The notes under the pieces were generated by a model. The model was not told the origin of the DNA. It did no database searches and saw nothing but the letters and a program-made list of their open reading frames with translations. From contig NZ_BMKD01000003.1 of the NCBI RefSeq assembly GCF_014643835.1, positions 310,001 through 374,000 of the forward strand: a stretch of 64,000 nucleotides of DNA, written 5' to 3'. Origin of the DNA: Mucilaginibacter rubeus (lineage in GTDB: Bacteria > Bacteroidota > Bacteroidia > Sphingobacteriales > Sphingobacteriaceae). Both the position numbers and the translations under genes were made by a program. Below are positions 1-64,000 of the stretch, piece after piece. Position 1 is the stretch's first letter. Each line of letters opens with the position of its first letter.

Positions 1-270
1 TGGAAATTCACTTAACTTATCACCATCCAGTTTTTTTGCCGCACGTAAAAAGTTATCCATACGCCCATTGGCTTTACATTGCGCCAGTACATACGGAATG
101 GTAACGGTGGCATTTACTTCCATTTTGGGCTGCCAGAAGTTGTCATTTACATGTACGCTTGTGAAGGCAACAGGTTGGATGGGGTAATCTTTTTGCTGTG
201 CCAATACCGGGCTTGTAAGTGCAGCCCATGAAAGGGCAAGCACAACGACAGCTTTTTGTTTATTGATCAT
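1..270 (-). CDS. GH127-family (DUF1680) beta-L-arabinofuranosidase-like protein, N-terminal part
   Basis: Only the first 90 codons lie in the window; the gene runs off the left edge. The start ATG is at 268-270. The protein opens with a signal peptide (about 22 residues, ending near SPVLAQ). It continues with a stretch containing VNDNFWQPKM and TVTIPYVLAQC, which resembles the N-terminus of GH127/DUF1680 enzymes, where an F(T)SVxxxDxFWxP motif precedes the (alpha/alpha)6 barrel. It lies 27 bases downstream of another gene of the same superfamily on the same strand, so the two are probably co-transcribed. The catalytic Glu and Cys residues are outside the window, so activity cannot be judged. 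The expected role is periplasmic or surface release of beta-linked L-arabinofuranose. Family assignment is fairly sure; substrate is inferred. Confidence 0.75.
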   Translation of the reverse strand, partial: MINKQKAVVVLALSWAALTSPVLAQQKDYPIQPVAFTSVHVNDNFWQPKMEVNATVTIPYVLAQCKANGRMDNFLRAAKKLDGDKLSEFP

Positions 271-297
271 GATATTCAAGTTCTTTTACTTTTAAAA

Positions 298-2667
298 TTA
301 GTTTTTAACCATCCGGCTGCCGTAAACCGGGCCTGCGCTGTTCTCTTTTTGCGGCAGCAGTTTTACGGTTACTTTTTGTTTGCCTTTTGTCAGTTCAATA
401 GGCAAGGTGTAGCTGATATCGTAAAAACGGCTCTCTTTATATTGGTTCAAATCTTCAGAAGCCAATTTAACGCCATCAATCAAAATATCAAATTTTCTGC
501 CGCGGTTGTCCATGCCCCAGTAGCTGTTAATCAGCGTATTTTGCGCATTGGCATCAACCTTCATTTCATATTGCAGGTAGCCTCCGTTCTCTGTTGACCG
601 CCATTTCTTTTGGTGATCTTCGCCTGTAGTGGCGTTTTCACTGCTGAAGTTATGATCGCGCTCGGGCTGCATTTCGCCTACACGTAAAATGTCCATGGTG
701 CGGGCTTCTAACTCCTGTTGTTTTTTCCTTTGCTCGTCATACGCTTTTTGCTGCACAATCCAGGCCTGTGGTGTAAATACGTCCCAGTAAACAGAATAGT
801 ATTGATTTTGGGTTTGATTAAAAGGGATTAGTGTAACTTCTTCAGGTTTTGAAATATTCACCGTACGGAAGCTCAATTGTTTCTTGTCAACCATTTGCAG
901 CCATTGGTTAGGGTCAGTTTCGCTGGTTACAAAAACCGGAACACCTTTCAACGGATCGGGCTCTGTATTGCCTAAAACACCAGCCAATAATACCGGGCCG
1001 TAAAATACCGCGCGCCTGTTGGCATTGTCGGGCATGGCTTCGGTATAAAGCTTTTCGGGTGTTGTAAATTCAATTTTATCGTTGTTGCTCCATTTGCGGT
1101 TTAGCACAATATATCCCTGGTCATCAGTGGCAGCATTTTGAGTTTTCCCGTTAATGCTGATGGTAGCAGCGCCAGTCCATTTTGGTTTACGGATGCGGAT
1201 AGCCATGGTAAGCGGCTTTTTGGTGTTCACCGTAAATGTGATGTGATCGTCATTAGGGAAACTGCTTTGCTGCTTCACCGATAAACCTTTTGATGCCCAG
1301 TTAAGTACTGAGGGGATAAACAGGTTTACATATAAGCTGCCATCGGCACCTTTAAAGTAAATGCTTTCGTTGTATTTAACATGGTTTTCCATGCCCGAAC
1401 CAACACAGCAGGTAAAATCATCAAATGGCGTACTATAATGCTTGGTGCCGCCCATACGCAATGGTACAAAGTAGCACATCATCCCGTCAGTGTGGTTTTG
1501 CGATGCAAGGATATGGTTATACAGCGCTTTCTCGTAGTAATCCATCAGCATGGCCGAAGGCTCAACCGCAAACAAATGCCGGGTTAATTTCAGCATGTTG
1601 TAGGTATTGCAGGTTTCGGTAGTGTTTTCTGTTAGCTTATCGTTCAGTTTGTCTGCATCGCTCAGGTATTCATAATTGCTGTTACCTCCTGTTGCGTAGG
1701 AATGGTGGTTAACAATGGTTTCCCAAAAGAAATCGGCAATGGCTTTGTCTTTTTTATCGCCGGTAAGCTCGTACCTGCGTGCACTGGCTATTATCTTAGG
1801 GATCTGGGTGTTAGAATGCTTGCCCGGCAGTATATCCTGTTTTTGTGATAGCGGATCGAGAATCTTTTTATCATAGAATTTATAGGATAGCTCCAGGTAT
1901 TTTTTATCTCCATTAATAGCATAGAGGTTAGTTAATGTTTCTGCCATACCTCCATATTCACACAGCAGCATTTTTTGCAGTTTCTCGTCATCAAGGTTTT
2001 TGATGGTTTCCCCTGTCCAGTTGGCCATACCTTTGCATACTTTTAAGGCTTCGGCATTATTGCAATATAAATAGGCATCAAGTAAACCGGCCATAATTTT
2101 ATGCACAGTATACCATGGCGACCAGCCACCGTTCAAATCGAAGCCACGGGAGCGGATCTCGCCTTTGGCAACCTCGGCCCAGATGGTGTCTTCTTTGGGG
2201 ATTGCGCCCACGTAACCTGTTTTACGGGCTACCTGGCATTCGTCAAGTTCTTTAACTATATAGTTTGCGCGTTTCAAAAATTCAGGATCGCGGGTTGATG
2301 CGTAGTGCATGGAAATGGCCGACAGGTAATGTCCTAATGTATGCCCTGCCAAACCTGATGACTCCCAGCCTTCGTACATCTTACCTTTAGGTTTAAGGCC
2401 CGAGTGTGAACGGAAAGCCGAAAGTAATCTGTCGGGCTCTATAGATAGCAGGTATTTAACATCAGCATCCATTGCCGTTTTAAAAGGGCTCTCCAATAAT
2501 TGAACGTCCTTTAAATTAAAAGAATAGGCTTTAACCGGAACTACCGGTTTTATCTTTACCCGGGTATCGTTCAATTCGGGTACGTAGGATTGTGCCTGGA
2601 TAGTTTGTGCCCCTGCTAAGCAGGCTACGAGGCATAAGTTCAATTTAAACCACTTTTTTATTAGCAT
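298..2667 (-). CDS. GH146/GH127-type beta-L-arabinofuranosidase (DUF1680), secreted
   Basis: A 789-residue secreted protein with an N-terminal signal (cleavage near TIQAQS). Residues 50-130 carry the family signature: LLSPF-like segment, DRLLSAF, and GLAGHTLGHYLSA. The zinc/catalytic site known from the Bifidobacterium HypBA1 enzyme is recognisable: TETC places Glu351 and Cys353, and FTCCVGSG places Cys420 and Cys421. These match the acid/base Glu, metal-binding Cys and Cys-nucleophile positions of that family. About 200 C-terminal residues form beta domains typical of the longer GH146-like members. Enzymes of this superfamily cut beta-1,2-linked L-arabinofuranose, including the arabino-oligosaccharides on hydroxyproline in extensin, or arabinose on pectin side chains. 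The neighbouring hydroxyproline catabolic genes favour extensin, as an inference. Divergent from susC and upstream of a second family member. Confidence 0.88.
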   Translation of the reverse strand: MLIKKWFKLNLCLVACLAGAQTIQAQSYVPELNDTRVKIKPVVPVKAYSFNLKDVQLLESPFKTAMDADVKYLLSIEPDRLLSAFRSHSGLKPKGKMYEGWESSGLAGHTLGHYLSAISMHYASTRDPEFLKRANYIVKELDECQVARKTGYVGAIPKEDTIWAEVAKGEIRSRGFDLNGGWSPWYTVHKIMAGLLDAYLYCNNAEALKVCKGMANWTGETIKNLDDEKLQKMLLCEYGGMAETLTNLYAINGDKKYLELSYKFYDKKILDPLSQKQDILPGKHSNTQIPKIIASARRYELTGDKKDKAIADFFWETIVNHHSYATGGNSNYEYLSDADKLNDKLTENTTETCNTYNMLKLTRHLFAVEPSAMLMDYYEKALYNHILASQNHTDGMMCYFVPLRMGGTKHYSTPFDDFTCCVGSGMENHVKYNESIYFKGADGSLYVNLFIPSVLNWASKGLSVKQQSSFPNDDHITFTVNTKKPLTMAIRIRKPKWTGAATISINGKTQNAATDDQGYIVLNRKWSNNDKIEFTTPEKLYTEAMPDNANRRAVFYGPVLLAGVLGNTEPDPLKGVPVFVTSETDPNQWLQMVDKKQLSFRTVNISKPEEVTLIPFNQTQNQYYSVYWDVFTPQAWIVQQKAYDEQRKKQQELEARTMDILRVGEMQPERDHNFSSENATTGEDHQKKWRSTENGGYLQYEMKVDANAQNTLINSYWGMDNRGRKFDILIDGVKLASEDLNQYKESRFYDISYTLPIELTKGKQKVTVKLLPQKENSAGPVYGSRMVKN

Positions 2668-3014
2668 GATATGTTTGTGTAACGGTAAGAATAACTTTCA
2701 ACTAAATTAGTGTGCTTTGCACAGTTGTTTTGAATAATATTTTGCAGTTGATAGCAGGATTTTATCCGTTTTTTTAACGTGCGAATTATTTACAGTAAGT
2801 TTATTAATGATACTGCGAATTAACTATCAATATATTAACGTTTTAATGGGTTTTTATATAAATATAATATCAAATTAATGCTATTGTAACAGTAATGTTA
2901 AGATACGGGCAGTATTGGCAAATTTCATAAAAAAACAAGGGGCGGCTCGCGGATAGTTTTACGTGTCTGAAATACAGCATGTAATATATAGTTTTTAACC
3001 CCAAAATTTAATTT
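2668..3014. other. Divergent intergenic region between the GH146-like gene and susC
   Basis: AT-rich spacer of about 350 bases between two divergent transcription units. It must hold promoters and operators for both the glycosidase operon (minus) and susC/susD (plus). Weak -7-like boxes are present, for example TAGTTTTA near 2954 on plus, but none has a matching -33 element at the usual spacing, so no promoter is called. No ORF or stable hairpin was recognised. Confidence 0.5.
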
Positions 3015-6000
3015 ATGAAGTTTAAACAATTACTAAAGAGGTTCATTTTGCCTTTACTAAGTGTGTTTGTGTTTTGTTACAGCACCTACGCGCAAACAGT
3101 AACATTAAAAGGAAAGGTAACCGACGAGAAGGGCGAGCCCATAGTTGGCGCTTCCGTTAGAATAAAAAATACAAGCGCCGGCTCTGTTACCAATGGCAGT
3201 GGTGTGTTTAGCCTCAACTATACAGGGCAGGGGACACTTATTGTAAGCGCTATTGGTTTTACCGCACAGGAAGTTAAATTAAACGGTCAGGTGCAAATTA
3301 ACGTAGCCCTGGCTGAGGATAACAAAACGCTGAATGAGGTTGTTGTGACCGCTTTGGGCATCAAGCGTGACAAAAGGATCTTAACTTACAGTTCGCAGGA
3401 GGTAAAGGCAGAATCCATTGCGCAGTCAAAAGAGCCCAACCTTGTAAATGCTATTGCCGGTAAGGTTGCAGGTGTGCAGGTTACAAGCTCATCAGGTACG
3501 CCGGGTAGTTCGGCGAGGATTGTGATCAGAGGTGGATCTTCAATTTATGGTACTAACGAGCCTTTAATGGTGATTGATGGCGTTCCTGTCGATAATACTG
3601 AAACAGGCAACCTTAATTCAGGGCCGGGAACTAACCGTATTGCCGATATAGATCCGTCGATTATTGCCAGCATGAACGTTTTAAAGGGTGCGGCGGCAAC
3701 GGCCCTGTATGGTTCAAAGGGCGCAAACGGAGTGGTTATCATTACAACTAAAAGCGGTGGCATAAATAAAAAACCACTTATCACTTTTTCTTCGGATTTT
3801 TCTTTTGAAAACCCATTATTGCCGCAAATTCAAAATAAGTACTCGCAAGGTACAAACGGTATTTATTACGACGGTGTAAATCAAAAAACAAGTACATCAT
3901 GGGGAGCAGAGATGGATACCCTGAAAATTAACGGGCAGCCCGCTAAAGTTTATAACCAGTCCGATCTGTTTTTTAAAACCGGCCATACTTATAACAATAC
4001 GGTAAACATTGGCGGCGGCGGTGACAATTCTACTTACCTGGTTTCATACTCTAATTTTAATCAGCAGGGAACAGTTCCTACAACCAAATTTTTGCGCAAT
4101 ACATTTTTTGCAAAGTATAGTGCACAGGTGCTAAAAAATCTGAATACAACGTTCCAATTAAATTATTCAAACTCGCAAAATGACAGGCTGCCTGAGGGAT
4201 ATGCCCTTGAAAGCCCGGTTTGGACAATTTTTACAGCACCGGTTTCATACGATTTGCAGCCTTATTTAAACCCGGATGGGACACAGCGGTTGTATCGTTT
4301 CTCCAGAAATAATCCTTATTGGGTATTGGATAACATCAAAAACCATTCGGGTGTTAACAGGTTTTTGCCAACCTTTACTGCTGACTATAAGCCCTTTTCA
4401 TGGCTAACTATTACTGAAAGGTTTGGTGCCGATGTTTATACCGAGATGGACAGGTACCATGAGTCGACCCAGTCAGTATCAAATCCTAACGGCAGGCTCG
4501 TTGACCAGAATATCAATTACCGCCAATACAATAACGATTTATTGATTAGTGCCAATAAGCAATTTGGTGATTTTAATGTAGACGTTGTTTTGGGTAATAA
4601 CCTGATCTCAAACTATACAGAAAATACATATGCAAATGGTGTAGGTTTAACCGTACCTGGCTTGTACAATATGTCATCTGCCTCAACAGTTACTTATAAA
4701 GAGGCTTCGTATCTGCAACGAAAGGTTGGTTTTTACCTGCAATCAAACATTGAGTATAAGCGCTTCCTGCTATTATCATTAACTGGAAGGTATGATGGCA
4801 ACTCGGTATTGTCAAAAGACCATAGCTTTTATCCTTATGGCTCTGCCGCCGGTAGCTTCATCTTCTCAGAATTTTTCAGCCCGGAATTTTCTAAAGTAAT
4901 GAACCTTGGTAAGGTAAGGGTTTCATATGGTACTGTTGGTAATGACGGCGGCATAGGTCCTTATAGTTTATTAACACCATATAATAGCGCAACTATACGT
5001 AATCTTATATTCCCTTATGCAGGGCAGGCAGGCTTTTTGAAAAGTGATGTACTCGGTAACCCAAATCTGAAAAACGAACGCATTAACGAGTTTGAAGCAG
5101 GCTTTGAAGCGGGCTTTTTTAATAATCGAATCAGCCTTGAAGCCTCATTTTACAGCAAAAAAACAATTGATGGTATTATCCCCACAGTGGCCCTTGCGCC
5201 ATCAACAGGTTATGCTTATACAAGTGTAAATTCGGCTATAATGCGTAATAGGGGTATCGAAGTATTATTAAATGTTACGCCAGTTAAGAGCCGTGATTTT
5301 AACTGGGACCTTACCTTGAATTTTACTCGTAACCGAAACAAAGTACTTTATCTTGATAAAGACCTGTCTTTAATTAACAATACCTTCACCAATGTTGTAG
5401 TTGGGCAGCCTTACGGCGTAATATACGGTACCCGCTACGCCCGTAACGCAGCTGGTAAGTTATTGATTGATGATACCGGCCTTCCGTATGCCGATGATAC
5501 ACAAGGTATAGTAGGTAATATTAACCCTAACTGGCTTGGCGGTATCAACAACAACTTCAGGTATAAACAATTTAATTTCAGTTTCTTTTTTGATATCAAA
5601 CGCGGCGGTGATATCCAAAACAATGTTGATGGCTACGGCTATTTTTACGGAACACCAAAAGTTACCGAAAACCGTGGTTTAAGGGTGGTTGATGGCGTAA
5701 ATGCTACTACCGGACAGCCAAACACCGTAGCGGTTAACGGTCAGGCTTATTATCAGCGTGCAAACGGTGTTTTGGAATCGGTTATACAGGATGGCAGCTA
5801 TGTAAAACTACGCAACGTTAGTTTAGGCTATACTTTAAAACCATCATGGTTAAGCAAAAGCCCTTTCAAATCGGCAACATTTAGCGTAACCGGCCGCAAT
5901 CTTTGGATCCACGCTCCGCACTTTACAGGCGGTGACCCCGAAGTTAGCTCGTTTGGCTCTTCAAACGGATCACAGGGGATCTATTCATTTTCAACCCCAA

Positions 6001-6041
6001 CTTCAAGATCAGTTGATTTTAGCCTGAAAGTTACCCTATAA
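3015..6041 (+). CDS. SusC/RagA-family TonB-dependent outer-membrane transporter
   Basis: 1008 residues. A signal peptide ends near STYAQ. A carboxypeptidase-regulatory-like beta domain follows (GKVTDEKGEPIVGASVRIK, about residues 32-108), then the TonB-dependent plug (RIVIRGGSSIYG, LMVIDGVPVDN, about 118-240) and a long beta-barrel ending in a hydrophobic beta strand with a terminal Leu. This is the architecture of SusC/RagA channels that carry oligosaccharides or peptides across the outer membrane with a SusD lid. There is no N-terminal secretin/TonB short domain, so direct anti-sigma-factor signalling is not expected. The susD partner starts 25 bases downstream. Context (peptidases plus hydroxyproline catabolism) suggests a peptide or glycopeptide substrate, but the sequence alone does not decide this. 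Confidence 0.92.
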   Translation: MKFKQLLKRFILPLLSVFVFCYSTYAQTVTLKGKVTDEKGEPIVGASVRIKNTSAGSVTNGSGVFSLNYTGQGTLIVSAIGFTAQEVKLNGQVQINVALAEDNKTLNEVVVTALGIKRDKRILTYSSQEVKAESIAQSKEPNLVNAIAGKVAGVQVTSSSGTPGSSARIVIRGGSSIYGTNEPLMVIDGVPVDNTETGNLNSGPGTNRIADIDPSIIASMNVLKGAAATALYGSKGANGVVIITTKSGGINKKPLITFSSDFSFENPLLPQIQNKYSQGTNGIYYDGVNQKTSTSWGAEMDTLKINGQPAKVYNQSDLFFKTGHTYNNTVNIGGGGDNSTYLVSYSNFNQQGTVPTTKFLRNTFFAKYSAQVLKNLNTTFQLNYSNSQNDRLPEGYALESPVWTIFTAPVSYDLQPYLNPDGTQRLYRFSRNNPYWVLDNIKNHSGVNRFLPTFTADYKPFSWLTITERFGADVYTEMDRYHESTQSVSNPNGRLVDQNINYRQYNNDLLISANKQFGDFNVDVVLGNNLISNYTENTYANGVGLTVPGLYNMSSASTVTYKEASYLQRKVGFYLQSNIEYKRFLLLSLTGRYDGNSVLSKDHSFYPYGSAAGSFIFSEFFSPEFSKVMNLGKVRVSYGTVGNDGGIGPYSLLTPYNSATIRNLIFPYAGQAGFLKSDVLGNPNLKNERINEFEAGFEAGFFNNRISLEASFYSKKTIDGIIPTVALAPSTGYAYTSVNSAIMRNRGIEVLLNVTPVKSRDFNWDLTLNFTRNRNKVLYLDKDLSLINNTFTNVVVGQPYGVIYGTRYARNAAGKLLIDDTGLPYADDTQGIVGNINPNWLGGINNNFRYKQFNFSFFFDIKRGGDIQNNVDGYGYFYGTPKVTENRGLRVVDGVNATTGQPNTVAVNGQAYYQRANGVLESVIQDGSYVKLRNVSLGYTLKPSWLSKSPFKSATFSVTGRNLWIHAPHFTGGDPEVSSFGSSNGSQGIYSFSTPTSRSVDFSLKVTL

Positions 6042-6066
6042 TTTAAATCATTAATAAGAAATTGTC

Positions 6067-7464
6067 ATGAAAAATAAATATATCACGTTAATAACATGCG
6101 CGTTGGTAAGTTTTACGGGCTGTAAAAAATACATTGATGTAAACCAGGACCCCAACAGGCCTATAGATGTTAAAGAAGCTCAGATCCTTGCACCAGTTGA
6201 GGCTGCCATATCACAAAATATCAATGCAGCTGGTGGTGCTAATCTGGCCATAGTACTACAACAATACCTGCAGGTGATCGCTTTAAACCAGGTGCCACCT
6301 AACTTTGGCACCTACCTCATGTACCATCAGGATATGGATAGTGATTGGTATAATTTTTACACGCAGGTGATGAATAACCTTGTGCTGTTAAACAAAAAAG
6401 CGGAAGCCGATGGCAATGCCAACTACGCTGCCATATCAAAGATTTTGCTGGCTTATACACTTGGCTCAGCTACTGATGTTTGGGGCGATGTGCCGTATTC
6501 AAAGGCTTTTCAAGGTATAGATAATCGTACCCCAACTTATGACAGCCAGGAAGCTGTTTATACGCAGATACAAACTCTGCTTGATAACGCTGTTGCCGAT
6601 ATTGCCAAAAGCAGCGCCACGGTGCCGGCTGGCGATGATTTTTACTACACCGGTGATATGAGCAAATGGAAAAAGGCGGCTTATACATTAAAGGCGCGTT
6701 ATTATATGCACCTCACTAAAGCTCCGGGACATACAGCTGCCGCCCAGGCACAACTGGCCCTAACCGCTCTTGAAAACGGCATGACAAGTAATGATGATGA
6801 TATGAAAATGCCTTTCGCCGGTAGTGCTGGGGCAGAAAACCCGTGGCAGCAAAACTTTTTACCGGGCTCAACACTGGTATTAGCTTCAACGTTTGTTGAT
6901 GGTTTTGCAGCCAGGAAAGATCCCCGCGTATCAAAAATGGTAGCCCCGGCAATTGAAACGGGTTTGTATACTGGTAGGGTAATCGGCTCGGACGATATTG
7001 GTAGTTTGGAATCGTATTCATTAGGTGGTTCTTTTTATGCAAGTACAAGCTCAAATAACTATATTGTTACTTATTCAGAAGCGCTATTTTTAAAAGCCGA
7101 AGCTACGTTTATAATATCCGGGGCTACTGCTGCGCAGCCGGTATATATGCTGGCTGTTAAATCGCATATGTCAAAATTGGGTATTGCTGATGCCGTTGCG
7201 GATAATTATTTAACTTCAAGGGGAACGCTTACGAGTGCCAACGCCATGAAGCTTATTATTGAAGAAAAGGTTGTTGCTAACTTCCTGTCGATGGAGAACT
7301 ATACTGATTGGAGGCGTACAGGCTTCCCTGCATTAACCAAGGTGAAAAATGCCTTGTCGGATATTCCGCGCAGGGTGTTATATCCGCAAACAGAAATGAC
7401 TGCAAACCCGCAGCCGCAGCAAAGCGCCAAGCTTACCGACAGGGTTTGGTGGGATGCGCAATAG
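6067..7464 (+). CDS. SusD/RagB-family nutrient-binding outer-membrane lipoprotein
   Basis: 465 residues with a lipoprotein signal: Cys19 in SFTGCKKY is the lipidation site, followed by the usual YIDVNQDPNRP segment. Length and motifs fit the SusD-like_2 branch rather than classic starch SusD. Tetratricopeptide-like helices run through residues about 90-250, including a DVWGDVPYSKAF motif common in SusD proteins. It forms the extracellular lid on the SusC channel encoded just upstream. It is the last gene of the pair; 122 bases and a promoter-like box separate it from the hydroxyproline catabolic operon. Substrate is inferred from neighbours. Confidence 0.9.
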   Translation: MKNKYITLITCALVSFTGCKKYIDVNQDPNRPIDVKEAQILAPVEAAISQNINAAGGANLAIVLQQYLQVIALNQVPPNFGTYLMYHQDMDSDWYNFYTQVMNNLVLLNKKAEADGNANYAAISKILLAYTLGSATDVWGDVPYSKAFQGIDNRTPTYDSQEAVYTQIQTLLDNAVADIAKSSATVPAGDDFYYTGDMSKWKKAAYTLKARYYMHLTKAPGHTAAAQAQLALTALENGMTSNDDDMKMPFAGSAGAENPWQQNFLPGSTLVLASTFVDGFAARKDPRVSKMVAPAIETGLYTGRVIGSDDIGSLESYSLGGSFYASTSSNNYIVTYSEALFLKAEATFIISGATAAQPVYMLAVKSHMSKLGIADAVADNYLTSRGTLTSANAMKLIIEEKVVANFLSMENYTDWRRTGFPALTKVKNALSDIPRRVLYPQTEMTANPQPQQSAKLTDRVWWDAQ

Positions 7465-7562
7465 GCGTTATTTAGCAGGCGCATTGCCGGTAAGTAACAT
7501 TATAGGTTAAAATACGGTTAGTGTCTGCTAAATTGTTAAATAAACGATAATAAGTACTATCT

Positions 7563-7570
7563 TAATTTTG
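7563..7570 (+). promoter_or_regulatory. Bacteroidota -7 box before the hydroxyproline operon
   Basis: TAATTTTG is an exact match to the Bacteroidota -7 consensus TAnnTTTG, 16 bases before the ATG of the DapA-family gene. No TTG-type -33 box lies at 19-21 bases upstream (the nearest is about 27 bases away), so an activator such as the AraC protein encoded at 11371 may be needed; that last step is inference. Confidence 0.45.
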
Positions 7571-7586
7571 TGAAAAATAATATACA

Positions 7587-8525
7587 ATGATAACTTTTGA
7601 TTGGAAAGGCGTACTCCCTGCAGTAACTACTAAATTTACAGATAATGACGAACTTGATTTTGAAGCTTTTGATATAAACCTGAATGCCCAGCTTGAGGCC
7701 GGTGTTGACGGATTTATATTAGGTGGCTCATTAGGCGAAGCAAGCGTTTTAAGCGATGATGAAAAATTCGCGCTGCTTACCCATACTGTTGAGTTTGTAA
7801 AAGGAAAAGTACCTGTTGTACTGAACATTGCCGAGCAAACTACCAAAGCTGCTGTTGCATATGCACAAAAAGCGTTTGATAAAGGTGCGGATGGCCTGAT
7901 GTTATTGCCGCCAATGCGTTATAATAGTGAAGCCCGCGAAACGGTGGCTTACCTTACTACTATTGCGAAAAGTACCGAATTGCCAATCATGATCTACAAT
8001 AACCCTGTTGATTATAAGGTTGAGGTTACTTTAGATATGTTTGAACAGCTTGCTGCTTATGATAATATCCAGGCAGTAAAAGAATCAACCCGTGATATAT
8101 CAAACGTTACCCGCATGATCAACCGTTTTGGTGAAAGGTTCAAGATCTTTACCGGTGTTGATCCGCTGGCTATGGAAAGCCTTGTGATGGGTGCAGATGG
8201 CTGGGTTGCCGGTTTGGTTGATGCCTTCCCTAAAGAAACCGTGGCTATTTACCGTTTGGTTAAAGCAAAACGTTACGACGAGGCTTTGGCTATTTACCGT
8301 TGGTTTTTGCCGGTACTTGAGCTGGATATCCATCCTAAATTGGTACAGTACATTAAACTGGCTGAGGTTGCAACCGGTATAGGTACCGAAAATGTACGTG
8401 CGCCACGCTTACCATTAATTGGTGCTGAGCGCGAAAAAGTTCAGAAAATCATAAACGACGCGCTTGTTGCAAGGCCAGAATTGCCTGTAGGCAGCTGGGG
8501 TAAATTGACTGAGGTAGCGTTATAA
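7587..8525 (+). CDS. DapA-family lyase; likely 1-pyrroline-4-hydroxy-2-carboxylate deaminase
   Basis: 312-residue (beta/alpha)8 class I aldolase of the dihydrodipicolinate synthase/N-acetylneuraminate lyase family. The Schiff-base lysine is Lys165 in AVKESTRD and the conserved catalytic tyrosine is Tyr137 in MIYNNP. The GGSLGEA segment near residue 46 is the family's carboxylate-binding loop. Lysine biosynthesis is unlikely: the next gene, six bases downstream, is a 4-hydroxyproline epimerase, and an FAD amino-acid oxidase follows. In the known trans-4-hydroxyproline pathway a DapA-family enzyme deaminates and dehydrates 1-pyrroline-4-hydroxy-2-carboxylate to 2-oxoglutarate semialdehyde. That assignment rests on context plus family; an unrelated 2-keto-acid aldolase is the alternative. 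Confidence 0.85.
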   Translation: MITFDWKGVLPAVTTKFTDNDELDFEAFDINLNAQLEAGVDGFILGGSLGEASVLSDDEKFALLTHTVEFVKGKVPVVLNIAEQTTKAAVAYAQKAFDKGADGLMLLPPMRYNSEARETVAYLTTIAKSTELPIMIYNNPVDYKVEVTLDMFEQLAAYDNIQAVKESTRDISNVTRMINRFGERFKIFTGVDPLAMESLVMGADGWVAGLVDAFPKETVAIYRLVKAKRYDEALAIYRWFLPVLELDIHPKLVQYIKLAEVATGIGTENVRAPRLPLIGAEREKVQKIINDALVARPELPVGSWGKLTEVAL

Positions 8526-8531
8526 TAACAT

Positions 8532-9533
8532 ATGGCAAGTAAAACTTTCTTTTGTGTTGATGCCCATACCTGCGGCAATCCGGTAAGGCTGGTTGCAGGC
8601 GGTGGTCCTGCGCTTAAAGGCGACAACATGAGCCAGAAACGTCAGCACTTTTTAAAAGAGTATGATTGGATCAGGACCGGCCTGATGTTTGAACCCCGCG
8701 GTCATGATATGATGTCGGGAAGTATCCTGTATCCACCACATGACCCGGAAAACGATGTTGCTGTTTTGTTTATCGAAACCAGCGGTTGTTTACCCATGTG
8801 CGGTCATGGAACCATCGGCACAATCACCATAGCCATTGAGGAAGGGTTGATCCAGCCTAAAACTCCGGGTATTGTGCGCATGGAGGCGCCCGCTGGCCTT
8901 GTATTGATCGAGTATAAGCAGGAGGGCAAAAAGGTAACCTCGGTGAAACTCAGAAATGTGGCCGCATATCTTGCTGCAACTGATTTAGAAGTTGAATGCC
9001 CTGACCTTGGTACACTTACTATCGACGTTTCGTATGGTGGTAACTATTACGCCATTGTTGATCCTCAGCCTAACTTTAAAGGTATCGAGCATTATACAGC
9101 AGGTCAGCTGATTGCCTGGAGCCAGATGTTGCGCAAACGGATTAACGAAAAGTACCAGTTTGTACACCCACAGGATCCTACAATTAATACCTGTACACAT
9201 ATCCTTTGGGCGGGTGCTACACTATCTGAAGATGCTACTGCACGTAACGCCGTGTTTTACGGTGATAAAGCTATCGACAGGTCGCCTTGCGGAACCGGTA
9301 CTTCGGCCCGTATGGCGCAGTGGTTTGCCAAAGGTAAATTGAAAGTAGGTGAGTCTTTTATTCATGAAAGCATCATAGGCAGTAAGTTTACCGGCAGGGT
9401 TGAGGATGTGGTTAAGATCAATGATATCGACGCCATTATTCCAAGCGTTGAGGGTTGGGCTAAAGTTTACGGTTACAACACCATCAAAATAGATGATGAC
9501 GATCCCTATGCTCACGGTTTTCAGGTGATCTAA
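8532..9533 (+). CDS. 4-hydroxyproline 2-epimerase (proline racemase family)
   Basis: 333-residue protein with the PLP-independent two-cysteine active site of the proline racemase superfamily: Cys90 in LPMCGHG and Cys253 in RSPCGTGTS. Both catalytic positions are Cys, which fits epimerases and racemases; trans-3-hydroxyproline dehydratases normally have one replaced by Thr. The protein begins TFFCVDAHTCGNP, the usual family start. The expected reaction is trans-4-hydroxy-L-proline to cis-4-hydroxy-D-proline, the first step of the catabolic route. It sits six bases after the deaminase and upstream of the D-amino-acid dehydrogenase, so the operon gives the specificity. Proline racemase is the less likely alternative. 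Confidence 0.92.
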   Translation: MASKTFFCVDAHTCGNPVRLVAGGGPALKGDNMSQKRQHFLKEYDWIRTGLMFEPRGHDMMSGSILYPPHDPENDVAVLFIETSGCLPMCGHGTIGTITIAIEEGLIQPKTPGIVRMEAPAGLVLIEYKQEGKKVTSVKLRNVAAYLAATDLEVECPDLGTLTIDVSYGGNYYAIVDPQPNFKGIEHYTAGQLIAWSQMLRKRINEKYQFVHPQDPTINTCTHILWAGATLSEDATARNAVFYGDKAIDRSPCGTGTSARMAQWFAKGKLKVGESFIHESIIGSKFTGRVEDVVKINDIDAIIPSVEGWAKVYGYNTIKIDDDDPYAHGFQVI

Positions 9534-9543
9534 TATATCACCA

Positions 9544-9628
9544 AACGTCATTGCGAGGAACGAAGCAACCCCAAACAATACAGGGCGAACCTGCTAATTG
9601 GGGTTGCTTCGTTCCTCGCAATGACGTT
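9544..9628. repeat. 31-bp perfect inverted repeat (REP-like palindrome)
   Basis: Arms 9544-9574 and 9598-9628 are perfect reverse complements of 31 bases with a 23-base loop; core CATTGCGAGGAACGAAGCAA. It lies between the epimerase and the FAD oxidoreductase within an operon. Similar ATTGCGAGG...GAAGCAA palindromes are common intergenic repeats in this group. It could fold in the mRNA and tune expression of the downstream gene, or be a repetitive extragenic element. Confidence 0.9.
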
Positions 9629-9657
9629 CTCATTTAACAGATTTAAAAATATTAACA

Positions 9658-9691
9658 AGCTTTCGGCTTTCCGCCTTAAGCTTTCAGCTTA
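9658..9691. repeat. Dispersed AAGCTTTC/CTTTCCGCCTT repeat, copy 1
   Basis: An imperfect palindromic stretch containing CTTTCGGCTTTCCGCCTTAAG just before the FAD oxidoreductase start. Related sequences occur between genes at 14124-14150 and, in the opposite orientation, at 50327-50360. It is a short dispersed intergenic element of unknown function. Confidence 0.5.
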
Positions 9692-9699
9692 AAATAAAA

Positions 9700-10944
9700 A
9701 TGGCAAAGGTGCTGATAATAGGAGGTGGGATAGTAGGACTTAGTTCGGCTTATTATTTACAAAAGGCCGGGCATGAAGTTACTGTGCTGGATAAGGGCGA
9801 TATGACCGATAGCTGTTCATATGGAAACGCCGGTATGATAGTGCCAAGCCATTTTATCCCGCTGGCAACGCCGGGTATGGTTTCGCAGGGCATTAAGTGG
9901 ATGTTTAACAGCAAAAGTCCGTTCTACGTAAAGCCATCTTTAAACCCTGAACTGATATCATGGGGATTAAAATTTTTAAAGAAAGCGAATGCCGCGCACG
10001 TTGAAAAATCGGCTGTTCCTTTAACGGAGCTTTCCCTGCTCAGTAAAAAGCTTTATGAAGATCTGAGCAAAGAGCCAGGCTTTGATTTTGACCTGGTTGA
10101 AAAAGGTATCCTGATGTTTTACAAAACCGAAAAGGCAGGCGAAGAAGAGGCGCACATGGCCGAAAAAGGCAGGGAATTAGGTTTGGATATGGCGGTGCTT
10201 AGTGTTGATGATTGTAAAAGGCTACAGCCAAAGCTTGAGCTTGACGTGTTGGGCGCGGTACATTACCGTTGCGATGCACACCTTTCGCCAAATAAGCTGA
10301 TGGCCGCATTGATCAGGTACCTGAAAGCTGCCGGTGTAAAATTGCTTACCAATAAAGAGGTTACAAAAATTGAAACTAAAGGCGGTAAAGTGAGCAGGGT
10401 ATTGGCAGGCAATGAAGAGTTTACCGCTGATGAATACATTATTGCTGGTGGTTCATGGTCGCCGGCTATTGGCAGATTGTTAGGTTTAAAAATCTTGCTG
10501 ATGCCGGGTAAAGGATATTCATTCAATGTAAAAGATGATAGCGACACCATGCACATCCCTGCATTGCTGGCCGAAGCAAGGGTTGCCATTACGCCAATGA
10601 ATGGTGGTTTACGCTATGGTGGTACTATGGAGCTTGACAAGATCAACGATCGTATCAACATGAACCGTGTAAAAGGTATTGTAGAATCCGTGCCAAAATA
10701 CTTCCCGGGTTTAAAACCTGCTGTTCCTGAACAAAAGGATATCTGGTTCGGCTTCCGGCCTTCATCTGCAGACGGATTGCCATACATCGGCAGGAGCAAA
10801 CAATATAGCAACCTTACCGTGGCTACCGGTCATGGTATGATGGGGCTTAGTCTGGGCGCAGCAACCGGTTTGTTGGCAAGTGAAATTATATCGGGCAAAC
10901 CAACCTCTATTGATATTAAAGAATTTGCTCCTGAAAGATCTTAA
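9700..10944 (+). CDS. FAD-dependent D-amino-acid (D-hydroxyproline) dehydrogenase, DAO family
   Basis: 414 residues. The N-terminus has a Rossmann FAD-binding motif (IIGGGIVGLSSAYYL, GxGxxG) followed by the acidic end of strand 2 (VTVLDKG). The C-terminal part has the DAO-family GFRPSSADGLPYIGRS and ATGHGMMGLSLG segments that close over the flavin. In the known pathway this class oxidises cis-4-hydroxy-D-proline to 1-pyrroline-4-hydroxy-2-carboxylate, passing electrons to the respiratory chain or oxygen. Its place behind the epimerase and deaminase supports that substrate. It is last in the operon; an intrinsic terminator follows. A DadA-like D-amino-acid dehydrogenase of broad range is the alternative. 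Confidence 0.88.
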   Translation: MAKVLIIGGGIVGLSSAYYLQKAGHEVTVLDKGDMTDSCSYGNAGMIVPSHFIPLATPGMVSQGIKWMFNSKSPFYVKPSLNPELISWGLKFLKKANAAHVEKSAVPLTELSLLSKKLYEDLSKEPGFDFDLVEKGILMFYKTEKAGEEEAHMAEKGRELGLDMAVLSVDDCKRLQPKLELDVLGAVHYRCDAHLSPNKLMAALIRYLKAAGVKLLTNKEVTKIETKGGKVSRVLAGNEEFTADEYIIAGGSWSPAIGRLLGLKILLMPGKGYSFNVKDDSDTMHIPALLAEARVAITPMNGGLRYGGTMELDKINDRINMNRVKGIVESVPKYFPGLKPAVPEQKDIWFGFRPSSADGLPYIGRSKQYSNLTVATGHGMMGLSLGAATGLLASEIISGKPTSIDIKEFAPERS

Positions 10945-10985
10945 TTTAAACAATTGATTACCCTTCCGGCATGCCGGAAAACGGA

Positions 10986-11018
10986 ACCGCTCATTCACCC
11001 CTGATGAACGGTTTTTTT
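10986..11018 (+). terminator. Intrinsic terminator of the hydroxyproline operon
   Basis: A hairpin with arms 10986-10994 and 11004-11012 (eight pairs, one mismatch) runs straight into a T tract to 11018. A 16-base palindrome, TTCCGGCATGCCGGAA, precedes it at 10964-10979. Both follow the FAD oxidoreductase stop codon. Confidence 0.75.
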
Positions 11019-11370
11019 GCGTTAACAGGAGTTTGTTTTATTACCTGCATCATAAAAAACAGGTTGAAAATGGGTTTTCTGCGTAAAATGCATGGTAAGT
11101 GTAAAATATACAATAGTTGTATTCTGTACAATTAAAAATATTTTATTCGGCCAAATAGTGGCTGTGGTGCCTATAATTTTGATTTTAATTGTTTATATAA
11201 CATTTAATTTACTTCATGTTTGTTGGATAAAGAAGGGTTTTTCGGTCAATTTAGGCACCTGTATCAACCATAAATTATCAAATATTGCCCGTATTTTATC
11301 CTTTTAACTTCAATTGTTGGCAAATTAAGTTAAGTAATTGTAAATTCAACAAGTGATAATCAAGTAGCAG
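11019..11370. other. AT-rich spacer upstream of the AraC regulator
   Basis: About 350 bases, very AT-rich. A 71-codon frame at 11092-11307 is hydrophobic and skewed, has no recognisable similarity, and is not called a gene. The spacer probably carries the promoter of the AraC gene, but no convincing -33/-7 pair was found. Confidence 0.45.
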
Positions 11371-12273
11371 ATGAAAGTTTTACAATTTACTATCCCGGTT
11401 CCGCACGATAAAAGTGTGATTGCAGAAAAGGTTTGTTTGCCTTATCATTACCCATACCTGCATCGTCATAAAGAAATTCAGCTTACCTGGATCCAGCAGG
11501 GTGAGGGGACTTTGATTGCAGGAAATAATATGCATGATTACTCTGCAGGCGATTTGTTTTTAATAGGCGCCAACCTGCCGCATGTGTTTAAAAGTAACCC
11601 CGAATATTTTGCGCCCAATGCCAACAAGCAGATAGAGGCGCTTACAATATTTTTTAACCCGGAAGGGGCTTTGGCACCGCTGTTTAATTTACCTGAGCTT
11701 AAACCGAGCCTCATATTTATGCAGCAGCATCAACAGGGTTTTAAATTACCGCATTCTGTTGTTGACAAAATATCGCAGATCATGATCGCATTGCAAAAAG
11801 CTTCCGGCCCTGACCAGTTGATCCAGTTTTTTCATCTGCTTAAAGGGCTTACCAATATCAAAAGCAAATTGGATCCTTTATCAACCTATGGCAACCTGCC
11901 GGGGATAACCGAAAATGAAGGGATCAGGATTGGTAATATCTATAATTACATTATGCAGCACTACAGTGAGCCTATTACGCTTGAGGACGTTGCTAAGGTG
12001 GCCTATATGACGCCGGAGTCGTTTTGCAGATATTTCAAAAAGCATACTGGTCATACTTTTATTTCGTTCCTGAACGAGATCAGGATCAACGAGGCCTGCA
12101 AAAAATTGATTGCCCATAAATTTGAAAGTATTAACACCGTAGCTTACAAGTGCGGTTTCAAGAGTATTACTAACTTTAACCGGGTATTCAAATGCGTAAT
12201 AGGTAATTCGCCACGTGGCTATCTCGACTCATACAACAACAATCTGATAAGCCTGAACAGGGCTGCAAGCTAA
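11371..12273 (+). CDS. AraC-family transcriptional regulator
   Basis: 300 residues. An N-terminal cupin-like sensing domain (HRHKEIQLTWIQQGEG, then LIGANLPHVFK, residues about 25-85) is followed by a C-terminal pair of helix-turn-helix motifs (residues about 190-290). These contain TLEDVAKVAYMTPESFCRYF and VAYKCGFKSITNFNRVFK, the two AraC recognition regions. It lies between the hydroxyproline operon and the DUF885/permease/alpha-galactosidase operon, all on plus, so it is a good candidate for the local regulator sensing hydroxyproline or an arabinose sugar. The ligand is not deducible from sequence. Confidence 0.9.
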   Translation: MKVLQFTIPVPHDKSVIAEKVCLPYHYPYLHRHKEIQLTWIQQGEGTLIAGNNMHDYSAGDLFLIGANLPHVFKSNPEYFAPNANKQIEALTIFFNPEGALAPLFNLPELKPSLIFMQQHQQGFKLPHSVVDKISQIMIALQKASGPDQLIQFFHLLKGLTNIKSKLDPLSTYGNLPGITENEGIRIGNIYNYIMQHYSEPITLEDVAKVAYMTPESFCRYFKKHTGHTFISFLNEIRINEACKKLIAHKFESINTVAYKCGFKSITNFNRVFKCVIGNSPRGYLDSYNNNLISLNRAAS

Positions 12274-12312
12274 TAGCTACTTTAATTTTCTTACCTCAAA
12301 CCAAAATATATC

Positions 12313-14112
12313 GTGCTAATTAATACTAAAACAACCATAAAAGGTTTGGCTCTTTACGCCCTTACTATTGGTACCCTAACCGTTAAAGCGCAGACCGCTC
12401 CTGCCGGCAATTTGTATGAGCAAAGCAGCGAAGTAGCGGGTACCATTATCAGATACGGGCAGGATATGAACGCTATTCATGACTTTTATTCGCCGTATAA
12501 CGTTAATGATCGTGCCGAAGAACAATACAAACAGGATGTCATTAACTCGCCAGAACAACGTAAAAGATTAATTGAGGTTGACAATGATTATCTGAAACAG
12601 CTGGAGCAAACCGACTTTAATGCCCTGAGTATTTACGGCAAGGTTGATTATATCCTGTTGAAGAAACGCATCAACTTTGATCTGAAAGATCTGAAGAAAG
12701 AAGAAGGCCTGTATAGTCAGGCTGCTAAATACATTTCATTTGCCGATGAGATTTACGCGCTTGAACAAAAGCGCCGCCGCGGAACGTTTGTTGATGGCGA
12801 AAAAGTTGCTGGCGACCTGAACAAGATCCTGAAAGAACTTAAAGCAGATACGACGGCATATCGTAAGCTTCCGTCGGTAGATATGCCTGTAGCAAAAGTT
12901 ACCAAAGCTGCATTAGTTGGTTTAAAAGGTCGTTTAAAGGACTTTTTTGGGTTCTATAATAAATACGACCCTTCATTTACCTGGTGGGTACCTGAACCTT
13001 ATAAAGCCCTTGATAATGCGCTGAACAGGTACAGTGAGCTGGCTATAAGCAAAGGAAAGTTGAACACCAGCCAGAAAAGCGATAGCAGCGGTATAAAAGG
13101 TGTGCCCATCGGCAGGGAAGAGTTGATCAATCAGCTGCAAGCCGAAATGATCCCTTACACGCCCGAAGAGCTTATCAAGCTTGCCAACAAAGAGTTTGCC
13201 TGGTGCGATAAGGAAATGCTGAAGGCATCGCAGGAAATGGGTTTTGGCAGCGACTGGAAAAAAGCGTTGGAGAAAGTAAAAAACAGCTACGTGCCGGTAG
13301 GTCATCAGCCCGAACTGATTGTTAAATTATATAACGATGCGCTAAGCTTTATCAAAGAGCGCGACCTGATCACAATACCGCCACTGGCCGAGGAAACCTG
13401 GGGCATGGTAATGATGTCGCCGCAAAGGCAATTGGTTAACCCATTTTTTACCGGTGGCAAGGAAATCAGCATCTCGTACCCAACCAATACCATGCAGTAT
13501 GAAGACCGACTGATGAGCATGCGCGGCAACAACCCTTACTTTTCAAAGGGGACGGTGCAGCACGAATTGATTCCCGGTCATAACCTGCAATATTTTATGA
13601 ACAGCCGTTACAAAGCTTATCGTCAGGATTTCGGTACCCCATTCGCGGTTGAAGGCTGGGCTTTGTACTGGGAACTTTTACTCTACGATAAAGGGTTTGC
13701 CAAAACACCTGAAGAACGTGTAGGTATGCTGTTCTGGCGTATGCACCGTTGCGCCCGCATCATATTTTCACTTAACTATCATTTAGGTAACTGGACTCCA
13801 CAGCAATGTATCGACTTTTTGGTTGACCGTGTAGGTCATGAAAAAGCCAACGCCGAGGGTGAAGTTAGACGCTCATTTGAGGGAGGCTATAGTCCGCTTT
13901 ACCAGGTGGCATACCTGTTAGGTGGTTTGCAGTTGACAGAATTGAGGAAAGAACTGGTTGACAGCGGTAAAATGACCTACAAGCAATTCCACGATGCCGC
14001 CATTAAAGAAAACCTGATCCCGGTTGAAATGTTGCGCGCCACGTTAACCAACCAGGCATTAACTAAAGACTTTACAACAAGCTGGAAGTTTTACGACTTT
14101 GAGACTAAATAA
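12313..14112 (+). CDS. DUF885-family exported zinc metallopeptidase
   Basis: 599 residues starting with GTG; the signal peptide ends near TVKAQ. The zinc motif is HELIPGH at residues 417-423 (His417, Glu418, His423), followed about 30 residues later by EGWALYWE, the usual third-ligand region of DUF885 proteins. The family is gluzincin-like and distantly related to carboxypeptidase M32; few members have known substrates. It lies 39 bases after the AraC gene and 50 bases before a permease. In this locus it probably trims peptides in the periplasm. Substrate preference for proline or hydroxyproline peptides is only inferred. Confidence 0.85.
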   Translation: MLINTKTTIKGLALYALTIGTLTVKAQTAPAGNLYEQSSEVAGTIIRYGQDMNAIHDFYSPYNVNDRAEEQYKQDVINSPEQRKRLIEVDNDYLKQLEQTDFNALSIYGKVDYILLKKRINFDLKDLKKEEGLYSQAAKYISFADEIYALEQKRRRGTFVDGEKVAGDLNKILKELKADTTAYRKLPSVDMPVAKVTKAALVGLKGRLKDFFGFYNKYDPSFTWWVPEPYKALDNALNRYSELAISKGKLNTSQKSDSSGIKGVPIGREELINQLQAEMIPYTPEELIKLANKEFAWCDKEMLKASQEMGFGSDWKKALEKVKNSYVPVGHQPELIVKLYNDALSFIKERDLITIPPLAEETWGMVMMSPQRQLVNPFFTGGKEISISYPTNTMQYEDRLMSMRGNNPYFSKGTVQHELIPGHNLQYFMNSRYKAYRQDFGTPFAVEGWALYWELLLYDKGFAKTPEERVGMLFWRMHRCARIIFSLNYHLGNWTPQQCIDFLVDRVGHEKANAEGEVRRSFEGGYSPLYQVAYLLGGLQLTELRKELVDSGKMTYKQFHDAAIKENLIPVEMLRATLTNQALTKDFTTSWKFYDFETK

Positions 14113-14123
14113 TTAAACAGCAT

Positions 14124-14150
14124 CGAAAGCTATCAGCTTTAAGCTTTCAA
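14124..14150. repeat. Dispersed AAGCTTTC repeat, copy 2
   Basis: A short sequence, GAAAGCTATCAGCTTTAAGC plus flank, between the DUF885 and permease genes. It is related to the element at 9658-9691 and to 50327-50360. Confidence 0.4.
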
Positions 14151-14162
14151 AAAAACTTTTTT

Positions 14163-15596
14163 ATGGAGAACAGCACTTCTTTTAAGCCTTCGTTGCGGTT
14201 GATGGATGCCACCATGCTGGTGGCGGGCAGTATGATTGGCTCCGGTATTTTTATTGTGAGCGCGGATATTACCCGCAATGTGGGCAGCGCAGGCTGGCTG
14301 CTATTTGTGTGGCTCATCACCGGTTTTATGACCCTAACTGCGGCCTTAAGTTACGGTGAACTGAGCGCCATGTTCCCAAGAGCAGGGGGGCAGTATGTTT
14401 ATCTGAAGGAAGCTTACAGTCCTTTGGTGGGCTTTTTATACGGATGGAGTTTTTTCACGGTAATCCAGACGGCTACTATTGCGGCCGTGGGCGTGGCCTT
14501 TGCCAAATTTACAGCTTACCTCATCCCCCAATTGAGTGAAAGTCTTGTTGCTATTGATCTGGGCTTCGTTACCATATCACCGGCGCAACTGCTTTCAATC
14601 CTGGTGATCGTATTTTTAACCTATATCAATACCCGCGGCGTTAACAGCGGAAAAATTGTGCAAACTATTTTCACCATGGCTAAGCTGCTGAGCTTGCTGG
14701 GTTTAATTGTGTTTGGCTTATTTGCTTTAAAAGCTTCGGTATGGAATGAGAACTGGAAAAATGCCTGGAGCATGCATAGCCTCAGCGCTAATGGTTCCAT
14801 TGCTTCTTATACTACCATTGCAGCCCTGGGCGCAATAGCCTCGGCCATGGTTGGCTCCATATTCAGCAGCGACTCATGGAATAACGTAACTTTTATTGCC
14901 GGCGAGATCAAAAATCCGAAAAGGAATATCGGTTTAAGCCTGGCGCTGGGTACACTGATCGTGACGGTGATTTACATTTTAACCAATGTAATGTATACTG
15001 GTGTGCTTTCCCTGCATGATATTGCCAGCGCCGATAAAGATAGGGTAGGCGTGGTTGCTTCGCAGCATATTTTTGGCAGCTCGGGTACGGTGATCATTGC
15101 GCTGCTTATCATGGTATCAACCTTTGGCTGTAATAACGGACTCATCATGTCGGGAGCGAGGGTTTATTATTCGATGGCTAAAGACAGGCTCTTCTTTAAA
15201 AAAGTAGGAACGCTGAATAAAAACTCGGTACCGGGTTTTGGTTTGTGGTTGCAATGTGTGTTTGCCTGTTTGTGGAGCCTGAGCGGTAAATACGGCGATC
15301 TGCTGGATATGATCTCCTTTGTGGTGGTGGTTTTTTATGTGCTTACTATCATCGGGATTTTTATACTCCGCAAAAAAATGCCCAATGCGGAGCGGCCTTA
15401 CAAAGCTTTCGGCTACCCAGTATTGCCGGTTATTTATATCATTATGGGCATTGCCTTTTGTCTGTTGCTCATCAAATACAAACCTGCTTATACTTATCCT
15501 GGCTTGATCATCACTTTAACAGGCATCCCGGTTTATTACCTGATAGGTGGCAGTAAACAACGCAAAAGCGCCGAACTCCCGGTTGAAAGTTTGTAG
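14163..15596 (+). CDS. APC-superfamily amino-acid permease
   Basis: 477 residues with about 12 hydrophobic membrane segments. The first carries the APC signature GSMIGSGIFIVSADI at about residues 21-35, and FSSDSWNNVTFIAGEIKNPKR (in two parts, FSSDSWNNVTF and AGEIKNPKR) marks the conserved TM6-7 loop. It is an inner-membrane amino-acid transporter of the LAT-like/APC type. Placed between an exported peptidase and a glycosidase in a hydroxyproline-using locus, it is the likely importer of free hydroxyproline or proline from the periplasm. It is 26 bases from the alpha-galactosidase start, which supports one transcript. Exact substrate is inferred. Confidence 0.9.
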   Translation: MENSTSFKPSLRLMDATMLVAGSMIGSGIFIVSADITRNVGSAGWLLFVWLITGFMTLTAALSYGELSAMFPRAGGQYVYLKEAYSPLVGFLYGWSFFTVIQTATIAAVGVAFAKFTAYLIPQLSESLVAIDLGFVTISPAQLLSILVIVFLTYINTRGVNSGKIVQTIFTMAKLLSLLGLIVFGLFALKASVWNENWKNAWSMHSLSANGSIASYTTIAALGAIASAMVGSIFSSDSWNNVTFIAGEIKNPKRNIGLSLALGTLIVTVIYILTNVMYTGVLSLHDIASADKDRVGVVASQHIFGSSGTVIIALLIMVSTFGCNNGLIMSGARVYYSMAKDRLFFKKVGTLNKNSVPGFGLWLQCVFACLWSLSGKYGDLLDMISFVVVVFYVLTIIGIFILRKKMPNAERPYKAFGYPVLPVIYIIMGIAFCLLLIKYKPAYTYPGLIITLTGIPVYYLIGGSKQRKSAELPVESL

Positions 15597-15622
15597 ACCG
15601 GGGACATTCATTATATCAATTC

Positions 15623-17845
15623 ATGAAAAAGATCTTATCGCTGCTATGGCTTTTAACTATTGCCATAGCAGTTCATGCTCAAAACGGAAATTTTATTAAG
15701 CTGGGCACTGCAAAGTTCTCTACCGGGAATGATGCCGCCTGGAAAGAAGCTGCTTTCAACGATACCCAATGGAAAAACATCAAAGTTGGTGACGTTTGGC
15801 AGGAGCAGGGCTATCCCGATTACCACGGCTTTGCTTGGTACCGGATTCATGTGGTAATTCCATCATCGTTGAAAAAGCAGGCGGTGTGGGCCGATAGTTT
15901 GCGGGTATTCCTCGCCCATGTTAATGACGTTGACGAAACGTATTTTAACGGTAAGCTGATAGGTAAAACCGGGGCATTCCCTGAAGATAAAGGCGGTTAC
16001 ATAAGTAAATGGCCTGCCGTGCGTAATTACTGTATTGCGGCAGATGATCCAGCTATTAAATGGGATGGAGAAAATATCATAGCCATCAAGGTATACGATG
16101 GCGGAGGCTCAGGGGGGATTTTTATGGGCGCTCCTTTTATTGATATGCTGGAGAAATTTGACGGTATTGTTTTCACTCAAACCGACATTAGCTTTTTACC
16201 CAATGCACAATCTGTTAGGAAATTAACTGTAGGTAATAGCTTTAGAACCAGTATCACAGGCAAGTTTCACTATAAGATAATCGATGAGGTTACTGAAAAA
16301 ACAATCGCCGAAAAAACTGTAAACGCAAATCTGCCACCGTTGGGTAAGGAAACCTATACGCTTACCTTCCCGCACCGCGAGGGCATTAAACTGTTTTACG
16401 AGTTTACCGAAGCGGCATCCGACAAGACCAAAACCTTTGCCGAAATAGCGCCGTATTTGCTTACTCCTAAAGCATCTTTAAAGCCAATGATTAATGGCGC
16501 TTCAGTTTTAGGCGTTCATCCCGGCTCACCGGTACTTTATAAAATTGCTGCAAGCGGACAACAGCCCTTGAAATATATGGTTAAGAATTTGCCTCAAGGT
16601 TTAGTACTTGATAATAAAACAGGCATTATAACAGGAACTGCACCTGAAGCAGGTGATTACAATGTATCAGTTTCCGTAAGCAATACTTTAGGAAAAAGCG
16701 AACGAACGCTAACTATTAAATCGGGTAAGTTATTAGCGCTTACCCCACCCATGGGCTGGAACAGCTGGAATTGCTGGGGATTAAATGTAAGCGATGAAAA
16801 GGTAAGGCTTTCGGCTAAAGCTATGGTTGATAAAGGCCTTACCGATTACGGTTGGAACTCTATTAACGTGGATGATGGCTGGCAGGCACCCGCAAGGCAA
16901 CAGGATGGAGAAATAGCCGCAAACGAAAAGTTTCCGGATATGAAAGCCCTTGGTGTGCACCTGCATCAGCAGGGATTAAAGTTTGGCATTTATTCATCGC
17001 CGGGAATAAAGACCTGTGGCGGATACCTCGGCTCGTTAGGGCATGAAGGGCAAGATGCCAGCACTTACTTTAACTGGGGCGTTGACTATTTAAAATACGA
17101 TCTGTGCAGCTACTCAGACCAAACGGCAGGTGATACCACATTATTCGCACAGCAAAAGCCATACATGGTCATGCGCGATGAATTGGCAAAGCAACCACGG
17201 GATATTATTTACAGCATTTGCCAGTACGGTATCAAAGATGTTTGGAAATGGGGCGCAAAAATGAATGGCAACCTGTGGCGTACCACGGAGGATATCACCG
17301 ATACCTGGGAAAGTTTGTATGGCATTGGCTTCAGTCAAACCAATAATGCAGCCTATGCCGGACCGGGAGGATGGAACGACCCGGATATGCTTATTTTAGG
17401 CAGGGTGGGTTGGGGCGAAAATCTTCACCAAACCAATCTGACACCTTATGAACAATATACCCATATGAGTCTGTGGAGCCTTTTATCGGCACCACTGCTT
17501 ATTGGTTGTGATATGGATAAGCTTGATGATTTTACTCTCAACCTGTTAAAAAACCGTGAAGTAATTGCCATTGATCAGGATGTAGCAGGCAAGCAGGCCG
17601 AGAGGATGATCAATGATAAGCAAATCCAGGTTTGGGTTAAACAGCTGGCAGATGGCAGCAAAGCCATAGGCATCTTTAATCTTGGTGAAAAATACGCAAA
17701 GTATGATCTGCAGTTTAAAAGTATAAAACAGGGTAAGGCCAAAACAGTGCGGGATCTCTGGCAGCAAAAAGATCTCGCTAAAAATGTTGTCGCTGTTTCC
17801 TGCAACATCCCGCCGCATGGGGTAAGGTTTTATAAATTGATGTAA
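15623..17845 (+). CDS. Secreted GH27 alpha-galactosidase / beta-L-arabinopyranosidase with N-terminal beta domains
   Basis: 740 residues. Signal peptide ends near AVHAQ. Residues about 25-180 resemble a galactose-binding-like domain, about 285-370 an Ig-like putative-binding domain (He_PIG type, LPQGLVLDNKTGIITGTAP), and about 373-650 the GH27 barrel, with PPMGWNSWN and NVDDGW. Key residues are visible: nucleophile Asp493 in KYDLC and acid/base Asp557 in RTTEDITDTW; GGWNDPDML follows. A short beta domain closes the chain. GH27 enzymes remove alpha-D-galactose, and some remove beta-L-arabinopyranose. Extensins carry alpha-galactose on Ser, which fits the locus, but galactomannan or arabinogalactan side chains are possible too. 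Confidence 0.9.
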   Translation: MKKILSLLWLLTIAIAVHAQNGNFIKLGTAKFSTGNDAAWKEAAFNDTQWKNIKVGDVWQEQGYPDYHGFAWYRIHVVIPSSLKKQAVWADSLRVFLAHVNDVDETYFNGKLIGKTGAFPEDKGGYISKWPAVRNYCIAADDPAIKWDGENIIAIKVYDGGGSGGIFMGAPFIDMLEKFDGIVFTQTDISFLPNAQSVRKLTVGNSFRTSITGKFHYKIIDEVTEKTIAEKTVNANLPPLGKETYTLTFPHREGIKLFYEFTEAASDKTKTFAEIAPYLLTPKASLKPMINGASVLGVHPGSPVLYKIAASGQQPLKYMVKNLPQGLVLDNKTGIITGTAPEAGDYNVSVSVSNTLGKSERTLTIKSGKLLALTPPMGWNSWNCWGLNVSDEKVRLSAKAMVDKGLTDYGWNSINVDDGWQAPARQQDGEIAANEKFPDMKALGVHLHQQGLKFGIYSSPGIKTCGGYLGSLGHEGQDASTYFNWGVDYLKYDLCSYSDQTAGDTTLFAQQKPYMVMRDELAKQPRDIIYSICQYGIKDVWKWGAKMNGNLWRTTEDITDTWESLYGIGFSQTNNAAYAGPGGWNDPDMLILGRVGWGENLHQTNLTPYEQYTHMSLWSLLSAPLLIGCDMDKLDDFTLNLLKNREVIAIDQDVAGKQAERMINDKQIQVWVKQLADGSKAIGIFNLGEKYAKYDLQFKSIKQGKAKTVRDLWQQKDLAKNVVAVSCNIPPHGVRFYKLM

Positions 17846-17982
17846 ACAAGACCGTTGCCCTCGCGTTGAGTACTGTATCGCTTGACCGTTTTTTAATCTG
17901 TTTTGAGATTGTGTTGTATAAATAAGATAAAATCCTGCTATAACTGGTTAGGAATCTTCAGTACATATCATAAAAGGTTAAA

Positions 17983-17990
17983 TATATTTG
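17983..17990 (+). promoter_or_regulatory. -7 box before the semialdehyde dehydrogenase
   Basis: TATATTTG is an exact TAnnTTTG match, 50 bases before the ATG, and is followed by a TTGCGCAA palindrome. No -33 TTG lies at standard spacing. It indicates that the dehydrogenase starts its own transcript. Confidence 0.45.
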
Positions 17991-18040
17991 CTTGCGCAAA
18001 ATAATGGCGTAAGCCCTCGTTTTTTACTAAAATATCTGCC

Positions 18041-19525
18041 ATGGCTAACAACTTTAAAGAAGAAAGCACCAAAGAAATAAATATCATTATGCAGCAATCG
18101 CAAAGCGCGTTTGAGGCTTACCAAAAAACAAGTGCCGAACAAAAGGCCCTGTTTATAGAAGCTATTGCTGATGAAATAGAAGCACTGGGCGATGCCCTGC
18201 TGCAAAAAGCATCCGAAGAAACTAATCTTCCGTTGCCACGTTTAACCGGCGAGCGCGCACGTACTACTGGTCAGTTGCGCATGTTTGCCGGGATGCTGCG
18301 CGAAGGAAGCTGGGTTGAGGCCAGTATCGATACCGCTTTGCCCGACAGGAAACCATTACCTCGCCCGGATCTCCGCAAAATGCTTGTCCCACTGGGACCG
18401 GTTGTTGTTTTTGGCGCAAGCAATTTCCCATTTGCGTATTCAACCGCAGGTGGCGATACTGCAAGTGCTTTGGGTGCAGGCTGTTCGGTAGTAGTAAAAG
18501 CACACCCTGCCCATGCCGAAACTTCTGAAATGGTTTACCAGGCAATCAAAAAAGCGATAGTGCGCAGCAATATGCCTGAGCATATTTTTCAGCATGTACA
18601 TGGCACATCGTTTGAAAGCGGTAAAGCACTGGTTCAGGCAGATGATACCGCTGCCGTTGGCTTTACAGGCTCAACTGTTGGCGGACTGGCATTGCTGCAA
18701 TATTCATCAGAACGCAAAAAGCCTATCCCCGTATTTTCAGAAATGGGTAGCATCAACCCGGTTATATTTTTACCAGATACTTTGAGCAAAAACGCCGCCG
18801 ACCTGGCTGCGCAATATGCAGGTTCTATTACTTTAGGTGTTGGTCAGTTTTGTACCAATCCGGGCTTAATGCTTGCTATTGAAGGCGAAGGCCTTGATAA
18901 TTTCTATAAACTTTTGGGTAATGGTATTGAAGCTATTAAACCAGCCAAGATGCTGCATGCTGGTATCCATTCGGCTTATGAGAAAAAGAGCCATGCAGCT
19001 TTAGAGCAAAGTGGCGTAAGCAGCGTTGTTAAATCAGCCACAGAGGCTGTTGATATCGAAGCTCAGCCAACCATCGCACTGGTAAGCGCCGAAACTTTCC
19101 TTGAAAACCACCTGTTACGTGAAGAGGTGTTTGGCCCATACTCATTAATGGTAAGCTGTAAAGACGAGCAGGAACTAATCAAAGTTTTAAAATCGGTATC
19201 GGGACAACTCACTACTACAGTAATGGGTACCGACGAGGATTTTGCGGGCCATTCCAACCTGTTGCAATTATTGCCGACCATAGCAGGCAGGGTATTGTTC
19301 AACGGTGTGCCGACTGGTGTTGAGGTTTGTGCCAGTATGGTGCATGGCGGCCCGTTTCCGGCCACTACCGATAGTCGTTTTACAGCGGTAGGTGTTAATG
19401 CAGCTAAACGCTGGGTACGCCCGGTTTGCTACCAAAACTGCCCGGATGCTTTGTTGCCTTTAGCTTTGCAACAGGCCAATCCAGCAAATATTTGGCGTTT
19501 GTTTGACGGCGAATGGAAGAAATAG
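18041..19525 (+). CDS. 2-oxoglutarate semialdehyde (2,5-dioxovalerate) dehydrogenase, NADP+-type ALDH
   Basis: 494 residues, full-length aldehyde dehydrogenase. Catalytic Cys271 is in GQFCTNPG and general base Glu234 in FSEMGS. The N-terminus lacks the usual GEW segment and has PLPRPDLRKMLVPLGPVVVFGASNFPFAYSTAGGDT (key parts PLGPVVVF and SNFPFAYS), which is characteristic of the 2-oxoglutarate semialdehyde dehydrogenase branch. It oxidises 2-oxoglutarate semialdehyde to 2-oxoglutarate, the last step of both hydroxyproline and pentose/hexarate oxidative routes. With the epimerase, dehydrogenase and deaminase nearby it completes hydroxyproline breakdown. It could also serve L-arabinose oxidation, but no other genes of that path are seen here. 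Confidence 0.92.
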   Translation: MANNFKEESTKEINIIMQQSQSAFEAYQKTSAEQKALFIEAIADEIEALGDALLQKASEETNLPLPRLTGERARTTGQLRMFAGMLREGSWVEASIDTALPDRKPLPRPDLRKMLVPLGPVVVFGASNFPFAYSTAGGDTASALGAGCSVVVKAHPAHAETSEMVYQAIKKAIVRSNMPEHIFQHVHGTSFESGKALVQADDTAAVGFTGSTVGGLALLQYSSERKKPIPVFSEMGSINPVIFLPDTLSKNAADLAAQYAGSITLGVGQFCTNPGLMLAIEGEGLDNFYKLLGNGIEAIKPAKMLHAGIHSAYEKKSHAALEQSGVSSVVKSATEAVDIEAQPTIALVSAETFLENHLLREEVFGPYSLMVSCKDEQELIKVLKSVSGQLTTTVMGTDEDFAGHSNLLQLLPTIAGRVLFNGVPTGVEVCASMVHGGPFPATTDSRFTAVGVNAAKRWVRPVCYQNCPDALLPLALQQANPANIWRLFDGEWKK

Positions 19526-19571
19526 TGAGCCGTTAATCATCATCAGATAATCAAATATAAATTATACTTGC

Positions 19572-19602
19572 ACATGCCGGTTCCTCAACAGAGCCGGCAT
19601 GT
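19572..19602 (+). terminator. Hairpin between the ALDH and M24 genes
   Basis: ACATGCCGG at 19572-19580 pairs with CCGGCATGT at 19594-19602, with extra partly paired bases inside. A TTTAATTTT stretch follows. It can end the dehydrogenase transcript. It sits only 13 bases before the next ATG and directly abuts the -7 box of the peptidase gene. Confidence 0.6.
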
Positions 19603-19603
19603 T

Positions 19604-19611
19604 TAATTTTG
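19604..19611 (+). promoter_or_regulatory. -7 box five bases from the M24 start
   Basis: TAATTTTG matches TAnnTTTG exactly, with only four bases between it and the ATG at 19616. If used, transcription would begin at or next to the start codon. The same geometry occurs before the LolD-type gene at 53702-53709. Confidence 0.4.
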
Positions 19612-19615
19612 CATT

Positions 19616-21019
19616 ATGAAACTTCAACGTTTTGATCAGCAGGTTTACGTACAGCGCCGCAATGTTTTAAAACAGAGTATGGGCGCCAACGGTATCATCG
19701 TTTTGTTAGGGAACGAGGATAGCAGCATGAACTATAAAGACAATACCTACCTGTTTAGGCAGGATAGCAGTTTTTTATATTATTTCGGACTTGATGTAGC
19801 AGGTTTGGCAGCCATTATTGATACAGACACCGGTGAGGAAGTGATATTTGGAAACGACCTTACTATCGATGATATCGTCTGGACAGGCACCTTACCATCT
19901 GTAAGTGAGATGGCTGCACTGGTTGGCGTTTCGCAAACAAGGCCTTATGCCGATGTAAAGCATTATATTCATAAGGCGGTTACCGGCAGTCGCCCGGTTC
20001 ATATCCTGCCGCCTTATCGCCCGGAAAATAAAATCAAGCTGGCCGATTGGTTAAACACCAGTCTGGAAGATGTGGCCGGTCGCGTTTCATTGCAATTGGT
20101 AAAAGCGGTAATAGCTCAAAGGGTGATCAAAACTCCGCTTGAAGTTGCCGAGATAGAAAAAGCCGTATCCATAAGCGTTGATATGGAACTGGCAGTAATG
20201 AAATATGCCCGTCCGGGTATCAGGGAATACGAACTGGTAGCCAAAGCGCATGAAGTGGCCATTGCCAATGATTCGCGCTTAGGTTATCCGGTAATCATCA
20301 CCAAACACGGTCAAACACTGCACACGCACTATTACGGCAATATCCTGGAAGAGGGCGATATGGTACTGAGCGATATCGGTGCCGAAAACGCCATGCACTA
20401 CGGCGGTGATTTGACCCGTACCTTCCCGGTAGGCAAGCAGTTTAGCACCCGTCAAAGGGAGTTGTATGATGTGGTTTTGAACTCGATGGATCATGCTATT
20501 AGTATGCTGAAACCCGGCGTACGCTACAAAGATGTACACCTGCAAGCCTGCCAGAAACTGGCCGAAGGCCTGAAAGCGGTAAACCTGATGAAAGGTGACC
20601 CGGCCGAGGCTGTTGCAGCCGGAGCGCATGCCATGTTTTTTCAATGCGGCTTAGGCCACATGCTGGGCATGGATACCCACGATATGGAAGATTTAGGCGA
20701 GCAATACGTTGGCTATACCGATACTTTGAAAAAGGAAACTGCTGTTTTCGGTCTAAAATCATTGAGGTTAGGCCGCGAACTGGAAGCCGGGTATGTGCTT
20801 ACCGTAGAGCCGGGTATCTATATCATCCCCGAATTGATAGATCGTTGGCAGGCCGAAAAGAAATTCGCTGAGTTTATTAATTACGATGTGTTGAATACCT
20901 ATCGTGATTTCGGCGGCATCCGTATCGAGGATAACTTTTTAATAACCGATACAGGTAGCCAGTTATTAGGTAAATATTTGCCTAAAACTCGTCAGGAGAT
21001 TGAGGCTTTGAGAGGATAG
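19616..21019 (+). CDS. M24-family Xaa-Pro aminopeptidase (aminopeptidase P-like)
   Basis: 467 residues, no signal peptide, so cytoplasmic. An N-terminal AMP_N domain (residues about 1-150) precedes the pita-bread fold. The five metal ligands are visible: Asp253 in LSDIGAE, Asp265 in GGDLTRTF, His348 in GLGHMLGMD, Glu398 in TVEPGIYI and Glu438 in GIRIEDNF. This is a dinuclear metal aminopeptidase that removes the residue before proline (or, by family breadth, hydroxyproline). In this locus it would release free imino acids from imported peptides. It follows the 2-oxoglutarate semialdehyde dehydrogenase. Prolidase is a close alternative. Confidence 0.9.
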   Translation: MKLQRFDQQVYVQRRNVLKQSMGANGIIVLLGNEDSSMNYKDNTYLFRQDSSFLYYFGLDVAGLAAIIDTDTGEEVIFGNDLTIDDIVWTGTLPSVSEMAALVGVSQTRPYADVKHYIHKAVTGSRPVHILPPYRPENKIKLADWLNTSLEDVAGRVSLQLVKAVIAQRVIKTPLEVAEIEKAVSISVDMELAVMKYARPGIREYELVAKAHEVAIANDSRLGYPVIITKHGQTLHTHYYGNILEEGDMVLSDIGAENAMHYGGDLTRTFPVGKQFSTRQRELYDVVLNSMDHAISMLKPGVRYKDVHLQACQKLAEGLKAVNLMKGDPAEAVAAGAHAMFFQCGLGHMLGMDTHDMEDLGEQYVGYTDTLKKETAVFGLKSLRLGRELEAGYVLTVEPGIYIIPELIDRWQAEKKFAEFINYDVLNTYRDFGGIRIEDNFLITDTGSQLLGKYLPKTRQEIEALRG

Positions 21020-21050
21020 CGGATAAATAAGAGTGATATGGCGCATAGTT

Positions 21051-21188
21051 GACTCACCCGGTCTGCGCTATGCTGGACCAACCCTCTCTTCGCCTTTGGC
21101 GGAAAGAGGGTAAAGGAAAGAAGAGTAAAACCCCCTCTTTACGCTTGCGTAGAGAGGGGTGACGAGCGCAGCGAAGTCAGGGTGAGTC
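21051..21188. repeat. 138-bp intergenic palindromic element with nested hairpins
   Basis: The ends are GACTCACCC (21051-21059) and GGGTGAGTC (21180-21188). Inside are two strong hairpins, 21081-21111 (ACCCTCT...AGAGGGT) and 21130-21160 (CCCCCTCT...AGAGGGG). No ORF is present. The layout resembles the repetitive intergenic palindromes common in Sphingobacteriaceae. It may act as a bidirectional terminator or a non-autonomous mobile repeat. Confidence 0.75.
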
Positions 21189-21491
21189 GATACGGCGTTT
21201 AATTCTTTACTCGCGTCCAATCATGGGTTATTGTTCTAAAGAGATGATTTTTTAAATCCTTTGTTCGTTTAATTTCTTGAGCTAACGGCCACTTAGCTTT
21301 AACTGAATAGTGGATTCATACGTAACCCTGTATCTTGTTTAATTAATTGATTCTTAGTTGTTTATATATTAAAAATTGAATTTCTGTTAACCCTGTTAAC
21401 CCCCTCGACTCCCTTGCCGGCTTTGCCGTGAACACTTAGTTATTTTATAATTTAAGCGAAGGGCGCTTGAACTTGCAAAAGGGATTAACCA

Positions 21492-21532
21492 AACAAATCG
21501 GCCCGCATCCAAAAGCCGCGGGCCGATTTGTT
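21492..21532 (+). terminator. 15-bp GC-rich hairpin upstream of the S9 peptidase
   Basis: Perfect arms 21492-21506 and 21518-21532 (AACAAATCGGCCCGC and its complement) with an 11-base loop. It lacks a long T tract on plus but is stable enough to act as a terminator or mRNA boundary between the M24 gene and the S9/GH43 pair. Confidence 0.6.
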
Positions 21533-21609
21533 AAATGCCTGCTATGATGTGTTAATTTATGTAAATTTAAACGGGTGGTGTTGAGTAACTTTACCTAACA
21601 CTATAACTT

Positions 21610-23907
21610 ATGACAAGGTACCACCAATATTTACTGTTAACCATTTTTTTAGGGGCTGCAGGTCAATCAGCCGAAGCTCAACATAAAGCTACTCCATATT
21701 ACCCCACCCACGCAGAAGTGCTGCAAAACTACAAAGCGGCCGATGCGCTTGATTCAGCCTTAAAGAAGATTCCGATTATCACCGGCGTCAGGCCCAACTG
21801 GCAGGCTGGGGGGAATGAATTCTGGTACGGTAAAAAAACTGCTAACAACCAAACAGCTTATATTTTGGTTGATCCTGAAAAGGGAACAAAGAAAACCATT
21901 TTTGAAAGCAGTCAGTTAAGTAATGAGGTAAGCAAAGCAACAGGCAAACCTGTGAAAGATGGCGGCTTCCGTATTGAAGATATGTTTTTTAGTGCCGATA
22001 AAAAGCAGGCAACATTTAAAACAGGCGGTACCTGGCTCAAGTGTGATTTGGGCACATTGCAATGCATTAAAACTATCGATACGGTACATCAAAGTTATGA
22101 TAACGAGAAACCACTACAGGAACGCCATTACCGTTGGGAAGGTGTTAGCGCCGATTCTGTATCGCCCGACAAACAATGGGCTGCTTTTGTAAAAGGCGGA
22201 AACATCATCATTAAATCGTTAAAAAACTCAACGGAGATCAAGTTAACCACCGATGGTAATTTAGATAAACCTTACGGCGAGCTTACATGGTCGCCGGATA
22301 GTAAGCACATTGTTGGTTATCGCATTGACCCTAAGAAAACAAAAGAAGTTTATTACTTGCTTAGTTCGGTACCCGGTACCACGCGGGCGGTATTGAAATC
22401 ACATGAGTATGATCAGCCGGGCGATGAATTTACCTCGTATCAGCAATATATATTTAACATCGCTGATAAAAGCGCGATAAAAACCGATGCTGAAAAGATC
22501 GACTTTTTTGGTGCGCCGCGATTGCATTGGCACGATGGCGACAGCCGTTATTTTACCTATGAAAAAGCAGATCGGGGCCACCAGCGTTTCAGGGTTATTG
22601 AGGTAGATGTTACCACCGATAAAACCCGAAACATCATTGATGAAAAAACAAACACTTTTATTTACGAGCAAAGAATCTTTACTTATTACGCCTCCAAAAC
22701 GCATGAGATAGTGTGGATCACCGAGAAAGATGGATGGCGTCATATTTACCTGGTTGATGAATTGAGTGGTAAAGAAAAATTGGTGACCAAAGGCGATTGG
22801 GTAATACGCGATATTGATAGCGTTGATGTTAAGAAAAGGCAGATCTGGTTTAAAGGAAGCGGTAAAAATACCGGTGAAGACCCTTACTTCATGCACTATT
22901 ACCGTATTGACTTTGATGGTAAAAATCTTGTTGACCTTACGCCCGAAAAAGGCAACCATAGCCTAAGCTTTTCGCCCGATAGAAAATATTACATCGATAC
23001 GTATTCGGAAGTTAATATAGCTCCCCGCATTGTAATAAAAAACACAGCCGACCTGAAAACGGTTATGGAGCTTGAACATGCCGATTTGACCGGTCTTTTG
23101 GCCACAGGTGTTAAACTTCCTGAAGTGTTTGTCGCCAAGGCGAGGGATGGCAAAACCGATATCTGGGGCGTGGTATATCGTCCGGCCAATATGGATCCCA
23201 ATAAAAGCTACCCGGTAATTGAAAATATTTATGCCGGCCCGCAGGACTCATTTGTGCCTAAAAGTTTTTCCGCTGTGAATGAGATGCAAAGCATAGCCCA
23301 ACTGGGTTTTATTGTGGTACAAATGGATGGCATGGGTACGGCCAACCGCTCAAAGGCTTTTCATGATGTATGCTGGCATAACCTCGCTGATGCCGGTTTC
23401 GCCGACCGTATTTTATGGATGCAGGCGCTTGCTGCTAAATATCCGCAGGTTGATATCAGCAGGATAGGCGTTTACGGCACATCTGCAGGCGGGCAAAATT
23501 CGGCAGGGGCATTGCTGTTCCACCCTGAATTTTATAAAGCTGCGGTATCTGCCTGTGGCTGTCATGATAATCGAATAGATAAACAATGGTGGAACGAGCA
23601 GTGGATGGGCTACCCTGTTGGGCCGCATTATGAGCAGCAATCAAACATCACTAACGCCGGTAAATTGCAGGGCGATTTGATGCTGATAGTAGGTGAAGCT
23701 GATAATAATGTTCCGCCTGAGTCAACCTTCCGTTTTGCGGATGCGTTGATCAAAAACAATAAAATGTTCGACCTGCTGGTGGTGCCGGGCATGGGTCATA
23801 GCGATGGCGGCCCTTACGGCCGTAAAAAGAAACGCGACTTTTTTGTAAAGCACCTGCTTAATACAGAGCCGCCTGCAAGAAACACCGATGAGTTAGCACA
23901 TAATTAA
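21610..23907 (+). CDS. Exported S9-family dipeptidyl peptidase (DPP-IV-like)
   Basis: 765 residues; signal peptide ends near SAEAQ. An N-terminal beta-propeller (about residues 90-480, with WSPDSK and FSPDRK blade motifs) precedes the alpha/beta-hydrolase domain. The catalytic triad is visible: Ser625 in YGTSAGGQ, Asp698 in GEADNNVPPE and His730 in GMGHSDGG. Enzymes of this family remove N-terminal dipeptides with proline at position 2. It would act in the periplasm on proline/hydroxyproline-rich peptides. The GH43 gene starts 21 bases later, so protein and glycan attack are co-expressed. Prolyl oligopeptidase-type specificity is possible. Confidence 0.9.
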   Translation: MTRYHQYLLLTIFLGAAGQSAEAQHKATPYYPTHAEVLQNYKAADALDSALKKIPIITGVRPNWQAGGNEFWYGKKTANNQTAYILVDPEKGTKKTIFESSQLSNEVSKATGKPVKDGGFRIEDMFFSADKKQATFKTGGTWLKCDLGTLQCIKTIDTVHQSYDNEKPLQERHYRWEGVSADSVSPDKQWAAFVKGGNIIIKSLKNSTEIKLTTDGNLDKPYGELTWSPDSKHIVGYRIDPKKTKEVYYLLSSVPGTTRAVLKSHEYDQPGDEFTSYQQYIFNIADKSAIKTDAEKIDFFGAPRLHWHDGDSRYFTYEKADRGHQRFRVIEVDVTTDKTRNIIDEKTNTFIYEQRIFTYYASKTHEIVWITEKDGWRHIYLVDELSGKEKLVTKGDWVIRDIDSVDVKKRQIWFKGSGKNTGEDPYFMHYYRIDFDGKNLVDLTPEKGNHSLSFSPDRKYYIDTYSEVNIAPRIVIKNTADLKTVMELEHADLTGLLATGVKLPEVFVAKARDGKTDIWGVVYRPANMDPNKSYPVIENIYAGPQDSFVPKSFSAVNEMQSIAQLGFIVVQMDGMGTANRSKAFHDVCWHNLADAGFADRILWMQALAAKYPQVDISRIGVYGTSAGGQNSAGALLFHPEFYKAAVSACGCHDNRIDKQWWNEQWMGYPVGPHYEQQSNITNAGKLQGDLMLIVGEADNNVPPESTFRFADALIKNNKMFDLLVVPGMGHSDGGPYGRKKKRDFFVKHLLNTEPPARNTDELAHN

Positions 23908-23928
23908 TTTTGCTGGGTAGGTAACACA

Positions 23929-26900
23929 ATGCGAAAATTTCAGTTGATAGTTTTCTTTTCCTTGTGTCTGGCTGTTTTAAACAGTTCTGCACAGCAACAA
24001 TCGGCAACAGAGCCGGGTAATGGCAATCCCATTATTCCCGGCTACTTTGCCGACCCAACCGTTCGCAAGTTTGGCGATACCTACTACATTTATGCTACCA
24101 CCGATGGCAACGGCGGCGGGCACGGCCCATCACAGGTTTGGACATCCAAAGATTTTGTGAACTGGACCATGCATGATATGAACTGGCCAACCTCCAATTA
24201 CTATTGGGCCCCGGATGTTATCAATGGTAACGATGGCAAGTATTACATGTACTACTGCCAGCCGGTTGACATTTATGGCGCATCGTCAGCAAGCCCTACC
24301 GGGCCGTGGACGCCCTTACTGCCCGATGGCAAATCAATGATCCCCAATTACTTTATCCCCGGGGTGATTACGCTGGATGGACAAACCTTTAAAGATGATG
24401 ACGGAAAGATCTATATGTTTTGGGGTACCTGGGGCATCTATCCTGATCATGGTTGCGGCGTAGGTTTGTTAAACCCGGATATGCACACCTTTGCCAAAAC
24501 GGCAAAGATTCCCAATACTATTGCGAAAGATTTTTTTGAAGCGCCCTTCATGTTTAAGCGCAAGGGCATCTATTATTTCACCTACTCATCCGGCCTATGC
24601 GAAGACTCCACCTACAGGGTTCAATACGCCATCAGTAAGACCGGGCCAATGGGGCCATTTGAGTTCGGCAAAAACAACCCGGTGCTAAGTACCAATGCTG
24701 ATGGAACTATCCACGGGCCGGGCCACGAGTCGGTTGTGCAGGTGGGAGATGATTTTTATATGGTGTATCACCGCCATAATAACCCGCACTCCAACGGGGG
24801 CTATCACCGGCAGGTTTGCGCAGATAAGATCCTGTTTGATGCCGAAGGCAATATTGAAAAGATTGTTCCTACCCATCTTGGAGTTGGGCTATTAGGAAAA
24901 AGTACTATTAATGCTCCCGACGAAGCTTATCAAAAAAAGGTGACAGCCTCATCTTTTTACAACGAAAATTATAAGCCATCATTTGCACTTGATAACAATA
25001 ACGGCACCTTATGGAAACCTGCCGATAACAGTCGCAAGACGGCTTGGATCACCATCGATTTAGGTGCGATAAAGACCGTGCAGCAGGTATTAACGCAATT
25101 TGAATATGCAACGTGGTACTACCAATACCTTGTAGAATCATCGGTAGATGGCAAAAACTGGAAGCCTTTTGCTGATAGAACAGAGAATAAGCAACATGGC
25201 TCGCCGATGGTAGATTCAGGAAATGCGCAGGCCCGGTTTATACGCTTAACAATTACCGGCACAGAATATCCGGGTTTATACAAAGCGATTTGGAACGTAA
25301 AAGTTTACGGCGAGAGGGTAGTAACTGGCAACGTTGATCCTGTCAATAAAAAAGAAACATCAACGGCTGTAGTTTCAAACGAGAAAGAAGGTTTATTGGT
25401 AAACCTAAACGCCGATAATTTTCAGGCCGGCGAAGCGGTAACCCAATGGGTTAACAAAGGTGCCTTGAGCGGTAGTTTTACTGCGAATGGTAAACCTCCT
25501 GTTATTGATATCATCGCTGGTAAAAAGGCATTGTTGTTTAACGGTACGCAATCGCTTGAATCAACTGTAGCCGTACCCCGGTCGCTTGCCGGCAACAACA
25601 GTTATACTGTATCGTATGAGGTTTACGCCGATCTGATCAAAGATGAAAACCCAGTATTAAGCTGGACAAACGGCGAATCAGATCATCGCAGCGCTACTTT
25701 CGGCTATGGAAGCAACCGAACTGCCGGCGCTGTTCAGCATTTTGGTGTTTCCGACTTTCAATACAAAACAATGCCCGCTGCCGGGAAATGGCACCAGGTT
25801 GTAGTTACGTTTGATGGATCGTTCGAAAAACTATTTGTAGATGGCGAGCTGAATAATGCAGAAAACAAGATGCTGTTTTTACAGCTTGCAGATAAATTTA
25901 TCATCGGTGCAAAAACAAACCGTTCGGCTTATTTTTCAGGTGCTATTTCCTCGCTTAAAATTTATAATCAACCGCTGGCCGATAGTGTGATAAAGCAATG
26001 GGCTTTACACCCTGCCAAATCAGATATCTCCCTTTACCTCGATGCCGCGAAACTTAACTATGGTCCGCTTCAAAAATGGATAAACAACGGAGGTGCAGGC
26101 GGGGCGTTTCAATCTGCTAATGGGCGGGTAGCAGAAGTAAGGGATATTAAAGGAAAAATAGCTGTTAGTTTTAATGGCAAAAGCCCGCTTATGTTTAATA
26201 ACGATGTTGCTGTTAATAGCGAAGAAGGTTACAGCGTAGCATTAAGCGTTTATCAAAGTGCATCAACGCAAAACGGTTCGATACTGAGAGCACAATCGTT
26301 GAAAGAGCCTTTCATCAATGCCGGTGAATATTTAGGTACGGGCAAATGGCACTATGTTATAAAAGCTGTTAGCGGAAATGTCGCTAAATTATATGTAGAT
26401 GGTGCTCTGGTTGCAACAACATCAAATACAGACAAGCTCACCGGCAAGCTTTTACTGGGCGATGGTTTTAATGGTGCGGTATCTAATCTTGTGGTCTATA
26501 AACATAGCTTATCATCAGCAGAAATTAAACAATTGAGCCTGGGTTGGAAACAGAACTATCATCCGCCTATAGCAGGTTCGTTTGCATTTAAAGCTGCTCC
26601 GACGGCTGTAACACCCGGCATGGTTGAAATGGAGGCGCCCGAATATGCTTCTGTAAAATCAAACCTGCAATATGATTTTATTAACGAGACAGATAACCGC
26701 AAATCAAGCGGCTGGCAGGCTGATCCGCATTATATCAGTTATGGGCTTGCGGCCGATAAAAATTATAGCTACTCTTTTAAAGTTAAAGACAACTATGGTA
26801 ATGTAAGTTCAAAAACTGCCGCATTGCCGGTGAGCACATCATCAGCATTATTTAATGTTATTGCAGATGGGTTTACGGTTAATAAAGATTTTGTAATCAA

Positions 26901-27498
26901 TGGCACAACCGGCACTATATGGAATGGTTTGACAGGTGGAGATAAGCCGGATGATAAGGTATTTATAGGAGACGGCGTGCTAACTCTGGAATCAAAAGGT
27001 TCAAACTGGGACGGTAACTTGCCTTATGGGCCATTTTTATACCGTAATGTTTTGGGCGATTTTGTGGCCGAGGTAGAAGTAGCTGACGTAAGTGGCCTTA
27101 AGGACAAAAAGGTGGCCGGTAACAGTGATATGGGCTTGATGGTACGCAAAGCAAAACGACCCGGTACTGAAGGCAGCGAAAACCTGATCCAGAACAGTAT
27201 TTTTCCGGCCTGGAATTGTGGCAACATGCTCACCAATTTTAAAACCGGCGACCGGATGCAAACCAATACCCAAACCGGCTGGAATTATAACCGTTATCTG
27301 CAGATCCAAAAATCGGGTGATGTGTTTTACATCAGGAGCAGTAGTGACGGCATACATTGGACTGATCTGCCCGGAAGTCCGGTATTAAGGCCTGATTTAA
27401 ACGGTGCTGATCTGCAAATCGGCCTTTACCATAGCACCTACGGGCCATACCGTTCATATGTTAAATTCTCTAATTTTAAGCTCATCAGCAGGAAATAA
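23929..27498 (+). CDS. Large secreted multi-domain GH43 glycosidase
   Basis: 1189 residues; signal peptide ends near NSSAQ. The catalytic GH43 five-blade propeller fills about residues 30-325: Asp42 (YFADPTV, base), Asp150 (LDGQTFKDDDG, pKa modulator) and Glu204 (FFEAPFM, acid) are in place. A discoidin/F5-8C-like CBM32 (about 330-465) follows, then two LamG/concanavalin-like domains (about 485-700 and 705-875). The C-terminal region (about 980-1189) resembles a beta-xylosidase-type C-terminal or DUF1349-like sandwich. GH43 enzymes act mostly as alpha-L-arabinofuranosidases, beta-xylosidases or exo-galactanases. The modular build suits plant cell-wall glycans. It is co-transcribed with the S9 peptidase. 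Sugar specificity is not deducible. Confidence 0.9.
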   Translation: MRKFQLIVFFSLCLAVLNSSAQQQSATEPGNGNPIIPGYFADPTVRKFGDTYYIYATTDGNGGGHGPSQVWTSKDFVNWTMHDMNWPTSNYYWAPDVINGNDGKYYMYYCQPVDIYGASSASPTGPWTPLLPDGKSMIPNYFIPGVITLDGQTFKDDDGKIYMFWGTWGIYPDHGCGVGLLNPDMHTFAKTAKIPNTIAKDFFEAPFMFKRKGIYYFTYSSGLCEDSTYRVQYAISKTGPMGPFEFGKNNPVLSTNADGTIHGPGHESVVQVGDDFYMVYHRHNNPHSNGGYHRQVCADKILFDAEGNIEKIVPTHLGVGLLGKSTINAPDEAYQKKVTASSFYNENYKPSFALDNNNGTLWKPADNSRKTAWITIDLGAIKTVQQVLTQFEYATWYYQYLVESSVDGKNWKPFADRTENKQHGSPMVDSGNAQARFIRLTITGTEYPGLYKAIWNVKVYGERVVTGNVDPVNKKETSTAVVSNEKEGLLVNLNADNFQAGEAVTQWVNKGALSGSFTANGKPPVIDIIAGKKALLFNGTQSLESTVAVPRSLAGNNSYTVSYEVYADLIKDENPVLSWTNGESDHRSATFGYGSNRTAGAVQHFGVSDFQYKTMPAAGKWHQVVVTFDGSFEKLFVDGELNNAENKMLFLQLADKFIIGAKTNRSAYFSGAISSLKIYNQPLADSVIKQWALHPAKSDISLYLDAAKLNYGPLQKWINNGGAGGAFQSANGRVAEVRDIKGKIAVSFNGKSPLMFNNDVAVNSEEGYSVALSVYQSASTQNGSILRAQSLKEPFINAGEYLGTGKWHYVIKAVSGNVAKLYVDGALVATTSNTDKLTGKLLLGDGFNGAVSNLVVYKHSLSSAEIKQLSLGWKQNYHPPIAGSFAFKAAPTAVTPGMVEMEAPEYASVKSNLQYDFINETDNRKSSGWQADPHYISYGLAADKNYSYSFKVKDNYGNVSSKTAALPVSTSSALFNVIADGFTVNKDFVINGTTGTIWNGLTGGDKPDDKVFIGDGVLTLESKGSNWDGNLPYGPFLYRNVLGDFVAEVEVADVSGLKDKKVAGNSDMGLMVRKAKRPGTEGSENLIQNSIFPAWNCGNMLTNFKTGDRMQTNTQTGWNYNRYLQIQKSGDVFYIRSSSDGIHWTDLPGSPVLRPDLNGADLQIGLYHSTYGPYRSYVKFSNFKLISRK

Positions 27499-27536
27499 AT
27501 ATGTGATCCACTGTTTGGAGCTCTGAAACTAAGCAA

Positions 27537-27568
27537 GTAAGCCATGTTTAATTAAAAACATGGCTTAC
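27537..27568. terminator. Bidirectional terminator hairpin between convergent genes
   Basis: Perfect 13-base arms, 27537-27549 (GTAAGCCATGTTT) and 27556-27568, with a six-base AT loop. It separates the end of the GH43 gene (plus) from the end of the PepSY-like gene (minus). Confidence 0.75.
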
Positions 27569-27592
27569 CAACAGCGCTATAATCTTGATTGT

Positions 27593-28504
27593 TTAGTGGA
27601 TAGGCAGGACTCTGACAAATGTACCAGACGCATTAAAAATTAAAGCGTATTTGGTATTGTTTGATGTAATCAACACAACGTAACCTTGCAGGGTTCCGCC
27701 GGGGCTTTCAGAAAATGCTTTATCAAATACGTAGCCCGGATAAGTAGCAGTAAGATAAGTGGTAATAGCAGCCGGTAAGTTAGCTTCAGCTACTACAGCA
27801 TGTTTTAAATCGTGTTTTTCTATCTGAATACGTTTTACAAGTTTGCCTGCCGCGGTTACCGTTGTTGAGTAAAGTACCCCGTTCTGGCTTATCAAAATGT
27901 ATACGTTATCAGGTGCGATAGAGGCATGCAACAAAGTATCTGTTGGATAGGTTGTTGAAAAATAGCTGCTTACAGCAGCAGGAAGGGCCGAAATAGCAAT
28001 GGTATCGCGGTGTTTACTGTCACGATTATCAAAGAATCCGCCTAAGTGCCATCCTGGTCCTTTAAGGTCAACACCTTCGCGTTGCTCAAGGATGCTTACA
28101 AACGTACCAGCAGCAGTGAATTTGAGGCCAACCAAAGCGCTGTTATATTTGATAACTACAATGTAGTTGATAACTGTTTTAGTACTATCAGTAATGGAGT
28201 ATGCTTTTTTGAATGTATAACCGCTGTAATTAGCTGTAAGGTAAGTGCCGATAGCTGTAGGTAATGTGCTAAAAGCAACGGAGTCTTTGGTATCATGCTT
28301 GCCATAGCAGCCAACCATATAAACGCTGTCGGTAGTAGTTCCGGACGACGCAAGGCTAATAGCGATGGCGCCGGTTGATGTGACGGCTGATGACGAAACG
28401 CTGCCGGCCGAAGCTGATTTTGAAGCGTTTTCCTTTTTACATGATGCCAGGCCGATTATTGTGCCGACCATCAATAGTGAGGCGTAAAATGATTTCATTT
28501 TCAT
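27593..28504 (-). CDS. PepSY-like (DUF2874-type) repeat lipoprotein
   Basis: 303 residues with a lipoprotein signal, Cys22 in GLASCKKE. The mature part has three tandem copies of a roughly 70-80 residue unit. Each has a helix of the form (A/T)LPxAIxxYLxxxYPGYxFxKA and beta strands of the YVVxIxxNxxxxxLxFxAxGTFV type, near residues 75-145, 165-235 and 240-303. This is the putative-beta-lactamase-inhibitor-like PepSY fold that is common in Bacteroidota periplasmic proteins. No enzymatic residues are evident; a binding or inhibitory role is possible. It stands alone between two hairpin elements. Confidence 0.75.
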   Translation of the reverse strand: MKMKSFYASLLMVGTIIGLASCKKENASKSASAGSVSSSAVTSTGAIAISLASSGTTTDSVYMVGCYGKHDTKDSVAFSTLPTAIGTYLTANYSGYTFKKAYSITDSTKTVINYIVVIKYNSALVGLKFTAAGTFVSILEQREGVDLKGPGWHLGGFFDNRDSKHRDTIAISALPAAVSSYFSTTYPTDTLLHASIAPDNVYILISQNGVLYSTTVTAAGKLVKRIQIEKHDLKHAVVAEANLPAAITTYLTATYPGYVFDKAFSESPGGTLQGYVVLITSNNTKYALIFNASGTFVRVLPIH

Positions 28505-28643
28505 AGAATTAATTTAAATTGATAATTAGCGCTGCCTTTTTTCGGACAGGTTTAATTAAAATTAATTTGGAAAATCGGGCCGTCGGGAAATGTGTCGACA
28601 AATGAGTGATTTAAATCGACGTATGAAGAATATGTTTTTTGTT

Positions 28644-28727
28644 GTAGAGACGCATCACATGCGTCTTGCGCATGAAGGTATTTAATGCGCAAATTTGCTG
28701 TCGGAGACGCATGTGATGCGTCTCTAC
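28644..28727. repeat. 23-bp perfect inverted repeat with nested hairpins
   Basis: Arms 28644-28666 and 28705-28727 are perfect complements built from the palindromic AGACGCATCACATGCGTCT core; a second TGCGCA pair lies in the loop. It is downstream of the last gene of the six-gene operon and upstream of the PepSY gene, so it may end the operon transcript or be a dispersed intergenic element. Confidence 0.85.
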
Positions 28728-28744
28728 GAAAAATTTAAACCGGG

Positions 28745-29365
28745 CTAATTACATCTGGCTAAGCCATCGGTGCTGGAAGCATCAGCAGGTTTGATGATCA
28801 GCGCTTTTTCAAAAAAAGGTTTTGCTTCCGATTTTTTTCCAGCCATAAGCATCGACCAGGCCAGCATATGGTTGCCGTCATAATCAAAAGGATAAAGCGT
28901 TACTACTACCCTGAAAAGCTTAATAGCGGGTTCGTATTGCTTACGGTTATAATAAATTACGCCGGCCCAATAATTGGCCTGTGTGTTTTGAGGGTCTATT
29001 TTCAGGATAGCAAGATATTGTTCCAGCACTTTATCCCAGTTTTGCAAAAAGGAGAGCGGCTTTATATAGCCAAACTTAGCCTCAATAGCGCCGGGCTTCA
29101 GGTTAACTGCTTTTTGATAATAGGTTTGCGAAGCAGTGTAGTTTTTATTGAGGTAATGAAGCCAACCCAGCCTGATGGCTATCTCATAATTATTTTCCGA
29201 ATAGTAGGGGTAAATATCGGCAATGGCAGCAACGTAGTTTTTGTTTAATTCATTGGTATAACTGTTGTGAAAAGCTTTTTGAAGCACCACATTTGTCTGT
29301 GCCTGCAATTGTGCTGCAAATACAAATAAAAAAATGGGAATAAAGGTCTTCTTTAAAATTTCCAT
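28745..29365 (-). CDS. Exported TPR protein, last gene of the PqqD/ATP-grasp operon
   Basis: 206 residues; signal peptide ends near QLQAQ. The rest is four to five tetratricopeptide repeats, with AAIADIYPYYSENNYEIAIRLGWLHY and QTYYQKAVNLKPG type helices (key motifs LGWLHYLNKNY and YWAGVIYYNRKQYEPA). Periplasmic, a likely scaffold for a partner protein. Its start overlaps the end of the upstream gene by 13 bases, so translation is coupled. No catalytic motif is visible. Confidence 0.8.
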   Translation of the reverse strand: MEILKKTFIPIFLFVFAAQLQAQTNVVLQKAFHNSYTNELNKNYVAAIADIYPYYSENNYEIAIRLGWLHYLNKNYTASQTYYQKAVNLKPGAIEAKFGYIKPLSFLQNWDKVLEQYLAILKIDPQNTQANYWAGVIYYNRKQYEPAIKLFRVVVTLYPFDYDGNHMLAWSMLMAGKKSEAKPFFEKALIIKPADASSTDGLARCN

Positions 29366-30531
29366 GTTATACCTAACGTAACAGAGTTTTGGTTATAGTT
29401 AACAGCACGGTAAATGTCTGTTTTCTTTTCATAAAAGTAATTTAAATTCAATAAGGCATGGTTACCTAACTGATAAAAAACGCTTTCACCGCATTTAAAT
29501 TTTGTAGGATCGATGGCGTTATACACATAAAGCCCGTCTGCATCCAGGTAATCATCCTGGTTGCCAAAAGTAGCGGCTGTTTCCAGCCACGTTTTGTTTA
29601 ACACTTTAAATCCCACCGACTGGCTATAAATGAAATGCGTTACTCCGCTTAAATTCAGTACCGATGCCCTGCTTGTGGTGTATAAATTCAAGTTTCCCAG
29701 TGGATAAAAATCCACTTTGGCATCATATTGTTTTAAGGTTTTATTAATGAGTTTGCCCAAATTAACATCGCCCTGCAAATCAATGTAGCGGGTATCATAT
29801 TTTATTCCTAACAGCCCAAGGTTACTTTGGTAAATATTGCTCCGGTAGCTGGTGTGTAAATAATGGTACGCGCCAAGTAAATTGATGTTTTTAGTCAAAG
29901 AATATTTCGCTTTAGCATAATATTCAAACTGGCGGTCGGTTTTGCCTGTTTGGTTAATGTAATCAATATAGCCCGATCTGAATATATTCTGTTTGAAAAA
30001 CATAAATGATTGATCCAACTGCAAACGCCACGATAATCTTAAACCGATACCCGCGCGTTCAAAAAAGCCGTTGTCGCGTTCGTGGTTATTCGGCAATTTT
30101 ATGCCGCTTTCTAAAACCGCATCAGTTAAACCAAAGGGTGATAACTTGATAGCACGCAGGGTTGCTGTGTCTAAATGCGATGCATTGTAAAACGCGGTGT
30201 TATTGTTGTTGATATAGGTGTTGCAGTAGTAAGCATACAAATATGCAGTGACATTTTGGGGCTCTTTAAGTAAAACCCGGTTAAACTGATAGATGGCCGC
30301 TTTATAGTTACCGGTAAGCATATAAGCATACCCGGCCTTAAAGCGCAAGGTAGGAGAGTCTACACTTTTAGCAACCGATTGATTTACAAACCTGATAAGT
30401 TGTTTCCAGTTGCCGGCATTGTACAATTGTTCGGCGGTACTATCGGCCGTGGCAAGTTTATTATCTTGTGCACGGGTTACAAGAGCAGCAAATAGCAAGG
30501 CAAAAAGTATGGTTAATTTTCTGTACTCCAT
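29353..30531 (-). CDS. TPR plus beta-barrel outer-membrane protein
   Basis: 392 residues; signal peptide ends near VTRAQ. Residues about 25-110 form TPR helices (FKAGYAYMLTGNYKAAIYQF, split as AGYAYMLTGNYKAA). From about 150 on, alternating beta strands run to a C-terminal NSVTLGITWKF, ending in aromatic Phe as outer-membrane barrels do. It is 19 bases overlapped with the transporter/peptidase gene upstream. It may be the outer-membrane exit or anchor of the system encoded by the operon. No specific family is recognised. Confidence 0.75.
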   Translation of the reverse strand: MEYRKLTILFALLFAALVTRAQDNKLATADSTAEQLYNAGNWKQLIRFVNQSVAKSVDSPTLRFKAGYAYMLTGNYKAAIYQFNRVLLKEPQNVTAYLYAYYCNTYINNNNTAFYNASHLDTATLRAIKLSPFGLTDAVLESGIKLPNNHERDNGFFERAGIGLRLSWRLQLDQSFMFFKQNIFRSGYIDYINQTGKTDRQFEYYAKAKYSLTKNINLLGAYHYLHTSYRSNIYQSNLGLLGIKYDTRYIDLQGDVNLGKLINKTLKQYDAKVDFYPLGNLNLYTTSRASVLNLSGVTHFIYSQSVGFKVLNKTWLETAATFGNQDDYLDADGLYVYNAIDPTKFKCGESVFYQLGNHALLNLNYFYEKKTDIYRAVNYNQNSVTLGITWKF

Positions 30532-32669
30532 TGTGCTTCAATATGCTGACCGTTTGTATTTATAATGAGGGCTTGCAGGCTGCTATGATCTACAAAAATG
30601 GTTGCCTCTGTAAGGGACAATGTTCTACCTGCAATTTCCTGGTATTGTTTGGATACAATGTTTAACCCTGTTTTTTTTAACTGTATCCCGCTTTTATATT
30701 TTATGCTGATGAACCGGTAAAAAGGCGCAATAAAATCCTGCAGCCAAAGCAATGTTTTGTTATGGGTAAGCGGTACCGGGAACTCATCATTAGCCGGGCT
30801 ATACCCGGCATCGTTAAAAATAACTTTATATGCGGCAAGGTAAAAATAGTGGAGGAGCGACGTTTTATCGCCATAAAAGCTGGTGAAGTAAAACATAGTT
30901 CCATTGTTAATAAAATAAGCAACGGCACCTGTTGTTTTGCAGTAGATGTATGACTGTCCTAATTCATCTTTAAAAACTTCCCATTCTTCGGTTGAGCCGT
31001 TTCCGTTAACTAATTTAGATACGAAGCCCGGTTGCAGGTCGAATGCTTTTTTGAGTGGCGTATTGATTTCGGGGTTGCTTATTAATTCGTTTTCATTTGG
31101 GATATTGTAGCTTACAAAGATGGTTTGATCAGCTTTTTTGGTAAAATAATAGGCGAGCGGATAAGGCAGTGTTTTAGATCCTATATAAGGCGTAGCCTGC
31201 AACTGGAAATGCAAATGCGGCTCGGGCGACCGACCCGAATTACCGCAGAAACCCAGCAGATCACCTTGTTTTACGATATCGCCGGGTTTAACTTTTACAG
31301 AGTTTTTTTTGAGGTGCGAGAGTTTGGAATAAAGCCCTTCGGCGTGGCGTATCACTACGGTGTTCCCCCAGTTTTCCTTCAGGTTTTCCTCGCCTATGTC
31401 GTTATCTTCTACATGGTTTACAACCTGTTCTACAATGCCGTCGCCGCAGGCCAGTACCGGCTTATTGAAACAATAAAAATGTTCAGGAAGGGTACCGGGA
31501 TGCTGAAATGTTTTTTGTTCATCATCCGTAATCACAAAATCAAGCGCCTGGCCCCATTCGCCTTTGTGGGTAATGCTACCATTATAACCCTGCGAAACCG
31601 TCCAATAGCCCATAAACGGCAAATTGAGCCTCATGTATTTCAGATCGTTCAGCCTGTTTTGCAGGTTTAAAATATGATAAAGATTTTTTTCGGGCGAGTA
31701 ATGCTGTGCTATGGTTAACTGCAATTTGGGGTGATGACCGGTTAACTTTAAAAAATAAAGCAGGCTGATATTAAGCACGCAAAACGGTAATGAAAAAACA
31801 GGCAGCGCATGCAAGGCCATGAGTGTGGTAAGGGCATTAATGAGTATGAAACCCAAGGGGATGCAAAGAATTGCCAGCAGGTAAGAGCGTAACGATGGGA
31901 TGGTGAAAAAGCTGCTGATGGCCATTGAAGCCATCATTAAATTGGCACCAAGGTGGTAATAGCTGATACCCTCTGGGTAGGTATTTGTGATGTTGTTAAA
32001 CCCGCAGGCCGTTAAAAAGCTAATGATAAGCAGGCTGAATGCAATGCGCGAATGCACAAGTATCCCTATAGCAATAAGCATTCCGGTTATGATATTATGC
32101 TGAAATAGAATTGCGCTCAATGAACGGAAAAATAAGCTCATCAGTTTTGGTAACGTTGTGGCAAGATAACCTTCGGCGCCGGCCAGGTTACCCGGGCCAG
32201 TGTAAATTTCTTCGAGCAGGGAGCTGCTTTTTTGTGATAATCCAGTGTTGAAGATGCTGTTGGATGCCAGCAGTACAAGCCAGAAAACCAGGATAAATGG
32301 CAGTGAAAGTATAGGTAAACCCGGTTTACTCATGCGCTTTGACATAATGATGGTAGCAAGCACTACCAGGCAACAGGCAACCGCCAGCCAGGTCACAAAC
32401 ATGACGTTAACCTGGAAAAAAGCACCAAATGCTATCCCTGATAATAAACAGTTAAAGCTGTAAATTCCTGCCCGGTAATCTTCGTTATCCTGTTTTGCTG
32501 ATTTTGTTATCAGCAAAGAGAAAATGACGCAACTCAACCCTGCAAAGCCGGATACCGGGTTGAAAAATGATACCAGCAGCAAAATAACCCCCAATACCCG
32601 GTTTTGAGAAAAAAACAGAACCGAATAGGAATTGATGACGGTTTTTATGAATGCTGGAATTTGCTTCAC
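30513..32669 (-). CDS. Urea-transporter-like membrane protein fused to an M23 metallopeptidase domain
   Basis: 718 residues. Residues about 15-310 hold roughly ten hydrophobic segments with urea-transporter-family traits (FFNPVSGFAGL near 35-45, FNCLLSGIAFG near 72-82, and a second half with GISYYHLGANLMMAS). Residues about 350-500 are an M23/LytM peptidase: His368 and Asp377 in HKGEWGQALDF and His487 in PHLHF supply the zinc ligands, with His452 in LSHL. About 210 further residues have no recognised domain. Its start overlaps the decarboxylase stop by four bases (ATGA). The fusion could export or import a small polar molecule while working on peptidoglycan. Function is unknown. Confidence 0.85.
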   Translation of the reverse strand: MKQIPAFIKTVINSYSVLFFSQNRVLGVILLLVSFFNPVSGFAGLSCVIFSLLITKSAKQDNEDYRAGIYSFNCLLSGIAFGAFFQVNVMFVTWLAVACCLVVLATIIMSKRMSKPGLPILSLPFILVFWLVLLASNSIFNTGLSQKSSSLLEEIYTGPGNLAGAEGYLATTLPKLMSLFFRSLSAILFQHNIITGMLIAIGILVHSRIAFSLLIISFLTACGFNNITNTYPEGISYYHLGANLMMASMAISSFFTIPSLRSYLLAILCIPLGFILINALTTLMALHALPVFSLPFCVLNISLLYFLKLTGHHPKLQLTIAQHYSPEKNLYHILNLQNRLNDLKYMRLNLPFMGYWTVSQGYNGSITHKGEWGQALDFVITDDEQKTFQHPGTLPEHFYCFNKPVLACGDGIVEQVVNHVEDNDIGEENLKENWGNTVVIRHAEGLYSKLSHLKKNSVKVKPGDIVKQGDLLGFCGNSGRSPEPHLHFQLQATPYIGSKTLPYPLAYYFTKKADQTIFVSYNIPNENELISNPEINTPLKKAFDLQPGFVSKLVNGNGSTEEWEVFKDELGQSYIYCKTTGAVAYFINNGTMFYFTSFYGDKTSLLHYFYLAAYKVIFNDAGYSPANDEFPVPLTHNKTLLWLQDFIAPFYRFISIKYKSGIQLKKTGLNIVSKQYQEIAGRTLSLTEATIFVDHSSLQALIINTNGQHIEAQWSTEN

Positions 32670-34021
32670 TTGTTGTTATTTAAATGAGCGGGTACTAACT
32701 CTGGTTCGGCAGTATATTCCAATGTTTCGTTTTTGCGGATGAGATGCGTACGCAACTTCTCGTCTATCAACACAACAGCAGGCCTTAAAGTGATGAATTG
32801 CATCCATTGGGTCATGTTGTAAGCGCCAACCTTGTGCACAACAACCTGGTCGCCGGGATTTAGCAGGGGCAGGTTAATGCTTTCCCTGATCACATCAATG
32901 TTCATGCAAAGCGGCCCGTATATCACTGTGTTTTCGGTATGTGCTGCAAAATCATTAGCAGGGCTTACCTGGTGTTCATACCAAAAAGATGTAAACAGGA
33001 TATTGACCCCAAAATCAACTATGACAGCGCTTTTGCCATTGGCTAAACGTTTGTTGGCAATAACAGTGCCCAGCAGGTAACCGGCATCATCTATTAAAAC
33101 GCGCCCGCTTTCCAATATCAGCAGCGGCAGGTCATCATTGGCAAAGCCAAAATTGAGCAAAGCCGAAGTTATGACTTCAGCAAAGTCGTCAACCGTCGGC
33201 ACGGTATCATTCCCCGGCAGGTAAGCACCTTTTAGTGTATTAGTTGAGGGGAAACCGCCTCCCAGGTCAAGATATTCTATTTTATGATTAAGTTCGGTCT
33301 GGCAGCGAACAGCCAGTTCGGCCAGTTTATTAGCTGCTATACCATAAGCATCGGCAGAGAGCATATAGGTACCGATATGGCAATGCAGGCCCACCAATTG
33401 CAGACTTCCCGAGCCTGTGATCTTTGTAACCGCCGACCAGGCTTCTCCATTTTCATAGTTAAAACCAAAGCGGTCCCAAAGTGGGTAAACGCCGGTATCC
33501 ATATTTATACGGATGGCCACACGTGGCTTATTGGCCATGTTTTTACTTAAGGTAAGCAGCAGGTTAAGCTCATCAAAATGATCAATATGGATCAGCGAAT
33601 CATGCTCGATGGCCAACTGCAGATCGTTGAGAGATTTGCCCGGTCCGTTAAAAATGATCTTGTTGCCCGGTACGCCATTGCCCAATGCTTTACGGTATTC
33701 AAAGCCCGAAACAACCTCCGCCCAACTGCCTTCCTGGTGAAAAATCTGACAAACAGCATTGAGGTAATTGGTTTTATAGCTCCATGCAAATTGTACCTTT
33801 GGGTAGCGGGTGCTAAAAGCGCGGTATGCTGCCCGGTAGTTTTTGCGGATTTGTTTTTCGGACAATACAAACACCGGCGAACCGTAGTTTTCGATCAGGC
33901 TTTTAACCGAAACGCCATCGATGCTTTTAACGGGCTGCACACCGGTGCGGGAGCCGAATTTATTAAGGGCACCGGCCTGTAGTTTTTTTATATATGGTTT
34001 CTCGTATGGCAGCTTTTCCAT
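32666..34021 (-). CDS. Type III PLP-dependent decarboxylase (LysA/ornithine-decarboxylase fold)
   Basis: 451 residues. The PLP Schiff-base lysine is Lys83 in WSYKTNY. GLHCHIG (211-217) and YLDLGGGFP mark the barrel, and GPLCMNID puts the active-site Cys at 372. The family decarboxylates meso-diaminopimelate, ornithine, arginine or carboxynorspermidine; the substrate here is open. An unusual N-terminal extension of about 40 residues has a YEKPYIKKL segment that resembles a peptide-leader recognition motif. It lies nine bases after an ATP-grasp gene and four bases overlap the transporter, so it is an accessory-pathway enzyme rather than the housekeeping lysA. Confidence 0.85.
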   Translation of the reverse strand: MEKLPYEKPYIKKLQAGALNKFGSRTGVQPVKSIDGVSVKSLIENYGSPVFVLSEKQIRKNYRAAYRAFSTRYPKVQFAWSYKTNYLNAVCQIFHQEGSWAEVVSGFEYRKALGNGVPGNKIIFNGPGKSLNDLQLAIEHDSLIHIDHFDELNLLLTLSKNMANKPRVAIRINMDTGVYPLWDRFGFNYENGEAWSAVTKITGSGSLQLVGLHCHIGTYMLSADAYGIAANKLAELAVRCQTELNHKIEYLDLGGGFPSTNTLKGAYLPGNDTVPTVDDFAEVITSALLNFGFANDDLPLLILESGRVLIDDAGYLLGTVIANKRLANGKSAVIVDFGVNILFTSFWYEHQVSPANDFAAHTENTVIYGPLCMNIDVIRESINLPLLNPGDQVVVHKVGAYNMTQWMQFITLRPAVVLIDEKLRTHLIRKNETLEYTAEPELVPAHLNNNK

Positions 34022-34030
34022 CGTTATAAA

Positions 34031-35086
34031 TTATAATTCGCCAAACGCCGAGATCTGCTGAAAATCGGCGATGTCGGCAATATGGTCCCACGAATAGCGG
34101 ACAAACAGTTTGCCGGCCTGGTAATCGGCATAGGGCTCAACGGTTTCACCCATCGCTATTTTGGCCAATGCCGCAGGCTGGTTTTGGCCGGCGGCGGCAG
34201 TTAAATAAACCCATGCCGGAAATCGGGGATTAATTTCCAATATGTATAAATGTCCGTCGGCATTGCTCATGACCTCCATTTCGTAACCGCCTTTCCAGTT
34301 GCTTACGCGGGCAAAGTTGTCGGCCAGTTGGGTAAGCTTATCATCTTTAATGGTAACGCCCGCCCAGGCCTTCCCTTTATCGGTAATATAAAGCTTGCGC
34401 ATAGCCACCAAGCTGATGTTGTTGCCATTACCATCGCCAAGTGCCGCGATGTTGATTTCGTTGCCCTTGATGTATTGCTGGGCTATTACCGGCACGCCCC
34501 AGGCTGCATACAATTGATGAAAGGCTTTCAATGCCTGATCCATCGTGTATACAACATAAGCCTCATAAAACTTGCCTTTTATTACCATAGGAAAGTTGAA
34601 CTCAGCAGCCGCTTTTTTAATATCATCGGTTGTGTAAAGCTTATGGTCGGCGGGCACGTAAAAACCATTTTTTGTGCCGAAATTTTTTAGGTTCACCTTA
34701 TCTCTCAACGCCAGTTGCTGGTATGTCGGAAGATAGGTCGCAATACCCATTTGCTGCAATTGCGGCGCTATCTTTATAAAATTGAACAGCTCCGAATCAA
34801 AATTGGGGATAATGAGATGAAGCTTTTCCTGCCGGTTGATATATGCCAAACGTTCAGCGAGGGCTGCCGTACCTTCGGTGGGATAGGGGACCTGGTAAGT
34901 TTTATTTACCTGATCCCGTAGGTAAATCCCGGGCTCCAGCGACTCGTACGACAGTCCAATTATGCGCAAACCATCTCCAAAATACTCTTTTAAAGAACGG
35001 ATGACCGCCATCCCCGGCCCCGGATTGTCATTGGCATTGAGCCCGGTAACAGCAATACATAAATCAGCGTACTTGTTTGGCATCAT
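34031..35086 (-). CDS. ATP-grasp ligase, carbamoyl-phosphate-synthase-like
   Basis: About 351 residues from the ATG at 35086, just past the PqqD-like stop codon; an earlier in-frame ATG at 35131 would overlap that gene. An N-terminal pre-ATP-grasp Rossmann domain (CIAVTGLNAND) is followed by the ATP-grasp fold. That fold has FPMVIKGKFYEAYVV (ATP-binding lysine and glycine-loop region) near residues 175-190 and YILEINPRFPAW near 295-305, whose Glu/Asn are metal ligands. Such enzymes join a carboxylate to an amine through an acyl phosphate. With a PqqD-like partner upstream and a decarboxylase downstream, it may ligate amino acids to a peptide or carrier; that is inference. Confidence 0.85.
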   Translation of the reverse strand: MMPNKYADLCIAVTGLNANDNPGPGMAVIRSLKEYFGDGLRIIGLSYESLEPGIYLRDQVNKTYQVPYPTEGTAALAERLAYINRQEKLHLIIPNFDSELFNFIKIAPQLQQMGIATYLPTYQQLALRDKVNLKNFGTKNGFYVPADHKLYTTDDIKKAAAEFNFPMVIKGKFYEAYVVYTMDQALKAFHQLYAAWGVPVIAQQYIKGNEINIAALGDGNGNNISLVAMRKLYITDKGKAWAGVTIKDDKLTQLADNFARVSNWKGGYEMEVMSNADGHLYILEINPRFPAWVYLTAAAGQNQPAALAKIAMGETVEPYADYQAGKLFVRYSWDHIADIADFQQISAFGEL

Positions 35087-35088
35087 CC

Positions 35089-35331
35089 TTAAATTTCGAG
35101 CAGGTTTGCTTCTTTTAGCTGCAGCATCCAATTATCCCAATCCCTGTTAAGCTGGCTTTCGCTCACTTCATACCTGCTCAGAATATCCTGCTTGATATCA
35201 TCTTCGGTTTTGCCGCTTTTCATAGCCTCAAGCAGTTTTGCCGCCATACCGTTACCGGAAAATGAATCGCCGGTGGCAGGGTTAAAAATAAACCCGTTTT
35301 CGCTGGTGGCTATGTTGCTCTTGAGTTTCAT
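35089..35331 (-). CDS. PqqD-like (RRE) peptide-chaperone domain protein
   Basis: 80 residues of the PqqD/RRE winged-helix family: an early FIFNPATGDSFSGNGMAA segment (the domain's first strands) and a helix with EDDIKQDILSRYEVS, then DWDNWMLQLKEANLL. In ribosomal peptide pathways PqqD-type proteins bind precursor leaders and deliver them to tailoring enzymes. It is the first gene of a six-gene operon with an ATP-grasp enzyme only two bases on. No precursor peptide gene was found next to it. The promoter at 35366-35397 is upstream. Confidence 0.8.
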   Translation of the reverse strand: MKLKSNIATSENGFIFNPATGDSFSGNGMAAKLLEAMKSGKTEDDIKQDILSRYEVSESQLNRDWDNWMLQLKEANLLEI

Positions 35332-35365
35332 TTTATAAGTGCAGGGTTGTTTAATTAATAAAAGC

Positions 35366-35397
35366 TAAACTTAGCAGGTTTATATGAGTTTACAAAA
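35366..35397 (-). promoter_or_regulatory. Promoter of the PqqD/ATP-grasp/decarboxylase operon
   Basis: On the minus strand TTTTG (35393-35397) is followed 19 bases later by TAAGTTTA (35366-35373), one base off the TAnnTTTG consensus. The spacing is the classical one for Bacteroidota sigma-ABfr promoters. The ATG of the PqqD-like gene is 35 bases on. Confidence 0.6.
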
Positions 35398-35403
35398 CCA
35401 GCT

Positions 35404-35781
35404 TCAGGATGCCATCAGGTATTCTATCCTTGATGCAAGCACTTCCATATCCAGCGGTTTTACAAACAAGGCATCGCATTTATAAGAATCGGCCTGTGCT
35501 TTTTTTGTTTTAAAAGCGGTTACAATAATGATAGGTACATTGCATAGCTGCTTATCATCCTTAAAGTCCCGGCAAACCAGTTCACAATCGTTATCTACCA
35601 ACAAATAATCCAGAATGATCAAATCCGGATTAATCATTTTAGCTTTATCATATATAGCATTAGGGTCAAAAGTTAAATGCACATTAAAATCGCCATAGTA
35701 CATAATGTCATCAATGACGGATAACATCCGGCTGTTTTTATCAAGTACTAAGATGGTTTTTTTATCGCCTGCTGTTTTCAT
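35404..35781 (-). CDS. Stand-alone receiver-domain protein
   Basis: 125 residues from the ATG at 35781; a longer reading to 35859 adds a hydrophobic stretch unlike the family. It is a single CheY-like receiver domain: Asp58 in IILDYLL is the phosphoacceptor, and the conserved Lys is in FVKPLD near 107. There is no output domain. It lies between the LytTR operon and the PqqD operon on the same strand, so it might be a phosphorelay element for either. The first acidic pair is reduced to LDKN, so metal binding may be altered. Confidence 0.8.
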   Translation of the reverse strand: MKTAGDKKTILVLDKNSRMLSVIDDIMYYGDFNVHLTFDPNAIYDKAKMINPDLIILDYLLVDNDCELVCRDFKDDKQLCNVPIIIVTAFKTKKAQADSYKCDALFVKPLDMEVLASRIEYLMAS

Positions 35782-35884
35782 GACTTTAAGGATTAGTGTC
35801 AATTTTAACAATATAAAGTTGAGGCTATTTAAGGGGTTGTAAAATAATGTGTCGTTCAACGCCTTTAATGTGCCGATGAATTGA

Positions 35885-36580
35885 TTATTTGTGCCAGTAT
35901 TTGATAAAATCGGTATAGTTTGTACCTACAGGAAGCTCCACATCGGTTAGTTTTACCTTGCGGTTGTGGATAGACCTGATCTGATCACGCGCTACCACGA
36001 AGCTGCGGTGAATACGAATAAACTTTGACGCAGGCAGCTTTTCAATTGCACTTTTCAATGGCATCAGTGTTAGTATGGGTTTGGCTACACCCAATATATG
36101 GATCTTGATGTAATCCTGCATGCTTTCAATATATTCAATGTCTTTGATATTGATCTTGATGAGCCTGTATTCTGAATGCACATACAGAAAGTCGCCTTCG
36201 TTTGTGGTATCGGCGTGCTTATACTGATAATAACCAATTGCTTTTTGAACTGCCGTGTCAAAGCGCAGGTTATTGATTGGTTTCAGCAGATAATCTACCG
36301 CTTCCAGTTCGTAACCTTCATATGCGTAATTTTTGTAGGCAGTGGTAAAAATGATCATTGGTTTATCAGTCAATGATTTTACCAGGTCGATACCGGTAAT
36401 ATCAGGCATGTTAATATCTATAAACAGCACATCTACCTTGTTCATTTTCAGGTATTCCCCGCCCGATATGGCATCCTCAAAAGTATTAACCAATGTTAGC
36501 GCGGGATATTCAGCTACATATTTTTCAATTATTTGAAGGGCCAGCGGCTCGTCATCAATAGCTACACATTTTAATTGCAT
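35885..36580 (-). CDS. LytTR-family response regulator
   Basis: 231 residues from the ATG at 36580 (MQLKCVAIDDEPLAL). The receiver domain has Asp55 in LFIDINMPDITG and the conserved Lys in YLLKPI. The C-terminal LytTR DNA-binding domain includes FLYVHSEYRLIKI, IEYIESMQDYIKIH and FIRIHRSFVVARDQI. It is ten bases behind the histidine kinase and forms a two-component pair with it. Target genes are not known. Confidence 0.92.
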   Translation of the reverse strand: MQLKCVAIDDEPLALQIIEKYVAEYPALTLVNTFEDAISGGEYLKMNKVDVLFIDINMPDITGIDLVKSLTDKPMIIFTTAYKNYAYEGYELEAVDYLLKPINNLRFDTAVQKAIGYYQYKHADTTNEGDFLYVHSEYRLIKINIKDIEYIESMQDYIKIHILGVAKPILTLMPLKSAIEKLPASKFIRIHRSFVVARDQIRSIHNRKVKLTDVELPVGTNYTDFIKYWHK

Positions 36581-36590
36581 TATAAACAGT

Positions 36591-37784
36591 TTAAGCGTTA
36601 ATCTCCAGTTCAACAATGAAATTGCCATCGGCTATGCTAATGTCAAGCCGGTGTTTGTTAGGATAAATATGTTGCAGGCGCTGGCGGTTATTGGCAATGC
36701 CAATCCCTTTCCGTTCGGTGGCAGGTCGTTTTTCGAAAATGGTATTTTTGCAGATGAACAGCATTTGGTTGCCGTTTACCCTTAAGCAGATATTAATAAC
36801 TGATGGCTGGTGTTTACTTACGCCATATTTAAAAACGTTTTCAATAAAGGTCATCAGTATCAGGGGCGGAATTTTTTGATTGTCAATCTTGCCCGAAACT
36901 TCAAAATCAAGCTTTGTTTTTTTGCCGAGTCGCAGGCGTTGCAGATCGATATAATCGTTGATACAATCAACTTCATTTTGCAGTAAAACAAAATCCTCCG
37001 TTACCTCATCGGTTACATAGCGCATGATGTTAGAGAGTTTCATGATGCTCTCGGAAGTATGCTCGCTATTGGTAACCGATAAGGCATAAATATTATTCAG
37101 CGTATTGAATAAAAAATGAGGATTGATCTGGGCTTTAAGAAAAGAGAGTTCGGCATGAGCTTTTTCGGCCTCGGCACGGGTAACCATCTGCTCGGTAAGC
37201 TGCCATTTTTGAACCGTGGCAATGGCAACGCTCAGTCCCATTACAATGATAAAAATAAATAAGCCTACCATATCAATATTACCGGATTGATGAATAAAAA
37301 TAATGCGGTTGGTGGGTTTAAGGCTGGGGTCCTGCATCCGCAGATCTTCGTGCGGCAACGGGCCAAAAGGCATGTTTTGCTGATTAGGTGCTGAGCTGTC
37401 AATGCCCGTAAGCGTAATTTGCGGCCCTATAGGCTGTGGATTAGGGGCTGTTGTTGCTACAGGTTTATTCCCTTTAACAAGGTTGTGAAGGAGCAGGTTA
37501 TCAAAAGGCTGCAAAAAGTAAACAAAGCCTGAAAGTAATAGCACAATAAGCCCATACCAGACATATCTTTTACGGAACACGAACTTTGGCACCAGATACC
37601 AGGCGTTCAGGTAAAACATAAATATATAGGTGAGACAAAACAGCCAGTAGTAAGGCGAAAACAGGACGGTATAGGTGCCGGCACTGCTTTGCTGTGTGCG
37701 GTTCATGAATAATAGCGGGAACCCTAAAAACACAAGCCAGCCTGCAGCATGAATGAAAAAAGTGGTTGCTTTTGAGCGGATCAT
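36591..37784 (-). CDS. LytS-type (His_kinase family) sensor histidine kinase
   Basis: 397 residues. Four membrane segments (about residues 10-30, 40-65, 75-95 and 175-195) flank a Pro/Gln-rich periplasmic loop. The phospho-accepting His is in KAQINPHFLFNTLNNIYAL, and the HATPase region has ENVFKYGVSKH and GIGIANNRQRL. It is the kinase partner of the LytTR regulator. An unusual leader with two hairpins and a promoter lies upstream (37854-37969). The signal sensed is unknown. Confidence 0.92.
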   Translation of the reverse strand: MIRSKATTFFIHAAGWLVFLGFPLLFMNRTQQSSAGTYTVLFSPYYWLFCLTYIFMFYLNAWYLVPKFVFRKRYVWYGLIVLLLSGFVYFLQPFDNLLLHNLVKGNKPVATTAPNPQPIGPQITLTGIDSSAPNQQNMPFGPLPHEDLRMQDPSLKPTNRIIFIHQSGNIDMVGLFIFIIVMGLSVAIATVQKWQLTEQMVTRAEAEKAHAELSFLKAQINPHFLFNTLNNIYALSVTNSEHTSESIMKLSNIMRYVTDEVTEDFVLLQNEVDCINDYIDLQRLRLGKKTKLDFEVSGKIDNQKIPPLILMTFIENVFKYGVSKHQPSVINICLRVNGNQMLFICKNTIFEKRPATERKGIGIANNRQRLQHIYPNKHRLDISIADGNFIVELEINA

Positions 37785-37853
37785 TTTATTTTAAGATTCT
37801 TTTATTCATCAATGCCGGAGCTACTGGCTGGCACATATTTTAGCATCGAATTT

Positions 37854-37932
37854 AAAAAAAGCACCTGTACATTGCACAGGTGCTTCATCTTATACGAAAA
37901 AAACTATAATTCAGTGTCCCTGCTTCTGAATT
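37854..37932 (-). ncRNA. Candidate small RNA or attenuator leader upstream of the LytS operon
   Basis: Read on minus: a 10-bp AT-rich hairpin (arms 37926-37935 and 37905-37914) followed by a T7 run, then a 9-bp hairpin (arms 37876-37884 and 37860-37868) followed by a T7 run. A promoter-like pair lies just upstream at 37939-37969. This would make a short transcript of about 80 bases that ends before the kinase gene, unless it reads through. No coding frame fits. It is either a free sRNA or a termination-controlled leader. Confidence 0.35.
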
Positions 37933-37938
37933 ATAAAT

Positions 37939-37969
37939 CAAAGGTGAAGATGAGCGGGGGTTTTAACAA
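37939..37969 (-). promoter_or_regulatory. Promoter driving the hairpin leader before lytS-like
   Basis: On minus, TTG (37967-37969) is 20 bases from CACCTTTG (37939-37946), which matches TAnnTTTG except for the first base. The spacing is standard for Bacteroidota promoters. Confidence 0.5.
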
Positions 37970-38068
37970 CCATGTGTCGGTGAATTGGGAAATTGTATAG
38001 ATGAACGGGGTAGCGGCGTGTTTTACCTAAAAATAGGGATGAGTGGATTATATAAGAAAGCCCCCTTG

Positions 38069-38092
38069 CACTCGCTGTTTGGGGGCTATCAC
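38069..38092 (-). terminator. Minus-oriented GC hairpin
   Basis: AGCCCCC and GGGGGCT arms with a 14-base loop; on the minus strand a short T-rich run (TTTCTT) follows. No minus-strand gene is upstream of it, so its role is unclear. Confidence 0.4.
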
Positions 38093-38266
38093 CTAAACCT
38101 TATCACTGATCAAATTATTATTTGATGGTGTAAAGGTAGCCCTGAGGTTTTAATCTGAAATTTTGTACCGACGAACAAGGTAATTGAATGGATGGAGGGG
38201 GAGTTTTGGATATTTTATGAATTTAATTCAGCGTTTTTATTAACATTGATTATAATCCAACAAATT

Positions 38267-38950
38267 ATGAAGCTACTTCTTACATCTGCCGGAATCAGCA
38301 ATATGAGTATTCAAAATGCTTTGATAGAGCTGTTGGGCAAACCGTTTGCCGAAGCGAACGCCCTTTTTATCCCTACCGCGATATACGCTATACCCAACGG
38401 TGGCGACATAGTACGAAGGGTTATTTGCGGGTCCTTAGGTGATCCCTTTTGCCAATTGGGTTGGAAGTCGCTGGGCTTATTGGAACTTACCGCCTTACCC
38501 AGTATCAAAAAAGAGTTATGGGTTGATATGCTCCGGGAAACCGATGCTTTACTGGTAGGTGGTGGAGACTGCCAGTACCTGACCTATTGGATGCAGCAAT
38601 CCGGGCTGGCGGATCTGCTGCCCTCGCTTTTACAAAAGATGGTATATGTTGGCCTGAGTGCCGGTAGTATGATCATGACCCGCTTTGGTACTACCTATGG
38701 CAACCATATGCTGCCGGCTGATAGTGATAAGTCATTAAGTTTTGTTGACTTTGCTATCCACCCGCATTTGGATCATGAGTGGTTCCCGAACAATTCCCTG
38801 GCCAATATTGAGAAACTGGCTGCTTCCATACCAGTACAATCATACGCTATTGACGATCAAACCGCGATTAAAGTGATTGACGGAGCCGTCGAGGTTATTT
38901 CTGAGGGGCATTGGAAATTATTTACTCCTGAGATTATGGCAGGCCGCTAA
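38267..38950 (+). CDS. Peptidase E (S51) family protein
   Basis: 227 residues from the ATG at 38267 (MKLLLTSAG), which is the natural family start; the upstream in-frame extension to 38192 is AT-rich. The catalytic Ser is in GLSAGSM, the S51 nucleophile elbow; ALLVGGGDCQYLTYWM is the usual preceding segment, and FAIHPHLDHEWF provides the His. Peptidase E is an alpha-aspartyl dipeptidase of the cytoplasm. It ends seven bases from the convergent gene. Confidence 0.88.
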   Translation: MKLLLTSAGISNMSIQNALIELLGKPFAEANALFIPTAIYAIPNGGDIVRRVICGSLGDPFCQLGWKSLGLLELTALPSIKKELWVDMLRETDALLVGGGDCQYLTYWMQQSGLADLLPSLLQKMVYVGLSAGSMIMTRFGTTYGNHMLPADSDKSLSFVDFAIHPHLDHEWFPNNSLANIEKLAASIPVQSYAIDDQTAIKVIDGAVEVISEGHWKLFTPEIMAGR

Positions 38951-38957
38951 AGGATAT

Positions 38958-39587
38958 TCAAAGCCCCGTTTGAGGTACATACCCTGCACTGAACATGTTC
39001 ACAATTGACCGGGGAGTTAGTACTGTGATTATATCCACATTGGGGAGCCTTATTCCTTTTTGGTATCCGGCAGGGCTCCATAAATACAACAGGTTATCTT
39101 TGAGTAAATGTGATTTGTCATCATAAATTACAAATGTGCCGTTAGGCAGGGCTTTTAGTTTTTCTTGATAGGTAACTTTTGACTTATCAGCTGTAATGCG
39201 CTCTGCCTGCAAAATGTCATCTATTTTGGCTACCGGTGTTTTCATGTCAAAACCGTATTGAGGGTTGCCTTTTAGCCAAAACTCTTTAAATCGCTGATGA
39301 TCCTTATACCTGCATTGAAAACAAGGCCGGTGCCCTGCTGAAAATGCCGTGGCTTCATCAAGGAAGAAGAGTTCAGTCCAGCGGTCGGACTGCATGATTT
39401 CCCGGTGTCGGCCCCTGAACTCCAAAGCGCAGGTTATCCAGGCTTTAATTTTAAAAGCGCGCACAATTTCCTTGTCTTCATTATGGATTACGCCCCGGTT
39501 ACCGAGCCAGGAACCTCGCGCTGTCGTTTTAATAAGTTGTCCAAATGGATTTACGCGGTTCTGCAGCATGTTATACGTTGTTTTCAA
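38958..39587 (-). CDS. Conserved hypothetical protein with an Ada-metal-domain-like Cys motif
   Basis: 209 residues; the start may be 39587 or the in-frame ATG at 39569. Residues 53, 89 and 92 are Cys (WITCALEF, AGHRPCFQCR), and ELFFLDEATAFSAGHRPC strongly resembles the second half of the Ada methylphosphotriester zinc domain (consensus AGFRPCxRC). I recognise the protein as a widespread conserved hypothetical family but know no function. It is 29 bases downstream of the 2OG-Fe(II) oxygenase and is probably in the same transcript, which suggests a DNA-alkylation-damage role; that is inference. Confidence 0.75.
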   Translation of the reverse strand: MKTTYNMLQNRVNPFGQLIKTTARGSWLGNRGVIHNEDKEIVRAFKIKAWITCALEFRGRHREIMQSDRWTELFFLDEATAFSAGHRPCFQCRYKDHQRFKEFWLKGNPQYGFDMKTPVAKIDDILQAERITADKSKVTYQEKLKALPNGTFVIYDDKSHLLKDNLLYLWSPAGYQKGIRLPNVDIITVLTPRSIVNMFSAGYVPQTGL

Positions 39588-39616
39588 TGGTGAGGATCAA
39601 AGTCACATCAATCAGT

Positions 39617-40336
39617 TTAAGACAGCGCGTCATGAAATATAATGCCCAGGCTATGGCGCTTACCGCTGTGAACCGGGCTTACACCATGCTTCATATTTAC
39701 CCTGTAATAACCTTTGCTGCCTTTTACCGGCCTAAAGTTAGTGGTCAATAAAACCATATCACCCATGTCAGGAGTAAGTACATTAACTTTTGATTGCGCC
39801 CGCGGAATTTGCTCGGTGATTACAAATTCGCCGCCTGTATAGTCTCTGTTGTGCTGATCGAGCATGAAAACCATTTGGACGGGGAAATATACTTCACCGT
39901 AAAGGTCCTGGTGCAGGGTGTTAAATCCGCCTTCTGTGTATTGCAATATCAGGGCTGTGGGTTTGGTTTGCCCGGCTTCATGGCTTAACTGTTTCATTTC
40001 TTCATGGGTGCCAGGGAATCGTTTGTCAATACCAAGCTCTTTCATCCATTTATTGGCGACAGGTACGATGTACGGATAAACGCTCTCCCTTAAATCGGTT
40101 ATAATAGCAGGCAGCGGGTAATTATAATATTTGTATTCGCCATATCCAAATCTGTAGCGCTCCATGCTGACGGTTTTGCGGTAAGCATCTGCGTCATAAT
40201 CGCTGATTAATGTATCGCAGTAGCGTTCACCTAAAACCTGTTTAACAATTGCAAAACCGTTGTCATGTAATGTTTTATTAATTTGATCCCAATCAAGATT
40301 TTTGATACGATCTTTAAGTGTTTGTTCCGGTGTCAT
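39617..40336 (-). CDS. 2OG-Fe(II) oxygenase, alkylation-damage type (Oxygenase-NA-like)
   Basis: 239 residues from the ATG at 40336 (MTPEQTLKD). The double-stranded beta-helix ligands are visible: the HxD pair in LHQDLYGE and the distal His in MKHGVSPVHSG, with Arg in GKRHSLG likely binding 2-oxoglutarate. The chain resembles the PF09859-type oxygenases that are implicated in oxidative demethylation of DNA. It is preceded by a promoter whose -33 box sits at the end of an 18-bp operator-like repeat shared with the Ada-like gene. It runs with the 209-residue protein as an operon. Confidence 0.82.
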   Translation of the reverse strand: MTPEQTLKDRIKNLDWDQINKTLHDNGFAIVKQVLGERYCDTLISDYDADAYRKTVSMERYRFGYGEYKYYNYPLPAIITDLRESVYPYIVPVANKWMKELGIDKRFPGTHEEMKQLSHEAGQTKPTALILQYTEGGFNTLHQDLYGEVYFPVQMVFMLDQHNRDYTGGEFVITEQIPRAQSKVNVLTPDMGDMVLLTTNFRPVKGSKGYYRVNMKHGVSPVHSGKRHSLGIIFHDALS

Positions 40337-40357
40337 TTTTGTTATTTTGAATAGGAC

Positions 40358-40388
40358 CAAAACTATCGTTAGGCAGATTGGCGGGCAA
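40358..40388 (-). promoter_or_regulatory. Promoter of the 2OG oxygenase operon
   Basis: Minus strand: TTG (40386-40388), 20 bases, TAGTTTTG (40358-40365), an exact TAnnTTTG. The TTG is the outward end of the left arm of the 18-bp inverted repeat. The gene ATG follows 21 bases on. Confidence 0.65.
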
Positions 40389-40825
40389 TCCGATTCTTGC
40401 GGAATTTATACTGTCGGTTTCATTGAAGAGAAATTATTAAATACATATCATGGAGATTAAACTTAAACGGGTTTACGAACCTTATGCCGAGGCAGATGGC
40501 GTTAGAGTTTTGGTGGACCGCCTTTGGCCGCGGGGGATAAAAAAGGAAGACCAACGGATTGACAAGTGGTTTAAAGGTGTAGCACCATCTAACGAGCTAA
40601 GAAAATGGTATAACCATGATCCTGAAAAATTTGAAGCCTTTAACCAAAAATACCGCGCCGAAATTGAGGGTGCAAAGGTTTTGGATGAATTGGTAGATTA
40701 TATCAGGCAGCATAAAACAGTGACGCTGGTGTTTTCTTCAAAAGAGCCGAAATTAAATAATGCGGTAGTTTTAAGCAAGATAATCGAAGAGCATATCGCC
40801 TGAAAACTCCGCAAGAATCGGATTG
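40386..40825. repeat. 18-bp perfect inverted repeat flanking the DUF488 gene; likely operator pair
   Basis: Left arm 40386-40403 (CAATCCGATTCTTGCGGA) and right arm 40808-40825 are perfect reverse complements, 404 bases apart. The outward end of each arm supplies the TTG -33 box of an outward promoter with 20-base spacing and an exact -7 box. This points to a shared activator site rather than transposon ends. The AraC domain of the Ada-like protein is the obvious candidate to bind it. Confidence 0.8.
40450..40803 (+). CDS. DUF488-family protein
   Basis: 117 residues with the DUF488 hallmarks VLVDRLWPRGIKKED and APSNELRKWYNHDPEKF. Function is unknown; family members are small and cytoplasmic and often lie near stress or redox genes. 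It sits between the two operator copies, in the same direction as the Ada-like gene, and may have its own promoter. Whether it belongs to the alkylation regulon is open. Confidence 0.85.
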   Translation: MEIKLKRVYEPYAEADGVRVLVDRLWPRGIKKEDQRIDKWFKGVAPSNELRKWYNHDPEKFEAFNQKYRAEIEGAKVLDELVDYIRQHKTVTLVFSSKEPKLNNAVVLSKIIEEHIA

Positions 40826-40853
40826 TTGAGCATGGGCGAGGCCGGTACCTTTG
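40823..40853 (+). promoter_or_regulatory. Promoter of the Ada-like gene
   Basis: TTG (40823-40825), 20 bases, TACCTTTG (40846-40853), an exact TAnnTTTG. The TTG is the outward end of the right arm of the 18-bp inverted repeat. The ATG follows at 40903. Confidence 0.65.
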
Positions 40854-40902
40854 TGTTATAAATACTAAAAAACACAATTGAATTATTTAAATATAAGGCT
40901 TT

Positions 40903-41754
40903 ATGAAAACTCAACAAGAGATAGATTATACCCGCATAGCCGATGCGATTGGCTTTTTCAGGGAGAATTTTAAGGCACAGCCTAAACTGGATGAAGTTGC
41001 GGAACATGTTAATTTAAGTCCCTTCCATTTTCAGCGGATGTTTAAGGATTGGGCGGGGGTAACGCCTAAGCAGTTTCTGCAATATTTAAGTGTAGAACAT
41101 GCCAAGGAAATATTAAAGCAGGACAACACCAATGTTTTTAATACCGCGCTGGAGACAGGGCTTTCGGGAGGTGGCAGACTGCATGACCTGTTCATTAAGG
41201 TAGAAGGTATGACCCCTGGCGAATACCGCAACGGCGGGGCTATGCTGCAGATCAATTATTCATTTGCCGATACGCCTTTTGGTAAGGTGATCGTGGCATC
41301 AACGGGCAAAGGTATCTGCCATATGGCTTTTGTTGATGATGGGGAAGAGAAAGCTTTGGAGCAGTTGAAAATAAGTTTCCCAAACGCCGGATACAACCAG
41401 TTAGTTGACAGAATCCAGCAAAATGCCTTGTTTATTTTCACACAGGACTGGAGCCGTTTGGACGAGATCAAGCTGCATTTAAAAGGAACCGATTTCCAGA
41501 TCAAGGTGTGGGAGACGTTATTGAAAGTACCTCCCGGCGGATTAACCACTTATGCCTCACTTGCCAAAAAAGCAGGCAGCGAAAATGCTTACCGAGCAGT
41601 CGGCTCAGCGGTAGGTAGTAACCCCGTAGCGTTCCTGATCCCTTGCCACCGGGTAATAAAATCAACCGGCGAAATAGGTCAGTATCATTGGGGCAGTACC
41701 CGTAAAAACGCAATAATAGGCTGGGAAGCAGCGCTAAAGGAGCGGGTTGAATAA
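40903..41754 (+). CDS. AraC-type regulator fused to O6-methylguanine-DNA methyltransferase (Ada-like)
   Basis: 283 residues. Residues about 8-105 are an AraC DNA-binding domain (LDEVAEHVNLSPFHFQRMFKD). Residues about 120-280 are the methyltransferase, with the acceptor Cys248 in FLIPCHRVI and the GGLTTYASLAKKAGSENAYR wing (split as TTYASLAKKAG and YRAVGSAVGSNP). The N-terminal zinc domain of E. coli Ada is missing, so phosphotriester sensing must be absent or supplied by another protein. The repair protein would thus regulate and repair alkylated DNA. Divergent operator partners are described at 40386-40825. Confidence 0.9.
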   Translation: MKTQQEIDYTRIADAIGFFRENFKAQPKLDEVAEHVNLSPFHFQRMFKDWAGVTPKQFLQYLSVEHAKEILKQDNTNVFNTALETGLSGGGRLHDLFIKVEGMTPGEYRNGGAMLQINYSFADTPFGKVIVASTGKGICHMAFVDDGEEKALEQLKISFPNAGYNQLVDRIQQNALFIFTQDWSRLDEIKLHLKGTDFQIKVWETLLKVPPGGLTTYASLAKKAGSENAYRAVGSAVGSNPVAFLIPCHRVIKSTGEIGQYHWGSTRKNAIIGWEAALKERVE

Positions 41755-42048
41755 GGTTTGTGAGCAAAGGGGATATGTAATTCCCTTCAAGCGTCCGCGC
41801 TTACATAGCAACGCTAAAGTAAGCGTGGACGTAAACATAAAAATGAGTATGTCCGGTTTTACAGATCGCTGGAACAACACATCAGTGTGGAGTAAAGTGC
41901 CGGGCTCATCAAAAACTGTGTCGGCAATTACCGCATCCCCGAACCTGTTCGCCAGGTGAACCAGCAGGCGAACAAAATAGAATTGCCTGCGAGGAAAATT
42001 TTAAGCCACAACCTGCGTTATTTTAGCTCACCTGTCATGATTAGCTGA
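41755..42048. other. Spacer with a 13-bp hairpin, no gene
   Basis: About 290 bases. A hairpin with arms 41792-41804 and 41819-41831 (12 of 13 pairs) lies just after the Ada-like stop and may terminate it, though no T tract follows. A 70-codon frame here is judged spurious. Confidence 0.5.
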
Positions 42049-42372
42049 ATGCGTAACACCATAAAAATCACCTGGTATTTTTATAAGTCGATGTTGTTAT
42101 GGTGCATGACCATCAACATGATCTGCATCTACTATTTGTTTCGCGGAGAGGTTAATATTGTAGAATCATACATTTTTAAAATAATGAGTTATGGTTTAAT
42201 CATCGGCTTCCGGTATTATAATTACAACTCAACTAAAACCTTCTTCTACTTCCGTAATGCAGGTTACGGGATCGACAGGTTATACCTGTACGCCCTTACG
42301 TGCGATGCCCTGGCCTACGGAATACTGTTATCGCTCTTAAAACTGGTAAAATATTGGGTCAGTATATTTTAA
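42049..42372 (+). CDS. Small hypothetical membrane protein of an ABC module
   Basis: 107 residues with three likely membrane segments (about 10-30, 38-60 and 82-104). No family is recognised. It lies directly before, and overlaps, an ABC ATPase gene, so it is a plausible reduced membrane partner of that ATPase. Confidence 0.6.
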   Translation: MRNTIKITWYFYKSMLLWCMTINMICIYYLFRGEVNIVESYIFKIMSYGLIIGFRYYNYNSTKTFFYFRNAGYGIDRLYLYALTCDALAYGILLSLLKLVKYWVSIF

Positions 42373-43019
42373 AAACCGACAGCGTTCACCTCGAGTTTGA
42401 TGGACGCAAGATTTTACAAGATATTTATCTCGATTGCCGCCAGGGTGAGGTGGTAGGTTTGCTTGGCCGCAACGGTTGTGGCAAGTCATCGCTGCTGCGG
42501 GTTATTTTCGGTAGCCTAAAGCCAACTTACAAGCACGTCAGCATCGACGATAAACACATTTATAAAGGTTATGACGATGGTCGGGTAGCTTATTTGCCCC
42601 AGCACAATTATCTGCCGCAAAATATAAAGATCCAAAGCCTTGCTGGTACCATTATCGATCCTCAATTTACTGATGAATTTACCTCATTGTCAATTTACCA
42701 GGATCATCATCACAAAAAGCCCGGCCAGCTATCCGGCGGAGAACTCAGGCAATTGGAAACCCTGATGTGTATTTACAGCCGGGCAGATTTTATATTGCTC
42801 GATGAGCCATTTACTCATGTTTCGCCGGTGCAGGCGGAAATGTTTAAGGGTATCATTCGTAAATGCGCTAAGGTAAAAGGTATCATTGTTACCGATCATC
42901 AGTATTATAATATCCTTGACGTGGCCGATAGAATAGTACTAATTACCGACGGGAGCACCAAAGCCATCAACAACCCTGATGATCTGATCAGGTACCGGTA
43001 CATCAGTCACATTATTTAA
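42300..43019 (+). CDS. ABC-transporter ATP-binding protein
   Basis: Up to 239 residues; the ATG at 42300 and an in-frame TTG at 42354 are both possible starts, and either overlaps the preceding gene. Walker A is GLLGRNGCGKSSLL, the ABC signature is GQLSGGELRQLE, and Walker B is FILLDEPF; the switch His is in IVTDHQYY. No typical permease gene is near, only the small membrane protein upstream. Substrate is unknown. Confidence 0.85.
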   Translation: MRCPGLRNTVIALKTGKILGQYILKTDSVHLEFDGRKILQDIYLDCRQGEVVGLLGRNGCGKSSLLRVIFGSLKPTYKHVSIDDKHIYKGYDDGRVAYLPQHNYLPQNIKIQSLAGTIIDPQFTDEFTSLSIYQDHHHKKPGQLSGGELRQLETLMCIYSRADFILLDEPFTHVSPVQAEMFKGIIRKCAKVKGIIVTDHQYYNILDVADRIVLITDGSTKAINNPDDLIRYRYISHII

Positions 43020-43080
43020 TTGTTAGACTGTGTAACTTAAGGCATAAAATGAGGGTCTATTAGGTATAGTATTTAATACG

Positions 43081-44055
43081 ATGCCTAAGGTTTATCTGTT
43101 GATCTTTTTTTTAGTTTTCTGTTGCTTCAGTGCGGCGGGCAGCGAGAAAGTGACTATCAATGGCATCACCTTTAAAAATGCAAAGCCCGATCCTGATCCA
43201 TCGCCCACCGGTGATTTTAAAACTTTAGTCATTCCGATAAAAAGGGCTGGGAACCTAATTCTTATTGAAGCTCAGATCGATACCCTTGAAGGTAATTTTG
43301 TGCTGGATACCGGCGCGCCGTACCTGGTTTTAAATGAAACCTATTTTAGGGATCTGCCACACGTAGCTGAGCAGGAATCTGCAGGAATCAACGGGGTTGC
43401 CGGCAGCTCTTTTACTACTTATATCCGTAATTTTAACATCCTTGACCTACATTATCCAAGGCTCAGGGCCGATGTTACCGATCTGTCTTCTATCGAAAAC
43501 AGCAAAGGGATCAAAATATTGGGATTGCTGGGTACCCGGTTATTTTCAGATTTTGCCATTACAATCGATCTGTTCCGTAATACACTATATATTCAAAAGC
43601 TTGACGAAAACGGCAATATCCCTCCGGCTGAGAAAGTATTTCATGACCGGTTTATGGTAAGCCCTTTCCGCATACTTAATGATGTTATTTTAATGAAGGG
43701 TACTGTTAACGATAATTCGCTTTGGTTCGCTTTTGACAGCGCCGCAGAAACCAGCTTGCTCGATTACAGGAGATCAAAAAAGCTAATGCCCGATATGGAG
43801 GTAGTTAGCCGCTCAAAAATTATGGGGATTGGCGGTACTTCTATCGAGGTGATCTATACCCGTTTTGATAACCTGGTTGTGGGCGACCGCAAGTATATGA
43901 AAAACCGGATCCTGATCACCAATCTCGAAAAAATGGGGAACGCTTATGGTTACACAATAGATGGTGTATTGGGTTACGATTTCTTTGTAAGGGGCATATT
44001 CACTATCAACTTTGTTAAAAAAGAATTTGAAATGTACATTTACAATAATCAGTAA
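43081..44055 (+). CDS. Retropepsin-like aspartyl protease, exported
   Basis: 324 residues; signal peptide ends near AAGSE. Two aspartate motifs are present: FVLDTGAPYLV (about residues 75-85) and WFAFDSAAETSLLD (about 217-230). They match the two half-sites of the single-chain retropepsin-like proteases of bacteria. The second motif is DSA rather than DTG. The next gene starts within its stop codon (TAATG), so the two are translationally coupled. Periplasmic proteolysis is likely; the target may be the coupled downstream protein. Confidence 0.78.
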   Translation: MPKVYLLIFFLVFCCFSAAGSEKVTINGITFKNAKPDPDPSPTGDFKTLVIPIKRAGNLILIEAQIDTLEGNFVLDTGAPYLVLNETYFRDLPHVAEQESAGINGVAGSSFTTYIRNFNILDLHYPRLRADVTDLSSIENSKGIKILGLLGTRLFSDFAITIDLFRNTLYIQKLDENGNIPPAEKVFHDRFMVSPFRILNDVILMKGTVNDNSLWFAFDSAAETSLLDYRRSKKLMPDMEVVSRSKIMGIGGTSIEVIYTRFDNLVVGDRKYMKNRILITNLEKMGNAYGYTIDGVLGYDFFVRGIFTINFVKKEFEMYIYNNQ

Positions 44056-45488
44056 TGAAAAGAGGGGCCTATATAGTTATTGTTTTTTTTGCGATGGTTT
44101 GCATGGCTTTGTCTGCAAGCGCGCAAAAACGCGGTAAGCTGGTTATGGGCGGCGATAACCTGAGGCTGCTCATTGATATGCGGTCGACTAAAGCGGAGGT
44201 AGATAGCTTGCTCAAAAAAGCCGGGTTAAAAGGTGCAAATGCCGCTGCTATTTTGAAGGGCGATTTTACCGCCCTGAAAAAAGACGGCTGGACAATGGCC
44301 GAAAAACAGGGAAATGTAATAGAGTTCGACAGGCCGCTTGAGGCCCTTAACCTGAACCCACAAGTTACTCCTTACCTGATAACTACTAAAATAGATAACA
44401 ATGATAATGAGTCGCCGGGGTATCCGGCTGATGTTAATTTCGGTATCAATAACTTTGCTAAAGTCACTGTTCATGAATTAGCATCTGGTTTAACCCGTTT
44501 CTTTTTGCCCGGCTACGCCCAAAGTAAAAGGGTACTGCTATCAGGCAACTTCAATAACTGGAGCACCCTTAAAGGTATCATGGCCAAAACCGACAGCGGT
44601 TGGATTGCCGACATAAAGCTGAAACCCGGCAAATATGAATATAAATTTATTGTGGATGGCCATTGGATCAGCGACCGTTATAACAACCTGGTGAGCGATC
44701 ATGACGATAATTCGATATACTTTCGTTATAACTACACCTTTAAGCTGAACGGATACGTCAATGCCCGTAAAATAACACTGGCGGCGAGCTTTAATGATTG
44801 GGACGCTAACAATATCGTCCTCGATAAAAGCCCCAAAGGCTGGCAAAAACAGCTTTACCTGCACGAAGGCACACAGGCGTATCGTTTCCTGGTTGATGGC
44901 AAATGGATCACCGACCCTGCTAATCCCAATAAGATCCAGGCCGCTGATGGATATACAAACTCAATACTGAACCTTGGCGAAACGGTTGTGTTTAAGCTTG
45001 ACGGTTATACCAGCGCAAAGAAAGTGTACGTAGGTGGAAGCTTCAATAATTGGGAGCATGGCTTGATCCCGCTTACCAAAACCAAAACGGGCTGGGCATC
45101 GTCCTTAATTATTCCGCCGGGCAATTATGGCTATAAGTTTGTTGTGGATGATAACTGGATCACCGACCCCAAAAACCCTCGTAATATGATGGAGGGCGGC
45201 GTTGTTAATTCATATATTTCGGTGAAGCCAAATTATACGTTTAAGCTAAGCGGTTTCAATAATGCTAAAAAGGTTCATTTAGCGGGCAGTTTTAATAACT
45301 TTGATGATTTTGGTTACACACTTGCTTTTAACGGTAAAGAGTGGACTGTAAGTGTTTACCTGAAGCCAGGCAAGCAACTGTACAAGTTTATTGTGGATGG
45401 TAAATGGATGATAGACCCTGGCAATAAACTTTACGAACCTAACCAATATAATTCGGGTAATTCCGTTTTATGGATCGAACAATTATAG
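44055..45488 (+). CDS. Four-repeat E-set (AMPK-beta/CBM48-like) exported protein
   Basis: 477 residues; signal peptide ends near LSASAQ. After an N-terminal region of about 120 residues come four E-set repeats of about 80 residues. Each begins V.L.G.FNNW and ends YKF(I/V)VDG.WI.DP, as in AMPK-beta glycogen-binding domains. The repeats begin near residues 157, 239, 324 and 407. No catalytic domain is present, so binding of an alpha-glucan or a scaffold role is likely. It is coupled to the aspartyl protease upstream; the joint role is not known. Confidence 0.82.
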   Translation: MKRGAYIVIVFFAMVCMALSASAQKRGKLVMGGDNLRLLIDMRSTKAEVDSLLKKAGLKGANAAAILKGDFTALKKDGWTMAEKQGNVIEFDRPLEALNLNPQVTPYLITTKIDNNDNESPGYPADVNFGINNFAKVTVHELASGLTRFFLPGYAQSKRVLLSGNFNNWSTLKGIMAKTDSGWIADIKLKPGKYEYKFIVDGHWISDRYNNLVSDHDDNSIYFRYNYTFKLNGYVNARKITLAASFNDWDANNIVLDKSPKGWQKQLYLHEGTQAYRFLVDGKWITDPANPNKIQAADGYTNSILNLGETVVFKLDGYTSAKKVYVGGSFNNWEHGLIPLTKTKTGWASSLIIPPGNYGYKFVVDDNWITDPKNPRNMMEGGVVNSYISVKPNYTFKLSGFNNAKKVHLAGSFNNFDDFGYTLAFNGKEWTVSVYLKPGKQLYKFIVDGKWMIDPGNKLYEPNQYNSGNSVLWIEQL

Positions 45489-45496
45489 AAGCAGGA

Positions 45497-45639
45497 TTGC
45501 AAGAATCAAGATACAAGAATAAAGAAGCAAAAAAAAATAAAGAAGCTGGATAAGAAAGATCTTGATTCTCACAGTCTTGCATCATGATTCTCGTATTCTC
45601 GCATCTTGATTCTCATATTCTTGCTTTTTGATTCTCACC
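45497..45639. repeat. 22-bp tandem repeat with inverted copy (AAGAATCAAG family)
   Basis: Units at 45561-45582, 45583-45604 and 45605-45626 plus a partial unit to 45639 share the TTGATTCTCA..TTGC pattern. A reverse-complement copy lies at 45497-45519. A related palindrome is at 56182-56238. It is an intergenic repeat; no gene was seen. Confidence 0.8.
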
Positions 45640-45669
45640 TCGTTATATTAGCTAAAATACAATATTTTT

Positions 45670-46455
45670 ATGACCATCCCCATATACCAGGCCGACGCAT
45701 TTACCGATAAGCTTTTTGGCGGTAACCCGGCGGCTATTTGCCCGCTTAATGAATGGTTGCCCGATGTTACCATGCAAATGATAGCCATTGAGAATAACCT
45801 TGCCGAAACCGCTTTTTTTGTGAAAAACGACGATGGTTATAAGCTTCGCTGGTTTACGCCCGAGTATGAGATAGATCTTTGCGGACATGCTACCCTGGCA
45901 TCTGCTCATATCCTGTTTTCGGAGCTGGGATATGAGGGAGATGTAATTCATTTTGAAACCGTAAAGGCCGGAACGCTAATTGTAAAGCGCGATGGCGATA
46001 AATATACTATGGATTTTCCGTCAAGGCCACCTATTCCAATTGAGGCTCCAAACGGATTGGCCGAAGCGCTTGGTGAAAAGCAGCCCGTAGCATTTTTGCG
46101 CTCGCGTGATTATTTCATTGTTTATGAAACCGAGCAGGATATCAGGGAGCTTACGCCCGATTTCTTCGCCATGTCAAAAATGGATACGGTAGGGATCATA
46201 GCTACCGCACCCGGCGATGACTCTGATTTTGTTTCACGCTTTTTTGCCCCCGGCGCAGGCATCCCCGAAGACCCGGTTACCGGATCTGCACATTGTAACC
46301 TGATCCCGTACTGGGCAAAACGCCTTGGTAAAGATAAGCTTCATGCCTATCAGCTCTCAGCCCGCCGCGGTGAACTTTGGTGCGAGCTTAAAGGTGACCG
46401 CGTGTTGATGAGTGGCAAAGCGGTTACTTATTTGAAGGGGGAGATAAGGGTTTAA
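45670..46455 (+). CDS. PhzF-family isomerase-like protein
   Basis: 261 residues. The PhzF traits are clear: QADAFTDKLFGGNPAAI at the start, Glu46 in NNLAETAFF (the proposed general acid/base), LCGHATLASAHIL and EDPVTGSAHCNL. The diaminopimelate-epimerase-like fold is expected. The reaction is unknown in most members; it need not make phenazine. Stands alone between repeat-rich spacers. Confidence 0.9.
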   Translation: MTIPIYQADAFTDKLFGGNPAAICPLNEWLPDVTMQMIAIENNLAETAFFVKNDDGYKLRWFTPEYEIDLCGHATLASAHILFSELGYEGDVIHFETVKAGTLIVKRDGDKYTMDFPSRPPIPIEAPNGLAEALGEKQPVAFLRSRDYFIVYETEQDIRELTPDFFAMSKMDTVGIIATAPGDDSDFVSRFFAPGAGIPEDPVTGSAHCNLIPYWAKRLGKDKLHAYQLSARRGELWCELKGDRVLMSGKAVTYLKGEIRV

Positions 46456-46778
46456 ATTATAATTGTCATTGCGAATATCTAAAAGTCCGGGCCGCTAAAG
46501 GTAAATGGCAAAAAAGGAGTTGTCACCCTGAGTTGCCGAACGGTTGTGTGCAGAGGCCTGCCCACCATACTTCGATGAACTCAGTATGACACCCTTTTTG
46601 AGTTGTCATCGGTAGGAACAAAGCAGTGACGTTATACAAACCCTGCCAGTAACCTTTTGCCTTTATCCTTTTTCCTTTCGCCTTTTTCCTTTCACCTCAA
46701 ATCAAAATATACTTTCAAAACTCAATTATTTATAATTACTTTGGAGGTTTGGACTTTGCAAGGTACTTAATAAATTAA
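46456..46778. other. Spacer with repeats before smc
   Basis: Contains an imperfect palindrome 46521-46591 (TGTCACCCTGAG...ACTCAGTATGACA), and a pyrimidine-rich tandem tract at 46651-46694 made of CCTTTT-type units. No ORF of merit. The smc promoter should lie at its right end; a GGACTTTG box (near 46750) is one to two bases off consensus. Confidence 0.55.
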
Positions 46779-49700
46779 ATGCAGCTTACCCGTTTAGAAA
46801 TCAAAGGCTTCAAGAGTTTTGGCGATAAAATAACCATCAATTTTAATGAGGGCGTTACCGCTATTGTCGGGCCTAACGGTTGTGGTAAGTCGAACGTTGT
46901 TGACAGTATCCGCTGGGTTTTGGGTGAGCAAAGCACCCGGATGCTCCGTTCGGAGAAAATGGATAACGTTATTTTTAACGGCACCAAAAGCCGTAAATCG
47001 GCTAACCTTGCTGAAGTTTCCCTCACTTTTGATAATACAAAAAACGTACTGCCAACCGATTATTCGCAGGTAACACTTACCCGTAAGCTTTACCGCACGG
47101 GCGAAAGCGAATATCGACTTAACGATGTACAGTGCCGTTTAAAGGATATTACCGATCTTTTTTTGGATACGGGTATCGGCTCCGACTCCTATTCTATCAT
47201 CGAGCTCCGGATGATCGACGAGATCATCACCAATAAGGAGGGCTCACGCCGTAACCTGTTTGAGGAAGCATCGGGCATCTCTAAATACAAGCTCCGCAAA
47301 AAGCAAACTTTCAGTAAGCTGAAAGAGACAGAGGCCGATTTGGCCCGTGTTGATGACCTGCTGTTTGAGATTGAGAAAAACCTCAAATCGCTGGAGAATC
47401 AGGCGAAGAAAACTGAACGATACTATCGTCTCAAGGAGCAGTATAAAACATTGAGCATTATGCTGGCTTCGTTCAGGATCGTGGCTTTTAGCGAATCATT
47501 GAAAAAGATAGAGGAGCAGGAGCTAAAGCATAAAGCCGAGAAAGGCGATATTATTATCCAGATAGATACTTTGGAAGCAACGTTGCAACAACAAAAGCTG
47601 GATAGTATCACCAAAGAAAAGAACCTTTCGGTGCAGCAAAAAACAACCAATGAGTTTGTTTCAAAGATCCGGGCTTACGAAAGCGAAAAGAAGATCAAGA
47701 ATGAACAGTTGAAGTTTCAACAAGATAAAGAATCGCGTCTGACTGAAGAGTTAGAACGCGATAAAAACCAGCTGAACCACGTTTTATATAACATTAAACG
47801 CTTAAACGAGGAAAAGGCCACCGAGGATGAAGCGCTGCAAACCATCCAAAGCAAACTTTCTGATTTAAAAGAAGCCGTTGATGAATTATGTGCACAACAA
47901 GCCGAAGCCCGTAATGAGCTCAACGAGCTTAACAATATCAATACCCGCCTGCAAAATCAGGCTTATAAGGCAGAAAAAGACCTGGATATATTGCAAATTC
48001 AGCAACAGGCTTTGGAGCAGGAAAGCCAGCGTAATATGGAAGATACCACCAATAAAGAGGTGGAACTTTCGCACTTTAACCAGGTGGTTGCCGAGCTGCA
48101 ATACCGCAAGGAAACACTCGACGATGAGTTTCAGCAGGCTGTTGAGTTTGAAAATAAGCTAAAAGAACAAATTGCCGAAACCGATGTTGAGTTGAACTCG
48201 GTTAAGGATACCATTATAAAAGAGAGCCGTCGCCTTGATGCCAAGCAAAACGAATACAACCTTACCAAAAGTATGGTTGATAGCTTGGAGGGTTTCCCCG
48301 AATCTATCAGGTTCCTGAAAAAGAACACCGATTGGGCCAAAAATGCACCTTTGTTTAGCGATGTGCTTTTTTGTAAGGAGGAGTTTCGTGTAGCCATTGA
48401 AAACTACCTTGAACCGCTCATGAACTATTACGTGGTTGAAAGCTACGACGATGCAGTAAAGGCTATAAGCCTGTTGAGCAATTCGGCAAAGGGCAGAGCA
48501 AATTTCTTTGTGCTGAATAACTACGCTGATGAATCGCCTGCACAAATCAGCTTCGAAAAGGGGGGGGCTATCCCGGCACTTAGTGTTATTGAGGTTGAAA
48601 AACGTTACCTGCCGCTTTGTAATTACCTGCTTAAAGGTGTTTACCTGGTTGATGACGATAAAGAAGGCCAGATCAATAGCGAAACTTTACCGCAGGGCGT
48701 TGTGTTAATCGGCAAGAGCGGTAAGTTCAATAAATCAAAACATACCATGGCCGGTGGTTCGGTTGGTTTGTTTGAGGGTAAAAGGATCGGTCGTGCTAAA
48801 AACCTGGAGAATTTAGCTAAGGAGATCCGTGGGATAGAGAACCAGGTGGGCGCATTCAGAACAAAATCCGAAGAATTGCAAAATAAACTTGGTGCATTAC
48901 GCGGTTCAACCAAGGCAGCTGAGATTAATGAGCAGCAACAGATCCTGAACCGTTTAAATAACGAGTTGATCACTGTAAAAACGCGCCAGGAGCAATATCA
49001 AACTTTTATTGAAAACAGCCTTAACCGTAAGGAAGATATCGCCCGCAAAATTGCAGGTATAAAAGATGAAATGGCTGCCCTACAGCCGCAACTGGCCGAA
49101 CTGAAAACCCAGCGTCAGATTCAAAGCGATTTGCTGGCCGATAAGCAGATGGCTTTTAACGAGCTTAATGAGTACGTATCGGTTCAATCGAACGCTTACA
49201 ACCAGGAAAATATCCGTTTCCATCAGCAGCAAAATAAAGTGTCGGGTTTAATGAAAGACCTCGACTATCGTGACACTCAGCAGGAAAGCCTTGATACACG
49301 GATCCGTCAAAACACCATTGAACTCGAAAAGGTAAAGGTTGCCATACAGGAAAACCTGAAGCTGGCCGATAACTCGGATGACAACTTGTTGGAGATGTAC
49401 GAGCAGAAGGAAAATCTGGAAAAGGCCACACAACAAGCCGAACAGGAGTACTATCAATGGCGCGGCCTCATCACCGAAAATGAGAGTCAGGTAAGCTCAT
49501 TGAGGCGCAAAAAAGAAAACAGCGAAGTTATTGAGAATGAGCTGCGCGACGAACGAAATAATTTAAAGATAGATCTGAACGCGCTGAAAGAGCGTCTTTC
49601 GGTTGAGTTTAATATAGATATTGAAGACCTGCCGGAAAGCGAAGTACCCGAAGGTGAAAGTGAGCAGGACCTGCGCGAGAAAGCCGAAAAGCTAAAAAAA

Positions 49701-50321
49701 CAGCTGGATGATTTTGGCGCCATAAATCCGATGGCGGTAGAGGCTTATAACGAAATGAATGAGCGTTATACTTTTATCCAGGCGCAAAAGAAAGACCTGA
49801 GTGAAGCCAAAGCATCATTGCTGGCTACCATACAGGAGATTGATGATACCGCGAAAGATAAGTTCATGACCGCGTTTATTATGGTGCGCGAAAACTTTAT
49901 TAAAGTATTCCGCTCGCTGTTTAATGAAGAGGATTCATGCGATCTGATCCTGACTGATCCTGATCATCCGCTCGAGTCAGATATCGATATCATCGCGAAG
50001 CCAAAAGGTAAACGACCATTATCCATCAACCAACTATCGGGAGGGGAAAAAACCCTTACGGCAACCGCTATACTTTTTTCGCTGTACCTGCTTAAGCCTG
50101 CACCTTTCTGTATTTTTGATGAGGTTGACGCGCCGCTTGATGATACCAATATTGATAAGTTCAATAACATTATCCGTACCTTCTCCAAAGACTCTCAATT
50201 CATCATTGTATCCCACAACAAACGAACTATTGCAAGTACAGATGTTATTTACGGCGTAACCATGGTTGAGCAGGGGATTTCCCGCGTTGTTCCCGTTGAT
50301 TTAAGAGAGCTGGCTGATTAG
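46779..50321 (+). CDS. smc: Chromosome segregation protein SMC
   Basis: 1180 residues, full length. N-terminal Walker A is VGPNGCGKSNVVDSIRWVLG (residues about 30-49), and the C-terminal ABC signature and Walker B are LSGGEKTLTATAILF and FCIFDEVDAPLDD. Two long coiled coils (about 165-500 and 660-1000) flank a hinge (about 505-650, with NYYVVESYDDAVKA and GVVLIGKSGKF). It organises and segregates the chromosome; ScpA/ScpB are not in the window. Start MQLTRLEIKGFKSFGDK is the natural SMC start. Confidence 0.97.
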   Translation: MQLTRLEIKGFKSFGDKITINFNEGVTAIVGPNGCGKSNVVDSIRWVLGEQSTRMLRSEKMDNVIFNGTKSRKSANLAEVSLTFDNTKNVLPTDYSQVTLTRKLYRTGESEYRLNDVQCRLKDITDLFLDTGIGSDSYSIIELRMIDEIITNKEGSRRNLFEEASGISKYKLRKKQTFSKLKETEADLARVDDLLFEIEKNLKSLENQAKKTERYYRLKEQYKTLSIMLASFRIVAFSESLKKIEEQELKHKAEKGDIIIQIDTLEATLQQQKLDSITKEKNLSVQQKTTNEFVSKIRAYESEKKIKNEQLKFQQDKESRLTEELERDKNQLNHVLYNIKRLNEEKATEDEALQTIQSKLSDLKEAVDELCAQQAEARNELNELNNINTRLQNQAYKAEKDLDILQIQQQALEQESQRNMEDTTNKEVELSHFNQVVAELQYRKETLDDEFQQAVEFENKLKEQIAETDVELNSVKDTIIKESRRLDAKQNEYNLTKSMVDSLEGFPESIRFLKKNTDWAKNAPLFSDVLFCKEEFRVAIENYLEPLMNYYVVESYDDAVKAISLLSNSAKGRANFFVLNNYADESPAQISFEKGGAIPALSVIEVEKRYLPLCNYLLKGVYLVDDDKEGQINSETLPQGVVLIGKSGKFNKSKHTMAGGSVGLFEGKRIGRAKNLENLAKEIRGIENQVGAFRTKSEELQNKLGALRGSTKAAEINEQQQILNRLNNELITVKTRQEQYQTFIENSLNRKEDIARKIAGIKDEMAALQPQLAELKTQRQIQSDLLADKQMAFNELNEYVSVQSNAYNQENIRFHQQQNKVSGLMKDLDYRDTQQESLDTRIRQNTIELEKVKVAIQENLKLADNSDDNLLEMYEQKENLEKATQQAEQEYYQWRGLITENESQVSSLRRKKENSEVIENELRDERNNLKIDLNALKERLSVEFNIDIEDLPESEVPEGESEQDLREKAEKLKKQLDDFGAINPMAVEAYNEMNERYTFIQAQKKDLSEAKASLLATIQEIDDTAKDKFMTAFIMVRENFIKVFRSLFNEEDSCDLILTDPDHPLESDIDIIAKPKGKRPLSINQLSGGEKTLTATAILFSLYLLKPAPFCIFDEVDAPLDDTNIDKFNNIIRTFSKDSQFIIVSHNKRTIASTDVIYGVTMVEQGISRVVPVDLRELAD

Positions 50322-50326
50322 AGCTT

Positions 50327-50544
50327 AAAGCCTAAGGCGGAAAGCTAAAAGCTCGCGCCTTTCGCCGTTGTTGGTGTTGTCACCAACGACTTGTTATACC
50401 TGTAGGATTTTATTAACCACTAAAGTCGGTACGCATAGCATAAAGTTGTTGGTGACAACATCAACAACGGCAAGCGTAGCTTTAGCATAATAAAAAAGGC
50501 GAAAAGCTTTTCAGCCCTCCACCTTTAAATGATACGGAAAAATT
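50327..50544. repeat. 24-bp inverted repeat plus dispersed AAGCTTTC repeat, copy 3
   Basis: Arms 50364-50387 and 50448-50471 pair at 23 of 24 positions (GCCGTTGTTGGTGTTGTCAC core) around a 60-base loop. Flanks carry the GCCTAAGGCGGAAAGCTAAAAGC element related to 9658-9691 (in the opposite orientation). It lies between convergent smc and S41 genes and could serve as a bidirectional terminator. Confidence 0.8.
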
Positions 50545-52071
50545 TTATTTCTTCTTTTTAAACACCGATGGTGTTTTAAGCATCAAACCTTTTACTTTGC
50601 TGCGGGTGAACCTCTGTTCCATCGCACGTTTCTGATCGGCCGAAAGCACGTTTTTTGATGAGGTAGCCAGGCTTTGTGTGGTTACTGAACCGGTTTTATA
50701 CTTGCCGGTAGAGATATAACTTAGAGCCTGTGCTAATAAACCTTCGGTAGGGTCGCCGAAATCTTTCGTCAGATCGTCGACAGCACTAACACCTTTATAA
50801 ATGCCTTGTCCTGGTGTCATACCGGTATAATAATCGCCATTGTTTGCCGAATTTCTTGTGGAGAACATTGGCATATACAATTGGTATTTATTGATATCAA
50901 TACCATAAAAACCAACAGGCTTGCCATAGGTGACAGAGCCGATCAATTCAACATCCAGTTCAGGGATCAGGTTATTAATGGTTAACTCACTTGCTGAGGC
51001 AGTACCGCTACCAACTATAAAGAATATCCGGCTTAAATTAAGTGACCCTTGTTTTTGGAAATTAACAGTTTGGTTGCTTACCGAAAAAAATCCTTTGGGT
51101 ATTTCGTAAAGGTTTTTAAACAAGGTATAGTTATCGTTTGTAAGCTTATCATTAAAATAAGCTGTATACATCTTAGTGCCGTTCTTAGCCGATGGTACTA
51201 AAAGGTTGTCAAGGTATTCTGCAGTTTCTACGGATCCGCCACCGTTATACCTTAAATCAACGATCAAATCGGAAATACCAGTGAAGCTGTTTAAGGCCTC
51301 TAATATTTTAGGACCGGCATTGGTTTTATCAGTAAAAGAATTAAAAACCATGTAGCCTGCTTTTTTGCCCGAGCCGGCGTCCAGTGTTTTATAAGTAATA
51401 ACAGGGTTTATGGTATAGTTAGCAGTATTAAGCGTTACATCAACGGTAGTATTATCCGGTCTGGCCAATGTCATGCTGATAGTTTTGCTGTATGCATAGG
51501 CTTGTATTACAAATTGGGTAGTCGAACCTCCGTCATCGTAAGCAAGGTCGGTACGCCCATTTATTTTGGTGATCTGATACCCGCGTTTAATACCTACTTT
51601 ATCAGCAGGTGAACCAGGGTATACATATTTGATTCTCAAATCTGACCGCGTAGGGTAGAATACCGAAAAACCGAAGTCGCCGCCATTACCGCTCAATTCA
51701 TTTGATACGGATCCATCATCAATAAACGAATATTTGGCCGTGCCGGTATTATCATAATATTCATACGGTTGAGAGCTTGCCGGATTTATGGCATATTGCG
51801 ATAAATGGTCAACCTCGCTGCTTAACCCGGTGATAGTATCAGTACTGACATAATTACGGGGCTGAAAGTTTTTATAGGTTGGAAGCTGGTTGTACCACAA
51901 ATAGGTTTCCTGTGGATATAAAAAAACAGAATCTCTTATACGATCAAGAGCGGTACCGGTGCTTGGCGGGCCGGTAGTACCATCATCGCCGTTATTAATA
52001 GGTTTATTTTTTTTACAGGCAGATATCGATGCAACGGAAATAAGGGCTAAAAAGTAAAATATTTTTCTCAT
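50545..52071 (-). CDS. S41-family (C-terminal processing) protease lipoprotein
   Basis: 508 residues with a lipoprotein signal, Cys19 in SISACKKN. A PDZ-like domain occupies about residues 150-210 (YPGSPADKVGIKRGYQITKING, split as GSPADKVGIKRGYQI). The S41 catalytic dyad is Ser361 in TASASELT and Lys384 in VTYGKPVG. Cell-envelope protease of the tail-specific class, probably involved in periplasmic protein turnover. The C-terminus is basic (VFKKKK). Confidence 0.9.
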   Translation of the reverse strand: MRKIFYFLALISVASISACKKNKPINNGDDGTTGPPSTGTALDRIRDSVFLYPQETYLWYNQLPTYKNFQPRNYVSTDTITGLSSEVDHLSQYAINPASSQPYEYYDNTGTAKYSFIDDGSVSNELSGNGGDFGFSVFYPTRSDLRIKYVYPGSPADKVGIKRGYQITKINGRTDLAYDDGGSTTQFVIQAYAYSKTISMTLARPDNTTVDVTLNTANYTINPVITYKTLDAGSGKKAGYMVFNSFTDKTNAGPKILEALNSFTGISDLIVDLRYNGGGSVETAEYLDNLLVPSAKNGTKMYTAYFNDKLTNDNYTLFKNLYEIPKGFFSVSNQTVNFQKQGSLNLSRIFFIVGSGTASASELTINNLIPELDVELIGSVTYGKPVGFYGIDINKYQLYMPMFSTRNSANNGDYYTGMTPGQGIYKGVSAVDDLTKDFGDPTEGLLAQALSYISTGKYKTGSVTTQSLATSSKNVLSADQKRAMEQRFTRSKVKGLMLKTPSVFKKKK

Positions 52072-52125
52072 ACACTTGAGTTTAAGTATTAAAACGCCTT
52101 GTTAGTAAGTATGTTATAGGTAATA

Positions 52126-52734
52126 CTATAAAAAGTCTTCAACACTGATACAGTCAATGCCGCTGGCTTCGGCACAAAGCTTATCTGTTTCCGAATTTTC
52201 AATCATCACTATTTCTTTACGCTGGAGGCCATGTTCCTGAATAAGCAGGTTAATTACATCTGGTTCGGGTTTTGGTACGGTTTCTTCGGTAAAATAGCAG
52301 CGGAGATATTTTTCCAGCCCGTGCCATTCGGTTTGTTTAATTTTATTTACCTGTTCCTGAACATTGCCGTTAGTTACAATAAACAATTTTTTGCGGTCGA
52401 CCACAATATCCTGCATTAAGGTAAGTATATTTTGATATAAAAGCAGTTTTAGCGGTAATTTGGCAGTTAAAAGCAGGTTCTCAAATTTATCGCGGTATTG
52501 TTCGGCCACCGGGAACTGCTCCGTTAAACGGTTAAATGCGGCATCCTTCCCTTCAGCTATATACGTATCAGTTAATACTTTGGTTGCTGCCTTTGCATCT
52601 ATCAGCTCAATATATTCAAGCATGTTTGCAAACAGGTAATAAGCCTGAAAGTAATAATCCTTTGCCGGATAAAGCACATTATCTAACTCAAAAATAAAAG
52701 CTGTTTTACGTTTATCAATATCCTTATAGTCCAT
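52126..52734 (-). CDS. HAD-like hydrolase with Glu in place of the nucleophile Asp
   Basis: 202 residues with HAD architecture. Motif I reads FIFELDNVLYP, so the position of the nucleophilic Asp is Glu16 (GAG codon) with Asp18 kept. Motif II is LFIVTNGN, and motif III/IV regions follow (KPEPDVINLL, IVMIENSETD). Without the nucleophile it is probably not a normal phosphatase; it may be a binding or regulatory version. It abuts the 106-residue gene upstream, whose last base is shared, and so is coupled to the LolD-type operon. Confidence 0.85.
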   Translation of the reverse strand: MDYKDIDKRKTAFIFELDNVLYPAKDYYFQAYYLFANMLEYIELIDAKAATKVLTDTYIAEGKDAAFNRLTEQFPVAEQYRDKFENLLLTAKLPLKLLLYQNILTLMQDIVVDRKKLFIVTNGNVQEQVNKIKQTEWHGLEKYLRCYFTEETVPKPEPDVINLLIQEHGLQRKEIVMIENSETDKLCAEASGIDCISVEDFL

Positions 52735-53033
52735 TAAGCAATTACGTGTAGGTTTATATCGTATTCATTAAAAAGGGTTTCGGCCTTTAGCAAGAGTATT
52801 GTTTCATCAGGCCTTAATAAATAAACCGAATCGATGCTTTTATCCAGGCAAAGCGTTAGCATTTCATGTGTATAACTTGCCGAAGCTGGATTGGGCAACA
52901 ATATCATTTTGCCGGTTTTTATCATAAAATCAGGCAGGTCCATATGATCACCCAAAATAATATTTTTTCCTTCCAGTTTGTTTTTGAGCTGGTAGGCTTG
53001 AGCCGTTGTGGCGGCGGTAATTAAAATGCTCAT
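52734..53033 (-). CDS. Small Rossmann-like protein (pre-ATP-grasp-like)
   Basis: 99 residues from the ATG at 53033 (MSILITAATTAQAY). One alpha/beta half-domain with LEGKNIILGDHMDLP, similar in flavour to the N-terminal Rossmann part of carbamoyl-phosphate-synthase-like ATP-grasp proteins, but no ATP-grasp domain follows. It lies between the LolD-type ATPase and the HAD-like gene. The function is unknown; loss of a longer ATP-grasp partner is possible. Confidence 0.6.
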   Translation of the reverse strand: MSILITAATTAQAYQLKNKLEGKNIILGDHMDLPDFMIKTGKMILLPNPASASYTHEMLTLCLDKSIDSVYLLRPDETILLLKAETLFNEYDINLHVIA

Positions 53034-53037
53034 ATGG

Positions 53038-53697
53038 CTATTGACCGTTAACAATTAAACCATCCCTCATTGTAACTGTGCGGTCTGACAAGTTTGCAAG
53101 ATCTTCATTATGAGTAACAATTACAAAGGTTTGCCTGAAATCATTCTTCAACTTAATAAATAATTCATGAAGCTCGAGCGCGTTTACCGAATCAAGGTTG
53201 CCTGAAGGCTCATCGGCAAAAATAAGTGCCGGATTGTTGATTAACGCACGCGCCACAGCTACCCGTTGTTGCTCGCCGCCCGATAGCTGGTTAGGTTTAT
53301 GGTGCAACCTGTCTTTCAACCCCAAAAGGTCAAGCAACCCAGCCGCTTTTTTTTCCGCTTCAGATTTTGATTTTCCCGCTATAAAGGCTGGGATGCAAAC
53401 ATTTTCAAGAGCGCTGAACTCGGCCAGTAAATGGTGGAATTGGAATATAAAACCAATCTGCCGGTTCCGGAAATCGCTTAGTTGTTTGTTATTTAGTTTG
53501 TTTAGTTCAATATCATTAATGGTTAAAGTGCCCGAATCTGGCCGGTCAAGGGTACCTAATATGTTAAGTAATGAGCTTTTTCCGGCACCTGAAGCCCCAA
53601 CGATGGTTACGATTTCGCCCTTTTGTACCTCAAGGTCAACGCCCTTTAATATTTGTAACTGTCCGTATGATTTATGGATAGATCTGGCTTTAAGCAT
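53038..53697 (-). CDS. lolD: LolD-type ABC ATPase of lipoprotein/MacB family
   Basis: 219 residues. Walker [13 protein letters not shown], signature [17 protein letters not shown], Walker [14 protein letters not shown], and the IVTHNEDLA switch are all present. This is the LolD/FtsE/MacB class, which works with LolC/E-type permeases to extract lipoproteins from the inner membrane. The permease is not in the window, so the symbol is tentative. An exact TAACTTTG box (53702-53709) lies four bases before the ATG. Confidence 0.85.
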
Positions 53698-54094
53698 TTG
53701 GCAAAGTTAACGGATTAGCTGGATTTATTTTGTTGGGATTACACCGATTGATTTATGATTTCACCGATTTTTACCGTTGATGATTCTTGATTATGTTGAC
53801 ACCCGATTTTTCTGATTTCACGAACATTCTATTAATCTTAAAATCCTGTAAATCCTGATTCTGACAAAGAGCTAAATGAAATGATTTAAGGAGGCTCTCA
53901 ACTGAAAACAAATTGTACCACTTTTTCTTTGCGGCGTTGCGCCTTAGCGTGCTTAATATTCAATTCCCTAAGTTTCCCGTACTTTGCATCCTTTGTAAAT
54001 ACAATGTTATTTACCCCGATAAGGGCAAATAAACTGAAACAAGGTGTTTACCGTTTCAAACAAAATTGTAGCTTTACCGCAAATTCTTCAAAAC
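53698..54094. other. Spacer between the LolD-type gene and sucC with degenerate repeats
   Basis: Carries a divergent promoter region. On minus, TAACTTTG (53702-53709) for the LolD-type gene; on plus, GTACTTTG (53979-53986), near-consensus, for sucC. Between them are degenerate AT-rich repeats of the ACCGATT(T)-AAATCCTGTAAATCCTGAT type (53745-53870) common in this phylum. No convincing ORF. Confidence 0.5.
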
Positions 54095-55288
54095 ATGAAT
54101 ATTCACGAATATCAGGGTAAAGCTATATTAAAAAGCTATGGCGTTAGAGTTCAGGAAGGCATTGTAGCCGATACTGTTGAGCAGGCTGTTGAGGCTGCCC
54201 AAAAATTGAAAGAAGACCTGGGCTCAAGCTGGGTAGTGATCAAAGCACAAATCCACGCAGGTGGCCGTGGTAAAGGGGGCGGCGTTAAGCTTGCCAAAAA
54301 CATCGAGCAGGTAAAAGAACATACCGGCAATATTTTAGGTATGCAGCTGGTAACTCCGCAAACTGGTCCTGAAGGTAAAAAAGTTAAGAAAGTTTTAGTT
54401 GCACAGGATGTTTACTATCCGGGCGAAAGTGAAACCAAAGAGTTTTACATGAGCGTATTGCTTGACCGCGCACGTGGCCGCAACATCATCATGTACAGTA
54501 CCGAAGGTGGTATGGATATTGAGGAAGTTGCACACTCAACCCCTGAGCTTATATTTAAAGAAGAGATTGATCCTAAAGTTGGTTTACAGGGCTTCCAGAC
54601 CCGTAAAATAGCCTTTAATCTTGGCCTTGAAGGCGAAGCATTTAAAGACATGACCAAATTCATTGCTGCTTTATATAAAGCCTATGAAGGTACCGACTCA
54701 TCGCAATTTGAAATTAACCCCGTTTTAAAAACCTCTGATAATAAAATTTTAGCTGTTGACGCAAAGGTAAACCTTGACGATAACGCGCTTTACCGTCATC
54801 CGGATTACGCTGCAATGCGTGATACTGATGAGGAAGATCCAACCGAGGTTGAAGCCAGCAAATCAAACCTCAACTATGTTAAGCTTGATGGTAACGTAGG
54901 CTGTATGGTTAATGGCGCCGGCTTAGCTATGGCTACTATGGACATCATTAAAATTGCCGGGGGCGAGCCTGCCAACTTCCTTGACGTAGGCGGTACTGCC
55001 AACGCGCAAACTGTAAAAGCTGGTTTCAATATCATTCTTTCAGATCCTAACGTAAAAGCCATCCTGATCAACATCTTCGGTGGTATTGTTCGTTGCGACC
55101 GTGTTGCGCAAGGTGTAATTGATGCTTACAAAGAGATCGGTAATATCCCGGTGCCAATTATTGTTCGTTTACAGGGCACAAACGCTGCCGAAGCAAAAGA
55201 ACTGATCGATAACTCGGGTTTGAAAGTTTACTCGGCAATATTGCTGAAAGAAGCTGCCGACCGTGTTAAAGAGGTTTTAGCGCTTTAA
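54095..55288 (+). CDS. sucC: Succinyl-CoA synthetase (ADP-forming) beta subunit
   Basis: 397 residues from ATG 54095 ([17 protein letters not shown], the universal start); an upstream in-frame extension to 54044 is not needed. An ATP-grasp domain ([15 protein letters not shown], residues about 50-65) and a ligase CoA domain ([29 protein letters not shown]) are present. It forms succinyl-CoA synthetase with SucD, which is not adjacent. Terminates at the hairpin at 55351. Confidence 0.96.
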
Positions 55289-55350
55289 TTCTTTTTAGAG
55301 ATTAGAGGTTGGTAATTAGAGATTAATTGCCAGCCTATAGATAAAAAAAG

Positions 55351-55386
55351 GAGGCTATATCACACATTGATACAGCCTCTTTTTTT
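55351..55386. terminator. Bidirectional terminator after sucC
   Basis: GAGGCTATATC (55351-55361) pairs with GATACAGCCTC (55369-55379), 10 of 11 pairs, with A7 before and T7 after. It ends both sucC (plus) and the SHOCT gene (minus). Confidence 0.85.
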
Positions 55387-55412
55387 ATAAGGGTACGATG
55401 TCCCCTAAAAGA

Positions 55413-56126
55413 CTATAAGTCACTCAAGAGGTCAAGTTTTTTGGCGTTATATTCTTCCTGCGAAATAAGGCCATTATCAAACAAGGTTTTTAGTTTTTTT
55501 AGTTTTTCGGTAAGCTCATCAGGCTTTGGTGCGGCAGGCGGAGGTGTTTCCTGTACAACAGGAGCCGGTGCCGCGGCTGGTGCGGGTGGCGTTACCGGTG
55601 CGGCCGGTGCTGTATAGCCATTTGGTTGAGAAAACGGCTGAGGCGATGCCGGTGCTACAAAAGCGCCTGCAGGCGAATTTTCCAGCTGGATAGCGCCCGA
55701 TTCGGCACGTTTTTGTTCCAGGTCGCGCTGGCGGCGGGCTTCACGCTCAACTTCCTTACGTTCCTGGGCGTACTGGTATAATTTACGGCCCTGAACTTTA
55801 GGCAGGTAATCAACTGCCATTTCGGCGCCACCGGTGGTTTTTACGCTGAAAATGGAGCCGATAATTTCTTCCTTGGTATATACGTCAACGATATCTTTCC
55901 AAACAAAATCAACAAACTTGATAGATAGCCCCAGGTTGGCTGGGGTAAAAAACAGCACACGCTTGTTGGTAATAGCTATACAATCAGGAAAAAGATTTAC
56001 CAGCGGCTTTTTCTGAACGGCAATGTAGATAACCTCTTCGCCTGAAGAAAGTAGATCAACAAGGCGTGAATAAACCTTTTCAACTGTTTTAGGGTCCTGT
56101 TCCTCGTTTAAAAATTTCTCAATCAT
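55413..56126 (-). CDS. bPH/SHOCT-domain protein
   Basis: 237 residues from the ATG at 56126 (MIEKFLNEEQDPK); the longer frame to 56189 runs into a palindrome. An N-terminal bacterial PH-like domain (residues about 5-120, with KPLVNLFPDCIAITNKRVLFF cut to AITNKRVLFF) is followed by a charged coiled coil (about 125-150), an Ala/Pro-rich linker (about 160-210) and a C-terminal SHOCT motif (LKTLFDNGLISQEEYNAKK). Membrane/oligomerisation role is likely; details are not known. Confidence 0.8.
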   Translation of the reverse strand: MIEKFLNEEQDPKTVEKVYSRLVDLLSSGEEVIYIAVQKKPLVNLFPDCIAITNKRVLFFTPANLGLSIKFVDFVWKDIVDVYTKEEIIGSIFSVKTTGGAEMAVDYLPKVQGRKLYQYAQERKEVEREARRQRDLEQKRAESGAIQLENSPAGAFVAPASPQPFSQPNGYTAPAAPVTPPAPAAAPAPVVQETPPPAAPKPDELTEKLKKLKTLFDNGLISQEEYNAKKLDLLSDL

Positions 56127-56181
56127 ATTTTTAGCATTTATGATGCGCGCAAAAATAACAATTATACCTGTTAAAGAGTCA

Positions 56182-56238
56182 AGAATCAAATGTTAAGAAT
56201 CAAGTTTTCCTGAAACGTGATTCTTAACATTTGATTCT
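56182..56238. repeat. 21-bp perfect inverted repeat
   Basis: Arms 56182-56202 and 56218-56238 pair perfectly (AGAATCAAATGTTAAGAATC core) around a 15-base loop. It is between two minus-strand genes and may end the LuxE-like transcript. Same motif family as 45497-45639. Confidence 0.85.
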
Positions 56239-56247
56239 CAAATGGTA

Positions 56248-57234
56248 TTAAGCAATCAACAAATTACATCCGCGGATGTCTGACTGGTCAAACCGGCCCA
56301 ATACTTCAAAAGAGCCATCAGGGTAAATCCTGCCCAAATCCTGCGTAGCAATAAACGCGCAGGAATTGATATTGGCCAGGTCAATAACGCTGATGCCGCC
56401 TGTTTTACCAGTTTGTAACGTACTGAGCGGATCGTTAGTATCCCGGATGATGATCTTCATCCATGGCGGGCAATTGAAAATGCCGTCGCCTTTGGAGTAA
56501 GCTTGTGACAGCAGCTCCGTCATTCCATATTCCGAGTGGATCTGCTTTACACCAAAGCCTTTGCCCAAAATGGCGTGCAGCTCCTCGCGAATCATTTCCT
56601 TACGACGGCCTTTCATGCCGCCGGTTTCCATTACAACCAGTTCAGGGAAGTTGACCTGGTAGTTTTCAATAAAATCGAGCAGACCGAAAGTAACACCTAT
56701 TAAAAGCGTAGGTTTCCTGGCATCCTGCTGTTTTTTAAGTTGATGAAACAGCTCGTCATGATTATACAAAAAGAAACCGCTATCCGGGTGATTTGATTGT
56801 TTAATCAGGTCATCAACCATGTAAATGAGCGATGAACCTTCACGCTCCAGGTAGGACGGGAGCAGAGCCAGTACGGTAAAATCCCTGATATCACCATAAA
56901 AAATATTGAAGGCACGCCGAAAGCTTTCCTCATACCAGGTTTTATCTGTAACCCGGTGACTGCTGGTGATCATCCCGGTAGTACCTGAACTCGTAAAGGT
57001 TACCTCAACGGGCGCATCGGTACTTAATATAGTATGTGACTTAAAAAACTCAATAGGTAAAAATGGGATCTGGCTGTAAGATGTAATTGATGACAGATCA
57101 ATTTTCAATCCTTCAATAAACTGGCTGTAAACCGGGTTATGCTGTGCCTGGTAGTTGAAAACCCGCAAGGCAGCGTCGTTAAATTGCTTTTCGGTGCTGA
57201 TAGAAAATATTTCCTGTTTACCTGGTTTGTCCAT
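56248..57234 (-). CDS. LuxE-like acyl-protein synthetase
   Basis: 328 residues from the ATG at 57234 (MDKPGKQEIF), since the upstream in-frame part is repeat-derived. LuxE/AMP-binding traits are clear: FTSSGTTGMITSSHRV near 90-105, MTELLSQAYSKGDGIF, and VLGRFDQSDIRGCNLLI at the end. In luminous bacteria LuxE activates fatty acids; here there is no lux operon, so it probably activates an acyl chain for an unknown acceptor. Solitary gene. Confidence 0.82.
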   Translation of the reverse strand: MDKPGKQEIFSISTEKQFNDAALRVFNYQAQHNPVYSQFIEGLKIDLSSITSYSQIPFLPIEFFKSHTILSTDAPVEVTFTSSGTTGMITSSHRVTDKTWYEESFRRAFNIFYGDIRDFTVLALLPSYLEREGSSLIYMVDDLIKQSNHPDSGFFLYNHDELFHQLKKQQDARKPTLLIGVTFGLLDFIENYQVNFPELVVMETGGMKGRRKEMIREELHAILGKGFGVKQIHSEYGMTELLSQAYSKGDGIFNCPPWMKIIIRDTNDPLSTLQTGKTGGISVIDLANINSCAFIATQDLGRIYPDGSFEVLGRFDQSDIRGCNLLIA

Positions 57235-57254
57235 TGAGGCAAAGATAAGTAAAT

Positions 57255-57290
57255 GTGCAGATGTGCGGATTTCAGATGTGCAGATTATCT
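57255..57290. repeat. ATGTGCAGAT repeat tract, copy 1
   Basis: Short repeat ATGTGCAGATGTGCGGATTTC and flank, upstream of the LuxE-like gene. The same GATGTGCAGATTTCA unit recurs in a longer array at 62180-62327. Confidence 0.6.
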
Positions 57291-57408
57291 GAACCGGGAT
57301 TAAATTGATTTTTGGGATCAACGGATTTACTTTCGAACTATTTATTGGCATCCGATGAATCCTTCAATTCTATAAATCAAGGTTCAGATAAACTTCGCAA
57401 GTTTCGGG

Positions 57409-57439
57409 TTGAAACGCTTTGTTTATCGCGCGAACTTTG
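57409..57439 (+). promoter_or_regulatory. Promoter of the DUF1203 gene
   Basis: TTG (57409-57411), 20 bases, GAACTTTG (57432-57439), one base off TAnnTTTG. ATG follows 22 bases on. Confidence 0.5.
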
Positions 57440-57461
57440 ATCTATCTAAAAAATAATTATC

Positions 57462-57941
57462 ATGAATACATTTAAAATTGTACCGCTATCAAAATCATTC
57501 GCCGAAAAAGTAAGGACAACCATGACCGACGATTTTGGAGGCGAAGTGGTTGAGCAACTGGCTACCGGGCTTGGGCCATGCCGGGTTTCACTTAAACCCT
57601 TTGAACCTAATGTTGATAAACGCCTGTTGCTAAAGCACTCGCCTTTTGAAATCGAAAATGCCTATAACCAGCCGGGACCTATTTTTATTCACGCTGAAGA
57701 TGTGGAGGAGTACAGCGATATTTATCGTTTCCCGCCGGAGATTAAGGCTAATAAAAAGAGTTTCCCGCTGTCGCTCATAGGTTACAGCAAAGCGCAGCAA
57801 ATGGTTTTAACCCGGCCTGTTGGTGATGCCGATGTTGATGAATTAATTAGCGAAATATTTGCCGAAAATGATAATGTTGAATATTTGCATGCCAGAAATG
57901 CCCAGGCATGTTGTTTTATATGCAAAATTGAGCGTGTTTGA
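57462..57941 (+). CDS. DUF1203-family protein
   Basis: 159 residues, typical length for DUF1203. Conserved blocks are seen: GLGPCRVSLKPFEP, SPFEIENAYNQPGPIFIHAE, and NVEYLHARNAQACCFI. No known function; probably cytoplasmic. It stands alone with its own promoter-like site upstream. Confidence 0.85.
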   Translation: MNTFKIVPLSKSFAEKVRTTMTDDFGGEVVEQLATGLGPCRVSLKPFEPNVDKRLLLKHSPFEIENAYNQPGPIFIHAEDVEEYSDIYRFPPEIKANKKSFPLSLIGYSKAQQMVLTRPVGDADVDELISEIFAENDNVEYLHARNAQACCFICKIERV

Positions 57942-58034
57942 CGTTCCTATTACATAAAATTAAAAAACAAGTACGTGTTTTGGGGGTTAGTTAAGTATTG
58001 AATATATAATTAATAATATTAATCATCCATCCCC

Positions 58035-58712
58035 ATGAAAACATTAAAATTCTTGAGACTCCCGGTTTTGTTAGGTCTCTTTTTTGTAATGATATCGGCA
58101 AAACCGGCCGATGACAGCAAGCAGACAGAACGCATCCATAATTCGTCAAATGTGTTGAAAGAGTTTGCCAAGATGAAAGAAAGCATCCCGCATCAGCTAT
58201 TGGAAGAATACGAAGGCATTGTTATCATCCCCAAACTCATCAATGCCGGATTTGGCATTGGCGGTAAACGTGGTAAAGGCGTAGCCATGGTGAAACTGGG
58301 TAATGGCAAATGGAGTGATCCGGTGTTTGTTACCTTAACAGGCGGTAGCTTTGGCTTACAAATCGGCGTACAATCCGTTGACCTGGTACTGGTGTTCCGC
58401 CATAAAGGTGTATTAACCAAAGTCAAGAATGGCGATTTTACTATTGGTGGCGATATTTCTGCAGCAGCCGGTCCTGTTGGCCGCAGTTCGACTGCAAGTA
58501 CCGATTATAAGCTGCAGGCCGAGGTTTACTCATACTCACGCAGCCGTGGTTTGTTTGCCGGGATAACTATCAATGGCTCAAACCTGGGCATTGATAAGGA
58601 TTCAAATGCTGCTTATTATGGAGCCAAAGCCACCTCGCAGGATATTTTTGCGCAGGCAAGCAGCAATACCGAGGCGGTTAAAACATTAAAAGAAACATTG
58701 ACCGCGTTTTAA
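58035..58712 (+). CDS. SYLF (YSC84)-domain protein, exported
   Basis: 225 residues; the signal peptide ends near SAKPAD. It has the SYLF traits GIVIIPKLINAGFGIGGKRGKG, split as IVIIPKLINAGFGIG, and GSFGLQIGVQSVDLVLVF, split as GSFGLQIGVQSVDLVL. The family binds phosphoinositides in eukaryotes and is of unknown role in bacterial envelopes. Followed by a strong bidirectional terminator. Confidence 0.88.
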   Translation: MKTLKFLRLPVLLGLFFVMISAKPADDSKQTERIHNSSNVLKEFAKMKESIPHQLLEEYEGIVIIPKLINAGFGIGGKRGKGVAMVKLGNGKWSDPVFVTLTGGSFGLQIGVQSVDLVLVFRHKGVLTKVKNGDFTIGGDISAAAGPVGRSSTASTDYKLQAEVYSYSRSRGLFAGITINGSNLGIDKDSNAAYYGAKATSQDIFAQASSNTEAVKTLKETLTAF

Positions 58713-58728
58713 AAACAATGCGCTGATA

Positions 58729-58765
58729 AACAAAAATACCCGGCTAAGTTCCGGGTATTTTTGTT
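58729..58765. terminator. Bidirectional terminator after the SYLF gene
   Basis: CAAAAATACCCGG (58731-58743) pairs with 58751-58763, with a seven-base loop and T-rich right flank. It lies between convergent genes. Confidence 0.85.
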
Positions 58766-59104
58766 TTAATGCTTTTGAAATGCCCGTTTAAGCAGTAGTC
58801 CGGACAGTGCCGACATTCCACCTACTAAGCCTCCTAAAATGCCGGTTACAGCTAATATATAGCCCCAGCCAGGCAGATGAAATAAGTGGGCTATCCTTGT
58901 AGCCATGATATGGTCATTGGGTATGCTTTTAAAGAGAGCCAGTACTATCCACACCATCAAAACCGCTATAAAGGCTTGCCAGAAAGAACTTTTTGCTGTT
59001 GTGCCAATAAAAAGGGCCGTTAAAAATGATATGACGGCAACTATCCACCAGGGTAAAAAATATCCGCTGGCAAATGAAAGTATAAGTATGATGAAGAACA
59101 ACAT
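58766..59104 (-). CDS. Small hypothetical membrane protein
   Basis: 112 residues with four hydrophobic segments (about 1-25, 28-42, 45-63 and 78-105). No family recognised. It follows the penicillin acylase by seven bases and is likely co-transcribed. Confidence 0.75.
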   Translation of the reverse strand: MLFFIILILSFASGYFLPWWIVAVISFLTALFIGTTAKSSFWQAFIAVLMVWIVLALFKSIPNDHIMATRIAHLFHLPGWGYILAVTGILGGLVGGMSALSGLLLKRAFQKH

Positions 59105-59111
59105 AGTGCTA

Positions 59112-61547
59112 TTATTTACCGGTTAATGTATAAGTTGATTTAATGCGTGGTGACTGTTCATTTACTGATTGCATGAAAAGCAGTTCTTTTAACTTCCCCT
59201 CATTCCAGGTTTTGAACATATCGTTATAGAAAAAACTGCCGGGATTACCTGATTCGCCGCCGGGAAAAATACCGTAACCTTTTACTTTGGGACCCATTTG
59301 CACCACCATACGCCATGAAGGGCCATGGCCGTCATGAAGGGCATTAACTGTTGATGCTGTGCCACCCGATTCAAAATTACCCGAACCAAAAGCCGGTTGG
59401 CGGGAAAGGCTCGCTATCTCCATTTTTTTAAATTTACCCCATTGCCAGTTTGCTCCGGGTTTACCACATCTGTCGGTAATTTCCTTTACCGCAGCTGCAA
59501 AAGCTTTATTAACGATGTCCGCCGCGGTTTCCTTTGCCGGTGTGCGGATGTCATCAAACCATTTGGAAGTTGGCTCATTAAGCAGTAGCTTTTCTGTGCG
59601 ATCTACAGAAGGAAAATTGTTTTGCAGGGTTTTATCTGCAAAATCATCCCCCCACACAGCATTGTACAATTGCGACCACCAGTTGGAAAATACAGTGGCA
59701 CCTATTGAATTCGGCGTAAAATTTTTGTCCCACTTATTGATTTGATCGTAAGCACTAAGTTGTGCAGCATTAAGTTTGGTTGGGTCGATATATTTAAGTA
59801 GGGTTGGTAAAATGTCCTGTGCCCGGATACTGTAAACATCTGTTTGGAGGATGCGCATACTATCAACGGTGGCTTTGGTCATAACGGAAAGTCTGTCATT
59901 AATGCGTTTACCGCGTTCATAGGGTGCAAATGACCAGTTGATATAATAAGGATAAGACGGATCTGTTGACGACTGATTGGCTGAGCTTACAAATCCCCGA
60001 GGCGGATTTTTAATGGTGGGATCCTGCTCAAATGGTACCCAACCATGCCAGTCGTCGGCAGGATCGGTTCCATCTAAAATAAATTTCCCCTGGTCTTTGT
60101 ATTTAAGCGGATATTTACCGTTTGGCGTTATGGCGATATCGTCTTTACTGGCAAAAACAAAATTTGAAGCAGGGGCGCTGAAAAAGGTAAGCGCCTTGCG
60201 GTAATCGTTATATTTTTTGCCTGTATTAAGCAGGTACATAGCCATCAGTTCGTTGGATGATTCGTGCGCTATCCACCTTAAAGAATGCCCAACCGGAACA
60301 AAATCAGGGCCATCGGCTTTTTGAGCATTGTTTTGATACACAACCGGGCCATGATGCGTATAAACTACTGTATCATAAACCGGTTTTTGACCAAGTACTT
60401 CAATTTTTTCAACACGGCGGGTAGTTTTATTCCATTTGTTGTTGTACCAGTATTCCTCCATTTTGGTATCCCTGAATTTTTCCTGGTACCAGTCCAATAC
60501 GTCGGCATCAACATTGGTAATACCCCAGCTGATGTTATTGTTAAAACCTAAAATAACACAGGGCGCACCCGGTAATGATACGCCATAAACATTCATACCC
60601 GGCGCCGAAAGCTGTACCTGGTACCAGATAGAAGGTAGTGTGAGGTTAAGATGCGGGTCATTAGCTAAAATAGGATACCCGCTTGCTGTTTTACTGCCCG
60701 CTACAGCCCAGTTATTGCTGCCGATACCTTCAACACGGGGTTTAGTATTTGTACTATCTGCCATGCCGGCTAAAAAATTAGCAGATGGTTTGGGAATGGG
60801 CAGTGGTTTAAAATAATCCCATTTTGTCCCTGTGGGGATGATGGGATCTTCGTGCATAGGATAATCGGGAAAAAGATCATTTGTAGTGGCCGGGCCAAAT
60901 TTGCGCAGGATATTGGTCATGGCAAATTCGTTTGAGCCGCCGGCCAATGTTTCCGACATTAGCTTAAGCAAAAAGGCGCAGTTGATAGGTTTCCAGTCTT
61001 CGGGGGCGTAGTTCAGGAGTTTAAATTCTATGGGGTAACTCCTCGGGCTTAGCTGATGGATATAACTGTTGATGCCATCGGTATACGCCAGGATCATGTT
61101 GCGCACTACTGGATCGGCCATCATTGCCTTTATTGTTTTTTCGGCGCCGTAAACCATTCCCATGCGGCGGTGATAGCGGTCAATATCCAATACTTTGGGG
61201 CCAATAACTTCAGCCAGCCTGCCTGCTGCCTGCCGGGTTTGGATATCCATTTGCCAAAGACGGTCGGTTGCGGTCATATATCCCTGGGCAAAGTACAGGT
61301 CGTGCTCGTTCTGTGCGAAAATGTGCGGGATATGATTCTCATCAAATTTAATGGTAACCTTGCCCTGTAAGCCTTTAAGTTTCAGGTCGAGCGTTGGCAA
61401 AATGTGCTTGCTTTCGGCATTTTGCCAAAAACCATCAGCAGGGCTCAGGAATTTTCCTAATGGTGGAACGAGGCTTATTTTAGTTTGCAGTGCCCAAATG
61501 AGCAGTAATGTGAAAAAGATAGATATGAATGCTTTGGTAAACTTCAT
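59112..61547 (-). CDS. Penicillin amidase-family (Ntn-hydrolase) acylase
   Basis: 811 residues from the ATG at 61547 (MKFTKAFISIFF). N-terminal signal or membrane anchor is followed by the alpha chain and the autocatalytic beta chain, whose nucleophile is Ser277 in GIGSNNWAV. FDENHIPHIFAQNEHDLYFAQGY, split as HIPHIFAQNEHDLYFAQGY, and RQAAGRLAEVIG are standard alpha-chain motifs. Substrate is unknown; members cleave N-acyl amides such as penicillins or acyl-homoserine lactones. Confidence 0.93.
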   Translation of the reverse strand: MKFTKAFISIFFTLLLIWALQTKISLVPPLGKFLSPADGFWQNAESKHILPTLDLKLKGLQGKVTIKFDENHIPHIFAQNEHDLYFAQGYMTATDRLWQMDIQTRQAAGRLAEVIGPKVLDIDRYHRRMGMVYGAEKTIKAMMADPVVRNMILAYTDGINSYIHQLSPRSYPIEFKLLNYAPEDWKPINCAFLLKLMSETLAGGSNEFAMTNILRKFGPATTNDLFPDYPMHEDPIIPTGTKWDYFKPLPIPKPSANFLAGMADSTNTKPRVEGIGSNNWAVAGSKTASGYPILANDPHLNLTLPSIWYQVQLSAPGMNVYGVSLPGAPCVILGFNNNISWGITNVDADVLDWYQEKFRDTKMEEYWYNNKWNKTTRRVEKIEVLGQKPVYDTVVYTHHGPVVYQNNAQKADGPDFVPVGHSLRWIAHESSNELMAMYLLNTGKKYNDYRKALTFFSAPASNFVFASKDDIAITPNGKYPLKYKDQGKFILDGTDPADDWHGWVPFEQDPTIKNPPRGFVSSANQSSTDPSYPYYINWSFAPYERGKRINDRLSVMTKATVDSMRILQTDVYSIRAQDILPTLLKYIDPTKLNAAQLSAYDQINKWDKNFTPNSIGATVFSNWWSQLYNAVWGDDFADKTLQNNFPSVDRTEKLLLNEPTSKWFDDIRTPAKETAADIVNKAFAAAVKEITDRCGKPGANWQWGKFKKMEIASLSRQPAFGSGNFESGGTASTVNALHDGHGPSWRMVVQMGPKVKGYGIFPGGESGNPGSFFYNDMFKTWNEGKLKELLFMQSVNEQSPRIKSTYTLTGK

Positions 61548-61580
61548 TGCTTGGATGATGATGCCCCTAAAGTTAACCAT

Positions 61581-62159
61581 TTAGGCTGCATATTCAAGTC
61601 TTGGCTTACGCTTGCGATAATGTTTTTTAGGTTTAGGAGTTTGAAGTGAGTCTGTCTTAGGTTGTTTCTTTTCCCGGCGAAAATCCCAGGGCGGGGTAGG
61701 ATTGGCATCCTGCCATAAACCAAGTTTATCTTCGCGGGCCTGTTGTTCCAGAGCAGCCAGTTCGGTGTTTTTGGAATAGGCTTTATACTGCCATGCGTAG
61801 CCATTTTTTACCAGCGCATAATTTACATTGGTGCCATCGATAAGTACTACCTGCGCAACAGTACGGCCATAGCGATCATGCTCGTTGCCAATTAATCTCA
61901 CCTCTTTACCAAAACACAGATCGGAAGTGAATTTTTTAGCTGCCTGTCCAAAGGCCTGCGATTTTTCAGGGCAGTCAATTTCGGCAAGCCTCACAGTAAT
62001 CTGCTGGTTATCGCCGGTAAGCAAACCCAAAGTATCACCATCTTTTATTTTCACAACTTTATAAACACTGGCATCGGGTTGTTTGGTATTATTGGGATTA
62101 CAACCGGCAATTATAAGTAATATGAGGAGAAGTAGGGCAGAGTACTTTTTAAATGTCAT
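61581..62159 (-). CDS. Staphylococcal-nuclease-like (thermonuclease) lipoprotein
   Basis: 192 residues with a lipoprotein signal, Cys20 in IIAGCNPN. The SNase OB-fold has VVKIKDGDTLGLL, VRLAEIDCPEKSQ (Arg and Glu site) and DRYGRTVAQVV (second Arg). A basic, repeat-like tail (KKHYRKRKPRLEYAA) follows. Envelope-bound nuclease. It lies 33 bases upstream of the acylase on the same strand. Confidence 0.9.
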   Translation of the reverse strand: MTFKKYSALLLLILLIIAGCNPNNTKQPDASVYKVVKIKDGDTLGLLTGDNQQITVRLAEIDCPEKSQAFGQAAKKFTSDLCFGKEVRLIGNEHDRYGRTVAQVVLIDGTNVNYALVKNGYAWQYKAYSKNTELAALEQQAREDKLGLWQDANPTPPWDFRREKKQPKTDSLQTPKPKKHYRKRKPRLEYAA

Positions 62160-62179
62160 ATATTAATGTGCGGATTTTG

Positions 62180-62327
62180 GATGAATTTATAGATGTGCAG
62201 ATTTCAAATGCGCAAATATGCAGATGAATTTATAGATGTGCAGATTTCAGATGTGCAGATAGATTTGATGAGCTTATCTAACAAATAATCTGCGCATTCA
62301 AAATTTGCATATTTGCGCATCTGAAAT
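62180..62327. repeat. ATGTGCAGATTTCA tandem/inverted repeat array
   Basis: A 27-base unit is repeated at 62180-62206 and 62223-62249 (43-base period). A 21-base inverted pair, 62201-62221 and 62307-62327, has one mismatch. Related to 57255-57290. Intergenic between the nuclease gene and the VOC gene; no ORF. Confidence 0.8.
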
Positions 62328-62677
62328 TATTTCGCATGCAGGCTCAACGCATTTCCGTCGGGATCCTTAACAGTGGCAAAGCGGCCCCATGGGGTTGTGT
62401 CAACATTGCCTACTTCAAGGCCTTTGGCTTTAAGGTCTGCTATATCTTTATCCAGGTCGTCGGTTTTAATTACAAGGCCGCGTACACTACCTGCAGGCAT
62501 TTCCGGGAACCAGTTTACCAGGGTGATGGAAACAGGCGAGCCCGGAAATGCCATCTGGATCCAGGTTTGTTTTTCAAAGTTAGCTTCAACTAATATTTCA
62601 AAACCAATTTTTAGGTAAAACGCTTTGGCTGCCTGCTGGTCGGTTACTGGGATGGAGATAATTTCAATTGCTTTCAT
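62327..62677 (-). CDS. VOC-superfamily (glyoxalase/bleomycin-resistance-like) protein
   Basis: 116 residues, a single VOC repeat pair: IISIPVTDQQAAKAFYLK at the N-terminus, and GLVIKTDDLDKDIADLK and DPDGNALSLH at the C-terminus. The last Glu ligand typical of metal enzymes is replaced by Ser/Leu context, so a binding role is possible. Stands alone. Confidence 0.85.
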   Translation of the reverse strand: MKAIEIISIPVTDQQAAKAFYLKIGFEILVEANFEKQTWIQMAFPGSPVSITLVNWFPEMPAGSVRGLVIKTDDLDKDIADLKAKGLEVGNVDTTPWGRFATVKDPDGNALSLHAK

Positions 62678-62887
62678 ATACTTAGCTTTGTTTAATGCTA
62701 ATGGGTTGGCTTAACCCCTACATTAAATTTCAAATTTATCTTTTAAAATATACAATTAAAAAAAATTGGCATCGGCACCATGTCGATGTATGCGTATCGA
62801 ATTGGACAGCGGCACTGTAATAAAGCCCTTTCAATCTTGTAAATCCAATTAAATCCCGGTTCAGATACGATTGGGACATTAAAGCAT

Positions 62888-62895
62888 TAACTTTG
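62888..62895 (+). promoter_or_regulatory. -7 box before the ferredoxin
   Basis: TAACTTTG is an exact TAnnTTTG match, 33 bases before ATG 62929. No -33 TTG lies at standard spacing (one is 14 bases away). Confidence 0.45.
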
Positions 62896-62928
62896 CTGAT
62901 TATTAACATATTCTTAATAATTGCCATT

Positions 62929-63189
62929 ATGAGCAAATTTACCATACCTGATAAAGTGTTGTACGTATGCGTAGGCAGCAAATGCGGAAAACGAGGCGGT
63001 AAGGAAATGTACAAGATCGCAAAATCGTACATTAAACATCATCACGCCCCCGAAGAGTTGGAGGTAATTGAAACCGAATGCACTGACAGGTGTAAATATG
63101 CTCCTGTGTGCAGTATCCAGCCCGGCAACACCTGGTTGAAAGAATATCACCCTAAAGAGGTGTTGAAGTTGATGGATCTGATTGAGTGA
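62929..63189 (+). CDS. Thioredoxin-like 2Fe-2S ferredoxin
   Basis: 86 residues from ATG 62929 (MSKFTIPDKVLYVC). Cluster ligands Cys14, Cys19, Cys51 and Cys55 (CVGSKCG and TECTDRCKYAPVC) fit the thioredoxin-like 2Fe-2S fold. Small electron carrier in the cytoplasm; partner unknown. Alone in its transcript. Confidence 0.85.
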   Translation: MSKFTIPDKVLYVCVGSKCGKRGGKEMYKIAKSYIKHHHAPEELEVIETECTDRCKYAPVCSIQPGNTWLKEYHPKEVLKLMDLIE

Positions 63190-63233
63190 CTTCTTCCAAA
63201 GATGCTGTATCATGAGCCCCGGCTTTGTCAGGC

Positions 63234-63265
63234 TTGGACAGCACTGTTAAAATTCACTAATTTTG
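63234..63265 (+). promoter_or_regulatory. Promoter of the right-edge AraC gene
   Basis: TTG (63234-63236), 21 bases, TAATTTTG (63258-63265), an exact TAnnTTTG. The ATG is at 63295. Confidence 0.55.
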
Positions 63266-63294
63266 TGCGAATCAAATTACATTACCCCGGGCCC

Positions 63295-64000
63295 ATGGAA
63301 AATTCAACGATTCCCCGTATGCCATTGGAAACTTTCGCAGCGGACAACTACCAGCAGCCATTGCTCAACGTAGAGCATTACCCGGTTGATTCGCAATACT
63401 TTGTCATTCAAAACCGGGACACTTACCCGATTAAGGATTATATATCGCCGCACCGTCGTAAATTTTACAAGATCTTCCATATGACCCGGGGCACCGGAGT
63501 TTTGACCATCGGCCTTCACCGCTACGAAATGAGGCGGAATGAGATCGCTTTTCTCCACCCCGACGAGATCATGTCCTGGCAAACCACCTCAGCAGAGACA
63601 GGTGGACATTTCTGCCTGATCCATCCGAACTACTTCGGGCTCGAAGCCGACCATGTGCTTCAGTTGTTCCGGCAGTTCCCGAACTTTGAGACTGATAAGG
63701 CGGTGATCCAACTGACCGACGAACAGTCGGCCACGATCAACGGTTATTTCGAAACGATGCACCGGGAAGACCGCGGTAACAGCGACGATAAAAAGCAGGC
63801 GATTTTATTACAGTTGCAGATGCTGTTGCTCGAAAGCCGGCGCGCTGGCAAGAACCTGATTCGCACGAAGGCTTCGGAAGGTTATAGCTATATCTACCGT
63901 TTCTTATCCTTACTGGAATCATCCTTTCAGGTACAGGAACGCGACTCCTACGTTAAGCTTAAAACGGCGGCTGAATTTGCAGACCAACTGCATGTGCACC
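63295..64000 (+). CDS. AraC-family regulator, 3' end beyond the window
   Basis: 235 codons from ATG 63295, open to the right edge. An N-terminal cupin-type sensing domain (PHRRKFYKIFHMTRGTGVLTI, split as RKFYKIFHMTRGTGVLTI, and EIAFLHPDEIMSWQ) and a helical dimerisation part are in the window. The first helix-turn-helix (KTAAEFADQLHVH) begins at the edge. Codon use is visibly richer in G and C than neighbouring genes, a hint of transfer. Target unknown. Confidence 0.85.
   Translation, partial: MENSTIPRMPLETFAADNYQQPLLNVEHYPVDSQYFVIQNRDTYPIKDYISPHRRKFYKIFHMTRGTGVLTIGLHRYEMRRNEIAFLHPDEIMSWQTTSAETGGHFCLIHPNYFGLEADHVLQLFRQFPNFETDKAVIQLTDEQSATINGYFETMHREDRGNSDDKKQAILLQLQMLLLESRRAGKNLIRTKASEGYSYIYRFLSLLESSFQVQERDSYVKLKTAAEFADQLHVH

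Follow-up and report, generated by a model that had tools for sequence, protein, structure and literature searches.

The PqqD-family protein encoded by the first gene of a six-gene operon in Mucilaginibacter rubeus is, by sequence, a discrete RRE of the lasso type. It very probably clamps the N-terminal tail of the operon's own decarboxylase, in the way that leaders are gripped by the RREs of lasso and LPP pathways. We did not find any description of an RRE that holds a tag on an enzyme of its operon instead of a maturing peptide. The likely task of the operon is to make and transport a small compound of the amine type. We give nearly an even chance to the wider reading that it forms a biosynthesis and export unit coupled to the membrane and scaffolded by the RRE.

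The operon and its conservation

Genes A to F are six ORFs, all on the minus strand, that span positions 28745..35397 of the window (the whole 64-kb stretch of M. rubeus DNA that was analysed). The features are as follows.

35404..37784, minus strand: neighbouring receiver protein, LytTR regulator and histidine kinase (ORFs and family models)
35366..35396, minus strand: Bacteroidota-type promoter-like site TTTG-N19-TAAGTTTA upstream of A (regex scan)
35089..35331, minus strand: gene A, discrete RRE (PqqD family, PF05402), 80 aa
34031..35086, minus strand: gene B, ATP-grasp ligase (PF15632/PF02655)
32666..34021, minus strand: gene C, AR-fold PLP-dependent decarboxylase, nearest to N-citrylornithine decarboxylase by sequence
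33923..34021, minus strand: leader-like N-terminal tail of C, residues 1 to 33, conserved in 121 aligned orthologs
33989..34006, minus strand: YEKPYI (YxxPxI), residues 6 to 11 of C, candidate RRE-binding motif after a published one (PMC13381572)
33959..33961, minus strand: Lys21 of the C tail, invariant (121/121)
30513..32669, minus strand: gene D, UT channel domain, M23 metallopeptidase and C-terminal beta-rich part (family models and fold matches)
29353..30531, minus strand: gene E, presumed outer-membrane barrel with weak TPR and, by eye, a signal peptide (sequence)
28745..29365, minus strand: gene F, TPR protein (over the cut-off) with signal peptide (by eye)

The six genes of the initial annotation are real ORFs, and when the ATG at 35086 is taken as the start of B, its overlaps of 4, 13 and 19 bp and gaps of 2 and 9 bp were reproduced exactly (A/B, +2; B/C, +9; C/D, −4; D/E, −19; E/F, −13). 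The near-perfect promoter that it reported held only in a modified form: a sigma-70 scan gave 14 sites versus 18.8 expected, which is not above chance, but a Bacteroidota-type site, TTTG-N19-TAAGTTTA, starts 65 bases before A. Counting both strands, the 64 kb contain four relaxed and two strict sites of this kind. The last base of the site upstream of A departs from the Bacteroidota promoter consensus, TAnnTTTG. In other loci, the receiver, LytTR and histidine kinase genes often, though not always, adjoin the operon.

The same genes are found together repeatedly across Bacteroidota, and the operon is therefore far more than a chance co-location. C has A and B on its upstream side in 116/117 loci with enough sequence, D lies downstream of C in 95/95, and an F profile match follows in 92 of the 95 loci with more than 5 kb on that side. 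At one locus (L111), 54 bases from the end of its contig, C adjoins a dnaA gene and neither A nor B is present. Genera carrying the operon include Mucilaginibacter, Pedobacter and Hymenobacter, which have cultured strains. Plasmid searches with C and D gave distant relatives only, none above 60% identity, and no plasmid match of D covered 80% of the query. Literature searches for the gene combination returned no paper, in agreement with the initial annotation, which recognised no described system with this order.

The RRE and the decarboxylase tail

The leader-binding domain proposed for A is supported by a PqqD match over the cut-off (PF05402, 8.5e-10). Among solved lasso RREs, A is nearest to TbiB1 (5v1u/5v1v; E = 7.6e-13), followed by 6jx3 (2.6e-9), and it can be aligned with TbiB1, TfuB1, 9x90 and 9x8z, the last two being PbaB1 and LppB according to PMC13381572. 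In our reading of the alignments, LppB residues N33 and D70, which hold the Pro and Tyr of the ligand, correspond to N27 and D64 of A; Asn27 is present in 115/116 rows (the other being a gap) and Asp64 in 110/116. Judged by sequence, A is thus a lasso-type RRE with the Asn and Asp of the YxxP pocket, resembling TbiB1, FusB1/TfuB1, PbaB1 and LppB in both respects. In 12 genomes hand-picked from 34 with the UT-M23 protein, A was the only PqqD-family protein at E ≤0.001 in seven, and a search with an A profile gave one match in 11.

The tail of C has the consensus [Y/F]ERPxIxKLNxGxMNKFG in 121 aligned orthologs. It is predicted to be disordered (pLDDT block means of 50, 41 and 60 over residues 1 to 30), and its mean column identity is 0.73 over residues 3 to 23 versus 0.74 over residues 34 to 440. 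YxxPx[LVIFA] occurs in 116 of the 121 tails and FxxPx[LVIFA] in the remaining five; the motif published for ligands of discrete lasso-type RREs is [Y/W]xxPx[L/V/I/F/A] (PMC13381572). The operon therefore resembles lasso and LPP systems with YxxP/WxxP leaders in its ligand motif but differs in that the motif is carried by an enzyme of 451 aa, at its N terminus. Family models run on isolated tails gave nothing significant.

The two sides of the presumed contact were compared in 132 loci. The C6/A64 pairs were Y/D in 116, F/Y in 12 and F/H, F/F, Y/N and Y/S in one each, where Y/S is a masked row and at least one identical locus pair is counted twice. The contacting Asp of A is thus also absent where the tail Tyr is Phe. 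The joint change from Tyr to Phe and loss of Asp was probably a single evolutionary event; many independent switches were ruled out by the tree.

The tail might instead be a substrate, presented by A and acted on by B and/or D through a putative aminoacylation of Lys21 or a cut near KFG. C would then be its own carrier, much as in a RiPP, or an enzyme activated by proteolysis. Lys21 (121/121) and Gly23 (120/121) follow Tyr6 by 15 and 17 residues, the distance at which a leader reaches the enzyme that works on it: in published leaders the W/Y is at −15 (PbaA) and −16 (LppA) relative to the core, and the same source suggests that the leader beyond the RRE contacts serves modifying enzymes (PMC13381572). 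In addition, BtrK, a member of FigC's published clade, decarboxylates carrier-bound glutamate (PMC7857480). The invariance may, however, be due to nothing more than docking to B or D, and we regard modification of the tail as unlikely, at about one chance in four.

Up to 3 kb from the core, with the core genes themselves left aside, no precursor-like ORF of 18 to 130 aa was common to four or more loci. The recurrent small ORFs were rejected as precursors, being only a CspA-like gene (in Pedobacter-type loci), the gene for the receiver, and frames that overlap other genes or run antisense. Neither a lasso B2 protease nor an asparagine-synthetase-like cyclase was recognised among recurrent annotated neighbours. 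In 395 genomes, in some of which the best 20 or fewer first-look candidates were scored, a tail profile gave at least 35 strong matches, all in frames of 449 to 496 aa and, among the matches listed, only in the decarboxylase, as well as at least three weak matches at E values of 0.003 to 0.01. Among the matches listed, the genomes with the tail were identical to those with the UT-M23 protein (34/395). As no precursor was found and the tail occurs only in UT-M23 genomes, the RRE most likely docks an enzyme. The proposed leader-binding function is thus borne out as to the domain, but no precursor was found near the core, and the best-supported ligand is the C tail. These results make it improbable that this is a true RiPP system with its precursor encoded elsewhere and the tail as decoy or regulator, even though RREs are known from RiPP pathways and ATP-grasp is used as one RiPP marker enzyme (PMC12710340, PMC7470986).

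Ligase, decarboxylase and channel-peptidase fusion

The enzymes named in the initial annotation were confirmed at the family level. B is an ATP-grasp ligase (PF15632, 1.1e-9; PF02655, 4.2e-6) whose matches to PRK12767 models are under their cut-offs; K185, E284, E286, E299 and N301 are invariant in a 37-row alignment (numbered on the 366-aa ORF starting at TTG 35131). C matches amino-acid decarboxylases (PF02784, 9.9e-31; PF00278, 1.1e-13), and the AR fold, PLP Lys and catalytic Cys are all present. It was rejected as diaminopimelate decarboxylase (LysA; 228.3 bits versus an equivalog cut-off of 297.9), and its score with the model for N-citrylornithine decarboxylase (FslC/FigC) is also under the cut-off (214.2 bits versus 500).

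C has the same fold as the AR-fold enzymes FigC/FslC, SbnH, AcsE, MccE and BtrK, which form one published clade with DAPDC and D-ODC. Its nearest solved structure is 7kh2, FigC being the nearest solved relative, and it shares with FigC-type enzymes the PLP Lys, the catalytic Cys loop and possibly a conjugated substrate. It differs in its own GPLCMNID loop and TQW motif, its leader-like tail, its scores under both cut-offs, and its partnership with an ATP-grasp and an RRE. The butirosin set BtrI/BtrJ/BtrK (carrier, ligase and decarboxylase), in which BtrJ is an ATP-grasp, is alike in the logic of combining a ligase with an AR-fold decarboxylase; no acyl carrier protein was seen in the operon, which has an RRE instead.

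D is the proposed transporter-peptidase fusion, with a UT domain at residues 8 to 305 (PF03253, 8.6e-46) and M23 at residues 402 to 491 (PF01551, 5.6e-17). Fold matches span residues 1 to 338 and 342 to 522, the last ~190 residues lying outside them. The UT fold is present, but urea is no more than a putative cargo: the first pore position (S122) is Ser in 36/42 orthologs, the second is S17/V16/A6/T3 and thus Val or Ala in 22/42, and the yut equivalog score is 97.9 bits versus a cut-off of 274.6. Because of this altered position and low score, "urea transporter" is a fold label. Unlike dvUT, UT-A and UT-B, the channel of D continues into M23 and then a beta-rich C-terminal part.

The folds most similar to the M23 domain of D are those of murein peptidases and regulators of the LytM type. 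His368, Asp377, His452, His485 and His487 are invariant in 42 orthologs, and in our assignment of roles from sequence the zinc and catalytic residues are intact. Lys and Arg are more numerous on the side of the termini in 42/42 sequences (mean, 9.1 versus 1.5), so that by the positive-inside rule M23 and the termini most likely face the cytoplasm, which sets D apart from other M23/LytM metallopeptidases with the same His/Asp set. A subfamily that is always cytoplasmic was ruled out, as six of the seven M23-only relatives that were read appear to be exported. In related proteins from two haloarchaea and from Thermus, M23 comes after hydrophobic N-terminal segments and then RYR (by eye).

Of the outer-membrane barrel and TPR partners proposed earlier, the TPR assignment stands for F, whose match is over the cut-off; in E, TPR and barrel matches are sub-threshold (BBP2_2, E = 0.046). 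The barrel is inferred from sequence and position because no family match passed the cut-off. Many loci have a separate barrel-like gene of ~275 aa after F instead.

The initial annotation left open biosynthesis and export or envelope modification. The conserved set, ligase, decarboxylase and fusion stand, but envelope modification loses its main support because M23 most likely faces the cytoplasm. Remodelling of peptidoglycan or envelope, with M23 cutting murein, UT as an anchor and the enzymes making a murein or surface modification, would suit the LytM-type fold, the exported-looking relatives, and E and F, which look exported too. We find it improbable in view of the charge bias and of the haloarchaeal and Thermus proteins, haloarchaea not being known to have murein. 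Import of a urea-like compound for processing by B, C and M23 would fit the passive, two-way nature of UT channels and the retained pore hydroxyl, but is very unlikely given the altered second position and an ATP-grasp, a type of enzyme that joins rather than splits.

Proposed pathway and implications

In the preferred biosynthesis and export reading, A would clamp the YxxPxI tail of C, B would couple an amino acid with either an acid or a carrier, and the conjugated amino acid would be decarboxylated by C to an amine, as FigC does; we hold these ligation and decarboxylation roles tentatively, at somewhat less than an even chance. The cytoplasmic M23 of D would then cut an amide bond, freeing the product at the channel mouth or trimming the tail, and the product would exit via the UT pore, then F and the barrel protein; these last steps are rather unlikely as drawn. 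A version in which C is its own carrier, with the RRE holding the tail, the ATP-grasp charging invariant Lys21 with an amino acid, C decarboxylating that tethered residue and M23 cutting the product loose at the pore, is a long shot. If true, it would mean that RiPP recognition serves an enzyme whose tail is the site where a small molecule is made.

If docking is true, RREs extend beyond precursor peptides, and a leader-type motif can serve as an enzyme docking tag. For an RRE that lacks a precursor, the operon names a specific partner that can be tested, and it would warn genome miners that an RRE does not always mark a RiPP. It also adds the description of a six-gene machine, present across the phylum, that includes a fusion of channel and peptidase.

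Operon layout and recurrence in Bacteroidota

Six abutting genes, A to F, occupy positions 35331 to 28745 of the window. The initial annotation had reported them as an operon with overlapping or closely spaced junctions; the junctions were confirmed, and the observation as a whole proved correct and understated.

Genes of the operon in order of transcription (window 35331-28745)
A, minus strand: PqqD-family protein (family assignment)
B, minus strand: ATP-grasp enzyme (family assignment)
C, minus strand: PLP-dependent decarboxylase, ornithine/DAP type (family assignment)
D, minus strand: fusion of a urea-transporter (UT) domain with an M23 peptidase (family assignment)
E, minus strand: presumed TPR-barrel protein, signal peptide at its start (signal peptide by eye)
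F, minus strand: TPR protein, signal peptide at its start (signal peptide by eye)

For the near-perfect promoter claimed for the operon, a sigma-70 promoter scan gave no signal above chance; a promoter-like site of the Bacteroidota type lies 5′ of A. An intergenic inverted repeat seen by eye, GTAGAGACGCATCACATGCGTCT ... GAGACGCATGTGATGCGTCTCTAC, lies just 3′ of F (28644-28727). The gene after F (27593-28504), here and in a few Mucilaginibacter-type loci, encodes a PepSY-like protein whose N terminus is of the signal type.

B had matches at E values up to 1e-20 in 10 of 151 family genomes, all 10 with the cluster. With two candidates scored per genome, D had matches (E up to 1e-10) in 104 of 395 phylum genomes; the match covered UT and M23 in 34 of the 104 (in one as two frames), and all 34 UT-M23 genome regions contained A, B, and C. 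Relatives of C are encoded on at least 581 stretches in a collection of 84,980 species, represented by one genome each, and the best 80 of these, which were retained, include records from Mucilaginibacter, Pedobacter, Hymenobacter, Chitinophagaceae, and Paludibacter.

The check for conserved gene order, made on 124 loci (the window counted in, a few entries being the same or a near-identical region), showed that the set recurs elsewhere. Where more than 1.5 kb of sequence precedes C (117 loci), A and B lie upstream of it on the same strand in 116, and among the 95 loci with more than 5 kb downstream of C, D follows in all 95 and the F profile was matched in 92. As loci were picked via B, C, or D, the informative counts are those for the remaining genes. 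The barrel varies: some loci have E behind D, others a distinct barrel-like gene of ∼275 residues that follows F. In one relative's locus (L081), UT and M23 lie on two frames, meaning either that the two domains can occur unfused or that the sequence contains an error. In another (L111), a tail-bearing C adjoins dnaA 54 bases from the contig end, A and B being absent; this may reflect a mis-join.

LytTR-type regulators lie near 48 loci and histidine kinases near 32. A GNAT acetyltransferase gene, which might acetylate the operon product, occurs in 17 loci, directly before A in 15 of them; in L096 (6039-6542), it lies near the operon start. In another branch of the phylum, a T9SS-sorted FG-GAP protein, whose cluster comprises 19 loci, lies close upstream of A and may be cargo or target (type A sorted at L071:13769-14608). 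Insertions between C and D comprise IF-2B-family genes at L120:9364-10311 (Pfam and NCBIfam) and L152:9375-10292 (by eye) and, also by eye, sensor-kinase-like and PLP aminotransferase-like genes at L135:9481-12446. On haloarchaeal and Thermus plasmids (L210, L211, and L212) lie genes for membrane-anchored relatives of the M23 domain of D, although haloarchaea are not known to contain murein.

The N-terminal tail of decarboxylase C

C begins with a tail of consensus MxKLxYERPxIxKLNxGxMNKFG, ahead of a catalytic domain that starts at about residue 34. Pro9 and Lys21 are the same in every one of 121 aligned orthologs; Gly23 is conserved in 120 and Glu7 in 119, and residue 6 is Tyr in 116 and Phe in 5. 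Mean column identity is 0.73 at residues 3 to 23 versus 0.74 at residues 34 to 440. In the AlphaFold2 prediction (95 sequences), confidence averages 50, 41, and 60 over the successive blocks of residues 1 to 30, and 312 of the 451 residues scored 90 or more. Conserved yet unfolded, the tail has the appearance of a docking motif.

Its core is YxxPx[LVIFA], the motif bound by discrete lasso and LPP RiPP recognition elements (RREs; leader-binding PqqD-like domains) (PMC13381572). The nearest Protein Data Bank entries to A are TbiB1 and TfuB1, followed by 9x90 and 9x8z, described in that paper as PbaB1 and LppB, each with its leader. In the LppB complex, Asp70 forms a bond with the leader Tyr, and the kink at Pro is secured by Asn33 (PMC13381572). 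These align with Asp64 and Asn27 of A, kept in 110 and 115 (one gap) of 116 sequences, respectively.

Residue 6 of C and residue 64 of A also change together. Among the first 115 pairs, Asp64 was absent in all five Phe6 loci and present in 109 of 110 Tyr6 loci, the single exception being a masked row. Extra sampling, from the families of two Phe6 genomes (92 and 148 genomes) and from the order to which a third belongs (98 genomes), added 16 new loci. The resulting C6/A64 tally over 132 loci, with at least one identical pair of loci counted twice, was Y/D 116, F/Y 12, F/H 1, F/F 1, Y/N 1, and Y/S 1. A tree built from 130 catalytic domains requires two changes to account for its 13 Phe6 rows, and a single origin is possible; the co-change thus fits docking but is essentially a single event. 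The RRE very probably docks an enzyme, binding it by a tail that resembles a leader.

Precursor search and proposed mechanism

The RRE could instead serve a precursor with an unlike leader encoded elsewhere. No conserved precursor-like open reading frame was found near the operon loci. The tail profile, scored in some genomes on no more than 20 first-look candidates, gave 35 strong matches in 34 of the 395 genomes, all in frames of 449 to 496 residues, and three further weak ones (E, 0.003 to 0.01); the 34 are exactly the UT-M23 genomes. In 12 genomes hand-picked among them, A is the sole PqqD-family protein (E up to 0.001) in 7, and the other 5 encode one or two more.

Under enzyme docking, A would hold C by its tail; ligase, decarboxylase, and channel-peptidase would act as one unit, with the outer membrane as the exit. 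This full mechanism is our best reading, put tentatively at a little under an even chance. Its component parts are already known. Literature searches for the gene combination and the enzyme-docking use of an RRE found no paper.
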